NCBI RefSeq assembly: GCF_014642075.1
Contig: NZ_BMIK01000001.1
Location: forward strand, 434,001 to 498,000
Origin: Parapedobacter defluvii
GTDB lineage: Bacteria; Bacteroidota; Bacteroidia; Sphingobacteriales; Sphingobacteriaceae
Direction of reading: 5' to 3'
Length of the DNA: 64,000 nucleotides
Shown here: positions 1 to 64,000 of the stretch, in pieces
Layout: each line of letters opens with the position of its first letter
Position numbering within the stretch: position 1 is the first letter of the stretch
The notes under the pieces: model-generated
Database searches by the model: none
What the model saw: the letters and a program-made list of their open reading frames with translations, nothing else
What the model was told of the DNA's origin: nothing
Made by a program: the position numbers and the translations under genes

Positions 1-1575
1 GCCCGGGAATCCACGAAGGAATATTTCCTGGCGGAGGGAAAGTTGACCTGGTGGGCCATCGGCGCTTCGCTTATTGCTTCCAATATTTCTGCCGAACAGT
101 TTATCGGTATGAGTGGGTCGGGCTTTAAGATGGGGCTGGCAATTGCGTCGTATGAATGGATGTCGGCATTGACCTTGATTATCGTGGCGGTTTTCTTCAT
201 TCCGGTTTACCTGAAAAACAAGATCTTTACGATGCCTCAGTTTTTGAGCCAGCGGTACAACGATACGGTTGGTTTGATTATGGCGGTTTTCTGGCTGCTG
301 CTCTATGTCGTAGTCAACCTCACTTCCATCCTGTTTCTCGGCGCATTGGCAATTAACAGCATATCGGGGTTGGATCTGACGGTCTGTATGTACTTCCTCG
401 CGGGCTTTGCCATCGTGATTACGCTGGGAGGCATGAAAGTGATCGGTTATACGGATGTCATACAGGTGGCTTTCCTAATTTTCGGCGGGCTGGCTACTAC
501 CTACCTGGCATTGAACCTCGTCGCCGATCATTTCGGCGATTCAGGTATCGTGCACGGCTTTAAACGGATGACCGAACATGCCGGCGACCATTTTGAAATG
601 ATATTGCACCGGGATAATCCCAATTATTTCGATCTGCCCGGCCTGAGTGTGATCCTGGGCGGACTGTGGATCGCGAACCTCAACTATTGGGGGTGTAACC
701 AGTACATCACACAGCGTGCATTGGGGGCTGATCTGAAGACGGCAAGAAGAGGAATTCTCTTTGCCGCTTTTTTGAAACTGCTCATGCCATTGATCGTGGT
801 CATACCGGGGATTGCCGCGTACGTATTGTACCAGCAGGGTAGTTTCCAGCAATCCATGGCCACCGATGGTACCTTGAATCCCGACCGTGCGTATCCGGTG
901 CTGTTGAACCTCTTGCCCGTAGGGCTCAAAGGCCTTTCCTTTGCCGCCCTTACGGCGGCGGTAGTTGCATCATTGGCCGGAAAAGCCAACAGTATTGCGA
1001 CCATATTCACATTGGATATCTACAAACGGATGGCCGGCAAGACGGTTTCCGAGGAGAAATTGGTTGGAATCGGGAAATTGACCGTTATCTGCGCAATGGT
1101 GCTTGCCGTGGTGATCGCACCCTATTTGGGGATAGACAAAAAGGGCGGGTTCCAATACATCCAAGAATATACAGGATTTGTTTCCCCGGGTATTTTTGCC
1201 ATGTTTATCTTGGGCTTTTTCTGGAAAGGTACCACCTCCAATGCGGCCCTGTTTGCAACCATCGGAGGGTTTTTTCTGTCCATCGTATTGAAGTTTTCTC
1301 CCCACTGGTTCAGTTGGTCATTCCTTGAACCGATCGGCTTTGCAAAGCTGAATGATGCGGGTGTATACGAAATCCCGTTCCTGGACCGGATGAGTATCGT
1401 TTTTGTATTATGTGTGCTCGGCATGTGGGGGATCAGCCGGTGGGACCGGAGCCGGGGTGTACAGACGAAGGGACTGGACGTAGATCGTAAGCTATTTGCC
1501 GTAGACAGGGGCTTTGCTGTGGGGGCATTACTGGTTTGCGGGATATTGGTGGCGCTGTATACCGTGTTTTGGTAA
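1..1575 (+). CDS. Sodium/solute symporter (SSS/SGLT family), 5' truncated by window edge
   Basis: Inner-membrane sodium-coupled uptake of a sugar or related solute. The reading frame is open from base 1 (ARESTKEYFLAEGKLTWWAIG...), so the true start lies outside the window; the internal TTG at 43 is not a start. The stretch 'TWWAIGASLIASNISAEQFIG' type segment is the conserved SSS region after the first helix, and the visible 524 residues contain about a dozen hydrophobic segments, as in the family. The last helix ends six residues before the stop. It is convergent with the AraC gene, with only 17 bases between them, so it ends an operon entering from the left. Family is secure from sequence; the substrate cannot be read. 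It is a distant paralogue of the symporter at 25813. Confidence 0.9.
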   Translation, partial: ARESTKEYFLAEGKLTWWAIGASLIASNISAEQFIGMSGSGFKMGLAIASYEWMSALTLIIVAVFFIPVYLKNKIFTMPQFLSQRYNDTVGLIMAVFWLLLYVVVNLTSILFLGALAINSISGLDLTVCMYFLAGFAIVITLGGMKVIGYTDVIQVAFLIFGGLATTYLALNLVADHFGDSGIVHGFKRMTEHAGDHFEMILHRDNPNYFDLPGLSVILGGLWIANLNYWGCNQYITQRALGADLKTARRGILFAAFLKLLMPLIVVIPGIAAYVLYQQGSFQQSMATDGTLNPDRAYPVLLNLLPVGLKGLSFAALTAAVVASLAGKANSIATIFTLDIYKRMAGKTVSEEKLVGIGKLTVICAMVLAVVIAPYLGIDKKGGFQYIQEYTGFVSPGIFAMFILGFFWKGTTSNAALFATIGGFFLSIVLKFSPHWFSWSFLEPIGFAKLNDAGVYEIPFLDRMSIVFVLCVLGMWGISRWDRSRGVQTKGLDVDRKLFAVDRGFAVGALLVCGILVALYTVFW

Positions 1576-1592
1576 ATTTCAGAAACCTGTAT

Positions 1593-2495
1593 TCAGGCAA
1601 TCTCCCCCAACAGTGTCTCAGCGGCACCCACGTGATTGGAACGGTATTCCATCGGGGTAACGCCCATGATGCCCTTAAACTGCCGGTTGAAATACGAGAT
1701 GTTCCGGTAACCGCATTCGAAGCAGATGCTGGCAATATTCCAATTTTCTTTGGCCAATAAGTTTGTCGCGTGCGTCACCCGTACGTAGTTAACGAACTGC
1801 GAAAATGTCTTTTCCGTCCGCCGTTTGAAGTAACGGCAGAATGCGGCTTCATTCATGCAGGCGATGGAAGCGGCTTCCTTGCTGTCTGGTTCTTCTTTGA
1901 AATGGTCAATGATGTACCGGATTACTTTTTCCAGCCGTTCGGCATCTCCCTGTTCGTGCCTGACTTTGGGAATCACACTGTCGATCGAAATCAGGTGTTC
2001 GCGCATGTCAGATAGTCGATGAAGCATCTGTAACAACAGCAGGAGTGCCTCCATCCCTTTGCTTTGTGTAATGCGGTGAAAGCTCTTTGCCAACTGACTG
2101 TCCAGTATGTTCAGCTTAAGCCCCAACGACGAAGCTTGCAGGAGAGCACGGATGTTTGCCAATTCCGCACGCTCGAAGAAGGTTTTGCCTAAAAAATCTT
2201 CTTTAAAAAAAATAACAATGGCATGTGCAGTTTCTCCGGTTTCCTTAAACGACCGGTCATTTAGGAAGCAATGTGCCAATCCTGGCCCGAAGAGGAAAAT
2301 CTCGCCATCCGTAAAGTTCAGGATTTTGGTACCCGCATAGAGTTTTCCATGGCTTTTCGGAATCATGATTAACTCATAGGCATCGTGGAAGTGGTACGGC
2401 GAATTGAAGTGCGGTTGCAGGTATTCTCGTACAATGAAGCTCATGCCGGCGGTTCCGCTCTGGTGTTGGTATACGCTCTTTAAATGGTGTTGCAT
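1593..2495 (-). CDS. AraC family transcriptional regulator (locus A)
   Basis: 300 residues. The N-terminal part (about 15-120) looks like the cupin sensor of AraC proteins, with a histidine-rich FHDAYEL segment. The C-terminal hundred residues carry the two helix-turn-helix AraC domain, ending in the typical CGYRNISYFNRQFKGIMGVTPMEYR signature. It is divergent from the SDR operon at 2702, with about 200 bases between, which suggests it controls that operon in response to the locus A sugar. It is a full-length paralogue of the regulator at 17188; both share the FKEDFLG and AFCRYFKRR segments. Family certain; ligand unknown. Confidence 0.93.
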   Translation of the reverse strand: MQHHLKSVYQHQSGTAGMSFIVREYLQPHFNSPYHFHDAYELIMIPKSHGKLYAGTKILNFTDGEIFLFGPGLAHCFLNDRSFKETGETAHAIVIFFKEDFLGKTFFERAELANIRALLQASSLGLKLNILDSQLAKSFHRITQSKGMEALLLLLQMLHRLSDMREHLISIDSVIPKVRHEQGDAERLEKVIRYIIDHFKEEPDSKEAASIACMNEAAFCRYFKRRTEKTFSQFVNYVRVTHATNLLAKENWNIASICFECGYRNISYFNRQFKGIMGVTPMEYRSNHVGAAETLLGEIA

Positions 2496-2566
2496 GGTAT
2501 GAATTTATAAATGGTAGTACATAATTAACTAAAATATATGAAAAATGCAACGAAAATCGGATTATG

Positions 2567-2580
2567 TGTAAATAGTGTAT
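2567..2580. promoter_or_regulatory. Candidate AraC-site, TGTAAATAGTGTAT copy 1
   Basis: A 14-base sequence in the divergent AraC/SDR region that recurs exactly at 4220-4233, ahead of the next gene of locus A, and in near-identical form (GTAAATATTGTAT, 18162-18174) between the second AraC gene and its SusC gene. Position and recurrence suggest a regulator site; no binding evidence can be read from sequence. Confidence 0.35.
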
Positions 2581-2701
2581 TAGATGTTGCAAAAGAGGTG
2601 TTTCCCCAAGGAAGTTAATCCCCGTAATTTAGCCAATGCTAACAAGGAATGATAAACCGGGTGAAAGACGGAATCCCAACACAATAATTTAACGATAACG
2701 A

Positions 2702-3457
2702 ATGAAGAAACGATTTGAAAATCAGGTTGCCTTGGTATCGGGCGGTGCCGATGGACTGGGAAAAGCCATCGGAAGCCGACTGGCCGCGGAAGGTGCAACC
2801 GTTATTTTGGCCGATAAAGACGAAGCGAAATTAGCCGTTACCGTTGAGCAACTGAATGAGCAGGACAGAACGGCTACGGGTATGCCGCTGGATGTAACGG
2901 ATGAGCGATCGGTAGGCAAGCTGTATACGCAAATTGCCAAGCAGTTCGGCCGATTGGATGTGATGGTGAATTCAGCGGGTATCGTCGGCCCCACCAACAC
3001 ACCGATTCAAGCGTATGACACCGCAGCATTTGACGGTATTTACCAAGTGAATCTGAAAGGGACATTCTTGATGACCAAATACGCGATACCCTTGATGACA
3101 GCGCGTAATTACGGGCGTATCCTGCTGATTGCATCCATCGCGGGCAAAGAAGGGAATCCGAATATGGTGGGTTATTCTGCCACAAAAGCGGGGGTCATCG
3201 GCCTGGTAAAAGCTGTGGGCAAAGAGTGCGCAACCACGGGCATTACGGTGAATGGCTTGGCCCCAGCGGTGATCAAGACCGCGATGAATGCCGACACGGC
3301 ACCTGAGCAGCTCCGGTATATGACCGAAAAGATACCGATGGGTAGATTGGGTACCGTGGATGAGGTAGCATCCGTGGCCACCTGGATCGTATCACCGGAG
3401 GCCAGTTTTTCTACGGGGTTTGTGTTTGACATTTCCGGTGGGAGGGCTACGTACTAA
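2702..3457 (+). CDS. SDR family NAD(P)-dependent oxidoreductase (type 1 of the paired module)
   Basis: Classical short-chain dehydrogenase, 251 residues, the usual length. Visible motifs are the cofactor loop GGADGLGKAIG near residue 14, the NSAGIVG segment near 90, the catalytic Ser in IASIAGKEGN, and Tyr-x3-Lys in YSATKAG near 158. No signal peptide, so cytoplasmic. It probably oxidises or reduces a hydroxyl on the imported sugar or its acid. The next SDR gene starts two bases after its stop. The same ordered pair recurs at 30438-31957; this protein is closely similar along its length to that at 30438, including the shared C-terminal end GGRATY. Annotation pipelines may call it 3-oxoacyl-ACP reductase, which the sugar context makes unlikely. 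Confidence 0.88.
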   Translation: MKKRFENQVALVSGGADGLGKAIGSRLAAEGATVILADKDEAKLAVTVEQLNEQDRTATGMPLDVTDERSVGKLYTQIAKQFGRLDVMVNSAGIVGPTNTPIQAYDTAAFDGIYQVNLKGTFLMTKYAIPLMTARNYGRILLIASIAGKEGNPNMVGYSATKAGVIGLVKAVGKECATTGITVNGLAPAVIKTAMNADTAPEQLRYMTEKIPMGRLGTVDEVASVATWIVSPEASFSTGFVFDISGGRATY

Positions 3458-3459
3458 CA

Positions 3460-4215
3460 ATGAACGGGAAAAGAGCTGTGATACTGGGCGGATCATCGGG
3501 TATTGGAAAAGCGGTAGCCATACGCTTCGCTGGCCAGGGGTATCGGGTATTCATCGGATCGTCCGATCTGAATAAAGGCAATGCGGTGTGTTCGGTGCTA
3601 CCGGGCGAAGGCCATCGTGCATTTGAGGTTGACGTGCGAAAGGAGGCACACATCCAATCGCTGGCAAACTGGATTGCCGAAGCGTGCGGAGATTTCGACG
3701 TGTTGGTGAATAGCGTTGGAGTTTCACAGGGAATGCCAGCCCTGGATAGTGATTTCGAAAAATGGGATAATGCATTGCAGGTGATGCTGTACGGTACGGT
3801 AAAAAGCTGCCGGTTGCTCGTACCCTTGATTAAGGATGGCGGGCGGTTGATCCATATCACCTCCATCCACCATGAGCGTGTGGAAATGGGAAGTTCGGCT
3901 TATGGGATGGCAAAAGCTGCGATTACCCAGTTTACCCGGTCGTTGGCATTGGAACTGGCACCGAGGGGTATTCTGGCCAATACGGTGGCACCGGGGTTTA
4001 TCGATACGCCCATGTCGGTCAAAGCGGATGGCAGGAACGAGCTGCAGACGGAGTGGTTCCGTGACAATTATGTGAAATACAATCACCTGCCGTTAAAGCG
4101 TCCCGGGAGGCCGGAAGAAGTAGCCGGGGCAGTTTACTTTCTGGCAGGGCCGGACGCATCGTATATAACGGGATCGGTGTTAACGGTAGACGGGGGACTG
4201 ACAATAACATTTTGA
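3460..4215 (+). CDS. SDR family NAD(P)-dependent oxidoreductase (type 2 of the paired module)
   Basis: 251-residue classical SDR with the cofactor loop GGSSGIGKAVA near residue 9, an NSVGVS segment, a catalytic Ser in HITSIH, and YGMAK as the Tyr-x3-Lys pair. It ends in [10 protein letters not shown], the common SDR C-terminus. Cytoplasmic. It follows the type 1 SDR by two bases, so the two are almost certainly co-translated and may catalyse successive steps or act as partners on one substrate. It is clearly paralogous to the gene at 31202, sharing the [10 protein letters not shown] stretch near residue 206. Substrate unknown. Confidence 0.88.
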   Translation: MNGKRAVILGGSSGIGKAVAIRFAGQGYRVFIGSSDLNKGNAVCSVLPGEGHRAFEVDVRKEAHIQSLANWIAEACGDFDVLVNSVGVSQGMPALDSDFEKWDNALQVMLYGTVKSCRLLVPLIKDGGRLIHITSIHHERVEMGSSAYGMAKAAITQFTRSLALELAPRGILANTVAPGFIDTPMSVKADGRNELQTEWFRDNYVKYNHLPLKRPGRPEEVAGAVYFLAGPDASYITGSVLTVDGGLTITF

Positions 4216-4219
4216 TTCC

Positions 4220-4233
4220 TGTAAATAGTGTAT
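4220..4233. promoter_or_regulatory. Candidate AraC-site, TGTAAATAGTGTAT copy 2
   Basis: Exact copy of the 14-mer at 2567-2580, placed five bases after the SDR stop codon and ahead of the glycosidase gene at 4385. It lies upstream of a likely terminator, so it could serve a promoter for the 4385-16863 genes. Confidence 0.33.
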
Positions 4234-4238
4234 CATAA

Positions 4239-4274
4239 CAAGCAAATCTTGTGCTTTTAAGATGCTTGATTTTT
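4239..4274 (+). terminator. Rho-independent terminator-like hairpin after the SDR pair
   Basis: CAAGC-AA-ATCTT pairs with AAGAT-GCTTG (4259-4268) around an eight-base loop, and is followed directly by ATTTTTG. It would end or attenuate the two-SDR transcript before the glycosidase gene, implying that 4385 onward has its own promoter or is reached by read-through. The call is from base pairing by eye only. Confidence 0.5.
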
Positions 4275-4384
4275 GTTGATTTTAGTGAATGTGAAAACCA
4301 ATATTCTATAGACCTGGGTAAAAAGATCCTGCGAACCGCGGATGTCGTAATCGGAAGATGTTTTATCGATAATAAAGGATTGCT

Positions 4385-6697
4385 ATGTTGTTGATTAAAT
4401 GGTTGATATGTGTATGTTTTGTTTTATTTTTTCCAATAGGGATAACTAGGGTTCAGGCACAGTTACCTCCGATTGTGATTGAAGACAACGGGTCTGTAGA
4501 ATTAAATGCCGGACTGCTGAAACGGAAACTCCAAGTAGATGAAATGGGAGTGCGAACCGAGGTGCTTAGTGTATCTGACCGAAATATCCTTTCAGGAAAA
4601 GCACCCGAACTCACGTTTCGGATTTACTGTGCTGTGCCTAATAACGCACCGGAAGGACTGGCTGACGCAAGTGGGACGGAAAGTGCGATTTCGTTGAAAG
4701 ATGATTTGGCGGAAACAGACCAACTGCAGGTGAACGACGACGATGTCAGTAACGTGCAGCAAGTAACTTGGAAACAGGTAGCCACCTGTAGCGCATCTAC
4801 GTGGGGAACTGTGTTTGCCGAGCACAAAATTATACAGTTCCAACCCGAACCAAATGTCCATCAACTGCGGGTGCGCTACAGAAGCAAGGAAACAGGTAAC
4901 CTCGATGGCTTGGCGGTTGATGTTGTATACGAAATTCACGGGGAGTATCCTGCCATTAGAAAATGGATAGAGATTACTAACAACAGCAAATTGTGGTTGA
5001 AGTTTGACAGCTTGATGATCGATGACATACGCCTGTCTGCGGACTATCGGAACATTGTCGACCTGACGCCTTCTGGCAGAGGAGCAGTATCCAGCATCCG
5101 GGCTTTTTCCGACAACGACCAAGCGCTGGGCGTATTGCAGGTCAGTGAGGTTCCTTCAGCACTGCGTGTCATCTCCGAAGAGGGAGCCATGGGGTATCAT
5201 CCGGATCATTTTGAGTGGGTATTGGGACCCGCTGAACGCTTTAAATCCGAACCCGTTTTTACTTATGCCTATACAGGATCATCGACTAAAACAACGTCAG
5301 CAGTCTCCACTGCGCTAGACAGGGCTGTTGAGACGCATTTCCAGCAATATTTGCAGCGCGTGGTAGGATTAAAGGCATTCGATCCGTCGGTATCCGTCCC
5401 TTTGTGGTGCAGTTGGTCCAACTATGGGCCGTTGATCAACGACCATAATATGAAGATTGCGGCTGATATCGCTGCTGACATCGGAATTAAAACCATGCTA
5501 CTAGACGCGGGATGGTCGGAAGCGAAGACACCCAACGCTATTGCACGGTTCAGCGTTGTTCCCGACGCTGCGAACTTTCCCGATTTTAGCCAGACAACGA
5601 CGTATATCCGTGATAAAGGATTAAATACCGGTTTATGGGTAACTTGTTTCCGGGATCCGGAGCGTTCGGCTGATTTAAAGGCATTACCTGGGGCATACAG
5701 CTATCCCAAAGTGGAGCGCGACGGGGCCTTGGCAATGAGTTACGCCAGCAATTGGCGGTTTTATTATGCCTATGATCTGGTTACTCTATACGATCGTTAC
5801 CATGCGACTTACTTTAAACAGGATTTGACAAATATCAAATTCGGTGACATTGCCAAGGGACATGATAGCCGCACACCCAAAGAATCGTTGCTCAGAGGAT
5901 TGAGAGGGTTGTTTGAGGCACAGGAGGCAATTGCCACAATGGCTCCGGATGTACAGTTGGAATTGACCCATGAAATCTATTGGGGTACTCCGGGTACACC
6001 CTGTGATGTCGCGGCGTTGAAATACGTCCATTACTTCCATGTGCCACCCAACGACTACGCAGGGGCTGGAAATCCACGACAAAGGGCCGCAGCTCAACCG
6101 CTCCTGAATACGGATAGCCTTCAGGCTCGTTTAATCGCAGGATGCTGGAATGCCCGTCAACAGTTCTTTGTGCATAGAGGGCTACCGCTTCGATCCATTG
6201 AGTATTATGGTGCAGCTACGGTGAATTTTGCCGGAAGTTTGACGCCTAAGATCCAACAAAGGCAGCTTTGCAGTTGGTTTATGGGGGTACCCAGTGTATT
6301 TGCTGGGGACCTGGAGTCACTGAGCGAGTTAAACAGGTCGGTTTACCGGGAGGGATTTGCCCTGCTGGATCGATTGAATAAGCAATACGATGTTTACGCC
6401 TATTTTCAATTCAGCGGTGTGCCCGCACCAACTGACACGGATTGGCATTGGTGGGGTAAACTCAATGAAACGGGCTGCGGTGCGGTAGTGGTCTTAAGAG
6501 GCAGTGGAGGGGCGGATACCCGGAACATCAATGTACCCTGGGTGCAACCGGAAGGTACCTATCGTGTGCGTGCATGTTTTGCAAACCGCGAGGCGGGTGT
6601 TTTTTCAGGTGAAGAATTAATAAACGGAAAGCTGTCGTTGGCATTGGAACGTTATGGACAGGAAATCCTCGAAATCATGCCGGCAGCGAATCGGTAG
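4385..6697 (+). CDS. Secreted clan GH-D (GH36/GH27-like) glycosidase
   Basis: 770 residues with a signal peptide ending near VQA-QLP (about residue 26). After a beta-sandwich-like N-terminal region, the barrel part carries LLDAGWSEA (about 375), LNTGLWVTCF, and YFKQDLTN (about 475). The last matches the clan GH-D nucleophile strand, usually YFKWD, with Asp as candidate nucleophile; the Trp before Asp is replaced by Gln. The acid/base Asp is less clear; LTHEIYWGTPGTPCD is the likely region. Alpha-galactosidase-like hydrolysis is a family inference. SD-like AAAGGA at 4374 supports this start. It precedes the locus A SusC gene by 38 bases. It could also belong to a separate GH-D-related family. 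Confidence 0.7.
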   Translation: MLLIKWLICVCFVLFFPIGITRVQAQLPPIVIEDNGSVELNAGLLKRKLQVDEMGVRTEVLSVSDRNILSGKAPELTFRIYCAVPNNAPEGLADASGTESAISLKDDLAETDQLQVNDDDVSNVQQVTWKQVATCSASTWGTVFAEHKIIQFQPEPNVHQLRVRYRSKETGNLDGLAVDVVYEIHGEYPAIRKWIEITNNSKLWLKFDSLMIDDIRLSADYRNIVDLTPSGRGAVSSIRAFSDNDQALGVLQVSEVPSALRVISEEGAMGYHPDHFEWVLGPAERFKSEPVFTYAYTGSSTKTTSAVSTALDRAVETHFQQYLQRVVGLKAFDPSVSVPLWCSWSNYGPLINDHNMKIAADIAADIGIKTMLLDAGWSEAKTPNAIARFSVVPDAANFPDFSQTTTYIRDKGLNTGLWVTCFRDPERSADLKALPGAYSYPKVERDGALAMSYASNWRFYYAYDLVTLYDRYHATYFKQDLTNIKFGDIAKGHDSRTPKESLLRGLRGLFEAQEAIATMAPDVQLELTHEIYWGTPGTPCDVAALKYVHYFHVPPNDYAGAGNPRQRAAAQPLLNTDSLQARLIAGCWNARQQFFVHRGLPLRSIEYYGAATVNFAGSLTPKIQQRQLCSWFMGVPSVFAGDLESLSELNRSVYREGFALLDRLNKQYDVYAYFQFSGVPAPTDTDWHWWGKLNETGCGAVVVLRGSGGADTRNINVPWVQPEGTYRVRACFANREAGVFSGEELINGKLSLALERYGQEILEIMPAANR

Positions 6698-6735
6698 GCG
6701 CTGTTAAAAATAATTTGTAATCAATTATAGCAATT

Positions 6736-9700
6736 ATGGGAAAAATAAGTACAAAAAAAATCCGTTACGTACTGATACTTTGGTTGATGGCAATATGTAC
6801 GGGGGTGGTGTGGGCGCAGGAGGTCCGTGTGACCGGGAGCGTAAAAGATACGACGGGCACCTTGCCCGGTGTAACGGTACAAATCAAAGGAACAAGTAAC
6901 GGTACCCAAACGGACGAAAACGGTAATTACGTCATCGACGTGCCTTCCAGTTCGTCGGTCCTGGTGTATTCGATGGTCGGCTATGTCAGCCAGGAAATCC
7001 AGGTAAATAGGCAAACAACGATCGATGTAGTACTGAACACAGATCCAAGTGCCTTAGACGAAGTAGTGGTGGTAGGCTTCGGCCAGCAGAAACGGAGCGA
7101 TATGGTGGGCTCCGTAACATCAGTGAGTGCCAGTGAATTGAAGAAAAATCCTTCCAGCAACCTGACGACAGCCCTGGCCGGCAGGGTCGCAGGGATGATT
7201 GCCTATCAACGCAGCGGAGAGCCGGGGCAGGATAATGCCGATTTTTTTATCCGGGGAGTCACGACGTTCGGATATAAGGTGGATCCGTTGATTTTGATTG
7301 ACAACATGGAGGTAACCACCACCCAACTGGCCCGGCTTCAACCGGATGACATAGCCAGCTTCAGCATTATGAAAGATGCTACGGCCACTGCGGTATATGG
7401 AGCCCGTGGAGCCAATGGCGTTATTCTGGTAACGACCAAGCAAGGGCAGGTGGGCAAAGCGGCCCTGTCTTTCCGGATTGAAAACTCGCTGTCCGCGCCC
7501 ACCAAAAATGTAGAGCTGGCCGATCCGGTTACGTTTATGAAGCAATATAACGAGGCGGTCTATACACGTACACCCCTGGGACAGATCAATCCGAATACAC
7601 TGTTGTATTCGGATGAAAAAATCATGAATACCGAGCTTGGTATGAATCCATACGTGTATCCGGCGAATGACTGGCGGAAGATGATGTTCAAGGATTATGC
7701 GATGAACCAACGAATGAACCTTAATGTAAGCGGAGGGGGCGGAGTTGCGCAATATTTCGTTTCCGGTACATTCAACCGGGATAATGGTGTCTTAAAAGTG
7801 GACAGCCGCAATAACTTCAATAACAATATCGACCTGAAAAGTTATGCCCTCCGCTCTAACGTGAACATCAACCTTACGAAAACAACGGAAATGGTAGTGC
7901 GGCTGAACGGAAATTTTGACGACTATACCGGGCCGATTTACGGCGGTGAAGATATGTATAGGCGCGTGGTGAGATCCAATCCGGTTCTGTTCCCCGCTTA
8001 CTTCCCCAAAGACCAACAGCATCAAACGGTCAATCACATTATGTATGGGAACTACGATACGGGCAATTATCGGAATCCATATGCAGACATGACGCGGGGC
8101 TATAAAGACTATGCTTCTTCAACCATGGCCGCCCAGCTCGAACTCAAACATGACTTTTCGTATTTGACGGAAGGTCTGTCTTTTGAAGCTATGCTAAATA
8201 CCAATCGATATGCCTATTTTGATATGGTAAGGGCATACAGTCCATTTTATTATACATTAAATGGGTATGACCGGTTTACGGATACGTATGGAATCAGTAA
8301 TGTGAATGAAGCAACCGCAACCGAATACCTGAGTTATGAGCCGGGAGAAAAAACCGTTAATTCTTCATTCTACCTGCAATCTATCTTGAATTATAGCAGG
8401 AATTTCAATCAGAAGCATGGAATAAGCGGCTTATTGGTTTTTATGATGCGGGAGTACCTGGACGCAAATGCCAAAGACCTCCAGTTGTCCTTACCTTTTA
8501 GAAATTTGGGTCTTTCGGGTAGGGCAACTTATTCCTTTGACAATCGGTATTTTGCCGAATTTAACTTTGGCTACAATGGGTCGGAGCGGTTTCATCAATC
8601 GAAGCGGTTTGGCTTTTTCCCTTCGGCCGGTTTGGCTTGGAGCGTATCCAACGAAAAATTCTTTGCATCCGCAAAAGACGTAGTAACCAACCTGCGGTTG
8701 AGAGCAACCTATGGTTTTGTTGGAAATGATGCCATCGGGTCTCCCGAAGACCGATTTTTCTATCTATCCAACGTAAACATGAATGATGGAGATCGCAGGG
8801 CAACTTTTGGCCGTGACCAAACGTATCTCCGCAATGGCATTTCTGTAGGAAGGTATGCCAACGAGGATATCACCTGGGAGACCGCACTGAAGCAGAACTA
8901 TGCGCTTGAATTGGGTTTGTTCAATAAAATGAACCTGCAGGCAGAGTTTTTCCATGAATACCGTAAAAATATCTTGATGACGAGAAGTTACGTGCCGGTT
9001 ACCATGGGATTATCCGCCCCGATCCGGGCTAACGTGGGTGAAGCATCTTCCAAAGGGTTGGACATGTCCATGGATTACCAACAGTCATGGTATACCGGAT
9101 GGTGGTTGTCAGTAAGGGCTAATTTTACATACGCGACCAATCAGTACCGAAGGTTTGAAGAGCCGCAGTACAGTGAGCAATACCGTTATCACGTGGGAAA
9201 TTCGATCAACCAACGGTATGGTTATATAGCCGAAAAATTGTTTGTCGACGACTACGAAGCTTATAATTCACCGGCACAGCCTTTTGGCGAATACCGGGGA
9301 GGGGATATCAAGTACTTAGATGTCAACAACGACGGAAAAATCACAGAGGATGACATTGTGCCGATCGGCAATCCGGATGTCCCCGAGATCGTCTACGGAT
9401 TTGGGTTCTCTGCTGGATATAAAGGATTGGATTTTTCGGCCTTTTTTCAAGGGCTTTCGAACGAGTCTTTTTGGATTGACGTCAACAATACGTATCCTTT
9501 TGTCAATGACACGCAACTGCTAAAGGCCTACGCCGACAGCCACTGGGCCGAAGACAACCAAGACGTATATGCACTTTGGCCGAGGCTAAGTACCTCTATT
9601 ATCAGCAACAACGTGCAGAGCAGCACCTGGTTTATGCGCGATGGGACTTTTCTGCGGCTGAAACAGGTAGAAGTAGGTTATACACTGCCGGCTGGTGTGC

Positions 9701-9858
9701 AAAAAAAGCTGCACGCTACCAATTTCAGGATATTTCTGAATGGGAGTAATCTTTTGACATTCAGTAAATTCAAGCTGTGGGATGTGGAAATGGCAGGGAA
9801 CGGGTTGGGCTATCCGGTGCAGCGGATCTATAACATCGGATTAAACGTCAATTTTTGA
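6736..9858 (+). CDS. SusC/RagA family TonB-linked outer-membrane transporter (locus A)
   Basis: 1040 residues. Signal peptide ends at VWAQ, then a carboxypeptidase-regulatory-like domain (about 33-110), a TonB box-like stretch EVVVVGFGQQKRSDMVGSV, the plug (FFIRGV, DATATAVYGARGANGVILVTT) and a large beta-barrel ending in aromatic Phe. A calcium-type loop DVNNDGKITEDD lies near residue 866, as in many SusC proteins. With the SusD protein 49 bases downstream it forms the outer-membrane importer that brings the locus A glycan fragments into the periplasm. Family assignment is certain; the substrate is suggested only by the neighbouring galactosidase-like enzymes. Confidence 0.96.
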   Translation: MGKISTKKIRYVLILWLMAICTGVVWAQEVRVTGSVKDTTGTLPGVTVQIKGTSNGTQTDENGNYVIDVPSSSSVLVYSMVGYVSQEIQVNRQTTIDVVLNTDPSALDEVVVVGFGQQKRSDMVGSVTSVSASELKKNPSSNLTTALAGRVAGMIAYQRSGEPGQDNADFFIRGVTTFGYKVDPLILIDNMEVTTTQLARLQPDDIASFSIMKDATATAVYGARGANGVILVTTKQGQVGKAALSFRIENSLSAPTKNVELADPVTFMKQYNEAVYTRTPLGQINPNTLLYSDEKIMNTELGMNPYVYPANDWRKMMFKDYAMNQRMNLNVSGGGGVAQYFVSGTFNRDNGVLKVDSRNNFNNNIDLKSYALRSNVNINLTKTTEMVVRLNGNFDDYTGPIYGGEDMYRRVVRSNPVLFPAYFPKDQQHQTVNHIMYGNYDTGNYRNPYADMTRGYKDYASSTMAAQLELKHDFSYLTEGLSFEAMLNTNRYAYFDMVRAYSPFYYTLNGYDRFTDTYGISNVNEATATEYLSYEPGEKTVNSSFYLQSILNYSRNFNQKHGISGLLVFMMREYLDANAKDLQLSLPFRNLGLSGRATYSFDNRYFAEFNFGYNGSERFHQSKRFGFFPSAGLAWSVSNEKFFASAKDVVTNLRLRATYGFVGNDAIGSPEDRFFYLSNVNMNDGDRRATFGRDQTYLRNGISVGRYANEDITWETALKQNYALELGLFNKMNLQAEFFHEYRKNILMTRSYVPVTMGLSAPIRANVGEASSKGLDMSMDYQQSWYTGWWLSVRANFTYATNQYRRFEEPQYSEQYRYHVGNSINQRYGYIAEKLFVDDYEAYNSPAQPFGEYRGGDIKYLDVNNDGKITEDDIVPIGNPDVPEIVYGFGFSAGYKGLDFSAFFQGLSNESFWIDVNNTYPFVNDTQLLKAYADSHWAEDNQDVYALWPRLSTSIISNNVQSSTWFMRDGTFLRLKQVEVGYTLPAGVQKKLHATNFRIFLNGSNLLTFSKFKLWDVEMAGNGLGYPVQRIYNIGLNVNF

Positions 9859-9907
9859 TACGGTGAGGTAACCAATTAGTACTGACAACTAAAAAGAAAA
9901 TAAACAG

Positions 9908-11803
9908 ATGAATAGTACGCGACTAAAATATTGCTGTTCAGCATTGATCATATGCTTGAATATGTTGACGGCATGTGATAACTATTTGGACATTGTGCCT
10001 GACAATGTTCCCACGCTTGATAATGCATTTACCGTGAGAACACAAGCTGAAAAATTCCTCCATACCTGTTACTCGTATATGCCGAGAAACAGCGACCTCG
10101 GATCGGATCCGGCCATGCTGGGCGGCGATGAAATCTGGCGTATCAACGAGCGGGGCGGAGCAATGTTTGATATCGCCCGTGGGCTGATGAACGTGGTGAG
10201 TCCGTATGGCGACAACTGGCAACTGATGTACCGTGCCTTGAGAGACTGCAATATCTTCCTGGAGAATATCGAGAATGTCCCCGATATGGAAGCGCCTGAG
10301 CGTGCACGATGGGCAAGCGAAGTGAAGTTTTTGAAGGCATATTATCATTTCTGCCTGGTAAGGATGTACGGCCCTGTTCCCATTATCAAGGAAAATCTGC
10401 CAATTTCGGCAGATCCCGACGAAGTGAAAGTAATGCGAGACCCTGTAGATTCTTGCTTTAACTACATCGTGGATTTAATCGATGAATCGTTGGAATACCT
10501 GCCTACCGAAATAGCCAATCCGATGGATGAACTCGGTAGGGTAACCGCGGCAACAGCGCTCGCGATGAAAGCGAAAGTTTTGGTAACGGCGGCGAGTCCC
10601 CTGTTCAACGGAAATACGGACCAGGCTGCCTTGAAAAATCCGGACGGGCAACCCTTGTTTAACCCCACATTTGATCCGGCCAAGTGGGAAAGGGCTGCGC
10701 AGGCGTGCAAGGAGGCGATCGAGGCTTGCCACGATGCCGGTTTCAGCCTGTACTATTTCCAGCCTGAGTTTGGGCAATATAACCTCACAGATAGCATCAC
10801 GACACAGATGAACATACGCAACAGCCTCTGTGAGAAATGGAACAGTGAAATTATTTGGGCTAACACGCAGACCAACTCGAGCAGTATTCAGGTATTAGCT
10901 ACTACGTTCATCGACCCGCAATATCTGGACAATTGGCCGCTGCGGGGAGAACTTTCACCCCCTATGAAGATCGCCGAGATGTTTTATTCTCAACATGGAG
11001 TGCCGATTGAAGAAGACAAAACATGGAACTACGGCTCCAGATACAGCCTCCGCGAAGCCACAGAACAGGATGAGCTGTATATCCGGAAGAATTTTGTTAC
11101 CGCAGGTTTGCATTTTGATCGCGAACCCAGGTTCTACGCCGATCTGGGATTTGACGGCGGGATATGGTATGGACAGGGAAAGTACGATGATAAAAAGCCG
11201 GACGAGCTTTTCTATCTGGAAGCCATGGGCGGACAGCGCAACGGTAGTAATCTCTCTGACCGCGGCACCATAACGGGATATTTTATAAAGAAGTACATCC
11301 ATTATCAGAACGTGATCGGCACCGGCACGAATTATTCGGTTACCTCTTACCCCTGGCCCATCATCCGGCTGGCAGACGTATACTTGTTGTACGCAGAGGC
11401 CCTCAACGAGTCTGCGGGCCCTTCAGCAGAAGTATACAAATACCTTGATCTGGTAAGGGAACGTGCCGGATTGGCCGGCGTGGAAGAATCTTGGGCAGAT
11501 TATTCCAGCAATCCGGATAAACCCAAAGAAAAAGATGGACTGCGGCAGATTATCCAACAGGAACGGTTGATAGAATTGGCTTTTGAAGGACACAGGTTCT
11601 GGGACGTCAGGCGATGGAAAGATGCAACCCGGATGCTCAACCAACCCATCGTCGGCTGGGATTTGAAACAACAGGTGGCTAATGCCTATTACCGACCGAA
11701 GGTCATCTACGATCAAACGTTCGGCACAAAAGACTATTTCTGGCCCATAAAAGATGAATACATCGTTGTGAATCGGAATTTGGTACAAAACATAGGATGG
11801 TAA
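9908..11803 (+). CDS. SusD/RagB family surface glycan-binding lipoprotein (locus A)
   Basis: 631 residues with a lipobox LTAC (Cys about 23). N-terminal TPR-like helical region with FLHTCYSYMPRN, then the SusD core and the characteristic C-terminal FEGHRFWDVRRWKDA motif near 560. It caps the SusC barrel and delivers oligosaccharide. It is longer than the roughly 500-550 residues typical of the family, with extra sequence in the middle. Its stop overlaps the first ATG of the next frame. Confidence 0.95.
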   Translation: MNSTRLKYCCSALIICLNMLTACDNYLDIVPDNVPTLDNAFTVRTQAEKFLHTCYSYMPRNSDLGSDPAMLGGDEIWRINERGGAMFDIARGLMNVVSPYGDNWQLMYRALRDCNIFLENIENVPDMEAPERARWASEVKFLKAYYHFCLVRMYGPVPIIKENLPISADPDEVKVMRDPVDSCFNYIVDLIDESLEYLPTEIANPMDELGRVTAATALAMKAKVLVTAASPLFNGNTDQAALKNPDGQPLFNPTFDPAKWERAAQACKEAIEACHDAGFSLYYFQPEFGQYNLTDSITTQMNIRNSLCEKWNSEIIWANTQTNSSSIQVLATTFIDPQYLDNWPLRGELSPPMKIAEMFYSQHGVPIEEDKTWNYGSRYSLREATEQDELYIRKNFVTAGLHFDREPRFYADLGFDGGIWYGQGKYDDKKPDELFYLEAMGGQRNGSNLSDRGTITGYFIKKYIHYQNVIGTGTNYSVTSYPWPIIRLADVYLLYAEALNESAGPSAEVYKYLDLVRERAGLAGVEESWADYSSNPDKPKEKDGLRQIIQQERLIELAFEGHRFWDVRRWKDATRMLNQPIVGWDLKQQVANAYYRPKVIYDQTFGTKDYFWPIKDEYIVVNRNLVQNIGW

Positions 11804-11832
11804 ACACGATTACCAGTTATAACATGAGTTTT

Positions 11833-13023
11833 ATGAAAATTAAAAATATAGCCCTCATCGCTTTCGCAGGAATAGCGATCGGATTCGCTGGTTGTTCGGA
11901 AGCCGAACGCCTCGACCACTTGGATGTAGACAAACCCGCTCCGGCACCGGTGACGGACGTGCAAGTCACTGCGACACCCGGAGGGGCGGTTATTACGTAC
12001 AAACTTCCGGATGATCCGAACCTGTCTTATGTGAAAGCGGTGTATGAAATCCAGCCCGGAACGATCCGCGAAACGAAAGCATCGCGGTATTACGATACGT
12101 TACGGGTTGAAGGATTTGGCAGCACGGCAAGTTACCCCATTAAAATCTTCAGTGTGGGCAAAAATGAGAAAGCTTCCGAGCCGGTGGAAATAGCGGTCAA
12201 CCCGATGACACCTCCCGTATTGTCCGTCTTTGAAACCGTAGACTTGGCGGCGACGTTCGGGGGGGTCAAAGTTTCCTTTGAAAACAGTAGCAAAGCCAAT
12301 TTGGCCATCGTGGTGATGGTCGATTCGAGCGGCCGGGATACCTGGGCACCGGTGACGACCTTCTTCACCAGCAGCGAAAAGGCTACGTATGCGGCCAGGG
12401 GAATGGAGGATAAAGAAAAAAAGATCGGCCTGTTTGTAAGGGATCGTTGGGGCAACCGGTCGGATACCCTTATAAAACAACTCACCCCGTTGTACGAAGA
12501 GGTTATACCAAAGGATAATTTTAAATTGGTCAAATTACCCAGTGATACCTGGCAAAATACGTTTAATTATAACATCGAAAAGATATGGGACGGCATTACC
12601 AATAATTCCGAAAACGTATGGATTGTGTCTGCAACGTATGCCATACCGCAATGGTTTACAGTAGATATGGGGGTGGCTGCTACCTTCAGCCGGATGAAAG
12701 TTTATCAACGGGCCAATTATCCGTACATCGCTCCCATGATTAAAGCTTTCGAGATTTATGGAAGCAATGATCCGGACCCGGATGGCGGGTGGAACAATTG
12801 GGAGCTGTTGGGCTCCTTTACTTCGATCAAACCGTCTGGACTGCCATTTGGATCTACCACCACCGAGGATATCGAATATGCCGTGATCAATGGAGAAGAT
12901 TTTGACTTTGACGGGACGATGACGACCCCTGTCCGGTACATACGATTTAAGACCTTGGAGACGTGGGCACCGGGGGGTGGTGTGCAGACCTCCGAGATTT
13001 CGTTTTGGGGGCAGGTGAATTAA
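11833..13023 (+). CDS. DUF4959/DUF5126/DUF5000-type surface lipoprotein
   Basis: 396 residues from the ATG at 11833, which gives the best lipoprotein signal (GFAGC, Cys 21); the frame is open from 11797, inside the SusD stop region. Residues about 35-120 resemble the fibronectin-like DUF4959, the middle resembles DUF5126, and the C-terminal part (ERWDG-like stretch IEKIWDGITNN through TSEISFWGQ) resembles DUF5000, a galactose-binding-like beta-sandwich related to F5/8 type C modules. Such proteins follow SusD genes and are thought to bind glycan at the cell surface. Domain names are from recognition, not a profile search. Confidence 0.78.
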   Translation: MKIKNIALIAFAGIAIGFAGCSEAERLDHLDVDKPAPAPVTDVQVTATPGGAVITYKLPDDPNLSYVKAVYEIQPGTIRETKASRYYDTLRVEGFGSTASYPIKIFSVGKNEKASEPVEIAVNPMTPPVLSVFETVDLAATFGGVKVSFENSSKANLAIVVMVDSSGRDTWAPVTTFFTSSEKATYAARGMEDKEKKIGLFVRDRWGNRSDTLIKQLTPLYEEVIPKDNFKLVKLPSDTWQNTFNYNIEKIWDGITNNSENVWIVSATYAIPQWFTVDMGVAATFSRMKVYQRANYPYIAPMIKAFEIYGSNDPDPDGGWNNWELLGSFTSIKPSGLPFGSTTTEDIEYAVINGEDFDFDGTMTTPVRYIRFKTLETWAPGGGVQTSEISFWGQVN

Positions 13024-13048
13024 ACTATTTTAATTAATCGAAGGAATC

Positions 13049-14299
13049 ATGGATAAGAGGCTATTAATAATACTTTGGATCTTGGGCTTATGCTCGTTGT
13101 GGAGCGCCTGCAAAAAGATGGATCATACTTACGAACAGTATGTCCAAAAGGGCGGCAGAATATATACAGAGCGACCTGCCGATGTTCGGTTGAGTGGTGG
13201 CTTGAACCGCATAAAAATCAGCTGGCCCAAAGGGCCGGACCCAAGTGTGGTCAAAGCACGGATTTTCTGGAATGTTTCTGCGGATTCCACAGAAATTCCG
13301 GTCGAATCATCGATGGATACGGTTTCCTGCATGATCAATAATCTTCCGGAAGGAAACTATTCGTTTATAATCGTTACTTATGATAAAGAAGGCAACCGCT
13401 CGGTACCTTTGGAAGTATTCGGAAGTACTTATGGCGAAAAGTATCAGGCACGGCTGTTGGATAGGCCTGTGTTGGCTTCCCAACAAAAAAGAAGCGGGGA
13501 GATGTTTATCGCCTGGGGCGTAGCCGATACGGCGATGGGGGCTTTTGCGACGGAAATCAAATATGTGAATCTGACCGGGGATACAGTGCATAGGAACGTC
13601 GATGCGATCGTTGATTCGACATTTTTTCAGGACTACCTAACCGGAACATCCTATTTTTACCGGACGCTGTTCCTGCCCGATTCCAATGCGTTGGATACGT
13701 TCCGGACCGCATATTCCGAACAGCTGGTGGAGGAATATGTGCCGCCGGCAAAGATCGAACTGAGCAGCCGCTACCTCAAGAATTTTGCGGCACCATTTCA
13801 AAGCGAGACGTACGACGGCGCACGATGGGGTACGCTGAAAGATTGGGTCACCAACGATGCGATGCGCAATCAAGGCCCCGCCGGTAATAAGATTTATGGC
13901 GGATATGATAACATCAACAACTCGGGCTCTTTTGGTTTGCAAAAATGGGGAGATGGCGATCCTGCGATTGTAAACGGGAAAATGTATCAGACAATCACCC
14001 TGCCGGCCGGGGATTATGAAGTAGTGTGGACAACAGATGGTAACTCATCCGCTGTAAACCGGGGTACCGAGGGGCGTTATCTGGTGGTGGCCGAGGGGAA
14101 TACACTTCCTGATGTTGTTGACATAGGCAATGCATTAGGCAGCGTTTCTTTTATGACAGGCGTGGATCGCTTCAATGTCAAGGTGAATTTTTCGTTGGAG
14201 GAACCCACCGAGGTATCGATCGGTATTTTGGTTAACTTTACCAGCGGTCAGCAGGCCGTAAGAGCAGGGGCACTCCGGTTGTGGGGTCCTGATCTGTAA
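13049..14299 (+). CDS. DUF4998/DUF5013-type surface lipoprotein
   Basis: 416 residues, lipobox SLWSAC (Cys 21). N-terminal DUF4998 is recognisable from CKKMDHTYEQYVQKGGRIYTERP and the fibronectin-like NRIKISWPKGPDPSVVKARIFWN. The C-terminal third (from about RYLKNFAAPF) resembles DUF5013. Expected at the cell surface as an accessory glycan-binding protein of the SusCD complex. It starts 25 bases after the preceding gene, consistent with one operon. Confidence 0.78.
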   Translation: MDKRLLIILWILGLCSLWSACKKMDHTYEQYVQKGGRIYTERPADVRLSGGLNRIKISWPKGPDPSVVKARIFWNVSADSTEIPVESSMDTVSCMINNLPEGNYSFIIVTYDKEGNRSVPLEVFGSTYGEKYQARLLDRPVLASQQKRSGEMFIAWGVADTAMGAFATEIKYVNLTGDTVHRNVDAIVDSTFFQDYLTGTSYFYRTLFLPDSNALDTFRTAYSEQLVEEYVPPAKIELSSRYLKNFAAPFQSETYDGARWGTLKDWVTNDAMRNQGPAGNKIYGGYDNINNSGSFGLQKWGDGDPAIVNGKMYQTITLPAGDYEVVWTTDGNSSAVNRGTEGRYLVVAEGNTLPDVVDIGNALGSVSFMTGVDRFNVKVNFSLEEPTEVSIGILVNFTSGQQAVRAGALRLWGPDL

Positions 14300-14337
14300 T
14301 TCGATTTGTATTCATTGTATTAGCTATTCAGTTTCTA

Positions 14338-16863
14338 ATGAGACGATTTTTGATTGCTGTTGTCTTGTGGATTGCTCCCGGACTGTCGTTTGCGCAGATC
14401 ACATGGGATGGAAAACAGCTCACCATCGAAAACGAAGTGATGACACAGGTAATCGCATTTGACAACGGCAGGGTTGTGCCGGTGTCTATGTGGAATAAGC
14501 AACTCGGAAAGGAACTGCTGGTATCAGCAGATCACGTCCCCTGGTTTGAATTTGTGATCAATAACCAACTGGTGCACGCCTTGCAATCTACATGGAAATA
14601 CCAAAACCATGAAGTGCATAAGCTCAGCAATGGAGGAACAGAATTAGTGTTGCAGATAGCCGGACAGAAGCAACTGAAAGGATTAATAGTGGAGGTGCAC
14701 AAACAATACTTTCCTTTTTCTTCGCTGACACGTGAAATGCTCTTCCTGAAAGTAAGAGGCAAGCAGCAGTTTACATTGAATAAACTTCATGGTGCTCTCC
14801 ATTTCATCTTCCCGCAATATGCGTTTTCAGATAATCGTCCACAGACTCATTTGAAAGAAACCCGGATAGCAACTTACGCCCAGGAAGTGTTGCCGGATTT
14901 CCAGCAATCTTACACGTGGGATCAACGGAATCAGGTAAACAACCTTGCTTACTGTCATATGTTTGCTCCTGATTCCTTGTCTTTTTCATTGCAAAGAGGC
15001 GATACGGTATGTGTCAAAGGGCCCTTTCAAACCACTCAGATGGAAGGTTATACCTTACTTAGTGCCTATGAGCATGCTTCGCAGGATACGCGAAGAGGAT
15101 TTGAAGCGATGTATCAGCCAAGTGCAGGAGACCGATTTGCCAACGATGGGGCACAGGGTGTGATCGGTGAAAACGATCTGGATAATACCAACGAGAGTTT
15201 ATGGTTTATCGGTATGGAAACGTCGAAGAAGGATGATCAGTTAAGGTTGGCCGTCTCCATACGGAGAGGAGGATATCTTGAAGATGAAATCGTGGATGAG
15301 GCGCATCCCTACCAGACCGTCTGGACAGCAATGGCATGTTACGAAGATGCAGCAGAAACGGAAGCGATCATCCACCGGTATGTCATGGAACAGATAACCG
15401 ATCATCCACCGGCACGCATTCCTCATTTTTATTACAATACATGGGGAATGCAGCGGTCATCTGCTGATGTAAGGGGCGTTTTTACGGAAGAGCGTATTAA
15501 AGAAGAGATCGGCTATGCCGCGGAGTTGGGAGCCGAATTATTTGTATTGGACGATGGCTGGGAAGTGACCCAGGGAGTATGGACGCCGAACCAGCGGCTA
15601 CTTAAGGGTATTGCGCCATTGCTGGCTGAAATCAAAAGCCGGGGTATGATTCCCGGAATCTGGTTGTCGCCCATGGGAATCGACGCAACGGCAGAACGCT
15701 TTAAAGAACACCCCGAGTGGGTGATCCTGGACAAAAACGGAAATCCCGTCAAAGGACAATGGAATCATCCTGTATTTGATATGGTGGGAGGTTTTTACGA
15801 TGTTTTTGTCAATGACTGTAAATGGTTGATTGATCAAGGGGTTCGTTACTTTAAGTGGGATGCCATCAACTCCTTTCCCAGTTCCCTTGCGGGGTTGGCT
15901 CATGGCGATAGTACATACAGCGCGCAGGAACGTAAGGATCGGTATGATTATCTCCTGCCGTTTTATGTGACGCGAGCTATGCGAGCGTTACGGGAATATC
16001 ATCCCGATGTGGTAGTGGAAATCGATGTGACAGAGCCGCAGCGGTGCATGGTCGGTTTGATGCCATTGCAGGAGGGTAAATTGTTCTGGATGAATAATGG
16101 CGCTTCGGGCTATGGCGACTATAGCAGCTACCGGACTAAGTCTATGCGAAGCATTACGAATCGATTTGCCGGGGTTTTGCCAAGCCAGGTATTCACATTT
16201 GCCGTCTACCCTCACAATGCAGCACCCTTTTATGCACAGCGGTATAATGTCAACACATCGATTGTGGGTGGCCATGGATTTTGGGGCAATCTTAAACAAA
16301 TCAACGGGCAACAACGAGAAGGGGTGAATGCATTGATTTCAAAGAGTAAAAGGGTGCGTCCGCATATCGCTCAACTGCCCACCCGTGTTTACGGACGCAT
16401 AGGCGGATCTCCGGAATTGTATACCTGTGTCAATGAAGCAACGGCTTACGGCCAGGTAATTGGGTTTAGTGGCTCGGCATTGTCCTATATTCACCGCGTG
16501 AATGTGGACAGCACGCAGTTCCTGGGAGTACTCAATCACGCATATTCTTATTCGGACGGTGTGTTAAGCTTACCGTTTCAGTTCGCCATGCCGGATGACA
16601 CACGCGAAGCATTTATTTTGGGAAATGACGGTAAAGGAATCTCCATTGTATCGTCCACCGGATGGATTGATGATGTTACCCTTGAGGAGAACGTCGTGCA
16701 TATCCGCCTGGGTGCCGCCTCCCATTTGGTCTTGAAATTAAAAGCAAGAGCGATAACGATGTCTGTTGATGGCCAGGAATTACTGTCACCGCAACAATCG
16801 GAGAGTAATTTACTGCGCTGTTCGGGAGAAGCCGGACAAGTTATTGAAGTTACTTGGGAATAA
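14338..16863 (+). CDS. Alpha-galactosidase, GH36-like (clan GH-D)
   Basis: 841 residues, signal peptide cleaved after SFA. N-terminal beta-supersandwich, then the barrel with FYYNTWGMQ (about 362), LFVLDDGWEVTQG (about 400), IPGIWLSPMG, and YFKWDAIN (about 508), the canonical GH36 nucleophile motif with Asp after Trp. The usual acid/base motif is not plain; EIDVTEPQRCM at about 560 is the corresponding place. It probably releases alpha-linked galactose or a related sugar in the periplasm. It ends the locus A gene run. No signal of frameshift or truncation. Confidence 0.85.
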   Translation: MRRFLIAVVLWIAPGLSFAQITWDGKQLTIENEVMTQVIAFDNGRVVPVSMWNKQLGKELLVSADHVPWFEFVINNQLVHALQSTWKYQNHEVHKLSNGGTELVLQIAGQKQLKGLIVEVHKQYFPFSSLTREMLFLKVRGKQQFTLNKLHGALHFIFPQYAFSDNRPQTHLKETRIATYAQEVLPDFQQSYTWDQRNQVNNLAYCHMFAPDSLSFSLQRGDTVCVKGPFQTTQMEGYTLLSAYEHASQDTRRGFEAMYQPSAGDRFANDGAQGVIGENDLDNTNESLWFIGMETSKKDDQLRLAVSIRRGGYLEDEIVDEAHPYQTVWTAMACYEDAAETEAIIHRYVMEQITDHPPARIPHFYYNTWGMQRSSADVRGVFTEERIKEEIGYAAELGAELFVLDDGWEVTQGVWTPNQRLLKGIAPLLAEIKSRGMIPGIWLSPMGIDATAERFKEHPEWVILDKNGNPVKGQWNHPVFDMVGGFYDVFVNDCKWLIDQGVRYFKWDAINSFPSSLAGLAHGDSTYSAQERKDRYDYLLPFYVTRAMRALREYHPDVVVEIDVTEPQRCMVGLMPLQEGKLFWMNNGASGYGDYSSYRTKSMRSITNRFAGVLPSQVFTFAVYPHNAAPFYAQRYNVNTSIVGGHGFWGNLKQINGQQREGVNALISKSKRVRPHIAQLPTRVYGRIGGSPELYTCVNEATAYGQVIGFSGSALSYIHRVNVDSTQFLGVLNHAYSYSDGVLSLPFQFAMPDDTREAFILGNDGKGISIVSSTGWIDDVTLEENVVHIRLGAASHLVLKLKARAITMSVDGQELLSPQQSESNLLRCSGEAGQVIEVTWE

Positions 16864-17187
16864 AAATAGCATATTTTATTTTAAAGCATGATCTTCTTCC
16901 GGTTTCAGAAAATGACTTGCTTCTACAGCGATTCCGATAGCTTGAGCTTGACGTAATGCCTCGTCCAGTACGATGTTGATAGGTGTGATTTCCGTGTTAG
17001 TATTGCTTTTGTAGCATGTATTGGATTGTCTATTGTAGGCGGAAAACAGCGACCATCTCGATTTTTCCGATAGGTTGGCTTCAGAACCCATAAACCAGTT
17101 CCATCGTCTGAAGTGCCAGCTCCGCAAAATGTTGCGAAGCGCCGATCTGTTCTCCAGCAAAACCAACAACCAGGGCGATAACTGAAT
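16864..17187. other. Intergenic gap with an unassigned reverse frame
   Basis: 324 bases between the convergent GH36 and AraC genes. A reverse-strand frame of 97 residues (16876-17169) is open, and another reverse frame reads LVVGFAGEQIGASQHFAEL before a stop. I recognise neither; together they could be a frame-broken remnant of one gene. I see no promoter or clear terminator. Confidence 0.25.
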
Positions 17188-18087
17188 TTAATCGGCCTGG
17201 TTGTCCATGATCAGGCTTTCATTGGAACCCTGGAAAGCCCTCCGGTATTCTTTTGGACTTTGCCCGGTGATTTCCCGGAACTGCCGATTGAAATAGGAGA
17301 GGTTTTTGAAGCCGCATTCGTAACAGATACGCAATATGTCCCATTCTTCCGTCAGAAGCAGGCTGGTGGCATGGGTGATGCGTACATGGTTGACGAACTG
17401 CGAAAAGGTCTGTTCCATGCGCCGTTTGAAATACCGGCAGAAGGCTGCTTCATTGAGGTAAATCAGTTCCGCCGCTTTCTTGCTGTCCAGATCGCCCTTG
17501 AAATTTTCAATCACGTATTTCAATACGGGTTCCAGCCGGGCGGAATCTTTGTTGGTCAGTTTCATGGCGGATTGGGTTTCATTCATGACTTCCAACTGCG
17601 GGGCAGGCAATTGAGATAGATGATTTAACAATTGCAAAAAGAGAATCAGCTCATTCATCCCCTTTTCTTGGAGCATTTTTGAAAATAACGTATATACTTG
17701 GTCGTCCACGTGCCTTACCTGGACACCGTGGATCGCTTTGTTCAGCAATTCCCTCACTTTGACATATTCCGTGTTATCAAAGAAGCCGGTTCCAAGGAAA
17801 TCTTCCTTAAAAAAAATAGCAATGGCATGTGCGGTTTCTCCCGATTCGATGAAAGACTTTTCGTTGTAAAAACAGTGGCCGAAACCCGGCCCGAAAAGGT
17901 AGACTTCACCCCCATTGAAGTTCACGATTTTTTTACCTGCGTAAAGCTTTCCATAGCTTTTTTTAATCCAGATCAGTTCATACAAATCATGGAAGTGAAA
18001 TGGCGAGGTAAAATACGTTTGTATATATTCCTTTGTCAGAAATCCGAGACCGGAAGGGTGCGATTGGTGTTCGAAAATGACCTTCAT
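17188..18087 (-). CDS. AraC family transcriptional regulator (locus B)
   Basis: 299 residues: cupin-like sensor domain first, AraC DNA-binding domain in the last hundred residues (AAFCRYFKRRMEQTFSQF, CGFKNLSYFNRQFREITGQSPKEYRR). Clear paralogue of the regulator at 1593. It is divergent from SusC at 18311. A promoter on the reverse strand fits well: TTTG (18134-18137 complement), 19 bases, then TATTTATG (18107-18114 complement), about 20 bases before the ATG. It probably senses the locus B sugar. Confidence 0.93.
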   Translation of the reverse strand: MKVIFEHQSHPSGLGFLTKEYIQTYFTSPFHFHDLYELIWIKKSYGKLYAGKKIVNFNGGEVYLFGPGFGHCFYNEKSFIESGETAHAIAIFFKEDFLGTGFFDNTEYVKVRELLNKAIHGVQVRHVDDQVYTLFSKMLQEKGMNELILFLQLLNHLSQLPAPQLEVMNETQSAMKLTNKDSARLEPVLKYVIENFKGDLDSKKAAELIYLNEAAFCRYFKRRMEQTFSQFVNHVRITHATSLLLTEEWDILRICYECGFKNLSYFNRQFREITGQSPKEYRRAFQGSNESLIMDNQAD

Positions 18088-18106
18088 ACGCTTGCTGTTT
18101 CCGACA

Positions 18107-18137
18107 CATAAATAGCAACTAATTTTCAGATTAACAA
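18107..18137 (-). promoter_or_regulatory. Predicted Bacteroidota promoter of the locus B AraC gene
   Basis: On the reverse strand TTTG, 19-base spacer, TATTTATG (one mismatch to TAnnTTTG), placed about 20 bases upstream of the AraC ATG at 18087. Confidence 0.45.
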
Positions 18138-18161
18138 ATTTGACTGCTTTTTGGCTTCATA

Positions 18162-18174
18162 AGTAAATATTGTA
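18162..18174. promoter_or_regulatory. Candidate AraC-site, near match GTAAATATTGTAT
   Basis: Differs from the 14-mers at 2567 and 4220 by one base over the shared 13. It lies between the AraC gene and SusC, the expected place for a paralogous regulator's site. Confidence 0.3.
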
Positions 18175-18310
18175 TCGGTAATGGCAAATAAGGTAGTGTC
18201 AAACCCGATGAATGCCTAATACTTTTGCTTTATCCAATTATAGATAGAATCGTGGGCGGGGTCAATGTGATATGAATTCATCTTATACGAGTAAAATATG
18301 ACCCAACAAA

Positions 18311-21300
18311 ATGATGTCGAAAATTATGAAAAAAAGAAGCAAACAACTTTCGGTGATCGAGCTGTGTCTCATCCTGTTTTGTGGAGCGGTTTTTAGTGCG
18401 ACTGCCACCGCGCAGCAACTGACCACGATAACAGGTGCCGTTACCGACTCCGTAAACAGTGAGCCACTTGCGGGAGTTACGGTCGAAGCTCAAGGCGGAT
18501 CGTCCGTACAGACCGATCCGTCCGGGGCCTTTTCCATCCGGGTATCACTTCCGGCAACACTTATTTTTACCAATGTGGGGTACCAACAAACCCGCTTTGA
18601 AGTGACGGGCACCCAACCCTTGGTTGTCAGGCTGGTTCCGTCATCGGAGGATTTGGAAGAAGTGGTGGTGATCGGCTATGGTACCCAGAAAAAGACATCA
18701 CTGACGGCTGCGGTGTCAACACTCAAAGGCAACGACATACAGTCCGTACCCGTTGCGAATTTGAGCAACACGTTGGGCGGCCGTGTGGCGGGCGTTATTG
18801 TAAATCAAGGATCCGGCGAGCCGGGAAGGGATGGCTCCAATATTTTCATACGGGGGATTTCCTCAACGGGCAATAACCAGCCGCTGTTGGTGGTAGATGG
18901 CATACCGAGAGATTTTACCCAATTGGATCCAAATAACATAGAAACATTCACGATTCTAAAGGATGCGGCGGCCGTGGCGCCGTACGGTGTGGCGGGAGCA
19001 AACGGCGTGGTTTTGGTAACTACCAAGCGGGGAAAACAGGGAAAGGCGACATTGACTTACAATGGTTATGTCGGATTTCAGAATCCAACGGTACTCCCCG
19101 CGTATTTGAGTTCATACGAAGAAGCGTCTTTAAAAAATGAGGCTGCCAAAAATGTAGGCCTGCCGGAGCCCTTTTCCGATTACGCCCTGCAGAAATTTAA
19201 AGACGGGTCGGATCCGGATGCCTATCCAAACCATGATGTTTGGAATCACATTGTTTCCCGCGACGCATTGTTAACCAATCACAGTATTGAGTTGTCCGGG
19301 GGATCCGAAGCAGTGCGCTACTATGGTAGCTTTGGTTACCAGAAGCAAGACGGGATGTGGAAAACGACAACCACCAATCGATTTAACTGGGCGGTAAACC
19401 TTGAGGTCGACGCAACTCGTTCAACCAAGATTACTGCGAGTATAATCGGGAGATCCAATAACAGGTATTACCCTCCTTCGGATCAGAACCTGGGTGGATC
19501 GGGACGCACCGGGAGAATATTTGAATTAGCTGGTTTTGCCCAGGTTGGATACGGGCCTTTGTTTTTCAGTAATGGGATGTTTGGCAACTACGTATCTTCG
19601 GCAATTTTTGGTACAGGCTATGAAAAAGTAAAGAATAGTCCCCAGTTTAACCAACTTACAATAGACCAGAAAATTCCATTTATCGAAGGGCTTTCTTTTA
19701 AGGGTACATTTGCCTATGACCCTGAATTTGTCGATTCGAAATTGTGGAAGACGCCCATGCACATTGCTACAATCGATACAACCCAACGGCCCTATGTCAT
19801 TACGGATGCTACATTTGGGGATCCAAAGCCCCTGCTGGTTGAAAGTTTCAGAAAATATCAGCAATTTACTTACCAAGCCAGTTTCAACTATGCACGCTCG
19901 TTTTCACAAAACGATATCAGCGCGCTGGTTGCGTTTGAATCCAAGACAAATTCGACACGTGGTACGGATGTGATAAGAAGGAACTATAACCTGATCATCG
20001 ATGAAGTGGATATGGGCAGCCCGAATCCGGTAGATCGGGAAGTTGCAGGTACTTCGAGTGTGGCGAAACAGCTCGGACTGGTGTATCGGCTTACGTATGC
20101 CTTTGCCGACAAATATCTGCTGGAAGCAAGCGGGCGGTACGACGGCAGCTATTATTTTGCTCCCGGAAATCGCTTTGGATTCTTTCCGGCGTTTTCATTG
20201 GGCTGGCGGATCTCGGAAGAGAAATTTTTCAAAAACCGGATAGAGGGATTGACGAATCTGAAATTAAGGGGGTCGTATGGCGAAGTCGGTGCGCTGGCCG
20301 GCAGTCCATTTCAATACCTGAGTACCTACGGAGTGGTCGGCACATCGTACGCGTTCAACGGAACGGCAGTACAAGGGGTTTATGAGCGCGCTGAATCCAA
20401 TCCTAACATCACTTGGGAAAGGGCGAAAAAGATGGATATCGGACTGGAAATTGGCCTTTGGAACGATAAGCTATACCTGGAGACAGACTATTTTTATGAG
20501 AAACGGTCAAATATGCTGCTTAACCCCAATGTTGTTATTCCCGTGGAGTACGGAATCGGGTTAAGTCAGGAAAATGCGGGCATCATGAGTAACCGGGGAA
20601 TTGAATTCTCATTTCGGGCTTCGCATCCGCTATCAAACAGCTTGAGTGTGTCGCTGGGTGGTAATTTTACCTATGCGAAAAACAAGTTGTTGCAGGTATT
20701 TGAAACGGACGTGACGTATAACAATCCGAATCGCAGATTGACGGGCCGATCGTTGGGGACACAGTTCGGATACAGGTCAATAGGGTATTTCCAAGCGGAC
20801 GATTTTGATGGAAGTGGCAATTTGAAACCCGGTATCGCAACGCAGCCCTGGGAACCTGTCCAACCGGGTGATATCCGCTACGAAGACGTTGACGGAAACG
20901 GAAAAATAGACGAGAACGACTTTGTTCCGATTGGATATCCCACCGGGTCACCGGGAATACTGTATGGTTTTTCGCCCTCGGTGACGTTTAAGAATCTTTC
21001 GCTTGAGGCACTGTTTCAAGGAGCGGCGAATACGAGCTGGTATTACCACCCATCGTCTATCATGCCTTTCTGGAATGGAATGAAGCCTTATAAACATAAC
21101 CTCGACTACTGGACACCCGAAAATACGGACGCGCGTAATCCGAGACTAACACCTTCGCCAACTACGAATAATTCGGTAACTTCATCGTTTTGGGTGGGGA
21201 GTGCCGCCTATTTACGGTTGAAAACTGTTACGCTGTCGTATGCATTGCCGGCTACTTTGGCCACTCGTATGCATTTGCAGAGCGCACGCATTTATGTGGC

Positions 21301-21436
21301 GGGACAAAACCTGTTGACGTGGACAGACCTTCTTTATGATCCGGAGATCGGAACCAACAACTCGTACGCGCCAACTAGTGCTTGGACATATCCACAGCAA
21401 AAGGTGATGTCGTTTGGATTAACCCTTGTGTATTAA
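18311..21436 (+). CDS. SusC/RagA family TonB-linked outer-membrane transporter (locus B)
   Basis: 1041 residues; in-frame ATGs at 18314 and 18326 are alternative starts, the last giving MKKRSKQL and a conventional signal peptide ending at ATAQ. Carboxypeptidase-regulatory-like domain, then EEVVVIGYGTQKKTSLTAAVS, plug with IFIRGISS and PYGVAGANGVVLVTT, and a barrel ending in LVY. Calcium-type loop DVDGNGKIDENDF near 855. One unusual point: the normally conserved AVYGARGANG stretch reads APYGVAGANG. Pairs with the SusD 15 bases downstream. Confidence 0.96.
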   Translation: MMSKIMKKRSKQLSVIELCLILFCGAVFSATATAQQLTTITGAVTDSVNSEPLAGVTVEAQGGSSVQTDPSGAFSIRVSLPATLIFTNVGYQQTRFEVTGTQPLVVRLVPSSEDLEEVVVIGYGTQKKTSLTAAVSTLKGNDIQSVPVANLSNTLGGRVAGVIVNQGSGEPGRDGSNIFIRGISSTGNNQPLLVVDGIPRDFTQLDPNNIETFTILKDAAAVAPYGVAGANGVVLVTTKRGKQGKATLTYNGYVGFQNPTVLPAYLSSYEEASLKNEAAKNVGLPEPFSDYALQKFKDGSDPDAYPNHDVWNHIVSRDALLTNHSIELSGGSEAVRYYGSFGYQKQDGMWKTTTTNRFNWAVNLEVDATRSTKITASIIGRSNNRYYPPSDQNLGGSGRTGRIFELAGFAQVGYGPLFFSNGMFGNYVSSAIFGTGYEKVKNSPQFNQLTIDQKIPFIEGLSFKGTFAYDPEFVDSKLWKTPMHIATIDTTQRPYVITDATFGDPKPLLVESFRKYQQFTYQASFNYARSFSQNDISALVAFESKTNSTRGTDVIRRNYNLIIDEVDMGSPNPVDREVAGTSSVAKQLGLVYRLTYAFADKYLLEASGRYDGSYYFAPGNRFGFFPAFSLGWRISEEKFFKNRIEGLTNLKLRGSYGEVGALAGSPFQYLSTYGVVGTSYAFNGTAVQGVYERAESNPNITWERAKKMDIGLEIGLWNDKLYLETDYFYEKRSNMLLNPNVVIPVEYGIGLSQENAGIMSNRGIEFSFRASHPLSNSLSVSLGGNFTYAKNKLLQVFETDVTYNNPNRRLTGRSLGTQFGYRSIGYFQADDFDGSGNLKPGIATQPWEPVQPGDIRYEDVDGNGKIDENDFVPIGYPTGSPGILYGFSPSVTFKNLSLEALFQGAANTSWYYHPSSIMPFWNGMKPYKHNLDYWTPENTDARNPRLTPSPTTNNSVTSSFWVGSAAYLRLKTVTLSYALPATLATRMHLQSARIYVAGQNLLTWTDLLYDPEIGTNNSYAPTSAWTYPQQKVMSFGLTLVY

Positions 21437-21451
21437 TTTTTATTTTTTGTC

Positions 21452-23101
21452 ATGAAACATGTAAATCTAAATAAACCTGTTGTCGCTTGGAGTACAGTGT
21501 TGGTCATTATCGCCAGTTTTGCAGCCTGCGGTGATACACTGAACGTGGCTCCCAAAGACCAAATTGCAGACCAGACACTTTGGGAAACAACTGACAATGC
21601 AGATCTGTTTTTGAATGATATTTATACGGCTATTCCAAGTCCGGTCGGAAGCGGTGATCCGCTGGAGAATTTTACCGATAATTCGGTCAATGGAGTTGCT
21701 GGGCGCTACAGCTCAACGGTGTACGGGAATTCAAGTTACACGCCAAGTAATGGGCCAAGCCAGTGGGGGCACTATGCCAACATACGAAAGTGTAATTTAT
21801 TCATTCAAAAAGTCAACGAATCCACGTTACCGGAAGATTGGAAGACCCTTCGTTTAGCGGAAGTCCGGTTTCTGCGTGCATACTTCTATTCATTGCTTGC
21901 TTTACATCATGGTGGTGTTCCGATTATCACGGACGTGCTGGACCGGTATACGCAGGGAGATGAGATTTTCAGGGAGCGGAATACGTTTGAGGAAACCGTG
22001 CATTTTATTACCGCCGAATGCAGTGAGATTGCCGCAGATCTACCATTGACCGCACCGTCAGGGAGGATCACCCGCGGAGCTGCACTGACCCTGAAAGCAT
22101 GGTGTGAGCTTTTTGATGCCAGTCCATTGTATAATGTTTCGAATGACAAAGCAAAATGGCAGTTGGCTTCCGATACCTACAGACAGGTAATGGACCTAGG
22201 CGTGTATGAACTGTTTCCCGACTACGGTTCGCTCTTTCTGGAAACAAACAACAATAATAGTGAGGTCATTTTCGACCGTGTGCACGTAGGGGGTACTTCG
22301 CTCGCCAACACACGTGCCCAAAACTATGGACCTACCTTTGTGAATGGAGTTGCAAGAGCATGGGCAGGCTCAAACCCAACACAGGAGTTGGTAAATGAGT
22401 ATGTGATGGCCAATGGATTGCCCATCGGCAACCCCGCTTCAGGCTTCGACCGTGAAAACCCGTATGTCGGTCGTGAACAGCGGTTTTACACCGATATTAT
22501 TTATGACGGTGCCGAGTGGCTGGGATATGAAATCATCATGAAACAAGGAGTGGGAAGTAAAAATCAGACCGATTTGAGCGATAACAATGAAGCAACGAAT
22601 ACAGGTTACTACTGGAGGAAAGCGATAGATCCGCAATATGCGAATCTGGGAAATATCGAGAACGGGGCTCATTTTATTATTTTCAGGTATGCAGAAGTGC
22701 TCCTCGGTTATGCCGAAGCCCAAAACGAAGCGGTAGGCCCCGATCAATCCGTGTACGAGGCGGTAAACTTGGTGAGGGAACGGGTTGGTTTGCCCCCTGC
22801 TGATGAAGGGCTGGATCAAGAGCAGATGCGGGAGGTGATTGATCGGGAGCGCAGGGTAGAACTCGCTTCCGAAGAAAAACGGTGGTATGATATCATCCGC
22901 TGGAAGAAAGCGGAGAGTGTATTAAATGGTCGTTTACATGCGGTGTCGATCGAATTGGAAAATGGAAAATGGACATACAAATCGGTTCCGGCAGGCGGGG
23001 GGACGAGGGTGTTCCACCCGGAAAAGAATTACGTATATCCAATTCCCCAATCTGCGATAGATGCCAATCCCAAATTAGTTCAGAACCCAAATTATGATTG
23101 A
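21452..23101 (+). CDS. SusD/RagB family surface glycan-binding lipoprotein (locus B)
   Basis: 549 residues, lipobox SFAAC (Cys about 26), SusD-type N-terminal helical repeats (TDNADLFLNDIYTAIP) and the C-terminal RRVELASEEKRWYDIIRWKKAESV motif. Length is typical. The first ATG of the next gene overlaps its stop codon, so translation of the two is coupled. Confidence 0.95.
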   Translation: MKHVNLNKPVVAWSTVLVIIASFAACGDTLNVAPKDQIADQTLWETTDNADLFLNDIYTAIPSPVGSGDPLENFTDNSVNGVAGRYSSTVYGNSSYTPSNGPSQWGHYANIRKCNLFIQKVNESTLPEDWKTLRLAEVRFLRAYFYSLLALHHGGVPIITDVLDRYTQGDEIFRERNTFEETVHFITAECSEIAADLPLTAPSGRITRGAALTLKAWCELFDASPLYNVSNDKAKWQLASDTYRQVMDLGVYELFPDYGSLFLETNNNNSEVIFDRVHVGGTSLANTRAQNYGPTFVNGVARAWAGSNPTQELVNEYVMANGLPIGNPASGFDRENPYVGREQRFYTDIIYDGAEWLGYEIIMKQGVGSKNQTDLSDNNEATNTGYYWRKAIDPQYANLGNIENGAHFIIFRYAEVLLGYAEAQNEAVGPDQSVYEAVNLVRERVGLPPADEGLDQEQMREVIDRERRVELASEEKRWYDIIRWKKAESVLNGRLHAVSIELENGKWTYKSVPAGGGTRVFHPEKNYVYPIPQSAIDANPKLVQNPNYD

Positions 23102-23102
23102 T

Positions 23103-25805
23103 ATGAAATTTATTTTTTTCACATTTTTTCTGCTGCTGAGTTTCCACGGTTTTACGCAAAAAAGCAATGAGATTGTGGTAGAATGGAAAGAGTCGCCTGC
23201 CTCAGGGAGTTTTCGGGTGACAAACGGAAATCTCTCATCGCTTAAAATCACAGAGGGCCAAGGGAAAGTCAAGGGAAATGAATTTTATTTCCGGTCAAAC
23301 AAAAGCGGACGCGTACAATTAACGCTAGATGGGGTAGAACTAACTAAAGGAAGCCGGTCTACCGTCGTCACGTTGGACGCTCCGAATACTTCGAATGGTT
23401 CGTTTTCATTTTTCCTACGGGATGTGACCGCGGAGTACCCGATTTACTTGCCCGATTATGGGGTTGTTGTGCTAAAAGCCGACGATCCTCGCTCCTATGC
23501 AGCCGTCGAAAAGGAGATTCTGTCACGGAAACTGGCAACCAAACTCCAGCGCCTTGAGGCGGCACCGGAAGAAACGTCATTTTCGTCTGTTGCTGGTCGT
23601 GTGAGGAACATGTCCGTACCTACCTGGCTCGGCATCAGCCGTGACTTCCGGATTTTTGAGGTGGCCGAGTGCCTGCCCGATGCGGCACGCGGCGAAGCGA
23701 ATATCATTACGCCGAGACGCTCTTCTTCCCCTTTATTGTTGCCGGAAACCGAGAATAACCCGGTGAATTACCTTTACACAGTAGGCCGGGGCATCGGTGT
23801 GCAGGACAACATCTCGCGGCGGCTCGAACAGGGCATACTGCCGATCCTGCACAGTACACTGACGGACGATGACATCCGCTATCAATCCACGACGTTCGTC
23901 TCCCTCGAAAAATCAGCACTTTCGGCTGAAACGCCGATCGGAACCGACTTCTTGGTGGCCGATAGTTACAGCGGAGGGCATATGTTCACCGAGGAGCAGA
24001 AGAATGTGTTGGATGCGAGACGGGAAAAGGAACTCAACTCGGAAGAAGAGACGGTATTATACTTCCGTTCGGAGGCCACAAATACCGGAACGGTGCCGCG
24101 CTATGCGTGGTTTAAAGCACCGCGGCCCGGCACAGGATGGCATCACAAAAACGATTATACCTTTGATGCCGCCACCGGCTTTTCGACCTACGCTTCCGGA
24201 AAGGTATTTTGCATTTCCCGGTTGAACGGAGAGCCACTCCAGAATGAGGAAATAGCGGTGCTACTGCAACCCAATGAAAAGATCGTATTTGAATTTTTGG
24301 TGCCGCATAGTCCGGTTTCGGAAGAGCGAGCTACAGGATTGGAAAAACAATCTTTTCAACAACGCTATGACGAGGCCAAGAAATTCTGGCTGGGCAAACT
24401 CCAGCAAGCTGCTTTTATCCGGCTGCCGGAAAAACGGATAGAAGAGATGGTGCAGGCTGGTCTGCTGCACTTGGACTTAATCACATTTGGCAAGGATCCC
24501 GACAGCACACTGGCACCAAACATTGGTGTGTATTCTCCCATAGGTACCGAAAGTGCCCCGATCATCCAGTTTTACAATTCCATGGGCTGGCAGGATGTAG
24601 CCAAGCGTTCACTGACTTATTTTTTGGATAAACAGCATGATGATGGTTTTATCCAGAATTTTGGGGGATACATGGTGGAAACCGGAGCCGCTCTTTGGAC
24701 CATGGGGGAATATTTCAGGTACACAGCAGACAAAGAATGGGCTAGGCAGTCGGCTCCGAAACTGCTGAAATCCTGTGATTTTCTGATCGCATGGCGTGAC
24801 CGTAATAAAAAAGAGGAACTACGCGGTCGCGGATACGGCATGATTGAAGGAAAAGTAGCCGACCCGGAAGATCATTTCCACCAGTTTATGCTGAATGGTT
24901 ACGCTTACCTTGGCGTGAGCCGCGTAGCAGAAATCCTCGCCGCCATTGGTTCGGACCAAGCAGACCGGATCAGAAAAGAAGCCGCTGCCTGGAAATCCGA
25001 CATCCGTGAGTCGTTCTTCAACGTTATGGCCCTATCGCCAGTGGTTCCGTTGGGTGATGGTACATGGTGTCCCACCGCTCCTCCTTGGACAGAAGCACCG
25101 GGTCTGCGTGCCCTTTATATGAAACCAGAAGCCTTCTGGTCGCACGGCACGGTCACTGTTTCGGATGCGATGCTGGGACCGCTATACTTAGTTTTCTGCG
25201 AAGTGCTCCATGTGGATGAACCCGCGGCGAAGATGCTGCTGAATTACAACAGCGAATTGTTCTACCAAGGAAATGCAGCATTCAGCCAGCCCTATTACAG
25301 CCGGCATAATTGGATGCAGGCAAAGCTGGGCATGACAAAACCCTTTCTTGAAACCTATTACAGCACGTTTGCTGCGCTCGCTGATCGCGAGACATATACC
25401 TTCTGGGAACATCTTTATAAAGTAAGCCCTCACAAAACGCATGAAGAAGGCTGGTTTCTGATGGAAACCCGATGGATGCTGTACCAGGAAGCGGGAGATA
25501 CACTCAGCCTATTCAAAACGATCCCGCGGGATTGGATGAAAGACGGCGAGACAATCGAGTTGGGGGGTGTGCAGAGTTACTTTGGCAAACTCAACGTGAA
25601 AGCCACTTCGCATGTGAATAGTGGATTCATCGAGGCATCCGTTGAAAGCGATGCCTCAAGAAAGCCAGATGTAGTAACGATCCGCTTGCCGCATCCGGAA
25701 CATAAGGAACCGGTAAATGTGGAGGGTGGCGTTTACGATCGAGAAACGGAGACCGTGACGATTTCACCGTTCACAGGCAAGTCAACCGTTGTCATTCAAT
25801 ATTAA
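23103..25805 (+). CDS. Large secreted protein with alpha/alpha-barrel glycosidase-like C-terminal half
   Basis: About 900 residues. In-frame ATGs at 23094 (overlapping the SusD stop) and 23103; the second gives MKFIFF and a clean signal peptide ending at FTQ. Residues about 20-430 look beta-rich. From about 455 the sequence is helical (GLLHLDLITFG, GTESAPIIQFYNSMGWQDVAKRSLTYFL, VETGAALWTMGEYFRYTADKEW), a pattern of six-hairpin glycosidases such as GH78 or GH95-like enzymes. I cannot name the family or the catalytic acids; Glu and Asp in MVETGAALW and VADPEDHFHQ are candidates. It sits between SusD and the symporter, so it probably depolymerises the substrate imported by locus B. Confidence 0.65.
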   Translation: MKFIFFTFFLLLSFHGFTQKSNEIVVEWKESPASGSFRVTNGNLSSLKITEGQGKVKGNEFYFRSNKSGRVQLTLDGVELTKGSRSTVVTLDAPNTSNGSFSFFLRDVTAEYPIYLPDYGVVVLKADDPRSYAAVEKEILSRKLATKLQRLEAAPEETSFSSVAGRVRNMSVPTWLGISRDFRIFEVAECLPDAARGEANIITPRRSSSPLLLPETENNPVNYLYTVGRGIGVQDNISRRLEQGILPILHSTLTDDDIRYQSTTFVSLEKSALSAETPIGTDFLVADSYSGGHMFTEEQKNVLDARREKELNSEEETVLYFRSEATNTGTVPRYAWFKAPRPGTGWHHKNDYTFDAATGFSTYASGKVFCISRLNGEPLQNEEIAVLLQPNEKIVFEFLVPHSPVSEERATGLEKQSFQQRYDEAKKFWLGKLQQAAFIRLPEKRIEEMVQAGLLHLDLITFGKDPDSTLAPNIGVYSPIGTESAPIIQFYNSMGWQDVAKRSLTYFLDKQHDDGFIQNFGGYMVETGAALWTMGEYFRYTADKEWARQSAPKLLKSCDFLIAWRDRNKKEELRGRGYGMIEGKVADPEDHFHQFMLNGYAYLGVSRVAEILAAIGSDQADRIRKEAAAWKSDIRESFFNVMALSPVVPLGDGTWCPTAPPWTEAPGLRALYMKPEAFWSHGTVTVSDAMLGPLYLVFCEVLHVDEPAAKMLLNYNSELFYQGNAAFSQPYYSRHNWMQAKLGMTKPFLETYYSTFAALADRETYTFWEHLYKVSPHKTHEEGWFLMETRWMLYQEAGDTLSLFKTIPRDWMKDGETIELGGVQSYFGKLNVKATSHVNSGFIEASVESDASRKPDVVTIRLPHPEHKEPVNVEGGVYDRETETVTISPFTGKSTVVIQY

Positions 25806-25812
25806 CCTGTGT

Positions 25813-27438
25813 ATGACAACAAACAACACCTTTGATATCCTCACGATCGTTGGTTATTTCGTGCTGATCCTTGGCGTAGGCCTATGGTCGGGGCGGGGTA
25901 AAAAGGGAAGCGCTGCAAATTACTTTGTCTCGAAGGGAACACTTCCATTTTGGGCCATTGGGGCGGCATATGTCGCCTCGGGCCTGAATCCCGAACAGCT
26001 CATCGGTATGAACGGGATGGGCTATTTGGTGGGATTACCGCTGGTCAATTCGTATTTGATTGCCATCGTGGTGTATAGTGCACTTATCTTTTTCTTTTTT
26101 CCGCTCTATCTGCGCAACAATATCATGACGATGCCACAGTATCTGGGGGCTCGTTTCAGCAAAGGAAGCCAAAATATATTCAGTGTATTACTGCTGTTGA
26201 GCTACATCCTGTTGAACCTGTCCGTGATTCTGTACGGAGGTGCTAAGCTTTTTGAGGGTATCTATGGAGTTCCCGTTTGGCTGGGTGTACTGATCCTGGG
26301 GTTGATCGCGGGTGCGTATACAATGTACGGCGGGATGAAATTCGTGATCAACGCTGCGCTGTTCGATTTCTTCCTTGTTTTTACAGCGGGTGCTATCCTA
26401 TTCATTTTGGGTTACCTGAAACTGAATAACGGATGGAATGATGTGGTGGAGCATGCGCCCGGCGGTTTTCACCTGATGCAACCGATGGATACACCGGTTA
26501 TGCCCTGGCATGCCGTTCTCTTTTCCCTGTTCAATCTCCAGTTGTTTTATTCCTGCATCAATCAGGCGCTTGTACAACGAGGGTTGGGGGCCAGGAGTGA
26601 ATGGGATGTGCGCATGGCGATTGTATTGGCAGCTGTCTTTGTGCTGTTCAGACCGTTTATAGAGATTTTCCCCGGGATGATCGCCCGCGCGCTTGCTTTC
26701 ACCGGACACGAGGAGTTTAAAATCCTGCCGGGAGAGGTGGACAATGTGTACCCGATGTTGATCAATAACCTAATTCCCACAGGTCTGAAAGGGCTCGTAT
26801 TGATTGGCACGCTGGCCACGGTTATGTCTACTACCGCTGCTTTTCTGAATTCCATTTCAACCTTGTTTACCTATGATGTCTACAAAAAGTGGATCAACAA
26901 GGACGCCAGCGATAAAAAACTGGTGAAGGTGGGAGTATTGACGACACTCTCGCTGATGGTATTCAGCATTCTGTATGCGCCGGTGATCGCCAATTTCGGC
27001 GGGATATTTTTATATTTCCAATCGCTGTCTACTTACCTCGCCGTGCCGGTGGCCACCTGCTTTTTATTCGGGATGTTTTGGAAACGGGCAACACCCGCGG
27101 CGGCGTTGACTGTGATGATAACAGGTATTCCGTTGGGCGCGTTGATCCAGCTGGTTTTTATTCCCCTGCTGTTTTCCCAAGAGACAATTGCGGCGTATAG
27201 CCTGACCAATTTTTACGTAACCGGAGGCATCACCCAGGTTTTCTGCGCCATGCTGATGATTGTGGTCAGTTTAAACAGCCAACCCCGGGAGATAAGCGAA
27301 ATCAGATCGTATTTATGGACCCCTAAACTGCTGCGGTTGCCGCCGCAGGAAACCCGGCCGCCGTGGTGGCGATCGGTTTGGTTGTGGTGGGGCTTGGTCG
27401 CCGTGGTTTATATGGGGTGTTATCTTATGCTATGGTAA
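25813..27438 (+). CDS. Sodium/solute symporter (SSS/SGLT family)
   Basis: 541 residues from ATG 25813 (an upstream TTG at 25789 overlaps the previous gene and adds nothing recognisable). About 13 hydrophobic segments. SSS hallmarks are NYFVSKGTLPFWAIGAAYVASGLNPEQLIGMNGMGYLVG near the N-terminus and the later GLKGLVLIGTLATVMSTTAAFLNSISTLFTYDVY. Inner-membrane importer of the monosaccharide released by the preceding enzyme. It starts seven bases after that gene's stop. Followed by a palindromic intergenic repeat and then the PIG-L gene. Confidence 0.92.
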   Translation: MTTNNTFDILTIVGYFVLILGVGLWSGRGKKGSAANYFVSKGTLPFWAIGAAYVASGLNPEQLIGMNGMGYLVGLPLVNSYLIAIVVYSALIFFFFPLYLRNNIMTMPQYLGARFSKGSQNIFSVLLLLSYILLNLSVILYGGAKLFEGIYGVPVWLGVLILGLIAGAYTMYGGMKFVINAALFDFFLVFTAGAILFILGYLKLNNGWNDVVEHAPGGFHLMQPMDTPVMPWHAVLFSLFNLQLFYSCINQALVQRGLGARSEWDVRMAIVLAAVFVLFRPFIEIFPGMIARALAFTGHEEFKILPGEVDNVYPMLINNLIPTGLKGLVLIGTLATVMSTTAAFLNSISTLFTYDVYKKWINKDASDKKLVKVGVLTTLSLMVFSILYAPVIANFGGIFLYFQSLSTYLAVPVATCFLFGMFWKRATPAAALTVMITGIPLGALIQLVFIPLLFSQETIAAYSLTNFYVTGGITQVFCAMLMIVVSLNSQPREISEIRSYLWTPKLLRLPPQETRPPWWRSVWLWWGLVAVVYMGCYLMLW

Positions 27439-27440
27439 AG

Positions 27441-27495
27441 GCCACTAATGCACGGATAATCGCTGATTATCTGTAGATATTTGTGCATCCGTGGC
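27441..27495. repeat. Double palindromic intergenic repeat element
   Basis: Nested inverted repeat between the symporter and PIG-L genes. Outer arms GCCAC/GTGGC (27441-27445 and 27491-27495), middle arms ATGCAC/GTGCAT (27448-27453 and 27483-27488), inner hairpin GATAATC-GCT-GATTATC (27455-27471). It resembles the dispersed CCACGAATGCACGAAT-type intergenic palindromes I recall from several phyla (recollection, not a search). It could fold in the transcript and separate expression of the two genes. A GTG start at 27491 for PIG-L would lie inside it, favouring the ATG at 27536. Confidence 0.75.
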
Positions 27496-27535
27496 AAACA
27501 AGTATGAAGGGATATATAAAAAGACAACTGGATAT

Positions 27536-28300
27536 ATGGCAAGAAATAAAACAGTATTATGCCTGATGGCCCATCCCGATGATGCGGAGATTCTGAGTGG
27601 TGGCACGTTGGCCCTGCTAGCGCAGCAAGGTTGGGACGTAGTGATCGCGACCATGACACCCGGGCAGGCGGGTTCCACAACCCTGGGGCCGGATGAAATC
27701 AGCACGGTGCGCAGGCAGGAGGCGGCCGATGCGGCGGCGCTTCTCGGGGGAAATTACCGCTGCGTGGAAAGCGAAGATGTATTCATCCTGTATGATAAGC
27801 CTACGTTGCAGAACGTAATTGTGCTTTTCAGGCAGGTAAACCCGGCATTGGTGATCACAGCCAGTCCTACCGATTATATGCTTGACCACGAAATCACGAG
27901 CCAACTGGCCCAAACGGCCTGCATGGCAGCGACCATCCCGAATATCCGGATTGAAGGAACGGCGCCCATTCAACAGGTACCTCATTTGTATTATGCCGAT
28001 GCAATACAGGGGAAAGACCGGCTGGGCCAGTCGATTGCAGCAAATATACTGATAGACATCAGCTCGGTTATGCCACTGAAAGAAGCGATGCTGTGCTGCC
28101 ATAAAAGCCAACGGGCCTGGTTGCAAAAGATTTCCGGTGTGGATGAATATGTCATCATGATGAAGGAGTTTTCTGCACAGAATGGAGCCCGGGTCGGCTG
28201 CGAATATGCCGAAGGTTACCGCCAGCACCTCGGGTTCAGCTATCCCCAGGATGATTTGCTGAAAAATGAACTGGCAGAATGGACACATGAAAGAAGATAG
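27536..28300 (+). CDS. PIG-L family (LmbE-like) deacetylase
   Basis: 254 residues from ATG 27536; cytoplasmic, no signal peptide. The zinc motif AHPDDAE is at residues 12-18, and DYMLDHEIT near 117 supplies the later His. The family removes acetyl from N-acetyl sugars such as GlcNAc or from pathway intermediates. In locus B it follows the symporter, so an N-acetylated sugar or conjugate is a plausible substrate, but in catabolic operons PIG-L proteins have other uses. Its last codons overlap the possible upstream starts of the epimerase gene. Confidence 0.86.
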   Translation: MARNKTVLCLMAHPDDAEILSGGTLALLAQQGWDVVIATMTPGQAGSTTLGPDEISTVRRQEAADAAALLGGNYRCVESEDVFILYDKPTLQNVIVLFRQVNPALVITASPTDYMLDHEITSQLAQTACMAATIPNIRIEGTAPIQQVPHLYYADAIQGKDRLGQSIAANILIDISSVMPLKEAMLCCHKSQRAWLQKISGVDEYVIMMKEFSAQNGARVGCEYAEGYRQHLGFSYPQDDLLKNELAEWTHERR

Positions 28301-28301
28301 T

Positions 28302-29228
28302 ATGGTGAAATTTTCGAAACGACAGGTGAATGGACTGGAAGTGCTCTCCGGCGAAAACAACGACATCCGGTTTGAAATGGTGCCTGCACTGGGCGGTAAA
28401 TTGACCAGTGTGTTTAACAAAAAACTGCAAAAGGAATTCCTTTGGCACAATAGGGGCCTGGCGTTGGCGGAAAATAGTGCAGGAGATGATTATGACAGCA
28501 ATTTCTGGGGCGGTATTGATGAATTGCTGCCCAATGACATACCGGAGATTGTAGATGGGATTGATTATCCGGACCACGGAGAACTTTGGACGACCCGGTT
28601 GGAATATACGCTTGCAGACGACCACGTCTCCGTGTTTGGGCAATTGCCAAAGAGCAACTTGTTTTATGCAAAGACGGTTTCCCTTCTCGAAGGTAGCGGC
28701 ATTAAATTGGAATATCAGATCGTGAACCGGGCGGAAAGGCGGAGGCATTTTTTATGGAAACTCCATGCAGCGTTGCACATTGAGCCGGGCGACCGCCTGG
28801 AGAGCCCCGCGATCAAAGCACGTGTGGTTTATCCGCAGTCTTCACGTTTCGGAAATCAGGATGAATTCAATTGGCCAATGATCGAAGGGATGGATGCAGC
28901 GCTGGTACCTGCAAAAGACAATACCATGGATTTTTTCTACCTCTACGATTTGCCGGAAAGCCACATGAGCCTGGTAAGTGATGAAGGGAACCATCGGTTT
29001 ACGTATCGGTACGATGGAGCCATTTTTCCGTATCAGTGGTATTTTGCGTCCTACGGACAATTCCGTAACCATTATACGGCAATTTTGGAACCGGCTTCGG
29101 CTATGCCGGTCAGCGTAAACGAGGCTGCAGCCCTGGGGCAGTGTTCGGTGCTGGAACCGGGGGAGGCCCTTCATACCGTGGTCACGATTCATGCGGGGGC
29201 AACTAATGAAATCAACAAACGAAAATAA
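28302..29228 (+). CDS. Aldose 1-epimerase-like protein (DUF5107-type beta-sandwich)
   Basis: 308 residues from ATG 28302, two bases after the PIG-L stop; ATGs at 28266 and 28287 overlap PIG-L. The fold suggested by NDIRFEMVPALGGKLTSVFNKKLQKEFLWHN, WGGIDELLPND and FPYQWYFASYGQFRNHYTAILEP is the galactose-mutarotase type supersandwich. Candidate catalytic residues are His in LWKLHAALHIEPGD and Glu near the C-terminus (ILEPASAMP). It probably mutarotates or binds the free sugar before oxidation. No signal peptide. The exact family is uncertain. Confidence 0.72.
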   Translation: MVKFSKRQVNGLEVLSGENNDIRFEMVPALGGKLTSVFNKKLQKEFLWHNRGLALAENSAGDDYDSNFWGGIDELLPNDIPEIVDGIDYPDHGELWTTRLEYTLADDHVSVFGQLPKSNLFYAKTVSLLEGSGIKLEYQIVNRAERRRHFLWKLHAALHIEPGDRLESPAIKARVVYPQSSRFGNQDEFNWPMIEGMDAALVPAKDNTMDFFYLYDLPESHMSLVSDEGNHRFTYRYDGAIFPYQWYFASYGQFRNHYTAILEPASAMPVSVNEAAALGQCSVLEPGEALHTVVTIHAGATNEINKRK

Positions 29229-29253
29229 GTTAATAAACGGAAATAAGTTAAAC

Positions 29254-30429
29254 ATGAAGATAGAATCAGTCGATTTTTTTTACCTGAGCATGCCTGAAGT
29301 ATTGGACATTGGCGATGGCAGTCAGGATGCCGTATTGGTACGGGTCAGGGCCGGTGGCCTGGAAGGTTGGGGCGAATGTGAGGCAGCGCCGTTGCCCACG
29401 ATTGCCGCGTATGTATGCCCCATGTCCCACAGCGCGTGCAAGCCGGTGAAACATTCGGTAGAGGGCATGGACTTGAACGAACCGGCCGACATCCATAAGA
29501 TTGGCAGGCATGTACATGCCAACAGTTTTGATCTGTTACAGGCAGATCACACACTGTCCGGCATTGACATTGCGCTTTGGGATTTGTTGGGCAAAAAGCT
29601 GGAAGAGCCGGTATACCGGCTATTGGGTTACAAAAAAGCCTATTCCAAAATACCGTATGCATCCCAATTGTTTGGGGATACACCGGAAGAAACATATGAA
29701 AAAGCCAAACAGTCCGGTGGCTCGGGGTACCGGGCGGTTAAGTTCGGTTGGGGACCGATAGGCCGTGGGTCTGTGGCCGAGGATGCGGCGCATTTCCACG
29801 CCGCGCGGGAAGGTTTGGGTACCGATGCTTATCTTATGATCGATATCGGTACCGTTTGGGGCGAAGACGTCGCGTCGGCAACGGGCCGGCTTGCAGCACT
29901 TAAGGCAGTAAATGCATATTGGCTGGAGGAGCCATTTGCCAATATGGCGCTCAGCGCTTACAGCCAACTGGCGGATGGCAAGCCCCGGGTTCCCCTCGCA
30001 GCAGGAGAAGGCTGTAATAGCTATGTGCAGGCTGCCGCGATGTTGGACTATGCCGGACTGAAATTTATCCAGATTGATACCGGAAGAATCGGTGGGATTA
30101 CACCTGCTAAACGTGTGGCCGACGATGCGGTACGGAAGGGAATTAGTTATGTCAACCACACGTTTACCTCTCATTTGGCCCTGAGTGCATCCCTGCAACC
30201 CTATGCAGGCATCGAAAAAGATGTGATCTGTGAGTATCCCGTTGAGCCTAAACAACTGGCACTGGATATCACCACGAATAAGATGACGCTGAATAGCGAG
30301 GGGCGAGTGGAGGTTCCCGAAGCACCCGGGTTGGGAATGTCGGTCAATAGGGAGTCGTTGAGGAAGTACATCGTGGATACCGAAATTAAGGTAAAGGGAG
30401 CCTTGATTTATCAAACCCCTGCATTATAA
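29254..30429 (+). CDS. Mandelate racemase/muconate lactonizing enzyme family (enolase superfamily) dehydratase
   Basis: 391 residues from ATG 29254; the frame is open from 29191 inside the preceding gene but only this start gives the conserved MKIESVDFFYL beginning. Metal ligands read as Asp197 (MIDIG), Glu225 or Glu226 (YWLEEPF) and Glu252 (AAGEG); candidate bases are Lys163 (RAVKFGW) and His302 (SYVNHTF). Family members dehydrate sugar acids (fuconate, rhamnonate, galactonate, tartrate types) to 2-keto-3-deoxy acids or cycloisomerise lactones. With two SDRs directly downstream this fits an oxidative, non-phosphorylating sugar pathway. The exact acid cannot be told. Confidence 0.87.
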   Translation: MKIESVDFFYLSMPEVLDIGDGSQDAVLVRVRAGGLEGWGECEAAPLPTIAAYVCPMSHSACKPVKHSVEGMDLNEPADIHKIGRHVHANSFDLLQADHTLSGIDIALWDLLGKKLEEPVYRLLGYKKAYSKIPYASQLFGDTPEETYEKAKQSGGSGYRAVKFGWGPIGRGSVAEDAAHFHAAREGLGTDAYLMIDIGTVWGEDVASATGRLAALKAVNAYWLEEPFANMALSAYSQLADGKPRVPLAAGEGCNSYVQAAAMLDYAGLKFIQIDTGRIGGITPAKRVADDAVRKGISYVNHTFTSHLALSASLQPYAGIEKDVICEYPVEPKQLALDITTNKMTLNSEGRVEVPEAPGLGMSVNRESLRKYIVDTEIKVKGALIYQTPAL

Positions 30430-30437
30430 GTTACAAG

Positions 30438-31196
30438 ATGATGAGCGAACGATTCAAAGGTCAGGTAGCCGTAATCTCCGGCGGAGCGGAAGGTTTGGGC
30501 AAAGCCATTGCGCTGCGTTTGGCCAGGGAAGGGGCCAGGCTGGTAATAGTTGATTTTAATAAGGAAAAGTTAGCGAAAACTGTCGAAGCACTGGCGATGG
30601 AAGGGCATGAAGTCATGGGGGAAGCCGTGGATGTTTCGAACGAAGATGAGGTAAGGGAAGGTTTCAAAAGTGCGATGGAACGGTTTGGCAGAATTGATGT
30701 CATGGTTAATTCGGCAGGCATCGTAGGTCCGACCAGCACCTCCATTCTGGACTATTCCGTAGCAGATTTCGACAAGATCTATACGGTTAATCTCAGAGGG
30801 GCCTTTCTGATGGCAAAGTATGCGCTGAAGTACATGTCTGAAAAAGGGTACGGCCGCATATTACTCATCGCTTCCATAGCGGGTAAAGAAGGAAACCCCT
30901 TCATGGCGGGTTATTCGGCAACCAAAGCAGGGGTGATCGGGCTGGTGAAAGGACTGGGAAAGGAATTCGCTACCACGGGTATCACCATCAATGGATTGGC
31001 TCCCGCAGTGATCAGAACCGCGATGAATGCCGATACGGATCCGGAGCAGCTGGCATATATGGCGAGTAAAATACCGATGGGCCGGTTGGGAACCGTGGAA
31101 GAGGTAGCTGCGGCGACCAGTTTTATCGTGTCTCCCGAAAATAGCTTTTCAACAGGTTTTATCTACGACATATCAGGTGGCAGAGCCACATATTAA
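30438..31196 (+). CDS. SDR family NAD(P)-dependent oxidoreductase (type 1, second copy)
   Basis: 252 residues. Cofactor loop GGAEGLGKAIA, NSAGIVGPTST, catalytic Ser in LIASIAGKEGN, and YSATKAG. Closely similar along its whole length to the SDR at 2702, both ending GGRATY. It starts eight bases after the dehydratase gene and is followed five bases later by the type 2 SDR. Expected role is NAD(P)-linked oxidation of a sugar, sugar acid or 2-keto-3-deoxy acid in locus B. Confidence 0.88.
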   Translation: MMSERFKGQVAVISGGAEGLGKAIALRLAREGARLVIVDFNKEKLAKTVEALAMEGHEVMGEAVDVSNEDEVREGFKSAMERFGRIDVMVNSAGIVGPTSTSILDYSVADFDKIYTVNLRGAFLMAKYALKYMSEKGYGRILLIASIAGKEGNPFMAGYSATKAGVIGLVKGLGKEFATTGITINGLAPAVIRTAMNADTDPEQLAYMASKIPMGRLGTVEEVAAATSFIVSPENSFSTGFIYDISGGRATY

Positions 31197-31201
31197 AAAC
31201 G

Positions 31202-31957
31202 ATGGTACAAAAAAAAGTAGTGGTATTAGGTGGGTCTTCGGGAATCGGAAAGGCCATTTCGGAACGTTTTGCACAAGAAGGCTATCAGGTTATTATTGCA
31301 TCGTCCGATCCAGCAAAACTGGAGGCGGCAAGGGCGTGCCTGACGGGGTCGGGTCATGAAACATTTCAGTTGGATATCCGGAGTGAAGCACAAGTGGAGG
31401 CGTTTGCGTCGCATATACAAAACACACATAGAGATTTTGATGTGCTGATCAATAGCATCGGAATTTCTGAACATTTGCATGCGGTAAATTCTAGGTTTGA
31501 AGAATGGGACAATGCCTTGCAGGTAATGCTCTACGGAACGGTCAAGAGCTGCCGTGTATTGGTGCCACTGATGAAACCGGGGGGGCGGATTATCCATATC
31601 ACGTCCATCCACTACAGCCGGGTCGAGAAAGGGAGCTCTGCGTATGGAATGGCAAAAGCAGCGATTACCCAGTTCACGCGTTCATTGGCATTGGAACTGG
31701 CTCCAAACAACATACTTGCCAATACCATCGCCCCCGGTTTCATCAACACACCCATGTCGATAGATCCGAACGGGCAGAATGAATTGGAAACGGAGTGGTT
31801 TCAGGACAATTATGTGAAATATAATCATTTACCGCTGAAACGCGCGGGCCGCCCCGAAGAAGTAGCGGGAGTGGCCTTTTTTCTGGCGGGGCCGGATGCA
31901 ACGTATATGACGGGTTCGGTGTTGACGGTAGACGGCGGATTAACCATTACATTTTAG
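31202..31957 (+). CDS. SDR family NAD(P)-dependent oxidoreductase (type 2, second copy)
   Basis: 251 residues. Cofactor loop GGSSGIGKAIS, NSIGIS, catalytic Ser in HITSIH, YGMAK pair, C-terminus [10 protein letters not shown]. Paralogue of the gene at 3460, again directly after a type 1 SDR. The last 147 bases, ending exactly with the TAG stop, occur a second time without change at 33243-33389, beyond an inserted lipoprotein gene. The gene itself is intact. It closes the locus B operon. Confidence 0.9.
   Translation: MVQKKVVVLGGSSGIGKAISERFAQEGYQVIIASSDPAKLEAARACLTGSGHETFQLDIRSEAQVEAFASHIQNTHRDFDVLINSIGISEHLHAVNSRFEEWDNALQVMLYGTVKSCRVLVPLMKPGGRIIHITSIHYSRVEKGSSAYGMAKAAITQFTRSLALELAPNNILANTIAPGFINTPMSIDPNGQNELETEWFQDNYVKYNHLPLKRAGRPEEVAGVAFFLAGPDATYMTGSVLTVDGGLTITF
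31811..31957. repeat. 147-bp direct repeat, copy 1 (3' end of SDR gene)
   Basis: Begins TATGTGAAATATAATC, ends at the SDR stop TAG. Identical base for base to 33243-33389. The flanking bases differ on both sides (T versus A before, G versus A after), so these are the exact limits. Confidence 0.97.
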
Positions 31958-33242
31958 GTAATGGCACTATTAACCTTATTTTCCAAACGTGGCTAGGTCG
32001 CTATAGACAGTAAGCGGCGTAGGGTACTTATTTTGTTAATCTATCTCATTGTAAGTGATTGTCCGGTATGCAAATTGTCTTACGCCTGCAGCATTCTGAT
32101 TCCGGGCGTAATACAATCTTACAACTTTGCTGCCTTCTAAATCGCCATATTCACTGATTAGGTTGGGATATCCTGCCGTTTCCTCTGCATTCTTGCTGAT
32201 GGCTAGTGGCTGCTCCCAAGTAATGCCATCAACACTTGAAGACATATATAGGACACCGTTCCATCCGGCATATACCATGACCCAACGCTTCAAAAAATCA
32301 TTCCACATAACAGACGGGTTGGCCCCAGCCTGCGAGGTTAATCCTGCTAACTTATGATCAACTCCGCCTATACCGGTTTCACTGTCATAACCGTCAATCG
32401 TAAAATTACGACCATCCCACTTTTTCCATGTATCGGGTGAACCGTAAGGATCGTCTGAAGCGGCCATGCAAATTTTATAATCTTCTCCTTCTATATTGGC
32501 TGAGTAATAGCAGATAAACTGCTGCCGGTCTTCGTTATATACCACGCAACCATCGCCCAAACCGCTCCATCGTGCCTCTCGGGGTTTGGTGTAGTTAACA
32601 TTCAATATTTTCTCACCCTTTGTCCATGTACGACCATTATCTGATGAATAGGCTATTCCGATACTTTTAAATGCCGTTAAACTCCCCCATCTACTCTCTG
32701 CATGGAAAAAGCCAGCCAACCTGCCGTCTATTAACCGATGTACACCGATAAACCATGATCCTGCGTCAGTAAAATCCGAGATCTGATTGAATCCTACTCC
32801 AAAAACGCGATTTTGTGGTCTTAATTGATCAATTTGATCCTCTGGAAAGGGCGTATTACCTTCCGTCCTAAAACTATAATTTTCAGCCCAATAAAGCACA
32901 AACTTCTCCGACCCTTCTTCCTTGACGGCGGATATTTTTCCATCCGGCCAATATCCTTGCATATCTACCCCCGACTGGTCTACAATAATTGGTTCAGAAA
33001 GTGAAAAGTCATTCCAGACACCGAAAGCTTTCGGCGCATCGATCTGCTTTTCAATCAGTGACGCATCTTTACTACAGGCGACGTAAAAAAGTGTGCTTAT
33101 AAAAAATATTATCATAGGCTGGGTTCTTCGTTTCATGCTGTTCTTCTAATATTCCAAATAATAATTAATGGAAACACTTTAATTGCTAATGCATTAACCT
33201 AAACGAAAATAATTCGCTGTATATTATCGCTATGCAACAAAA
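31958..33242. mobile_element. 1,285-bp inserted segment bracketed by the direct repeats (no recombinase gene)
   Basis: Lies between the two 147-bp repeats, giving a repeat period of 1,432 bases. It holds one reverse-strand gene and looks more AT-rich than its surroundings. No integrase, transposase or terminal inverted repeat is visible. Recombination between the repeats would remove it and leave the SDR gene whole. Calling it mobile is an inference from this structure. Confidence 0.5.
32036..33136 (-). CDS. Lipoprotein with sialidase-type (Asp-box) beta-propeller, insertion cargo
   Basis: 366 residues, lipobox FYVAC (Cys 21). Two Asp-box-like motifs are readable, SSDNGRTW (about 165) and SSSVDGITW (about 305), typical of sialidase-like six-bladed propellers; other segments (GWNGVLYMSSS, RLYYARNQ) fit blades of GH32/GH43/GH33-like folds. 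No full catalytic set is recognised, so it may be a glycan-binding or hydrolytic surface protein. It runs opposite to its neighbours, is the only gene between the 147-bp repeats, and its codons look more AT-rich than adjacent genes, which together suggest transfer. Confidence 0.7.
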   Translation of the reverse strand: MKRRTQPMIIFFISTLFYVACSKDASLIEKQIDAPKAFGVWNDFSLSEPIIVDQSGVDMQGYWPDGKISAVKEEGSEKFVLYWAENYSFRTEGNTPFPEDQIDQLRPQNRVFGVGFNQISDFTDAGSWFIGVHRLIDGRLAGFFHAESRWGSLTAFKSIGIAYSSDNGRTWTKGEKILNVNYTKPREARWSGLGDGCVVYNEDRQQFICYYSANIEGEDYKICMAASDDPYGSPDTWKKWDGRNFTIDGYDSETGIGGVDHKLAGLTSQAGANPSVMWNDFLKRWVMVYAGWNGVLYMSSSVDGITWEQPLAISKNAEETAGYPNLISEYGDLEGSKVVRLYYARNQNAAGVRQFAYRTITYNEID

Positions 33243-33389
33243 TATGTGAAATATAATCATTTACCGCTGAAACGCGCGGGCCGCCCCGAAGAAGTAGCGG
33301 GAGTGGCCTTTTTTCTGGCGGGGCCGGATGCAACGTATATGACGGGTTCGGTGTTGACGGTAGACGGCGGATTAACCATTACATTTTAG
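33243..33389 (+). pseudogene. 147-bp direct repeat, copy 2: orphan 3' end of SDR gene
   Basis: Encodes the last 48 residues of the SDR at 31202 plus its stop in the same orientation, with no start codon or upstream part. Identical to 31811-31957. Confidence 0.97.
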
Positions 33390-33650
33390 AACATAGCTTA
33401 GAACACAGTCCGCGTACCTGCTGCCTGACTGCTCCTAGACTGCTGCGCGTGGCATTGCCATGTGCCTGCGCTGCGCTGGCAGTCGGTTGGCTGTTTTTCG
33501 CACGCTGACTGCAAGGTGACCGCACCCTGACCGCCAGCTGACTCCCCTATGATACGGCGCCTTTCGGTAACGGTCGGTTGGCAGGGACACGGTCTGCCGG
33601 GTGATTAAACAGTTGACCTGACAAGGTGACGGCATTGACACCCTATGGTT
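33390..33650. repeat. Degenerate 11-bp periodic non-coding stretch
   Basis: No gene is visible. Reading in 11-base steps aligns recurring cores, for example GACTGCTCCTA, GACTGCTGCGC, then GCTGACTGCAA, GGTGACCGCAC, CCTGACCGCCA, GCTGACTCCCC (33505-33548). Opposite-sense GCAGTC/GGTCGG cores also occur, so parts could pair. The period equals that of the clearer array at 35360, on the other side of the Rrf2-QorB genes. Confidence 0.5.
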
Positions 33651-33662
33651 CAGTTACGTAAA

Positions 33663-33683
33663 ATGTAATAATATTTGTTACAG
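33663..33683. promoter_or_regulatory. Candidate Rrf2 operator upstream of the Rrf2 gene
   Basis: Inverted repeat ATGTAAT-N7-GTTACAG. The same layout, ATGTAAC-N7-ATTACAT, stands before the qorB-like gene at 34140. It overlaps the -33 TTTG (33674-33677) of the predicted promoter, which suits autorepression. Confidence 0.55.
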
Positions 33684-33705
33684 TTAAAATGGATGTGTAT
33701 CTTTG
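33674..33705 (+). promoter_or_regulatory. Predicted promoter of the Rrf2 gene
   Basis: TTTG at 33674-33677, 20-base spacer, TATCTTTG at 33698-33705, a full match to the Bacteroidota vegetative consensus. The -7 element ends seven bases before the ATG at 33713, so the transcript would be leaderless or nearly so, and the earlier ATG at 33689 would be excluded. Confidence 0.6.
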
Positions 33706-33712
33706 CCCTGAC

Positions 33713-34123
33713 ATGAATAATACAAGGTTTGCGACCGTGCTGCATATTTTGGCGATGCTGGCGGATAGTGAAGGAGTATGGCTGAGTTCCGATTGGATCG
33801 CGGGAAGTATCAACATCAATCCGGTAATGGTGCGAAAAGAGTTGGGACTCTTGCAAGACCGGGGCTGGGTGGTAAGCCGCAAAGGCAAAGTAGGTGGCTA
33901 CATGCTGCAAACACCGGCCAAAGGCATCTCACTGGCCGACATCTATGGCTTGGTAAAGAATACAGAGGTGCTGGGGCGTAAAAATCGCCATACCAACCCC
34001 CAATGTCCGATTGGTAAGGATATCAACCGGCAACTGGAGGGGCTTTTCTCCCACACAGAAGGACTGGTATCGGGTTATCTACGGGAGATTACACTAGATG
34101 CGTTTGTGAAGCAGTTTCACTGA
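33713..34123 (+). CDS. Rrf2 family transcriptional regulator
   Basis: 136 residues from ATG 33713. Winged helix-turn-helix (about 1-75, TRFATVLHILAMLADSEG, GWVVSRKGKVGGYML) followed by the dimerisation helix. Only one Cys (Cys98 in NPQCPIG) instead of the three-Cys iron-sulfur site of IscR/NsrR, so a thiol or quinone-type switch is more likely than a cluster. It is 43 bases ahead of the QorB-like reductase, and both genes carry the same inverted repeat, which suggests it represses itself and the reductase. Confidence 0.9.
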   Translation: MNNTRFATVLHILAMLADSEGVWLSSDWIAGSININPVMVRKELGLLQDRGWVVSRKGKVGGYMLQTPAKGISLADIYGLVKNTEVLGRKNRHTNPQCPIGKDINRQLEGLFSHTEGLVSGYLREITLDAFVKQFH

Positions 34124-34139
34124 TTTTTTTTGATTTTAA

Positions 34140-34160
34140 ATGTAACAAAGTTCATTACAT
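34140..34160. promoter_or_regulatory. Candidate Rrf2 operator upstream of the QorB-like gene
   Basis: Inverted repeat ATGTAAC-N7-ATTACAT, six bases before the ATG at 34167, matching the arms and spacing of the site at 33663-33683. Binding here would block transcription or initiation. Confidence 0.55.
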
Positions 34161-34166
34161 AATAAC

Positions 34167-35015
34167 ATGGCAAAAATAGGAGTAACAGGTGCGACGGGAC
34201 AACTGGGCCGTCTCGTCATCAAACAATTGAAAACAAAAACGGCAGCAGAAAATGTGGTGGCGCTGGTGAGAAATCCCGGAAAGGCAATTGATCTGGGAGT
34301 CGAAGTGCGGGCGTTTGACTATACTAAACCCGAATCCCTGGGTGAGGCATTGAAGGGCATCGATCACCTGCTGTTGATCTCTTCCAATGAAGTGGGGCAG
34401 CGCAAAGCGCAGCACGAGAATGTGATCCGGGCTGCGCAGCAGGCAGGGGTAAGCTGGATCGTATATACCAGCTTACTGCATGCCGATACGTCTACGCTGA
34501 GCCTGGCAGGCGAGCACCTCGCAACCGAAGAGCTGCTGAAAGCGTCGGGTATTCCGTATACCCTCCTGCGAAATGGTTGGTACACCGAAAACTATACCGG
34601 CTCGGTGGCTGGAGCCATCGCCGCCGGTGCGTTCATCGGCAGTGCCGGTACGGGTAAGATCGCGTCCGCTGCTCGCGTGGATTATGCCGAGGCGGCTGCC
34701 GTTGTACTCACCGACGAAAGCCATCGGAGCAAGGTGTACGAATTGGCGGGTGACGAAGCGTATACGCTGGCAGACCTAGCGGCGGAGGTATCCCGGCAGA
34801 CCGGCAAGGATATTCCGTATAATGACCTTCCCGAGAATGAATACGTCGAAAGGCTGAGATCCTTAGGCTTGCCCGGGAGCCTGGCACATGCCATTGCCGG
34901 TTGGGATGCAAGTGCTGCCAAAGGCGACCTATTTGACGATAGCCATACGCTATCGTGGCTGATTGGCCACCCGACCACGCCGCTCGCGGATACGGTTAAA
35001 GTAGCCTTAGGTTAA
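34167..35015 (+). CDS. NmrA-like NAD(P)H-dependent oxidoreductase, QorB/quinone oxidoreductase 2 type
   Basis: 282 residues, cytoplasmic. N-terminal cofactor loop GVTGATGQLGRLV, then VALVRNPGKA, LLLISSNEVGQR and YTSLLHADTSTLSLAGEH, and NGWYTENY near 137, all typical of the QorB (YtfG) branch of atypical SDRs, which reduce quinones using NADPH. Length agrees with the family. Control by the adjacent single-Cys Rrf2 regulator fits a response to electrophiles or quinones. It is unrelated in function to the sugar loci on both sides. Confidence 0.85.
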   Translation: MAKIGVTGATGQLGRLVIKQLKTKTAAENVVALVRNPGKAIDLGVEVRAFDYTKPESLGEALKGIDHLLLISSNEVGQRKAQHENVIRAAQQAGVSWIVYTSLLHADTSTLSLAGEHLATEELLKASGIPYTLLRNGWYTENYTGSVAGAIAAGAFIGSAGTGKIASAARVDYAEAAAVVLTDESHRSKVYELAGDEAYTLADLAAEVSRQTGKDIPYNDLPENEYVERLRSLGLPGSLAHAIAGWDASAAKGDLFDDSHTLSWLIGHPTTPLADTVKVALG

Positions 35016-35042
35016 CCGCCTTGATCTGGGTAGCTGCCACCA

Positions 35043-35170
35043 TCACTCCGTACTCAATTTTTTAAAGTAAACCATCAGATGCGTGCGCATCTGGCTGCGG
35101 AATTGCTCGGGATCTCCGTGTTTGAGGGTGTTGAGCAGGTCGCGGTGAGCTAAACTCTCGCGGTTCATCG
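35043..35170 (-). pseudogene. C-terminal remnant of an FCD-domain (FadR/GntR) regulator
   Basis: The reverse strand reads NRESLAHRDLLNTLKHGDPEQ then RSQMRTHLMVYFKKLSTE and stop (TGA at 35045-35043). This is the last helix region of FCD-type ligand domains (HRxLLxAIxxGDPExxRxxMRxHL). The DNA-binding domain and most of the FCD domain are missing. It abuts the aminotransferase remnant at about 35170. Confidence 0.75.
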
Positions 35171-35171
35171 C

Positions 35172-35298
35172 GGGACTTCACGACCGGGGAGTAAGGGTAA
35201 TTGGCAGAGGACTGTGGTATATCAGCGCTGTTCATACGGAAAAGGATGTAGACAACGCGATCAAAACGGCTACCGATGTATTGAGGGAGCTGCCGTAA
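35172..35298 (+). pseudogene. C-terminal remnant of a class-III aminotransferase (glutamate-1-semialdehyde aminomutase-like)
   Basis: The frame ending at TAA 35296-35298 reads GLHDRGVRVIGRGLWYIS then AVHTEKDVDNAIKTATDVLRELP. This is the C-terminal end of the GSA aminotransferase branch. About 400 N-terminal residues, including the PLP lysine, are absent. With the FCD stump it marks a deletion between divergent genes. Confidence 0.75.
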
Positions 35299-35310
35299 AC
35301 CTTACATCCT

Positions 35311-35557
35311 CCTTGCTTACCTCTCCTTTACTTTTTCTGTACCTTTTTCTTACCCCTTTGGTAAAGAATTGGTATAGCGGAGGTAAGGAACTGGTAGAGA
35401 ATTGGTATAGCAGAGGTAAAGAAATGGTAAGGAACTGGTAAAGAATTGGTATAGCGGAGGTAAGGAATTGGTAAGGAAATGGTAACCGAGTAGTAAGCGA
35501 GAACTAAGGCAGTACTAAGCAAGGGGTAAGCAACTGGTAACCGTAAGGTATAACGTT
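35311..35557. repeat. Inverted 11-bp tandem array (4 reverse units, 5-nt spacer, 18 forward units)
   Basis: From 35360 to 35557 the sequence divides into 18 consecutive 11-mers of the form GGTAAGGAAYT, such as GGTAAAGAATT, GGTATAGCGGA, GGTAAGGAACT, with units drifting toward the right end. From 35311 to 35354 four 11-mers are the same pattern on the other strand (CCTTGCTTACC to TTTTTCTTACC). The two arms meet at CCTTT (35355-35359) and can fold back, CTTACC against GGTAA. Any protein read from it is a shadow. Function unknown. Confidence 0.9.
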
Positions 35558-35588
35558 TCTACTTTTGGGATAACTCCAGGACAGATAA

Positions 35589-35621
35589 ACTTGTGTATTC
35601 AAGTAGGTTTATCTATGTTTG
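35589..35621 (+). promoter_or_regulatory. GntR operator and promoter of the NHL propeller gene
   Basis: Palindrome ACTTGTGTATTCAAGT (35589-35604). Its TTG at 35591-35593 serves as -33, followed after 20 bases by TATGTTTG (35614-35621), a match to TAnnTTTG. Similar to the operators at 37714 and 61404; about 67 bases of leader remain before the ATG. Confidence 0.6.
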
Positions 35622-35694
35622 TACTGACAAAGCTCGATTTCGGCTATTCTTTCAATTAGAAAGCAATTGTAACCTACATTATAGGAAGTAGCAA

Positions 35695-36720
35695 ATGAAC
35701 AGAAGAACATTTATCGGCCACACGGCTATCGGTATTTCAGCAATGGCAGTAAAACCCGTATTTTCCGGCAAAAACGAAGCCCCCTTGTATGGACACAACG
35801 GAAGAACCTATCGTCAGGTGAAAGGCTGGGGCGAATTGGATGCTTCCCGGTTTCCGGTCAAAGATTGCCATGAAATGGTGCAGGACAGTAAGGGACGCAT
35901 TTTTCTGCTTACCAACGAAACCCGCAATAATGTATTGATATACAATACCCGGGGGAAATTGATCGATAGCTGGGGTAAAGAATATCCCGGTGCACATGGC
36001 TTAACCATCGCAGGAAAGGGTAAAGATGAATTTCTGCTCATTACCGATACTGAACGGCATGAGGTGTACAAAACCACATTGGATGGTAAGCTGTTGATGA
36101 CGTTGGATTTTCCCGAAACTGCTGGTTTGTATGAAAAAAAAGAAGCTTATATACCCACGGAAACAACCGTAGCGCCCAATGGTGATATTTATGTAGCGGA
36201 TGGGTATGGACAGCAGTATATTCTGCATTACAGTGCCGATGGTAAGCTAAAAGGTTGGTTCGGTGGCCGGGGCGAGGGAGATAAGTTTCTGGATAATGCC
36301 CACGGCATCTGTGTAGACCAGCGCAGCGGTGATGCTACCCTTTTGATAACTGACCGGACCCGCTGCTGCTTCAAAAGATTTACGATGGCAGGCGAGCTAC
36401 TGGAAATTATCAATGTGCCAGGCGCTTGTGTCTGCCGTCCGGTTATTCACGGCGACTTGTTGTATGCAGCGGTTCTGCGGTCGCCCGACATGAATAACGC
36501 CAATTCAGGTTTCGTGACCATCTTGGATAAGGAAAACCGTGTGATTTCGAATATCGGTGGCTCTGAACCCATATATCGCGATGGAAAACTCCAACCCCTG
36601 TCGCAGCAGCCATCTTTATTTAAACATCCCCATGATGTATGTGTGGACCGGGACGAAAATATCTATGTTGCTCAGTGGGCTTCGGGTAATGTATATCCTT
36701 ATAAGTTTGAACGGGTCTGA
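35695..36720 (+). CDS. Tat-exported NHL-type six-bladed beta-propeller protein
   Basis: 341 residues. The N-terminus MNRRTFIGHTAIGIS is a twin-arginine-like signal. NHL-like repeats follow, with blades such as DSKGRIFLLTNETRNNVLIYNTRGKLI, APNGDIYVADGYGQQYILHYSADGKLKGWFG and DRDENIYVAQWASGNVYPYKFE. Propellers of this kind are often lactonases (SMP-30-like), lyases or binding proteins; no catalytic set is clear. SD-like AGGAAG stands eight bases before the start. Its promoter carries the operator type found in locus C, and it is convergent with the GntR gene, so it is probably a regulon member acting in the periplasm on the same substrate. Confidence 0.8.
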   Translation: MNRRTFIGHTAIGISAMAVKPVFSGKNEAPLYGHNGRTYRQVKGWGELDASRFPVKDCHEMVQDSKGRIFLLTNETRNNVLIYNTRGKLIDSWGKEYPGAHGLTIAGKGKDEFLLITDTERHEVYKTTLDGKLLMTLDFPETAGLYEKKEAYIPTETTVAPNGDIYVADGYGQQYILHYSADGKLKGWFGGRGEGDKFLDNAHGICVDQRSGDATLLITDRTRCCFKRFTMAGELLEIINVPGACVCRPVIHGDLLYAAVLRSPDMNNANSGFVTILDKENRVISNIGGSEPIYRDGKLQPLSQQPSLFKHPHDVCVDRDENIYVAQWASGNVYPYKFERV

Positions 36721-36746
36721 TATTTTTTTCCGTCCCTAAAGGCGTA

Positions 36747-37463
36747 TTAGAAGTAATCCTGGATAAAATATTCTTCCGTATTGCAGTACAGGAAAGAATA
36801 GATAATCAGGTTGGGTCTGTTGGTATGCATACTGCGTTTCATATGCAGTATCGGTTTGCTTTGCTTGACAGAAAGCAAGTCGGATAGTGTTTTATCTGCC
36901 GCTACGGCCCAGATCTTTTGCTCTCCTTCCTTAATCTCCACCTTATGGTATTTATTCAGGGTTTCGAACAAGGAATTTTTTTCGAGGTTATGCATGGTAA
37001 ACCGGGGCAGGTCGATGTCGGTAATATAGGTTTCTTCGTATAACGTAGGCAGTCCGTTGACGTGGCGCAGACGCGACAGATAGAGGCAGCCCGCTTCCCG
37101 CTGGACAGCGGATAATTCGTAGGGAAAGTCATCCGGCCAGGTCGTCTTATGCGTTTTGACCAAAATCTGTGTACGCAGGTTTTTCTTTCCCACGCCCGCA
37201 GTCGATCCTTTGATGGACAAGATACCCAAGCCGTTTTTCGGCTCGGATACAATACTCCCCTTGCCGTGATGACGGACGATGTATCCCATCCGCATCAGCT
37301 CGCCCAATGCCTGCCGGACCGTCGGTCGGGTAGTTCGATAGCTTTTGCATAGCTCATTTTCAGAAGGCAGTAAGTCCCCCTTTTTGTAATGCCCATCATC
37401 GATTTGCTTTTTTAAGTCGCTGATTAGGATTTTATAGATCGGTGTGTTGAGTTCCTTAGCCAT
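36747..37463 (-). CDS. GntR/HutC family transcriptional regulator (UTRA domain), locus C
   Basis: 238 residues from the ATG at 37463 (another in-frame ATG is at 37472). GntR winged helix at about 5-75 (PIYKILISDLKKQIDDGHYKKGDLLPSENEL, TTRPTVRQALGELMRMGYIVRHHGKGS), then a UTRA ligand domain to the end (LYLSRLRHVNGLPTLYEETYI). UTRA domains sense sugars or small effectors. It is divergent from the GH92-led operon, and palindromes of GntR type (core TGTATATACA) stand in its own upstream region, before that operon, before the PSD1 gene and before the propeller gene. Probably a repressor relieved by the locus C sugar. Confidence 0.92.
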   Translation of the reverse strand: MAKELNTPIYKILISDLKKQIDDGHYKKGDLLPSENELCKSYRTTRPTVRQALGELMRMGYIVRHHGKGSIVSEPKNGLGILSIKGSTAGVGKKNLRTQILVKTHKTTWPDDFPYELSAVQREAGCLYLSRLRHVNGLPTLYEETYITDIDLPRFTMHNLEKNSLFETLNKYHKVEIKEGEQKIWAVAADKTLSDLLSVKQSKPILHMKRSMHTNRPNLIIYSFLYCNTEEYFIQDYF

Positions 37464-37505
37464 ATGGATCATATCTGCGAAGCAAAAATAGGTAATTTAT
37501 TGTTG

Positions 37506-37591
37506 TTGTGTATACAAGTAAATTGTTTCGGAATTATTTTGGGAATCGTCTGAGTTGTAAAACCTAACATATTTTACTTGTATATACAAAT
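37506..37591. promoter_or_regulatory. Two further GntR palindromes in the divergent region
   Basis: TTGTGTATACAAGT at 37506-37519 and ACTTGTATATACAAAT at 37576-37591, one imperfect half each, both on the GntR gene's side of the 329-base divergent region. They suit autoregulation. A reverse-strand TATTTTTG (37483-37490) could be the GntR gene's -7 element, but the TTG in the nearer palindrome lies 24 bases away, longer than usual. Confidence 0.5.
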
Positions 37592-37713
37592 AAATCATTT
37601 TTTACTGAGATTTAGGAATAGTTTATTTATATGTAATTTGTTTGTGTATAGATTGTTGTGTGCTTTATTGAGGGGTTGCTTTAGAAGCAAGTTAAATATT
37701 TATTGATTTTTTT

Positions 37714-37744
37714 CTTGTATATACAAGTTTGATTCTTATATTTG
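37714..37744 (+). promoter_or_regulatory. GntR operator and promoter of the GH92-led locus C operon
   Basis: Perfect palindrome CTTGTATATACAAG (37714-37727). TTG at 37715-37717, 19-base spacer, TATATTTG at 37737-37744. The same 14-mer, spacing and -7 element occur before the PSD1 gene at 61404-61434. The operator covers the -33 element, so bound repressor would exclude RNA polymerase. Confidence 0.72.
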
Positions 37745-37778
37745 CTATAGAATATTATAAAGAACCAGTTTTTCAAAC

Positions 37779-37791
37779 CTGTAAATACAAG
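37779..37791. promoter_or_regulatory. Downstream GntR half-palindrome at the GH92 start codon
   Basis: CTGTAAATACAAG, a degenerate copy of the operator ending one base before the ATG at 37793, inside the predicted 5' leader. It could act as a second repressor site. Confidence 0.4.
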
Positions 37792-37792
37792 T

Positions 37793-39955
37793 ATGCAACG
37801 ATATATCGCAATTTGCTTAATTGTCGGAATTTTCTTTTCTGCTTGCAGTAATTCGACAAATGAGAGAAAGAGAGGCTTGAATTATGTGGATCCTACAATC
37901 GGAGGGGTTGGACTGATTTTGGAGCCGACACGCCCGCTTGTGCACCTCCCCAATAGTATGGTGCGGATATATCCGCTTAAGAAAGATGAATTGGATGACC
38001 GGATAGGGGGCTTCCCCCTGACGGTCATTTCTCACCGTATCGGCTCTGCTTTTGCTTTTTTACCGGTGTTCGGCGATGACGATCCGTGGCAGTCAACGAT
38101 TCTCATCCATACTCAGGAAGCACATCCCTATAGTTATGAGGTGTCAGATGCCCGCACGTATGACCGGGTGGCCGTGGCTCCGGGGGCAAAGAGCGGTGTT
38201 TTCCAAATGGAGCGGGCGGATGGATCGACTACTCATCGGTTGCGGTTTTCAATCATCAACGCCTCCGGATTTATTAAAGCACAGGGCGACAGCGCGCTGG
38301 TGGGTGAAGAGGATTACAACGGGATGAAGGTGTTTTTTTACGCCTCGTTCGATGGGACCCTTCAAGACATCGAAGAGCAGGGACCGGAAAACCGAAAAAA
38401 TGTGCTGGCGACGGTGAATGCGACCGGTAACAAACTCGATCTGCGATACGGAATTTCCTACATCAGCACTGAACAAGCGAAGGCAAATTTGGAACAGGAG
38501 ATCGCTCAAAAAGACTTTGCGACGGTAAAAGTGGAAGCCGAGCAGGCTTGGGACAAGGTGTTGTCGAAAGTGCAGGTACGTGGTTGGGACGAAGCTAAAA
38601 AGCGCGTGTTTTATACAGCGTTGTACCGTACCTATGAACGTATGGTAGACATCAACGAACACGGTCGGTATTATAGCGCATACGACCACCAGGTACATCA
38701 ATCCGATGAACCGTTTTATGTGGATAACTGGATCTGGGATACCTACATTGCTTCTCATCCATTGAACATGATCCTTGATCCAGAGAAGGATCAGGCCATG
38801 ATCCGGTCTTACATCGAGATGTATCGGCAGACGGGTTGGATGCCTTCATTTGCGGTTACTTTCGGCGATTGGCCCGCGATGGTGGGTAATCATGCCTCGG
38901 CTTGGATGGCCGATGCCTGGGCTAAGGGATTGCGTGATTTTGACGTGAAAGCTGCTTATGAGGGCTTACGTAAAAATTCGCTTGAAGCCACGCTGTTGCC
39001 GTGGCGAAACGGTCCGCCAAGCGAGCTGGACGACTTTTATAACGAACACGGATATTTTCCGGCACTGGCGCCGGGGCAACCTGAACCGGTAGATCGTGTA
39101 GACCCGAATTGGGAGAAACGGCAGGCTGTATCGGTCACGCTGGAGAACAGCTTCAGCGATTGGTGCATTGCGCAATTGGCGGAGCCTGCCGGAAAAGGAG
39201 AGGAAAAGGAGTTATTCCTGAAGCGGTCCCAGTTTTATCACCATGTATTCAGGCAGGATAAAGGTATCGTCTGGCCGAAAGATGCCAATGGCAACTGGAT
39301 TGAACCTTATGACCCCAGTCTCTCGGGCAGGGAATATTTTACCGAAGTGAACGCCTATACCTACAATTGGCATGTGAAACATGATTTAGAAGGATTGTTC
39401 CAATTGATGGGGGGCAAAACAGTGGCGGAAGCAAAATTGGATGAGCTGTTCAGGGCCGATTTGGGTCTTCCTAAATGGAAATTCTGGGCGGTGCAGCCGG
39501 ATGCTTCCGGATTGGTGGGCCAGTTTGTCATGGGAAATGAACCCAGCCTTCACATCCCCTACCTCTACAATTATTTGGGTAGTCCGTGGAAAACGCAAAA
39601 GCGGATCCGCATGCTGCTCGATACCTGGTTTACTGACAATGTGTTTGGTATGCCGGGAGACGAGGATGGTGGTGCGATGTCAGCATGGGTGGTATTTTCG
39701 ATGATGGGGTTTTTCCAGATGACTCCCGGTGTGCCTGTATACACGATCGGAAGTCCTTCGTTTGAGGAGGTTGCCGTCCAGTTACCGAATGGGAAGGAAT
39801 TTAAGGTGATTGCGAAAGGTAATTCGCCGCAACATGTGTATGTGCAACGTGCTGCACTCAATGGCAAAGAGTTGAAAGAGCTGTTTTTTACGCACGAACA
39901 ATTGATGGAAGGCGGGGTGCTGGAATTGGAGATGGGCGATAAACAAGCAAAATAA
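37793..39955 (+). CDS. GH92 family alpha-mannosidase-like lipoprotein
   Basis: 720 residues, lipobox FFSAC (Cys 18). GH92 begins at LNYVDPTIGG. Later markers are YVDNWIWDTYIASHPL, the acid region YFTEVNAYTYNW (about 518), MGNEPSLHIPYLYNYLGSPWKTQ, and the base motif GDEDGGAMSAW with Asp623 and Asp625. The family is calcium-dependent and inverting, acting mainly on alpha-1,2- and other alpha-mannosides. This belongs to the variant with GDEDGGxMSA rather than GNDDxGQMSA, so linkage or even sugar may differ. First gene of locus C, directly under the GntR-type operator. Confidence 0.9.
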   Translation: MQRYIAICLIVGIFFSACSNSTNERKRGLNYVDPTIGGVGLILEPTRPLVHLPNSMVRIYPLKKDELDDRIGGFPLTVISHRIGSAFAFLPVFGDDDPWQSTILIHTQEAHPYSYEVSDARTYDRVAVAPGAKSGVFQMERADGSTTHRLRFSIINASGFIKAQGDSALVGEEDYNGMKVFFYASFDGTLQDIEEQGPENRKNVLATVNATGNKLDLRYGISYISTEQAKANLEQEIAQKDFATVKVEAEQAWDKVLSKVQVRGWDEAKKRVFYTALYRTYERMVDINEHGRYYSAYDHQVHQSDEPFYVDNWIWDTYIASHPLNMILDPEKDQAMIRSYIEMYRQTGWMPSFAVTFGDWPAMVGNHASAWMADAWAKGLRDFDVKAAYEGLRKNSLEATLLPWRNGPPSELDDFYNEHGYFPALAPGQPEPVDRVDPNWEKRQAVSVTLENSFSDWCIAQLAEPAGKGEEKELFLKRSQFYHHVFRQDKGIVWPKDANGNWIEPYDPSLSGREYFTEVNAYTYNWHVKHDLEGLFQLMGGKTVAEAKLDELFRADLGLPKWKFWAVQPDASGLVGQFVMGNEPSLHIPYLYNYLGSPWKTQKRIRMLLDTWFTDNVFGMPGDEDGGAMSAWVVFSMMGFFQMTPGVPVYTIGSPSFEEVAVQLPNGKEFKVIAKGNSPQHVYVQRAALNGKELKELFFTHEQLMEGGVLELEMGDKQAK

Positions 39956-39968
39956 GCAGGGTACAAGA

Positions 39969-41225
39969 ATGAATGCGATGAAAATTGGTCGTTTATTTAG
40001 GATAACGGTACTTTTATTTGTTGTGGCTTCCGCAAGCTCTGTTTGCTACGGTTACTCGGAGGGTTGGATTAACCTCAAGTCCTACGGTGTACTTTCTACC
40101 AATTCGGGAGCTGTCAATCGAGATCATTTGCAAAAAGCCATTGATGAAGCAAGCCAAAACGGCGGAACGCTGTTTTTGGAACCTTCGGCAGACGGATATG
40201 AAATAGCATCGGGGGTAGTTCTGAAGGAAAACGTATTCCTGAGGGGAGGGAGTCCGGTTTCTCCCCGCGGTTCCAAACACCCTGAACGCATGGCTCCTGT
40301 AGGCAGCTTAATTCGCATTACGGATCATAAACATCCCTTTATTTCGGTGCAATCTGCAACCGCGATTTCCAACATTCAGTTTTGGTATCCCGAACAGACG
40401 CACGCCGATGCGGAAGCGATTCACGTATATCCTCCTACCATCACATTAGATAGGTCCGGCCGGGTTGAGGGTGTGACCCTATCGGCATTAACCTTTTACG
40501 GAGAATATGAAACAATGGACTTCCGTGCGACAGCCGACAAACATTGTGAACTGTTGCTTATAAGGGATTGTTACGGTTATCCACTCAGCGGACAGTTCAT
40601 TACGATCGATTATTGCTACGATATCCCCCGGATATTGGACTGCCACGTAAATCCGGCAATCATGCGCAGTTTTGACCGCACATATGGCAAAGCAATGGTG
40701 GATGCGGTGATCCGAAACCAAACGTATGCCTACCAGATAGACCATACGGACAATGCGCAACTGATCGATGTATTTACATTCGGCACCTATGGAGGGATAC
40801 TGCTTGGTGCCGAATCATATGGTCAACTGACCAACTTTAACTTCGATTGCGTAACCATCGGTATCCATAAACTAGGAGCGAATACCTTTAATCGGAACTG
40901 GATGGTGGCACAGGGTTCGATAATCGCCAATACAGGCGAGGATATTCAGTCTATCCATCCAATCCTGGTGGAAGGGAGTGGGCATTTATCACTCAGCAAT
41001 GTGGAGGCATTTTCCGGCCATAACCCGGCGCTGACAACGGTGGGGAAGTCATATGGATATCTAATGGTGCGCGATGCGGGTGAGCTGACGATTTCGATTT
41101 CAGGGGCTCGGATGGCCAATTATATAGCGGATAATCCAATTGCTAAAGTTAATTCAGATCAGGCGGTTATAACCGTAGCAACGTCATTTGACAAGAAGAA
41201 TAACGTGTTATCAGGTACCTTTTAG
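39969..41225 (+). CDS. Secreted pectate-lyase-like parallel beta-helix protein
   Basis: 418 residues with a signal peptide ending about VCYG. WINLKSYGVLSTNSGAVNRDHLQKAIDEASQNGGTLFLEP is the usual N-terminal coil of pectate_lyase_3 / GH28-related helices, followed by repeated short strands (ISNIQFWYPE, VEGVTLSALTFYG, LSLSNVEAFSG). Such proteins cleave or bind acidic polysaccharides. No definite catalytic Asp set is readable. It starts 13 bases after the GH92 gene and precedes SusC by 35. Confidence 0.78.
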   Translation: MNAMKIGRLFRITVLLFVVASASSVCYGYSEGWINLKSYGVLSTNSGAVNRDHLQKAIDEASQNGGTLFLEPSADGYEIASGVVLKENVFLRGGSPVSPRGSKHPERMAPVGSLIRITDHKHPFISVQSATAISNIQFWYPEQTHADAEAIHVYPPTITLDRSGRVEGVTLSALTFYGEYETMDFRATADKHCELLLIRDCYGYPLSGQFITIDYCYDIPRILDCHVNPAIMRSFDRTYGKAMVDAVIRNQTYAYQIDHTDNAQLIDVFTFGTYGGILLGAESYGQLTNFNFDCVTIGIHKLGANTFNRNWMVAQGSIIANTGEDIQSIHPILVEGSGHLSLSNVEAFSGHNPALTTVGKSYGYLMVRDAGELTISISGARMANYIADNPIAKVNSDQAVITVATSFDKKNNVLSGTF

Positions 41226-41260
41226 GCTGCCGGATAAACCAAAGATGGATTTATATACTA

Positions 41261-44200
41261 ATGAATATGAACAATGCATGGAAATTAATTGCTCAACAGG
41301 CCATTAGATGTATGTTGATGCTATTGGGGAGCGTTTTCCTGGTAAACCAGGTGGCGGCTGCGGAACAGGGGGTAACCTATAGACAGGAACAGGTAAATGT
41401 AGTCGGTACGGTGCGGTCAGGAAGCGAACCCTTGGTGGGTGTATCGGTATCTTCTGCCGCTAATCCCAGCCTGGGAGTGTCTACGGATGACAAGGGAAGT
41501 TATCAGGTTTTGGTGAACACGAACGATACCCTGATTTTTTCGTTCGTAGGCTATGCCCAGCAACGCATCGCAGTAAACGGAAGAACCCGCGTGGATGTCG
41601 AATTGTTGCCACTGGACCAACAACTCGAAGAAATCGTCGTAGTAGGTTACGGAACCCAAAAGCGGGCGAATCTGACGGGCGCGATCAGCACGATCCAGGC
41701 AGAGGAAATCCAGACCACCACGCACTCCAGCCTTGCACAGAAGTTGCAGGGGAAAGTACCGGGGCTGCAGATCCGTCAGAACACAGGTGGCCCCGGCGAT
41801 TTTGATGCGATGATCAACATCCGGGGGTTCGGCTCGCCATTGTATGTGATCGATGGTATCGTACGGGACGGTGGGAGCGAGTTTCAACGATTGAACCCGG
41901 ATGACATAGCGAGTATTTCCGTGCTGAAAGATGCATCGGCTGCTATCTATGGCGTAAATGCCGCAAATGGGGTTATTATCGTGACTACCAAAAAAGGGAA
42001 CAAAGGCAAAACCCAGTTCCAATATAATGTGGTGGTTGGCATGCAGTCGCCAACAGATATGCCGGAAATTGCTAATGCGGCACAATGGATGGAAATGCGG
42101 AACGATGCGGCGGTGAATGCGGGACTCCCACCTTATATTTCAAAGGAAGAACTCGAAAAATACCAACAGGGACTGCCTGGTTACGAAAGTACCAACTGGT
42201 ACGACGAAACCATGAAGCCCTGGGCCGGCCAGCAGCAACACACCCTATCTGCACAGGGGGGATCTGAAAAGATAAGCTATTTTTCCAGCTTTGGATTTTT
42301 AAGAGACAACGGCTTACTGAAATCGAATGCGATTGACTACGATCGCTATACTTTCCGTACAAATTTAACTGCGGATGTGACCAAAAACCTGACTGCATCG
42401 GTCGAAGTATCCGGCCGGTATGATCGGAAAGATGGTGCTGGCTATAGTATTTTTGACATCATCCGCGGTACCATATCGGCACTGCCGACTAATAAACCCT
42501 ACCTGAATGGCAACACCGATTACCCCACTCATATTACCGACGGACAGAGCTCCAATCCAGTGGCGATCTCGGATCCTAATATTTCAGGATACACGCAGGA
42601 CGTGAATAAGCAGTTTCAATCTGCCGTAACGCTTACCTACAAAGTTCCCTTTGTAGAAGGATTGCAATTGAAGGGGCTTGCCTCCTACGATGGGAACAGT
42701 TATCTGAATAAAGCGTTGACCAAAAGTTATAAGCTGTATGCGTACGACGAAGCTGCAGATGCGTACAATGCCGTTACGCTGCGGCATCCGACCGTATTGG
42801 GTAACGGGTATTCGGATATGAACAGGGTCAGTCTGCAAGCCCATGTTATTTATAATACGGTGTTGGCCGATAGCCACAATATCGGTGCTACCGTAGTATA
42901 CGAAGAACGGAACGGTTGGACCCGGTCTTCCGGGCTCTCCCGAGAGTTCCAATACTTTACAAACGATCAGATCGATATGGGCGATCAAAACAATCAGCGT
43001 ACCAGCGGCATGGAAAGCCAATGGGGTAATCGGTCATTCATTGGTAGGTTTACCTATGATTACATGGGCAAATACCTCTTTGAGGCGGCGGCCCGGTATG
43101 ATGGCTCGTATCGTTACCACCCGGATAGGCGCTGGGGCCTGTTCCCGGTCGTTTCAGCCGGATGGCGGATTTCGGAAGAACCGTTTTTCAAAGATAATGT
43201 GTCTTTTGTTTCCAACCTGAAGGTGCGCGGCTCGTACGGATTGGTGGGTGAAGATGCAGGCGATCCGTTTCAGTATTTTCCCGGTTTTACCACGAGCGGA
43301 GGAGGTGGCTACGAGTTTTCAAACGGCAGCTACGTTTCCGGTGTCGCTGCTCCGAGCATTGTGAATGAGCAACTTACTTGGTTTGAATCGAGTATCAAGG
43401 ATATCGGTGTCGATTTGGGCCTGTTTGACGGTCAGTTAAATTTGGAGTTCGATGTGTATCAGCGTGATCGTAGCGGATTGTTAGCGGTCCGAAATGTCTC
43501 GTTGCCGAATACATTCGGCGGAACCTTACCCCAGGAGAACCTGAATAGCGATCGCACACGTGGATTGGAGTTTGCATTTGGATACGCAAAGGCAATCGGT
43601 GATTTCCGGTTTAATGTTAGCGGAAATTTCAACTTTGCCCGCACCATGAATGTGTATGTAGAACGTGGGCCATTTGTCAATAGCATGGACAGGTGGCGGA
43701 ACGGGCAGGCCAACCGGTGGAGCGACGTAGTATGGATGTATGACATGATCGGGCAATTCCAGTCTGAAGAGGAATTGCTGTATGCGCCCATTCAAAACGG
43801 AGAACTGGGTAACAGCCGCGAAATGGTCGGCGACTTTCAATACCGGGATGTGAATGGTGATGGAATAATTGATGGTGAGGATGTGCTGCCGCTTGCCTGG
43901 GGTGGAAATCCAAAAATGTTTTATGGGTTGACATTGGGCGCTAATTGGAAAGGGTTTGACCTAAACATGCTATGGCAGGGATCGGGTAACTATTCCGTGC
44001 GGTTTACCCATGCATATGCAGAAACGTTTTGGGGAGATGGCAATTTGCCGGCTTATTTCTACGACCGTTGGCATCTTTCGGATCCTTATGATCCCAGTAG
44101 CGAATGGATACCCGGTAAGTGGCCGGCTACGCGTCGCATATCCGATATCGGAGCGATGTACAACGAGAGCTCGGTTTGGCGCCGGGATGCATCATACCTT

Positions 44201-44422
44201 CGCCTGAAGAGTTTGGAGCTTGGGTATTCCATTAACCAACAGGTGCTTCAACGCGTGGGGCTGCAGGGGCTACGGATCTATGTGAATGGGTATAACCTGT
44301 GGACCATAACCGATCCATTTGTAAAAGCATTCGATCCGGAGCAGATCGAAGGTGCCCTGAACACCGGTTGGGTCTATCCATTGAGCAGGAGTTTTAACGT
44401 AGGGGCTAACTTGACTTTTTAA
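41261..44422 (+). CDS. SusC/RagA family TonB-linked outer-membrane transporter (locus C, first)
   Basis: 1053 residues. Signal peptide ends near VAAAE, then a carboxypeptidase-regulatory-like domain (VNVVGTVRSGSEPLVGVSVSSA), EEIVVVGYGTQKRANLTGAIS, plug (MINIRGFGSPLYVIDG, AAIYGVNAANGVIIVTT) and barrel ending LTF. Calcium-type loop DVNGDGIIDGED near 864. It pairs with the SusD 11 bases downstream. The other locus C SusC (54524) shares the EQVxVVGTV start of the mature protein. Confidence 0.96.
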   Translation: MNMNNAWKLIAQQAIRCMLMLLGSVFLVNQVAAAEQGVTYRQEQVNVVGTVRSGSEPLVGVSVSSAANPSLGVSTDDKGSYQVLVNTNDTLIFSFVGYAQQRIAVNGRTRVDVELLPLDQQLEEIVVVGYGTQKRANLTGAISTIQAEEIQTTTHSSLAQKLQGKVPGLQIRQNTGGPGDFDAMINIRGFGSPLYVIDGIVRDGGSEFQRLNPDDIASISVLKDASAAIYGVNAANGVIIVTTKKGNKGKTQFQYNVVVGMQSPTDMPEIANAAQWMEMRNDAAVNAGLPPYISKEELEKYQQGLPGYESTNWYDETMKPWAGQQQHTLSAQGGSEKISYFSSFGFLRDNGLLKSNAIDYDRYTFRTNLTADVTKNLTASVEVSGRYDRKDGAGYSIFDIIRGTISALPTNKPYLNGNTDYPTHITDGQSSNPVAISDPNISGYTQDVNKQFQSAVTLTYKVPFVEGLQLKGLASYDGNSYLNKALTKSYKLYAYDEAADAYNAVTLRHPTVLGNGYSDMNRVSLQAHVIYNTVLADSHNIGATVVYEERNGWTRSSGLSREFQYFTNDQIDMGDQNNQRTSGMESQWGNRSFIGRFTYDYMGKYLFEAAARYDGSYRYHPDRRWGLFPVVSAGWRISEEPFFKDNVSFVSNLKVRGSYGLVGEDAGDPFQYFPGFTTSGGGGYEFSNGSYVSGVAAPSIVNEQLTWFESSIKDIGVDLGLFDGQLNLEFDVYQRDRSGLLAVRNVSLPNTFGGTLPQENLNSDRTRGLEFAFGYAKAIGDFRFNVSGNFNFARTMNVYVERGPFVNSMDRWRNGQANRWSDVVWMYDMIGQFQSEEELLYAPIQNGELGNSREMVGDFQYRDVNGDGIIDGEDVLPLAWGGNPKMFYGLTLGANWKGFDLNMLWQGSGNYSVRFTHAYAETFWGDGNLPAYFYDRWHLSDPYDPSSEWIPGKWPATRRISDIGAMYNESSVWRRDASYLRLKSLELGYSINQQVLQRVGLQGLRIYVNGYNLWTITDPFVKAFDPEQIEGALNTGWVYPLSRSFNVGANLTF

Positions 44423-44433
44423 TCCGCAGAAAC

Positions 44434-46329
44434 ATGAAAACACGTATTTTTAATATACTATTGCTTTCGGTCATCTTCTTTTCCGGTTGCAGGGATGTGC
44501 TGGATCTACGACCGTTGGACAAACTGGATGGTGAAACGCTGTTTGCGACGCCGGAAGGGGTGAGGGTGTACCTCGCCAACTTATACGGGCAGCTACCCAT
44601 CGAAGATTTTTCATTCGGACGCCTGGGATTCAATACAGCTAACCAAAATACCGGAGGTATTGCCCCGGCTACGCAGACCGACGATGCAGCAAATTCGGAA
44701 TTCAGCCACCTATTGGATGGCGGAGGCAATTATCAATGGTGGGACCCGGGCTATAAGCTGATCCGGGATATCAATCTCCTGCTGGAGACCATACCAACGG
44801 TGTCTTCGCTAAGTGATGCGGATAAGGCTACGTTATTGAGTGAAGGACATTTCCTTCGGGCTTTTACCTATTTTGCGTTGGTGAAGCGTTACGGTGGCGT
44901 TCCGTTGATTACCAGTGTTCAGCAATATACGCCCGACGTAGAGAGTCTGAAAGTGCCGAGAAGTACTGAAAAAGATACCTGGGACTTTGTATTGGCGGAG
45001 TGCGATGCAGCCATTGAATCTTTACCGGCTTCAAGGACAGAAGATAACCGCAGGGCGACAAAATGGGTAGCTTATGCCTTGAAATCACGCGCTGCACTTC
45101 ATGCTGCCTCGTTGGCCAAATATTGGTCGAAGGCACCCCTCTCTGGGCCCGCTGTATCCCAAGGCCTTGTCGGACTGGAATCATCGCTGGCCAATCACTA
45201 TTACGAAATATGTATTGAAGCGTCGCGTAAAATCATGGACGAAGGCGGTTTTTCCTTGCACAAACCGACACCTGCCTCTCCCGAAGAGGCCACTGCCAAT
45301 TACATGGAGCTTTTCCAGAATCCGAACGGTGCTACCGGCGAAGTAATTTTTATCAAGGGATATACCAACCCAGGTTCATCCGGGCACAGCTATGATTTTT
45401 GGTTCAATCCGAACCAAACATCCGATGGCGCGCCACACCCGGGGCGGATGAATCCGACACTTGATTTTGTTGACTTGTATGAAAGTTACAGCAATCCGGG
45501 GCACAGCACGCCGATTGTTACGACCACGGATGGGAATGTAACGGATTACAACGGATTTAATGCCAATAAGACCTACCTGCGGTTTGATACTCCATACGAT
45601 ATTTTTAAAGATAAGGATGCCCGGTTGTGGGCAACGGTGGTATTGCCTGGTACAGAGTGGAAAGGTAAAACCATTGTTATCCAAGGTGGTTATATCCAAC
45701 CGGACGGTACGCCGAAGATCGAGACGAAAGATCAAATTACGGTAAACGGTGCGACTTACTACACCTATGGCGCTGCCGATTGGACGAACTATTCCGGATT
45801 TGAAGTATACCTGGGGAATATGACACGTACCGGATTCAGCTTCAAGAAATTTCTGTCGCCCAATCCGGTGCCGCCTAATCTTACCTATTCAACGACGGAT
45901 TGGATCGAATTCCGCTATGCGGAAATACTGCTGAATTATGCCGAAGCAGTGGTGGAAAGCAATTATACCGCCAATGGTGCACAAGCGGCTGCCAAAGATG
46001 CGATCAATGCCATCCGCCGACGTGCGGGGCACACGGTAGCTATTGAATTGAACCTAGAAAATGTACTGCGTGAACGCCGCGTGGAACTTGCCTTTGAAAA
46101 TAAGCGCTACTGGGACCTGGTCCGCAGACGGGATTATCACGAGAAATTCAATAACACCATCCGCAAGGCCTTGGTGCCCGTGCTGGATCTCCGGGTTAGT
46201 CCGGCAAAGTACATTTTTATCCGGAAGAACCTTTCACGTGAAAACCCACTGACATTCCCGACGAATTTTTACTACGTAAGCATTCCCGGAATCGGCGCTA
46301 ATGGTTTGGTTCAAAATCCGCAGTACTAA
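44434..46329 (+). CDS. SusD/RagB family surface glycan-binding lipoprotein (locus C, first)
   Basis: 631 residues, lipobox FFSGC (Cys 19). SusD core with LDLRPLDKLDGETLFATPEGVRVYLANLYGQLP, WWDPGYKLIRDINLLLE, FLRAFTYFALVKRYGGVPLI and the C-terminal RRVELAFENKRYWDLVRRRDY. Longer than average through a large middle insertion. It forms the import complex with the preceding SusC. Confidence 0.95.
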   Translation: MKTRIFNILLLSVIFFSGCRDVLDLRPLDKLDGETLFATPEGVRVYLANLYGQLPIEDFSFGRLGFNTANQNTGGIAPATQTDDAANSEFSHLLDGGGNYQWWDPGYKLIRDINLLLETIPTVSSLSDADKATLLSEGHFLRAFTYFALVKRYGGVPLITSVQQYTPDVESLKVPRSTEKDTWDFVLAECDAAIESLPASRTEDNRRATKWVAYALKSRAALHAASLAKYWSKAPLSGPAVSQGLVGLESSLANHYYEICIEASRKIMDEGGFSLHKPTPASPEEATANYMELFQNPNGATGEVIFIKGYTNPGSSGHSYDFWFNPNQTSDGAPHPGRMNPTLDFVDLYESYSNPGHSTPIVTTTDGNVTDYNGFNANKTYLRFDTPYDIFKDKDARLWATVVLPGTEWKGKTIVIQGGYIQPDGTPKIETKDQITVNGATYYTYGAADWTNYSGFEVYLGNMTRTGFSFKKFLSPNPVPPNLTYSTTDWIEFRYAEILLNYAEAVVESNYTANGAQAAAKDAINAIRRRAGHTVAIELNLENVLRERRVELAFENKRYWDLVRRRDYHEKFNNTIRKALVPVLDLRVSPAKYIFIRKNLSRENPLTFPTNFYYVSIPGIGANGLVQNPQY

Positions 46330-46359
46330 CGATTAATTGAAATGAAGATGAGACAGATA

Positions 46360-46446
46360 AAACCTGCCATGTTAGCGGCTATCGCAAAAGGCGGTAAAAA
46401 TACAGGTTCCATGAGGCATTTAAAAACAAATTATGTGCGAATGAAG
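46360..46446. repeat. Leader repeat, copy A (upstream of DUF3823 gene)
   Basis: About 85 bases alignable with 50865-50949, from AAACCTGC to CGAATGAA, with an identical 14-mer AGGTTCCATGAGGC. Copy A contains an in-frame ATG (46411) that would give MRHLKTNYVRMKRLL; copy B has one extra base in the same span. Confidence 0.7.
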
Positions 46447-47124
46447 CGGTTGTTGGCTATCGTAGCATGGGCTGTATTGGCCAGTGCCTGCGAATTGGAT
46501 AACTACGATGCGCCCAATGCGCAGCTTTCAGGAAATATCATTGATGCAGAAACCAACGAGTTGGTACAGCAGGATATCATCCGGGGCACGACCATCAAAC
46601 TCATTGAACACGGTTATGACCCGGTTCAGCCACAATACCTGCGTGTTAAAAACGACGGTACCTATGCCAATACGCTGCTGTTTGCCAATACGTATACAAT
46701 ACAACCCGAGCTGCGGAATTTCGTCCAGGTAGAGGAGCAGGAAATACAGATTGGAAGCGATACGAAACTGGATTTTCGTGTTCAGCCCTATATTCGCGTG
46801 AAGGAAGCCTCGATTGTAAAAGAAGGGACCAAAATCGTGGCGACGTTCAAATTGCAACAAACGGTACCCGAAGTGGTGAGCCGCATTGGGCTATACGCCG
46901 ATGCAGAGCCAATTGTAGGGGAGCCCATACGGGACGTAGCCGCAGAAGTACAATTAGGCAGAACGGTTGACGAGGATGAGACGTTTACCCTTGTCATTGA
47001 CGCAGCAGACAACCGGGCAGTACTGAAATCCGGAAACCAATACTTCTTCAGGGTTGGTGCATTGATCAATGTGCCGGAAGCAAAGTTTAACTATGCACCC
47101 GCGGTCGCGATAACCGTCGATTAA
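46441..47124 (+). CDS. DUF3823-type surface lipoprotein
   Basis: 227 residues from ATG 46441, giving MKRLLAIVAWAVLASAC with lipobox Cys 17; the frame is open from 46342, and ATG 46411 is an alternative adding ten residues. DUF3823 is recognised from NYDAPNAQLSGNIIDAETNELVQQD and IKLIEHGYD, with a second beta domain (YIRVKEASIVKEGTKIVATFKLQQ). These follow SusD genes and are thought to be accessory surface glycan-binding proteins. Confidence 0.82.
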   Translation: MKRLLAIVAWAVLASACELDNYDAPNAQLSGNIIDAETNELVQQDIIRGTTIKLIEHGYDPVQPQYLRVKNDGTYANTLLFANTYTIQPELRNFVQVEEQEIQIGSDTKLDFRVQPYIRVKEASIVKEGTKIVATFKLQQTVPEVVSRIGLYADAEPIVGEPIRDVAAEVQLGRTVDEDETFTLVIDAADNRAVLKSGNQYFFRVGALINVPEAKFNYAPAVAITVD

Positions 47125-47134
47125 GTTAACTGCG

Positions 47135-49048
47135 ATGCGTTTCATTACCATAGTTGGGATTATCGTCGGATTCATGGGATGCAGCTTGTCATATGGACAG
47201 ACCACTGCGTCGTCCAATCCGATCGCTGTATTCGACCTGGCATATACACTGGAGGGTACCTGGGATGATCCCCAGGAGGTGAAACAGGCCTGGGATCATG
47301 CCCATACATTGGCTACACTGCAGGGATTGGTCAACAGGAAGTCTCCACGGTTATATACGTATTTTGTTAAGAACGGGAAACACGACATCGATCGGTATTG
47401 GTGGGATAAATACCGTGCAGCGGGACAGTGGCTGGCGGGAAAAGACACGGTAGTCTATCCGGATATCCGTTCCTTGGTTAAGGCGTTCAGAACGGATATT
47501 GAGGGGGTGGTTGTGTATGACCCGGCCGTGCCTGCTACCAGTAACGTAGCATCTGCGGTTGCGGGTGCAGACCGACTGATTGCGGTACGCTACGATTCCG
47601 ATGAAGGAAGCCTCTATCAGCAGTTGGTAACATCCGGGCCGCGGTTACCTGTAAAAGTCTGGCTGGTGAAAAAAGATGGAAAGTCGCTTTTCACGGGTTC
47701 TGGACAGATACCGGGTACCTCCCGGCAGTCAAGTGGTTCAGCAAAGAATGATGCATACCGATGGTTTATCGAACATTACCTCAAAAAGGGTAAATGTAAC
47801 ACCGCATTTGGTGCCTATTACATCGACCAGCATTGGATGACCCAGCCGAAGCGGATAAACCGCAATCACCATACGCTGTCCAACCACGACTACTTTGTCA
47901 GTAAAAATGCCTTTTTCTTTGACCTCAGTCCCTGGGCGGACGAACCCGCTACGGACGACCCCCAACAACGGCCGGGTACCGACCTGGAAACACTGAAAGA
48001 GTTCTTGCTGCTCGCTTATCAGCAAAATGACAATGGAAATACGTTTACCCATATCGGCGGATTCCCGCCATGGGCGTTCAAGTACACGCAGCATGCAGGT
48101 GGAAAGCATGATGATGTGCCCACGGAATGGGAGTATTCGCGGATCATCAGTGCCTATAATGCGTTTAAGGATGCGGATGCCATTGGCTACGGCGCATTGG
48201 CCAACGCGTCGTTTTGGCAACACTATCCGTTAAAAGACAGTTACCCACAGCAGCAGGTCACCGATGCGGAGCTGGTGGAGCGCGGTTACCTCACCACAGA
48301 TGGTAAGCTGGTGGAAAACGGAAAAGAATACCTGGTGTTCTACGTGGGCGACTACGATGCGGCTTCCTGGTTATCGCAGACCACCCCGACACTGTGGGAC
48401 GATCCCAATCGGGGGAAGGTACCCCTGATGTGGTGTATCAGCCCGGTGCTTGCCCAGCGTGTGCCCATGGCCATGGAATACCGGAGATTATCGGCAACTG
48501 CAAACGATTATTTTGCGGCGGCAGATAACGGCGCGGGATACCTGATGCCGGGTATGCTGCAGGTACCACGCGACGTATCCGGCTTGCCCGACGCAACCGG
48601 GCAGTGGGCGGAACATAATATCCCTTATTACAAGCAATGGGGCCTTTCCATTACGGGGTTTGTCATCGATGGGGAAGCGCCCGGTTTGAATGAAGCGGGA
48701 TTGGATGCATACGAACGATTCAGCCCGGATGGCATCGTGCCGCAGAAAGTGCCGTTGACGCTGTTGCACGGTGAGATGCCCGTACTCCGTTCGGACGAGG
48801 ATGTGAATCAGGAAGATCCCGCAGTCGCTGCACAGATCATCGTCAACCGGGTAGACAAACGCCCCCTGCGTTTTCACTGGTTCCGCAACATCCTGAAATC
48901 ACCGACCTGGTATGTGCAGGTAGTGGATGAAATCCATAAACGCAATCCAGCGATCGAGCTTTTGGATGGGCCTACTTTTTTTGCCTTATACCGTAAGTAC
49001 TTGGAAAACACGCCTGATGCAGCCAAAGGGCTGTGGCCGGACAACTAA
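47135..49048 (+). CDS. GxGYxYP-family putative glycoside hydrolase (first of tandem pair)
   Basis: 637 residues with a signal peptide: FMGC could be a lipobox (Cys 16), or cleavage may follow SYG. Landmarks are LATLQGLVNRKSPRLYTYF, FFFDLSPWADEPATDDPQQRPGTDLETL, VFYVGDYDAASWL, and NGAGYLMPG near 470, which corresponds to the family motif with Met for Tyr. The family is classed as putative glycosidase with no established reaction that I know of. It starts ten bases after DUF3823 and is paralogous to the following gene. Confidence 0.82.
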   Translation: MRFITIVGIIVGFMGCSLSYGQTTASSNPIAVFDLAYTLEGTWDDPQEVKQAWDHAHTLATLQGLVNRKSPRLYTYFVKNGKHDIDRYWWDKYRAAGQWLAGKDTVVYPDIRSLVKAFRTDIEGVVVYDPAVPATSNVASAVAGADRLIAVRYDSDEGSLYQQLVTSGPRLPVKVWLVKKDGKSLFTGSGQIPGTSRQSSGSAKNDAYRWFIEHYLKKGKCNTAFGAYYIDQHWMTQPKRINRNHHTLSNHDYFVSKNAFFFDLSPWADEPATDDPQQRPGTDLETLKEFLLLAYQQNDNGNTFTHIGGFPPWAFKYTQHAGGKHDDVPTEWEYSRIISAYNAFKDADAIGYGALANASFWQHYPLKDSYPQQQVTDAELVERGYLTTDGKLVENGKEYLVFYVGDYDAASWLSQTTPTLWDDPNRGKVPLMWCISPVLAQRVPMAMEYRRLSATANDYFAAADNGAGYLMPGMLQVPRDVSGLPDATGQWAEHNIPYYKQWGLSITGFVIDGEAPGLNEAGLDAYERFSPDGIVPQKVPLTLLHGEMPVLRSDEDVNQEDPAVAAQIIVNRVDKRPLRFHWFRNILKSPTWYVQVVDEIHKRNPAIELLDGPTFFALYRKYLENTPDAAKGLWPDN

Positions 49049-49065
49049 TAAAAAGGGAGTTTAGC

Positions 49066-50811
49066 ATGAGGATTATGAATTTTAATCAGTTGATGTGCGC
49101 GTTGTTTATGCTGTGCTATGGGATGTTAGTTGCATCCTGTGAACCGGCAGACAGTTCCAATAAACTGTATACGTACACATTAAGCGGAGATACCACGGCA
49201 GATGCCTATGATGAGGCGGTGACGGTGGCTTGTATTCAGGGAATATTGAATCGGGATGCGACGCAGCTCTATTTGCTTTCCGAGACGTATGATCGGCCGG
49301 CATATTGGCTCGATACTTTATCTGCATCGGGTAAATGGTTGGAAAAAAAGGAACGTACGCCAGTGGCTACGTTGGATGAGTTGGTTTCGCTGGCAGGCAA
49401 ACAGATCAAAGGTGCCATCATCTGGGATCCGGAAGTGCCGGCATCCCTGAATGTAGCCACTACATTGGCGGGGTTGGAAGACGGAATCGTCATGAGCCCC
49501 AAACAGGCGGACCTGTACTTGGCTAACTGGAAATTACCCATTATCAAAGATTTCAGGGGGATGTTTACCGGAAATGAAACCGGAAGTAAAAAAAATGATG
49601 CCTACCGTTGGGCCATCCGGGAATTTTTGGAAACGGGCCGATGCGACCCTCATTGGCTATGCCTCTATGAAGATGCCTATATGACCCGAAAAAAAGGAGA
49701 TGTCAGCTATGTCGTCACCCGGGATTGGCCGGTCCGCAACAAATCCTTTGTCTACGATCTTTCGCCTTGGGGCGACGAGACACCGCTGGATGACCCCGAC
49801 CAACGGCTCGGGACCGACCTCGAAACCTATCAATTGATGCTGGAAGCCGTGCAGAAACTGACAAAAGGCGAGCAGATGACCGAAGTGGCCGGCTTTTTCT
49901 CGTTTCCGAAGTACAGCAACATTCCCGGATACGAAAGCAAGCACGACCCGGTACCAACGGAATGGGAAACGGTTTACCTCATATCGCCCTATAACTGCTA
50001 CCAGAATACGGTTGCCCACCTATGTTTCAATCAGTCTCTCCATGCCCAGGCACCGGTGGGCGAGCTAAAGCAGGGGCGGCCTGAACAGAAAGAGCCGGAA
50101 GCGGGGAAAACGTACCTCTGCATCCTGATGGCGGACTACGATTCCGCTACACCGCTCTATGATTTTCTACCCAAGCATTGGAACGATCCTGCACGAGGTG
50201 AAATTCCGCTGGCATGGGGTATTAATCCCAATTTGATTGAAACCTATCCGGATGTCATTCAGCATTTTTATAACACGAAGAGCGCCAACGACTTTTTTAC
50301 GGCCGATGCAAGTGCTGCGGGTTATATGAACCCCAATCGGATCGATTCAGCTTCTCTTCCCCTGTTTATCGAGCATAATAAGCGGTTTTACAACCGCTTG
50401 GATATGTCACTCTCACCCATGGTATTGGATTGGGATGAACCAACTGATGCGGTGAAGGACGCATTTACACAGTTTTCCGGTGATGGGTTCGCTACGATTG
50501 TAATTGACTTTCACGATACCGGTGGAAAAGTACCCGAACCGCATGTTTGGGAGGGAATGCCGGTGATGGAGTTGATCAATTCGGCTTGTAACTTCTCCAC
50601 GCCCCAGCAAACAGCGAAAGAGATGTCGATGGAAATACCTGCCACCAGTAAGGGAAGCGAGTCCACATTCTATTTTTTCCGTATCGTGTGGACGAGCCCC
50701 AGTCAGGTGATCGCAGCGTTAAACGAACTGCGGAAGTTAAGACCGGAACTGGATATCGAAGTGGTTGATCCGTATAATTTTTTCCACTTATATAAATCTA
50801 CCAAAGGTTAG
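49066..50811 (+). CDS. GxGYxYP-family putative glycoside hydrolase (second of tandem pair)
   Basis: 581 residues from ATG 49066, eight bases after AAAGGGAG; the frame is also open from 49033 inside the previous gene. Lipobox VASC (Cys 25). Shares VACIQGILNRDATQLYLLSE, FVYDLSPWGDETPLDDPDQRLGTDLETY, LCILMADYDSATPLYDF and SAAGYMNPNRID with its neighbour. Here the signature reads SAAGYMNP, so the first Gly of GxGYxYP is lost. The two proteins may divide linkages or form a pair. Confidence 0.82.
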   Translation: MRIMNFNQLMCALFMLCYGMLVASCEPADSSNKLYTYTLSGDTTADAYDEAVTVACIQGILNRDATQLYLLSETYDRPAYWLDTLSASGKWLEKKERTPVATLDELVSLAGKQIKGAIIWDPEVPASLNVATTLAGLEDGIVMSPKQADLYLANWKLPIIKDFRGMFTGNETGSKKNDAYRWAIREFLETGRCDPHWLCLYEDAYMTRKKGDVSYVVTRDWPVRNKSFVYDLSPWGDETPLDDPDQRLGTDLETYQLMLEAVQKLTKGEQMTEVAGFFSFPKYSNIPGYESKHDPVPTEWETVYLISPYNCYQNTVAHLCFNQSLHAQAPVGELKQGRPEQKEPEAGKTYLCILMADYDSATPLYDFLPKHWNDPARGEIPLAWGINPNLIETYPDVIQHFYNTKSANDFFTADASAAGYMNPNRIDSASLPLFIEHNKRFYNRLDMSLSPMVLDWDEPTDAVKDAFTQFSGDGFATIVIDFHDTGGKVPEPHVWEGMPVMELINSACNFSTPQQTAKEMSMEIPATSKGSESTFYFFRIVWTSPSQVIAALNELRKLRPELDIEVVDPYNFFHLYKSTKG

Positions 50812-50864
50812 GGAAAATAGGTGAAATCAATAAGCGAATCATAACGACTAATTATAAATTCATG

Positions 50865-50949
50865 AAACCTGCTCTGTCAACGCCTGACAAAAGGCGATAA
50901 AATGTAGGTTCCATGAGGCCATTAAAAATTTAATTATTTTCGAATGAAA
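50865..50949. repeat. Leader repeat, copy B (upstream of second GH92 gene)
   Basis: Alignable with 46360-46446. The ATG at 50913 here meets a stop after six codons (MRPLKI), while another frame reads KFNYFRMKP, matching KTNYVRMKR of copy A. So copy B looks like copy A with a frameshift ahead of the true start at 50944. Confidence 0.7.
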
Positions 50950-53247
50950 CCATACATCTGCATTTTCGTAAAGTGCATCGTCGCCTTTTTCGTGGTGTTT
51001 CACATCGCGCCTGCCCAGCCGCAGGCGGCTGCCAGTCAGAATCCCGTGGATTGGGTAAATCCATTAATGGGAACGGACTCGAAGTTCGAATTGTCTAACG
51101 GAAACCAATATCCGGTCATTGCCCTGCCCTGGGGAATGAATTTCTGGTCGCCGCAAACGGGGAAAATGGGTAATGGGTGGCTGTATCAATATTCGGCAGA
51201 TAAGATCCGGGGGATCAAGCAGACCCATCAGGCCAGTGTATGGATCGGGGATTATGGCCAGTTTTCATTGATGCCCGTTACAGGTTCACTGAAGGTGGAT
51301 GAGGAGGAGCGCGCCAGTTGGTTTTCACATAAGGCGGAAGTAGTCAAACCGCATTATTACAGCGTTTACCTTGCCGACCACGACGTAACCGCCGAAGTGA
51401 CACCCACAGAACGGGCCTCAAAATTCCGTTTTACGTATCCCGAAACGGATAGTGCGTACCTCGTCATCGATGCGTTTGACAATGGATCATTCATCCAGAT
51501 CATTCCCGAAGAACGTAAGGTGATCGGTTATACCACGAAAAACAGTGGCGGGGTACCGGAAAATTTCAGGAATTATTTCGTTTTGACATTCGATAAACCG
51601 TTTACCTACGCGGCTACCTATGACAGCATCCAGAAACAATCCGGGTTGGAATTTACCGGGAATCATGCCATCGGCGTAATCGCTTTTCAAACCAAACGCG
51701 GAGAAAAAATAGAAGCAAGTGTCGCCTCTTCGTTCATCAGTCACGAACAGGCCGAACAAAACCTCGCCGAGCTTGGCGACGATGGATTCGACGCGATTAA
51801 GGCCAAGGGAGAAGCAATATGGAACAAAGAGCTGGGTCGCATTGCCGTAACAGGAGGCACGGATGCGCAATTGCGTACATTTTACTCCTGCCTGTACCGC
51901 GTATTGCTTTACCCACGTAAGTTCTACGAATACGATGCCGATGGAAACAGGATACATTACAGCCCGTATAACGGGCAGGTTTTACCGGGTTATCTCTTTA
52001 CCGACAATGGATTCTGGGATACCTTCCGGGCCGTGTTCCCCTTTTTCAGCCTGATGTACCCCAGCCTGACGGGTCAGATCATGGAGGGCTTGGTGAACAC
52101 CTATAAAGAGAGTGGTTGGCTGCCCGAATGGGCGAGCCCTGGCCACCGGGAAAGCATGATCGGCTCCAATTCGGCCTCCGTCGTGGCCGAAGCGTACCTG
52201 AAGGGTGCCCGGGGATTTGATATCAACACCTTGTATGAAGCCCTGTTAAAGAACAGTGAAAATGAAGGGCCGTTATCCTCGGTGGGCCGCCGCGGAGTGA
52301 ACTATTATAACGAATTGGGCTATGTGCCCTATGACGTAGGTATCAATGAAAACGCGGCACGGACGTTGGAATATGCCTATGACGATTTTGCAATTTATAG
52401 GTTGGCGAAAGCATTGGGTCGGCCCGCGAACGAGATCGATCGGTTTGCTAAACGGGCCAACAATTATAAAAACCTGTTTGACCCGACCTCAGGTTTAATG
52501 CGTGGAAAAAATAAGGATGGTAAGTTCCAAGCACCATTCAATCCATTCAAATGGGGAGACGCTTTTACGGAAGGCAACAGTTGGCATTATAGCTGGTCCG
52601 TTTTTCATGATGTCCAAGGGTTAATCGATCTGATGGGCGGAAAGGATAATTTCACGGCTAAGCTGGATTCGGTATTCACCCTGCCACCGGTGTATGACGA
52701 GAGCTACTACGGAATCGTGATCCATGAAATACGCGAGATGCAGGTCATGAACATGGGACAATATGCCCACGGCAACCAACCGATTCAGCACATGACGTAC
52801 CTGTACAACTTTGCGGGCCAGCCCTGGAAGAGCCAATATTGGGTAAGGGAGGTGATGGACCGGTTGTATCATCCCGGCCCCGATGGATATTGCGGAGACG
52901 AGGACAACGGACAGACGTCCGCGTGGTATGTGTTTTCGGCGCTGGGCTTCTATCCCGTTTGCCCTGCGATGGATCAATACGTGATCGGCTCGCCGCTTTT
53001 TGAAACCGCGACCTTGATGCTCGAAAATGGGAATCATTTGATTATCAGCGCTTCCGAAAATAAAGCTGCCAACCGGTTTATCCACGGTGCCAAACTTAAT
53101 GGTAAGCCCTATACGAAAAATTGGATCAGCCATTCGGATGTGATCAACGGTGCTACATTGGAGCTGAACATGGCGGACAAGCCGAACAAAAACCGGGGTA
53201 TAGATGAGGCGGACTTTCCGTTCTCATTGTCCAAAGATGAACAATAA
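50944..53247 (+). CDS. GH92 family alpha-mannosidase, secreted
   Basis: 767 residues, signal peptide ending about APAQ. VDWVNPLMGTDSKFELSNGNQYP opens the GH92 N-domain; WDTFRAVFPFFSLMYP, the acid region FTEGNSWHYSWSVFHD (about 540), HGNQPIQHMTYLYNFAGQPWKSQ, and GDEDNGQTSAWYVFSALGFYPV with Asp652 and Asp654 are the canonical set. More typical of characterised alpha-mannosidases than the GH92 at 37793, so the two likely cut different linkages of one mannose-containing glycan. No lipobox is evident, so it may be periplasmic. Confidence 0.93.
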   Translation: MKPYICIFVKCIVAFFVVFHIAPAQPQAAASQNPVDWVNPLMGTDSKFELSNGNQYPVIALPWGMNFWSPQTGKMGNGWLYQYSADKIRGIKQTHQASVWIGDYGQFSLMPVTGSLKVDEEERASWFSHKAEVVKPHYYSVYLADHDVTAEVTPTERASKFRFTYPETDSAYLVIDAFDNGSFIQIIPEERKVIGYTTKNSGGVPENFRNYFVLTFDKPFTYAATYDSIQKQSGLEFTGNHAIGVIAFQTKRGEKIEASVASSFISHEQAEQNLAELGDDGFDAIKAKGEAIWNKELGRIAVTGGTDAQLRTFYSCLYRVLLYPRKFYEYDADGNRIHYSPYNGQVLPGYLFTDNGFWDTFRAVFPFFSLMYPSLTGQIMEGLVNTYKESGWLPEWASPGHRESMIGSNSASVVAEAYLKGARGFDINTLYEALLKNSENEGPLSSVGRRGVNYYNELGYVPYDVGINENAARTLEYAYDDFAIYRLAKALGRPANEIDRFAKRANNYKNLFDPTSGLMRGKNKDGKFQAPFNPFKWGDAFTEGNSWHYSWSVFHDVQGLIDLMGGKDNFTAKLDSVFTLPPVYDESYYGIVIHEIREMQVMNMGQYAHGNQPIQHMTYLYNFAGQPWKSQYWVREVMDRLYHPGPDGYCGDEDNGQTSAWYVFSALGFYPVCPAMDQYVIGSPLFETATLMLENGNHLIISASENKAANRFIHGAKLNGKPYTKNWISHSDVINGATLELNMADKPNKNRGIDEADFPFSLSKDEQ

Positions 53248-53279
53248 AAGCCAGTTTAAGATAACCAATTAAAAACCAA

Positions 53280-54485
53280 ATGATGAAAAAGTTACTGTTT
53301 GCAATGGGGTGCGTTGCCATGATCGGTTGCTCGCGCCAGGAGTCGGAGCTGGAGTTGAATACAGACAGCCTCGATGTGCCCGACCGTCTGGAAACAACGC
53401 TTGCGATGCTTCCAAACGGACCGGTGAAAATTCGATTTACGGTCACCGGAAAATATGTGGGTATTCTAAATAGTTATAACGGCGCTGAGGCACTGAAAAA
53501 CGGCGTGGGGACGCATGAGGTATATGATATCGCCGATGCCGGGGGAGGCTATGTGGGACTCATATCCCGAAAAAATGGTCAGTTTCTTCAAGCCGCTGCT
53601 ACCGGTAGCCACTACCTTTACGCCAATGGCGGAAGTACCTGTGACAGCGACTGGGAAAAATTCCTGGTAGAAGATGGGATAGGGGGCGGATTCGCTTTCA
53701 AATGTAAAGCGAACAACAAATATTTGAACGTAGAAAACATACCTAACATGCCGATCCGCGCCTTTGCTGATGCAATAAATACGTGGGAAACGTTTGAGGT
53801 AAAACAGGTCGTGGATATGTGGCAGGCGGTTACCGCTTTCGCGGATAATTTTCCCACGAAGAGCAAATTTCAGGGAGCAGGTCCGCTAACCGATTGGATT
53901 AAATATACCGACGAGAAGCGAAACGGCACGTATTTGTGGCAATTCGAATTGTTTGGTACGGATAGCCGTTATCCAAATAATGAACATCCCGTATGGAATC
54001 CGTATAGCTTAATGTGGATTGGAGATTGGGAAGTGTTGGTATCGTATGGTACGCAGCCCAAATACAGTCCAGTAGACAATCCGGCGTCTGCATGGACAAT
54101 TCCGCGCTGTGTGAGATACCTGGAGCCTGTCGCTTCGGTATCGCCCTCCCTGACACGCAACCGTTATACACTTAATCTTTCAAGTTGCGTGAAAACAAGC
54201 GTCGCGACTCCTAGTGAATATGGTTCGAACTCAACAGCTTATGTGCTCGATCTAAGTAATGTGGGTTCGCAGGAAAATATGGGTTCACGTTGGGTCATCA
54301 ACCTACACTACCGGGATGGATCGGAATACTTCGTCTATGACCTCGGGCCTGCTGTTGGCGTCTTTGCCCCCAAATACGGGATTGTCGGCTATGACAATGG
54401 ATCGGGTGTTTGGGAACATTATACGAACATCCAGAACCAACCCGCTCACGACGATATTTATTGCCTGTCAGGCGTGGGAGATTAA
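53280..54485 (+). CDS. Lipoprotein with fascin-like beta-trefoil domain
   Basis: 401 residues, lipobox MIGC (Cys 17). Residues about 50-175 have the repeat pattern of fascin/ricin-like trefoils: VTGKYVGILNSYNG, RKNGQFLQAAATGSHYLYANGG, CKANNKYLNVEN, NTWETFEV. The remainder (about 180-400) is beta-rich with no recognised family. Trefoils of this kind bind carbohydrate, so this is probably a surface glycan-binding protein. It lies between GH92 and the second SusC. Function inferred from fold only. Confidence 0.6.
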   Translation: MMKKLLFAMGCVAMIGCSRQESELELNTDSLDVPDRLETTLAMLPNGPVKIRFTVTGKYVGILNSYNGAEALKNGVGTHEVYDIADAGGGYVGLISRKNGQFLQAAATGSHYLYANGGSTCDSDWEKFLVEDGIGGGFAFKCKANNKYLNVENIPNMPIRAFADAINTWETFEVKQVVDMWQAVTAFADNFPTKSKFQGAGPLTDWIKYTDEKRNGTYLWQFELFGTDSRYPNNEHPVWNPYSLMWIGDWEVLVSYGTQPKYSPVDNPASAWTIPRCVRYLEPVASVSPSLTRNRYTLNLSSCVKTSVATPSEYGSNSTAYVLDLSNVGSQENMGSRWVINLHYRDGSEYFVYDLGPAVGVFAPKYGIVGYDNGSGVWEHYTNIQNQPAHDDIYCLSGVGD

Positions 54486-54523
54486 GACAGGCAAAACTAT
54501 CATACCAAATTATATATAGCATT

Positions 54524-57500
54524 ATGAATCGATTTTTATGTGTTTTTTTTCTGCTTTTCCTGTTTCAGAAAGCAGCATTCAGCGCCCAGAATCAACAAGA
54601 ACAGGTGGAGGTCGTCGGTACGGTTTCGGCCAGTGACGGCACACCCCTATCGGGTGTATCGGTAACCCCCTTATTGTATCCCAACAGCAGGGCAGCTACG
54701 GGTACGGATGGGCAATACCGCATCCATACTGTCCAAAATGATACGCTGCTTTTCACATTTGTAGGGTACCAGCCCTTGAAGGTACCGGTCGCGGGAAGGA
54801 ATCAGATCAATGTGGTACTGGAAGGGGCAGATACCTTTATGGATGAGGTGGTTGTTGTTGCCTATGGCGAACAAAAGAAGGTAAGCCTTACGGGAGCGAT
54901 TTCCTCAGTAGCTACGAAAGAGTTGCGGCAAAGCCCTGTGGCGAACCTCAGTAATGCGCTTGCAGGTAGGTTGCCGGGCTTGGTGGCCTTTCAGCCCAGC
55001 GGTGAGCCGGGTAACGACCTTTCTCAGTTATTCATCCGCGGTGTGTCGACCTTTAATAATGCAGCACCATTGGTTGTGGTCGACGGTGTTTTGGGACGTG
55101 ATTTCGCACAATTAGACCCTAACGAAGTAGAAAGCATCAGTATTCTGAAAGATGCGTCGTCAACGGCGGTGTACGGTGTGAGGGGCGCAAATGGCGTCAT
55201 ATTGGTAACTACCCGGAGGGGAAAGTCCGGAAGACCCCAGATATCCTTTTCGTCCGAACTGGGGTATCAAAGCCCCATCCGATTACCCCAGTTTCTCGAT
55301 TCATATAATTACGCGCTTTTATACAATGAAGCGCTGAAGAATGATAACCTGCCGGAAAAATTCAGTGCCCAGGATCTGGAATACTATCGGATCGGTGCTG
55401 ATCCCTATCTCTATCCGAATACCGACTGGTTTGGGGAATTTCTAAAACCCTATACTCCCATGACCCGGGCGAATCTAAACATCAGCGGAGGAGGGGATAA
55501 AGTGCGGTATTTTGTTTCCGCCAGTGCTTTGACACAGGATGGCATCTATAACTTTACAAAGTTGAATGAGTACGATTCCAATGCAAAATTCAATCGGTAT
55601 AATTTTCGATCTAACATCGATATTGATCTCACGAAAAATTTCACGGTGGGATTGGATTTGGCGGGCCGTGTGGAGAACCGCAATTACCCTGGCCGGGATA
55701 CGTGGCTGATATTTACCATTCTGAATCGCATCCCACCTACCTATCCGATCACAAATGCGGACGGGTCGCTTGCTGGCGATGGGCTTAATCCGGAAAATCC
55801 CATGGGGCTTATTGCCTATGGCGGATACCGTGACTACTACGGAAATTTCCTGCAAGGGACGTATCGCATGAGCCATAAACTGAACTTTGTTACAGAGGGT
55901 CTTTCAGCCAGGGCCGCCTTCGCATTTGACGGGGCGTTTGACTACAACATCAGCGCAAGCCGGGGCTATGCCGTCTATCAGTTGCGGGAAGACGGCGGAT
56001 ACAATCAATTTGGCAACGACACCGAATTGGGAATAGGCAAGGGATACGCTTACAACCGTACCGTCAATTTTGAGGCTGCTCTCGATTACAACAGACGATT
56101 CGGTGACCACCTGGTTTCGGGGCTGTTCTTATATAATCAGAACCGGCGGGTAGAGCATGCCGATAGCTATAATATTCCCTTTTCATATGTCGGCTATGTA
56201 GGGCGGTTTACGTATTCATATCAAGACCGGTTGTTCGGAGAAATCAACGTTGGGTACAATGGATCGGAACAGTTTCCCAAAGGGAGCCGATTCGGATTTT
56301 TCCCTTCGGTTTCCGCGGGCTGGGTGATCTCGGAAGAGGGATTTTTCGACAAGGATGCCGGGACGGTGAATTTCCTGAAGCTCAGGGCGTCGTATGGTGA
56401 AGTGGGGAACGATCGGTTGGGAGCCCGGAGATTCCTGTATCAACAAACCTTTCAGGGAGCAGGAGGTTATCGGTTCGGTAACGGTCAGGTAGGTTACGGC
56501 GGGATAGCGGAAGGACCGTTGGCGAATGAAGACATTACGTGGGAACGTGCGAGAAAACTCAACGTCGGGTTGGAATTGGGATTATGGGACGATCAGTTGT
56601 TTCTAACGGCAGATGCTTTTCACGAACGCCGCGATAATATTTTAACTACCCGGGGAACGGTATCTGCCATTGTGGGCAGATCCGGAGGCGACCTGCCACC
56701 GGTTAATATCGGTGTGGTTCAGAACCGGGGGTTGGATATGGAACTGACCTATCGGAATCCAGCAAGTAAAAAGGTGAATTACAGCGTTAGCGGAAACCTG
56801 ACGTTTGCGCGTAACAAAGTACTGTTCATGGATGAAGAGCACCGTGAGTTTGACTATCAATATCGTACAGGACAGCGTGTGGGACAGCCTTTCGGTTTGG
56901 TGGCTATCGGCTTTTTTGAGTCGTATGAAGACATCGCAAACAGCCCTCCGCATACCTTCGTGACCCAGGAGTCCCTGCGGCCGGGTGATATTAAGTACAA
57001 AGATATCAACAACGACGGCGTCATTGATGCAAACGATGAAATGCCCATCGGGTACAACACCGGAATACCGGAGCTGATGTTCGGATTGTCATCCCGGGTT
57101 TCGTACGGTGGTTTTGATTTCAGTGTGTTATTTCAGGGAGCTTCCCACTCGTCCGTCTTTATGGATAACTTCCCGATCTGGGAGTTCCGGGGAGGCGGGG
57201 CCGGTAAAGTTAACGAATGGCACCTCGAACGCTGGACACCCGAAACAGCCGCTACGGCAACGTATCCGCGGCTATCCAGCACAGATAACCCCAATAACCA
57301 CCGGCTATCTACGTTCTGGATGCGTCCGCGTAATTATGTACGCCTGAAGAATATTGAGCTGGGGTATTCATTTGGGGCCTCTGCCTTGAAAACCATCAAA
57401 ATTCAAAAGGTACGGTTCTATGTTAATGCATATAACCTGTTTACGTGGGACAAGGCTGAAATTGTTGATCCCGAAGCGCCGGCATGGGCGGGAAATGACA

Positions 57501-57550
57501 ACTATCCACAACAGCGTGTCATAAACGGTGGTATTACACTTGATTTTTAA
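54524..57550 (+). CDS. SusC/RagA family TonB-linked outer-membrane transporter (locus C, second)
   Basis: 1008 residues from ATG 54524, which gives MNRFLCVFFLLFLFQKAAFSA as signal peptide; the frame is open from 54410 within the previous gene but that part has no signal-like start. Carboxypeptidase-regulatory-like domain, DEVVVVAYGEQKKVSLTGAIS, plug (LFIRGVSTF, TAVYGVRGANGVILVTT), calcium-type loop DINNDGVIDAND, barrel ending LDF. A second SusC in the same locus suggests import of two different fragments. Confidence 0.95.
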   Translation: MNRFLCVFFLLFLFQKAAFSAQNQQEQVEVVGTVSASDGTPLSGVSVTPLLYPNSRAATGTDGQYRIHTVQNDTLLFTFVGYQPLKVPVAGRNQINVVLEGADTFMDEVVVVAYGEQKKVSLTGAISSVATKELRQSPVANLSNALAGRLPGLVAFQPSGEPGNDLSQLFIRGVSTFNNAAPLVVVDGVLGRDFAQLDPNEVESISILKDASSTAVYGVRGANGVILVTTRRGKSGRPQISFSSELGYQSPIRLPQFLDSYNYALLYNEALKNDNLPEKFSAQDLEYYRIGADPYLYPNTDWFGEFLKPYTPMTRANLNISGGGDKVRYFVSASALTQDGIYNFTKLNEYDSNAKFNRYNFRSNIDIDLTKNFTVGLDLAGRVENRNYPGRDTWLIFTILNRIPPTYPITNADGSLAGDGLNPENPMGLIAYGGYRDYYGNFLQGTYRMSHKLNFVTEGLSARAAFAFDGAFDYNISASRGYAVYQLREDGGYNQFGNDTELGIGKGYAYNRTVNFEAALDYNRRFGDHLVSGLFLYNQNRRVEHADSYNIPFSYVGYVGRFTYSYQDRLFGEINVGYNGSEQFPKGSRFGFFPSVSAGWVISEEGFFDKDAGTVNFLKLRASYGEVGNDRLGARRFLYQQTFQGAGGYRFGNGQVGYGGIAEGPLANEDITWERARKLNVGLELGLWDDQLFLTADAFHERRDNILTTRGTVSAIVGRSGGDLPPVNIGVVQNRGLDMELTYRNPASKKVNYSVSGNLTFARNKVLFMDEEHREFDYQYRTGQRVGQPFGLVAIGFFESYEDIANSPPHTFVTQESLRPGDIKYKDINNDGVIDANDEMPIGYNTGIPELMFGLSSRVSYGGFDFSVLFQGASHSSVFMDNFPIWEFRGGGAGKVNEWHLERWTPETAATATYPRLSSTDNPNNHRLSTFWMRPRNYVRLKNIELGYSFGASALKTIKIQKVRFYVNAYNLFTWDKAEIVDPEAPAWAGNDNYPQQRVINGGITLDF

Positions 57551-57563
57551 GGCCGACTAACAA

Positions 57564-59189
57564 ATGATAAACATGAAAAGATTTTTGAATTGCCTGTTGT
57601 TACTTGTGCTGGCAACCGGCTGCGAAAAAAGTATATTGGACAGGCAGCCTAATGACCAGATGACGGAAGCTGCTGCCTTTGAAGACCTCCTGGTAACCGA
57701 GAAATTTTTGAATAACGTTTATGCCGAATTGTATGGAAGTCTCTATAACCGGACGCCCAATTATCTGTTGGCCGGGACTACAGACGATGCAGATGCGGCA
57801 AATTTAACGACAGGTGGCTATCAATTCAACATCGGATCGCTGAGCCCAACGGGCAATCCATTGGGTGATTATTGGAGCATTTACTATGCCGCAATCCGGA
57901 AAGCCAACATATTCCTTAAAAATATCGATAATGTACCCGGCGACGGAGCGATAAAACAGCGTATGAAGGGGGAAGCCTTGTTTCTTAAAGCGTTCTTCTA
58001 TCAGCAATTGTTTAAGTTTTACGGACCCTTCATTATTGTAGATCAGGTACTGAGTGTAAACGATGACCTGGCGCTGCCACGCAACACGGTAAGTGAATGT
58101 GCTTCGTACATCACAGGTCTGGCGGATGAGGCCGCCAAACTGCTTCCGGTAGCACATGAGTCCAGCCAATTGGGACGGGCTACGAAAGGGGCAGCACTTG
58201 CATTGAAAGCGGAAGCATTGTTGTTTTTTGCGAGTCCGTTATATAACCCCACCAACGAGGTACAGCGCTGGGTGGATGCGGCGGATGCCGCTGAAGCCAT
58301 CCTGACCGGGAGCGATTTTAATTACGAACTTTATAACAATTACCAGAACTTGTTTTTGGTAAACAATAACTCCGAAGTGATCTATGCCTATATGGCAAGT
58401 GCCAGCACCAACGCGATGGAGGCAGCGAATGGTCCGTCAGGTTATGGCGGATGGAGCGGTACGTCCCCTACCCAGGAACTGGTTGACGCCTACGAAATGG
58501 TCAATGGTATGGCACCGTTGAATCCCGATGGGTCGGTCAACCCTTTATCGGGCTACGATCCGGCAAAACCTTATGAGAACAGGGATCCCCGGTTCTATGC
58601 AAGTATCCTGTATAACGGTGCACCGTGGCAAGGCCGTGCGATTGAATCGTTCGTTGGTGGGGCGGACGGCATCTCCATTGGTACGCACACGAGAAGCCAA
58701 ACCGGTTATTTTTTAAAGAAGTTTTTGGATGAATCGCTTGTCGTTAACAGTTCCCAACGGCGGGCTGCCACCTGGATTTTATTCCGCCTAGGCACGGTGA
58801 TGCTGGATTTTGCCGAAAGCCGCAATGAAGCAAGCGGCCCCGACGCCGATGTCTATGCAGCAGTCAACGCCATCCGTGCGCGGGCTAATATGCCCGAATT
58901 GCCGGAAGGCCTTACTCAGGATGAAATGCGCGAACGCATCCGGCACGAACGCCGTATCGAGCTAGCGTTTGAGGATAACCGCTTTTGGGATGTACGACGT
59001 TGGAAAATTGGTATTGAAACGTTCGGAAAGCCGATTCATGGAATGCGCATTACACGGGTAGGCGACGCCTTGAACTATGAACGTGTTCAGGTCAGATCAC
59101 GGGTATTTGATGATAGGAGACATTTTTTCCCCATCCCCCAATCGGAGATAAATAAAAATTCAAATCTGGAACAGAATGCGGGCTGGTAA
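57564..59189 (+). CDS. SusD/RagB family surface glycan-binding lipoprotein (locus C, second)
   Basis: 541 residues (alternative ATG at 57573). Lipobox LATGC (Cys 20). SusD core with AAFEDLLVTEKFLNNVYAELYG, FLKAFFYQQLFKFYGPFIIVD and the C-terminal RRIELAFEDNRFWDVRRWKIG. Typical length. Partner of the SusC 14 bases upstream. Its 3' end overlaps the open frame of the next gene. Confidence 0.95.
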   Translation: MINMKRFLNCLLLLVLATGCEKSILDRQPNDQMTEAAAFEDLLVTEKFLNNVYAELYGSLYNRTPNYLLAGTTDDADAANLTTGGYQFNIGSLSPTGNPLGDYWSIYYAAIRKANIFLKNIDNVPGDGAIKQRMKGEALFLKAFFYQQLFKFYGPFIIVDQVLSVNDDLALPRNTVSECASYITGLADEAAKLLPVAHESSQLGRATKGAALALKAEALLFFASPLYNPTNEVQRWVDAADAAEAILTGSDFNYELYNNYQNLFLVNNNSEVIYAYMASASTNAMEAANGPSGYGGWSGTSPTQELVDAYEMVNGMAPLNPDGSVNPLSGYDPAKPYENRDPRFYASILYNGAPWQGRAIESFVGGADGISIGTHTRSQTGYFLKKFLDESLVVNSSQRRAATWILFRLGTVMLDFAESRNEASGPDADVYAAVNAIRARANMPELPEGLTQDEMRERIRHERRIELAFEDNRFWDVRRWKIGIETFGKPIHGMRITRVGDALNYERVQVRSRVFDDRRHFFPIPQSEINKNSNLEQNAGW

Positions 59190-59205
59190 ACAAAACGAAC
59201 GTAAA

Positions 59206-60066
59206 ATGAAAGCAATGGTTTATAAATGGCTGACAAGCCGCTACCTCTTAATGATGGTGGTGGCGCTGGTGTGGGCAGGATGTAAAGAGACGGAAAAGAT
59301 GGCTCCCTGTGAATCTGATTTTTTCTATGACGGTTCACCCTTCAGGCAGGGGGAAGCTGAAACACTTCTGCCTAGCTACAATTCGGGAGCGGAGATTCCC
59401 GGGGTTTTCAGTGCACCGCAAGGATTGGTATTGAAAGATACCTTGACGGGTGAAATTGATTTGGCAGCGAGTGCTCCCGGTGCTTATGCCGTGCGGAAAA
59501 CAATGATTGGCAATCCTACCTGCGGCAATCGGATTATGCTGGCATATCTGTCAATATTGCCTCCACCCAGCTTACTGAGCAACGCCGACCAGGCCGATGG
59601 CTGGGGTTGGGCTGGGAATGGATTTGTTGACGGGGAGGACAAGAAAGAAGGGCAAGCGTCTATAAAAACAACGGCAGACGGCGGAGGGAACCTGTTGCTG
59701 CTACAGCACAATGTGCCAACCCCCTTAAATACGCGGGTAAGTAAAGAGCTGGGTGAACTGCACCTGTGGTTTTATATTTCAGATCCGTCGCAATTTGATC
59801 AGGGTGCCGAGATTGGCCAATTTGAGCTCTCCAGTTCCGGCGAGCCAGACAAGAACGAGCTCACGTGGCCCATTGTCATGAACGGTATGGGGCTAAGTGC
59901 CGGTTGGAATGAATTGGTGTTTAAGTTCAAGGATGCGTCGGTGACGGGAGGTGATCCCAACCTATCGGCAATCAATTTCTTCCGGGTGTACCTCTTCGCG
60001 AAAGGGGATGCAACCTATCCCATTACCATCGGACTGGATGATCTAAAAATATTGGCAGCAGAATAA
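59206..60066 (+). CDS. Surface lipoprotein of unknown family, beta-sandwich C-terminal half
   Basis: 286 residues from ATG 59206 (an ATG at 59176 overlaps SusD). Lipobox WAGC (Cys 26). The N-terminal third contains a small Cys-bearing segment; residues about 125-286 (DGWGWAGNGFVDGEDKKEGQASIKTTA, LGELHLWFYISDPSQF, WNELVFKFKDA, INFFRVYLFAKGDATYPITIGLDDLKILA) resemble carbohydrate-binding jelly rolls. Position after SusD suggests an accessory glycan-binding protein. I do not recognise a named family. Confidence 0.6.
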   Translation: MKAMVYKWLTSRYLLMMVVALVWAGCKETEKMAPCESDFFYDGSPFRQGEAETLLPSYNSGAEIPGVFSAPQGLVLKDTLTGEIDLAASAPGAYAVRKTMIGNPTCGNRIMLAYLSILPPPSLLSNADQADGWGWAGNGFVDGEDKKEGQASIKTTADGGGNLLLLQHNVPTPLNTRVSKELGELHLWFYISDPSQFDQGAEIGQFELSSSGEPDKNELTWPIVMNGMGLSAGWNELVFKFKDASVTGGDPNLSAINFFRVYLFAKGDATYPITIGLDDLKILAAE

Positions 60067-60078
60067 TTTGAAAGAAAA

Positions 60079-61392
60079 ATGAGCTTCATGAATTGGTTTG
60101 GGGTCATCGTGTGTGTGGCGTTGTTTTCTTGTACGGCGAAAGTTGGTGCGGAACACACAGATAAACCCGAAGACGAACAAACGAATGAAAAACCGGTCTG
60201 GAAAATCGAGAACGGCAAGTTTTACCGTGACGGCGAATGGGTGTTTTTAAAAATTGCCAAGCCTCTCCGTAATTTTGCGGATGGCAATGCGGTGCAGCAA
60301 TTGATTAATGACCTGGATAAATTAAAGTCTAAACATTACAACGTAATCGAGATCAATTGTTATTGGCATCATTTTGATCACGATGGCGACGGTGTTCCCG
60401 ACGTGTCGCTGGAGCCATTGAATCGGTTGATCAATACGATCTATACCAAAGGGATGATCCCCTGCTTGTCGGTAGAGACGTATGCGGTAGGAGGAGGGCA
60501 AATGCCGGCAGGATTTTGGGATCGATTCCCGGATGCCGATGCCATCAATGACCAGGGAAAAACAGTGACAGACACCGAGTACGGGTTTGGGTCGAGGGTG
60601 GTGTCCATTTTTCACGATGGTTACCGGGAAGCAGCCAGAACGTTTATCAAAGAACTCACTGCTGGGGTCGACTATGAAAAAATAGGTTATTTTGAGACCA
60701 CCGTGGAGCCGCAGTACATGGGAACCATCAATCTGTGTTTCAGTGCGCATGCGAAACACGCATACGATGCATGGTTAACTGAAAATAAGATTACCGATCC
60801 CGCTGCAAAAATGCCGGAAGCATTCCCGATCCCACAATCATTCGTAAATAACCTATACTGGAATAAATTCAGGGCACAATTTCTAGCCGGATGGGTGAAT
60901 GGGGATGCTGCGGCCTTCCGCGAGGTGGCAGGACCGAATGCATATATTGCCGTAGACTACCTCGATGCCGACGAAGATACCATGATGAAGCGAAACGGTA
61001 ATCCGGAGGAATTTTTGGCTCATCTAACTGCCCCGAATATCATTCAGGTAAATTGGAGCTGGTTCTTTCCGGAAAACCATCCGAATCAGAAGGCCTATGA
61101 CCGGGTACATCATGCGAACGATACCTACCATCGGAATTGGGCAATTACTGAGCATATGACGTTCAATGGAAGCGATTTTAATCACTTTAGTGATGAAGAG
61201 CTTCGGGAGATTTTACGTAATACATTGAAACAGGGGACACGTTTCGGTTGGGAGTTTGTATCGATCGATAATGCTACAAACGGAAGTTTTAGTTTGTACA
61301 ACGATGATTGGTCGCCAAAGAGAGTGATGGGCATTGTCGATCTCCACTGGGATGATTGGCTAGCCTATATACGTGAAATAGAGGCACAATAA
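60079..61392 (+). CDS. Clan GH-A-like TIM-barrel glycosidase lipoprotein, family unassigned
   Basis: 437 residues, lipobox LFSC (Cys 18). WKIENGKFYRDGEWVFLKIAKPL opens a barrel; GYFETTVEPQYMG (about 215) and WAITEHMTFNGSD (about 355) hold Glu residues where the acid/base and nucleophile of GH-A enzymes would be, and GWEFVSIDNATNG ends the barrel. An insert-like loop DHDGDGVPDVS near 100 is a calcium-binding pattern. Beta-glycosidase activity is inferred. Last gene before the separately promoted PSD1 gene. Confidence 0.65.
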   Translation: MSFMNWFGVIVCVALFSCTAKVGAEHTDKPEDEQTNEKPVWKIENGKFYRDGEWVFLKIAKPLRNFADGNAVQQLINDLDKLKSKHYNVIEINCYWHHFDHDGDGVPDVSLEPLNRLINTIYTKGMIPCLSVETYAVGGGQMPAGFWDRFPDADAINDQGKTVTDTEYGFGSRVVSIFHDGYREAARTFIKELTAGVDYEKIGYFETTVEPQYMGTINLCFSAHAKHAYDAWLTENKITDPAAKMPEAFPIPQSFVNNLYWNKFRAQFLAGWVNGDAAAFREVAGPNAYIAVDYLDADEDTMMKRNGNPEEFLAHLTAPNIIQVNWSWFFPENHPNQKAYDRVHHANDTYHRNWAITEHMTFNGSDFNHFSDEELREILRNTLKQGTRFGWEFVSIDNATNGSFSLYNDDWSPKRVMGIVDLHWDDWLAYIREIEAQ

Positions 61393-61403
61393 TGGTGTAT
61401 TGT

Positions 61404-61434
61404 CTTGTATATACAAGTTGAATTACTATATTTG
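61404..61434 (+). promoter_or_regulatory. GntR operator and promoter of the PSD1 gene
   Basis: Perfect palindrome CTTGTATATACAAG (61404-61417), identical to 37714-37727. TTG at 61405-61407, 19-base spacer, TATATTTG at 61427-61434, the same geometry as the GH92 promoter 23.7 kb upstream. It makes the PSD1 gene a separate unit under the same regulator. Confidence 0.75.
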
Positions 61435-61467
61435 CGTTAAATGCAGTTGTGAGGAGGGACCAAAATT

Positions 61468-63831
61468 ATGATTCAAGCTAGGTTAATCCATATACTCGTA
61501 AGTCGATTCCGGAAGTGGATGGCGGTATGGGCAATCGGTTCGGTGGTCTTTTTGCTGGCGACATGTGACACCGCCACCGAAACAGGTGGGACTACTGCCG
61601 GTTTGCCGGATGTTGTGGATTATAATTTTCATATCCGGCCGATATTATCTGATAAGTGTTTCGCCTGCCACGGCCCGGATAACAATACGCGGGAGGCAGG
61701 GCTCCGGCTGGATACAAAAGAAGGAGCTTATCAGGCTTTGTCTGAGAATCCGGGTATGTATGCCATCGTGCCCGGCAAACCGGAGGAGAGCGCAGTTTAC
61801 CACCGGTTGGTTACCGACGATGAAACGTATCGTATGCCTCCGGTTTCGTCAAACCTGACGCTGACCGACAGGGAAATTAACTTGATTACACGTTGGATTG
61901 AACAGGGTGCCGAATATAAACCACATTGGGCATTTACGCCTCCTGTAAAGGCCGAAGTTCCGCAGGATGACGGCAATGGATGGGCAAGGAATGAGATTGA
62001 TCGTTTCGTTCTCCAACGGATGAAATCGGAAGGGTTAAAGCCTAACCCTGTTGCTGAAAAGCACCATTTGCTGCGCCGGGTAAGCCTGGACATAACGGGA
62101 TTGCCGCCGTCGCCCGCCCAGATCGAACGTTTTCTGGCCGATGATTCGCCGGAGGCGTATGAAAAGATGGTGGATGAACTATTGGCATCCGATGCCTACG
62201 GCGAGCGAATGGCATTGCACTGGCTGGATGTAGCACGTTATGCGGACTCTTACGGCTATCAGGATGACGACATCCGTACCCAGTGGCCCTGGCGCGATTG
62301 GGTGATTCACGCATTCAACGAGAACATGCCGTACGACAGGTTTATTACCTGGCAATTGGCCGGCGATCTGCTGCCCGACGCATCGAAGGAACAGATATTG
62401 GCCACTGCTTTTAACAGGAATCATAAAATTACCGAAGAAGGTGGCGTAATCGATGAGGAATACCGGGTTGCCTATACCATCGACAAAACCAACACCTATT
62501 CAAAAGGTATCTTGGGCATCACCATGGAGTGTGCGCAATGCCACGATCATAAATACGATCCCTTTTCGCAGAAGAATTATTATAGTTTATTTGCCTTTTT
62601 CAACAACACATTGGAAAATGGGTTAGAAGGATTGGTGAATTCCGGTCCGTCTAAGACGCCCCGGTTAACGATTACCCAGGATGACCTGAACGGCATACTT
62701 AATTTTATCAATAAATGGGATGATCAGGAACAGGTTTCGGTATCGGTAATGGGTGAACGTGACGAGGTGCGGCCCACATTCCTCTTAGACCGGGGTGTAT
62801 ACGACGCGCCCAAGGAACGTGTCTTCCCCGGAACACCGGAGTCTGTACTTGATTTTGACAGTACCCGGTATGCACCGAACCGGCTGGGCTTAGCGCAGTG
62901 GACGTTCAGTAAAGACAATCCACTGACGGCACGTGTGTTCGTCAACCAGTTGTGGGCACTGTTTTTCGGCAACGGACTGGTATCCACCATCGCCGACTTC
63001 GGCAATCAGGGTACGCTGCCCACACATCCTGAATTGCTCGATTGGATGGCCGTCGATTTTCAGGAAAACGGTTGGGATATCAAACGATTGGTTAAGCAGT
63101 TTGTCATGAGCGCCACGTATCGGCAGTCGTCTCAGATAACGGATCAACACCGGAAACGGGATCCGGATAACCGCTACTATGCGCGTGCCGCCCGGATCCG
63201 ATTACCCGCTGAAATGATCCGCGATCAGGTACTGGCAAGCAGCGGCCTGCTGAACCGGACCATCGGCGGCCCAAGTATTAAGCCCTATCAACCGGACGGA
63301 ATATGGGAAATTACCAGCCCGGGAAGGGGGGCGTTGGCGCACTATGTACAGGACCACGGCGATGCCTTGTACAGACGGGGTATTTATGTGTTCTTTAAAG
63401 TAACGCTGCCTCCGCCCAGCATGCTTATTTTCGACTCAAGCAACCGGGATATGTGCGAAGTAACCCGGCAGCGCACCAATACACCCTTACAGGCGTTGGT
63501 TATGCTGAATGATCCGACGGTCTTGGAAGGTGCCCGTGTATTTGCGGGCGAATTATTGGCCGAGCAAGCCGATGCTTCGCCGGACACGTGGATACAAACG
63601 GCGTTTAAGCGGATTTTGTGTCGGGATGCAACGGAAGGGGAGCTGGAAGTATTGCAGCAGTATTACGAAGAAGAACAGCAGCGCTTCCGGCAGGATTCCG
63701 GTGAAGCGGATAAATTCCTGCAAGTAGGGGAAGCGCCGCTCAGGGAAGACATTCCCGCCGTTGAATATGCGGCATTGATGGCAGTGATTCATGCGATCTA
63801 TAACCTGGAAGAAGCTACAACACGAGTATAG
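61468..63831 (+). CDS. PSD1 protein: cytochrome c-like (CxxCH) plus DUF1549/DUF1553
   Basis: 787 residues; strong SD AGGAGG at 61452-61457. Lipobox LLATC (Cys 33). An N-terminal planctomycete-type cytochrome domain carries CFACH at residues 64-68. DUF1549 follows (ARNEIDRFVLQRMKSEGLKPNP, HWLDVARYADSYGYQDDD) with a second CAQCHDHKYDPF at 355-366. The C-terminal DUF1553 contains LTARVFVNQLWALFFGNGLV and MLIFDSSNRDMCEVTRQRTNTPLQALVMLNDP. The role is unknown; a redox or hydrolytic step on carbohydrate is proposed for the family. The next gene is its usual partner, DUF1501. Confidence 0.92.
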   Translation: MIQARLIHILVSRFRKWMAVWAIGSVVFLLATCDTATETGGTTAGLPDVVDYNFHIRPILSDKCFACHGPDNNTREAGLRLDTKEGAYQALSENPGMYAIVPGKPEESAVYHRLVTDDETYRMPPVSSNLTLTDREINLITRWIEQGAEYKPHWAFTPPVKAEVPQDDGNGWARNEIDRFVLQRMKSEGLKPNPVAEKHHLLRRVSLDITGLPPSPAQIERFLADDSPEAYEKMVDELLASDAYGERMALHWLDVARYADSYGYQDDDIRTQWPWRDWVIHAFNENMPYDRFITWQLAGDLLPDASKEQILATAFNRNHKITEEGGVIDEEYRVAYTIDKTNTYSKGILGITMECAQCHDHKYDPFSQKNYYSLFAFFNNTLENGLEGLVNSGPSKTPRLTITQDDLNGILNFINKWDDQEQVSVSVMGERDEVRPTFLLDRGVYDAPKERVFPGTPESVLDFDSTRYAPNRLGLAQWTFSKDNPLTARVFVNQLWALFFGNGLVSTIADFGNQGTLPTHPELLDWMAVDFQENGWDIKRLVKQFVMSATYRQSSQITDQHRKRDPDNRYYARAARIRLPAEMIRDQVLASSGLLNRTIGGPSIKPYQPDGIWEITSPGRGALAHYVQDHGDALYRRGIYVFFKVTLPPPSMLIFDSSNRDMCEVTRQRTNTPLQALVMLNDPTVLEGARVFAGELLAEQADASPDTWIQTAFKRILCRDATEGELEVLQQYYEEEQQRFRQDSGEADKFLQVGEAPLREDIPAVEYAALMAVIHAIYNLEEATTRV

Positions 63832-63851
63832 GACCATAAAAACGCTGAGCA

Positions 63852-64000
63852 ATGGAAAAGAAAAACGTGCCTTCCATGGAAAAGGAAATTTTAAATGCTA
63901 AACTGTTTCAAAACCGGCGGCAGTTTCTGTCGAGTTTAAGTATCGGCATAGGCAGTGCAGCGCTGGGCTCGCTGTTGATGCCTGGTTTGTTTTCCGGTGG
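63852..64000 (+). CDS. DUF1501 family Tat-exported protein, 3' truncated by window edge
   Basis: Open to the window end from ATG 63852 (alternative ATG 63876, MEKEILNAKLF). The visible 49 residues contain FQNRRQFLSSLSIGIGSAALGSLLMPG, a twin-arginine signal with hydrophobic core. The position 20 bases after a PSD1 gene is the standard arrangement for DUF1501, a sulfatase/alkaline-phosphatase-like fold. The body of the protein lies outside the window, so the call rests on the signal and neighbour. Confidence 0.75.
   Translation, partial: MEKKNVPSMEKEILNAKLFQNRRQFLSSLSIGIGSAALGSLLMPGLFSG

Follow-up and report, generated by a model that had tools for sequence, protein, structure and literature searches.

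A single putative lipoprotein gene of Parapedobacter defluvii lies between two perfect copies of the 3′ end of a neighbouring gene, an arrangement that is most likely the scar of one sloppy DNA-uptake event, not a mobile element. We propose that it probably arose as a one-off insertion with a long target duplication, through recombination between two molecules that both carried the neighbouring SDR gene and were unrelated past its stop codon. In the window (the whole 64,000-nucleotide stretch of contig NZ_BMIK01000001.1 that was analysed), positions 31811-31957 equal positions 33243-33389 letter for letter, with a start-to-start spacing of 1,432 bp, and the bases beyond differ at both ends. 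An exact repeat of 147 bp is far beyond chance; its first base (T) is a possible chance match. The left copy runs from codon 204 to the TAG stop of a complete forward-strand gene encoding an SDR-family oxidoreductase of 251 amino acids (31202-31957; ORF list and Pfam), and the right copy, identified by the same repeat comparison, is an orphan SDR tail on the forward strand of 49 codons including the stop. A first-pass annotation had called the 147-bp identity, the 1,432-bp period and the end at the stop codon, all of which were confirmed by direct comparison. It had further read the region as an insertion that duplicated a 3′ end and left the host gene intact, a view that was supported.

The two copies enclose 1,285 bp (31958-33242; delimited by DNA comparison and composition), and the only substantial gene of this segment is a reverse-strand ORF of 366 amino acids (32036-33136). 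When the 1,432-bp unit was read circularly, no further ORF of at least 80 amino acids was found except the repeated end of the same gene, and no recombinase gene, upholding the claim of one reverse-strand gene in a unit free of recombinase and integrase genes. A Pfam scan of the flanking genes returned SDR, SDR, enolase-type and Rrf2 families, with no integrase or recombinase among the genes scanned, and none of the inverted repeats listed for the region pairs the two ends of the insert. The right joint (CAAAA/TATGTG) has an in-register overlap of at most 1 bp. Across the left junction lies a perfect 7-bp inverted repeat with a 7-nt loop (CCATTAC-ATTTTAG-GTAATGG, 31944-31964), a feature that is only suggestive. 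Promoter and terminator scans gave counts close to the shuffle expectation.

Upstream of the SDR gene are a second SDR gene, an enolase-superfamily gene and, further up, a sodium:solute symporter gene, which together would form a catabolic-type operon in what we take to be a soil bacterium. The window holds two paralogous SDR gene pairs (2702-4215 and 30438-31957) about 27.7 kb apart, and the second gene of the far pair shows 77% identity with the repeated tail.

The inserted segment had been described as AT-richer and its product as an Asp-box lipoprotein. The compositional difference stands, with a GC content of 42.1% against a contig mean of 48.0%, but it is not extreme (6th percentile of the windows taken along contig C1); the lipoprotein gene itself has a GC3 of 0.40 against a mean of 0.53 (3.5th percentile of 564 ORFs). 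The Asp-box assignment fared less well. The protein scored 20.7 bits against Pfam BNR_2, below the cut-off of 31.4, and had no match in an NCBIfam search; the best PDB matches were sialidases (E = 0.0026), and the N terminus appeared lipoprotein-like when judged by eye. We refer to the product as a putative lipoprotein that is weakly BNR/sialidase-like. A single-sequence structure model of the protein was discarded (mean pLDDT 33.5).

Relatives of the lipoprotein are rare, occurring in 5 of 399 genomes of the family and 2 of 395 of the phylum, with the genome studied here counted in both, and a search of genome contigs confirmed no relative. The closest relative (42%) is encoded in one of the eight other genomes of the genus, at a locus (L037) with an SSF transporter, an FAD oxidoreductase and a GH97 protein, and the 20-kb stretch around it contains no direct repeats of at least 40 nt. 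The DNA of the insert matched nothing elsewhere in its own genome or in the eight other same-genus genomes, and this lack of a match for an AT-rich segment across nine genomes was counted in favour of the insertion of foreign DNA. Collections of plasmids, phages and viral contigs gave no match to the cargo, and an origin from any of these was rejected on that basis. At a locus of a family relative (L039, 9649-17178), a long CRISPR-looking array with 30-nt repeats and variable spacers lies near a weak match to the lipoprotein.

The arrangement was unique in the part of the genome sampled, which comprised 2,046,501 of 5,796,438 bp (35%), window included. Short-unit arrays and contig-end overlaps aside, no exact repeat of at least 60 bp other than the 147-bp pair was present. 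Among exact direct repeats of at least 40 bp spaced 100-15,000 bp apart, it was the sole case on contig C1; contig C2 contained short-unit arrays only, contig C3 contributed a single 42-bp match, shared by two tandem paralogues, and nothing was found in the 40 kb taken from contig C4. Gene tails were also compared with their surroundings (ORFs of at least 90 amino acids, blastn E 1e-4, same strand, within 8 kb; 1,249 + 324 tails). Only one of the 1,573 tails, that of the SDR gene, had a long copy within 8 kb lying outside another ORF, and the remaining matches fell in another same-strand ORF, save for one 25-bp match on C2 located 1,052 bp upstream. A family of similar insertions was rejected, there being no second example among these tails in the sampled 35%. 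This uniqueness argues against a dedicated system. At another locus (L232, 1000-1814), two adjoining small genes have divergent N-terminal halves and 3′ ends that are 94% identical over 145 bp, which suggests gene conversion of the 3′ ends.

The position of the repeat edge at the stop codon is shared by other comparisons of the SDR gene. Blastn similarity to the window ended at 31955-31957 with homologues in two same-genus genomes (G006 and G007), the paralogue in the same genome and a further copy in G006, such that in 4 of 4 pairwise comparisons the loss of similarity falls no more than 2 bp from the stop codon. At five further SDR loci the sequence past the stop codon was different in each. 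Because homologues and paralogues of the SDR gene also diverge at this point, the exact end of the repeat needs no integration system; alleles that have the SDR gene in common but not the sequence past it would give just this edge. SDR homologues in relatives have a single copy of the tail, no lipoprotein gene and unrelated downstream contexts. Neither the lipoprotein gene nor an extra SDR tail was found downstream of the SDR gene at any of 11 SDR-bearing loci, some of them on contigs that end soon after the SDR gene and three of them from G006 and G007, and no genome compared, these loci included, had the SDR and lipoprotein genes side by side without the repeat. The check that the first-pass annotation had proposed, a comparison of the SDR-to-Rrf2 junction among relatives, yielded unrelated sequence after the SDR gene each time, and the three same-genus genomes with an Rrf2 homologue (L056-L058) had no SDR gene in the stretch compared.

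The sequence to the right of the insertion bears on its polarity. A dispersed intergenic element (33412-33568, forward strand; recognised by genus-wide matches) begins 22 bp past the stop codon of the right copy and probably marks what originally followed the SDR gene. The element is about 150 bp long, with nine matches in the same genome (one of just 34 bp), and it was matched in six of nine same-genus genomes, that of P. defluvii included. Sixteen other copies were analysed (L002, L004-L008, L042-L045, L047-L049, L051, L053 and L054), three partial matches of only 36-37 bp (L046, L050 and L052) having been left out before the count. A gene 3′ end lay within 80 bp of the element in 14 of the 16, with a plus-strand gene ending just upstream in nine, a minus-strand gene just downstream in seven and both in two; L048 and L051 do not fit this pattern. 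When 170-bp stretches were placed at random in 325 intergenic gaps of the P. defluvii genome, the criterion was satisfied in 46% of cases per gap and in 22% when weighted by gap length. At the 46% rate the chance of at least 14 of 16 is about 0.0008, a figure to be read with the fact that the copies are not all independent, some adjoining the same genes in different genomes. With the insertion present, the gene nearest to the left of the element is that of the lipoprotein, whose 5′ end is 275 bp away; if the right copy is instead taken as the genuine end of the SDR gene, the site is a typical one. The frequency of gene 3′ ends beside the element, compared with that of random placements, indicates that the surroundings of the right copy are those of an ordinary gene 3′ end, and thus that the right flank is probably the native one and the lipoprotein segment a later arrival; this reading is support, not proof. 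A structured RNA was rejected as an identity for the element, since its consensus fold of 20 pairs has three with changes on both sides and an unfavourable covariation term. An Rfam search of 31000-34700 gave no match at the gathering score and one chance-level match elsewhere than the element, which we leave as an unexplained repeat family.

These observations are compatible with a model in which a resident and an incoming molecule shared only the SDR gene. The resident chromosome would have carried the SDR gene followed by the dispersed element and the Rrf2-family gene, while the incoming DNA, linear or a truncated circle, would have carried an SDR gene facing the lipoprotein gene, as a hypothetical donor allele. 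A homologous crossover inside the shared SDR gene would join the molecules on one side, and on the other side the terminal bases of the incoming segment (...GCAACAAAA) would be attached to the resident SDR gene at codon 204 by an illegitimate join. This would yield a complete SDR gene, the lipoprotein gene and the orphan 147-bp tail. One homologous and one illegitimate joint between two such alleles account for the exact edge at the stop codon, and the other edge would fall at codon 204 arbitrarily. A small circle bearing the tail, as suggested earlier, is one of two physical routes that fit, and not the sole route. The arrangement of the donor and the order of events are what we infer, and entry may have been by transformation, conjugation or transduction. 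The model predicts a donor allele in which the SDR gene is directly followed by GTAATGG and the lipoprotein gene, with no repeat, and an empty site in which the SDR gene is followed by AACATAGC and then the dispersed element. For the copies to be perfectly identical, the event must be recent or the donor must belong to the same species, unless gene conversion is ongoing.

Insertion with long target duplication in Helicobacter pylori was reportedly the subject of a study by Nobusato et al. in 2000. Several reports on H. pylori (PMC1643837; also PMC4978471 and PMC3031569) describe a foreign gene block between long direct copies of the target with no transposase implied, and here too target copies bracket the insert and neither a transposase nor insertion-sequence ends are found. 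The H. pylori cases are often tied to restriction-modification genes and two strains can be compared, whereas the present cargo is one lipoprotein gene and the target, unlike theirs, is a coding 3′ end that terminates at a stop codon. In Escherichia coli conjugation, 56 of 60 clones gave a diagnostic duplication product, and 14 sequenced clones carried partial lacZ duplications of 109-950 bp, which were explained by a truncated circle that entered through a single crossover (PMC3240628). Arrays of immunity genes in Vibrio cholerae have been tentatively put down to homology-facilitated illegitimate recombination (PMC5361080). Both the truncated circle and homology-facilitated illegitimate recombination have one homologous and one illegitimate side, and in the present case the homologous joint would lie within the SDR gene. 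Homology-facilitated illegitimate recombination proper was expected to produce a deletion at the illegitimate side, whereas a join upstream of the homologous end, as here, results in a duplication. The wzy gene of Salmonella Typhimurium DT8/DT30 offers a further comparison (PMC12074656). Features described there are perfect 113-bp direct repeats, a 2,558-bp deletion with no identified recombinase, a circle detected by PCR, deletion in about 1 in 500 cells and reacquisition in co-culture. In both cases long perfect direct repeats enclose one surface-related gene, with no identified recombinase. The wzy repeats, however, are intergenic, with excision, circle and reacquisition shown experimentally, whereas here the repeats are a neighbour's coding tail and excision is hypothetical. 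By analogy, the present case appears to work like those of H. pylori, E. coli and V. cholerae and to have the anatomy of wzy.

Other explanations account for parts of this evidence. The hairpin at the left junction could instead point to fold-back or template switching, in which a fork or repair intermediate left the SDR gene at its stop codon, copied an ectopic or foreign lipoprotein template and returned to the SDR gene at a point 147 bp upstream. The right-junction overlap of just 1 bp in register would suit replication-based template switching, or end joining. However, hairpins of this kind occur at 1.8% of random positions and at 13 of 661 gene ends, a search of the rest of the genome found no copy of the segment that could have been the template, and a first switch exactly at the stop codon is left unexplained, so we regard this route as unlikely. 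An artefact that joined contig ends overlapping at a branch point end to end is highly improbable. The assembly is a draft of 66 contigs, and apart from the 147-bp pair the sample has no non-tandem repeat of more than 83 bp retained inside a contig. Against this, contig termini share exactly 83 bp in 23 pairs, with none longer among the 60 longest matches listed, in a test of a subset of contigs in which 64 of 65 termini were usable. An assembler overlap of 83 bp, which these matches imply, means that the 147-bp repeat is not its overlap signature. There is moreover no N near the joins, the single N of contig 1 being at 687914, and a branch at the stop codon itself needs two real sequences after the SDR gene.

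The remaining alternatives treat the unit as mobile. Some phages and islands, such as e14 in icd, insert at the 3′ end of a gene and restore it. Like them, the insertion has a duplicated gene 3′ end, which here stops at the stop codon, and a preserved, functional host gene, and a tiny non-autonomous element of this kind could have been mobilised in trans. Such phages and islands encode or use an integrase with a short core, whereas neither an integrase gene nor a recognised attachment core was found in the unit. No second copy exists in the nine same-genus genomes, and the cargo is unmatched in the plasmid, phage and viral-contig collections. We consider a site-specific element extremely unlikely, and the kinship to elements integrating at gene 3′ ends that the first-pass annotation had drawn is not sustained: the search yielded no recombinase, no attachment core, no second example in the 1,573 tails of the sampled 35% of the genome and no direct repeats of at least 40 nt in the 20 kb around L037. 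The copies might alternatively be recombination sites of an active cassette, with the lipoprotein gene switched off when a 1,432-bp circle is excised and restored from such circles or from cells nearby, as proposed for wzy. The anatomy closely parallels that of wzy with comparable repeat length and spacing, and the SDR gene would stay intact in both states; but there is no second occurrence in the sampled genome, and the closest relative of the lipoprotein has no flanking direct repeats of at least 40 nt, which makes such a cassette very unlikely. Slightly less remote, though still a long shot, is the broader idea of a live one-gene cassette of Bacteroidota, with the lipoprotein gained and lost by RecA-type crossover, the 1,432-bp circle re-entering any SDR-bearing cell and the SDR tail serving as an integrase-free docking site.

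On the preferred reading, a one-off insertion with long target duplication, the locus offers a clean and apparently recent snapshot of the addition of a single foreign gene, with no visible mobile-element machinery and no damage to the target gene. If this reading is true, the pattern of H. pylori restriction-modification genes, E. coli conjugants and Salmonella wzy extends to a genus of Bacteroidota. The identical copies could let the lipoprotein gene be lost or moved again, and RecA-type crossing over between them could delete the unit and leave the SDR gene intact. Since the two 147-bp copies match perfectly, one PCR suffices to test whether a surface lipoprotein can be reversibly lost.

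The next gene past the insertion encodes the Rrf2-family regulator (33689-34123, forward strand; ORF list and Pfam). It is flanked by 28-nt inverted repeat arms that are 86% complementary (33663-33690 and 34133-34160), possibly paired operator sites. Further downstream, a repeat array with an 11-bp period occupies 35359-35512, upstream of a gene at 35695.
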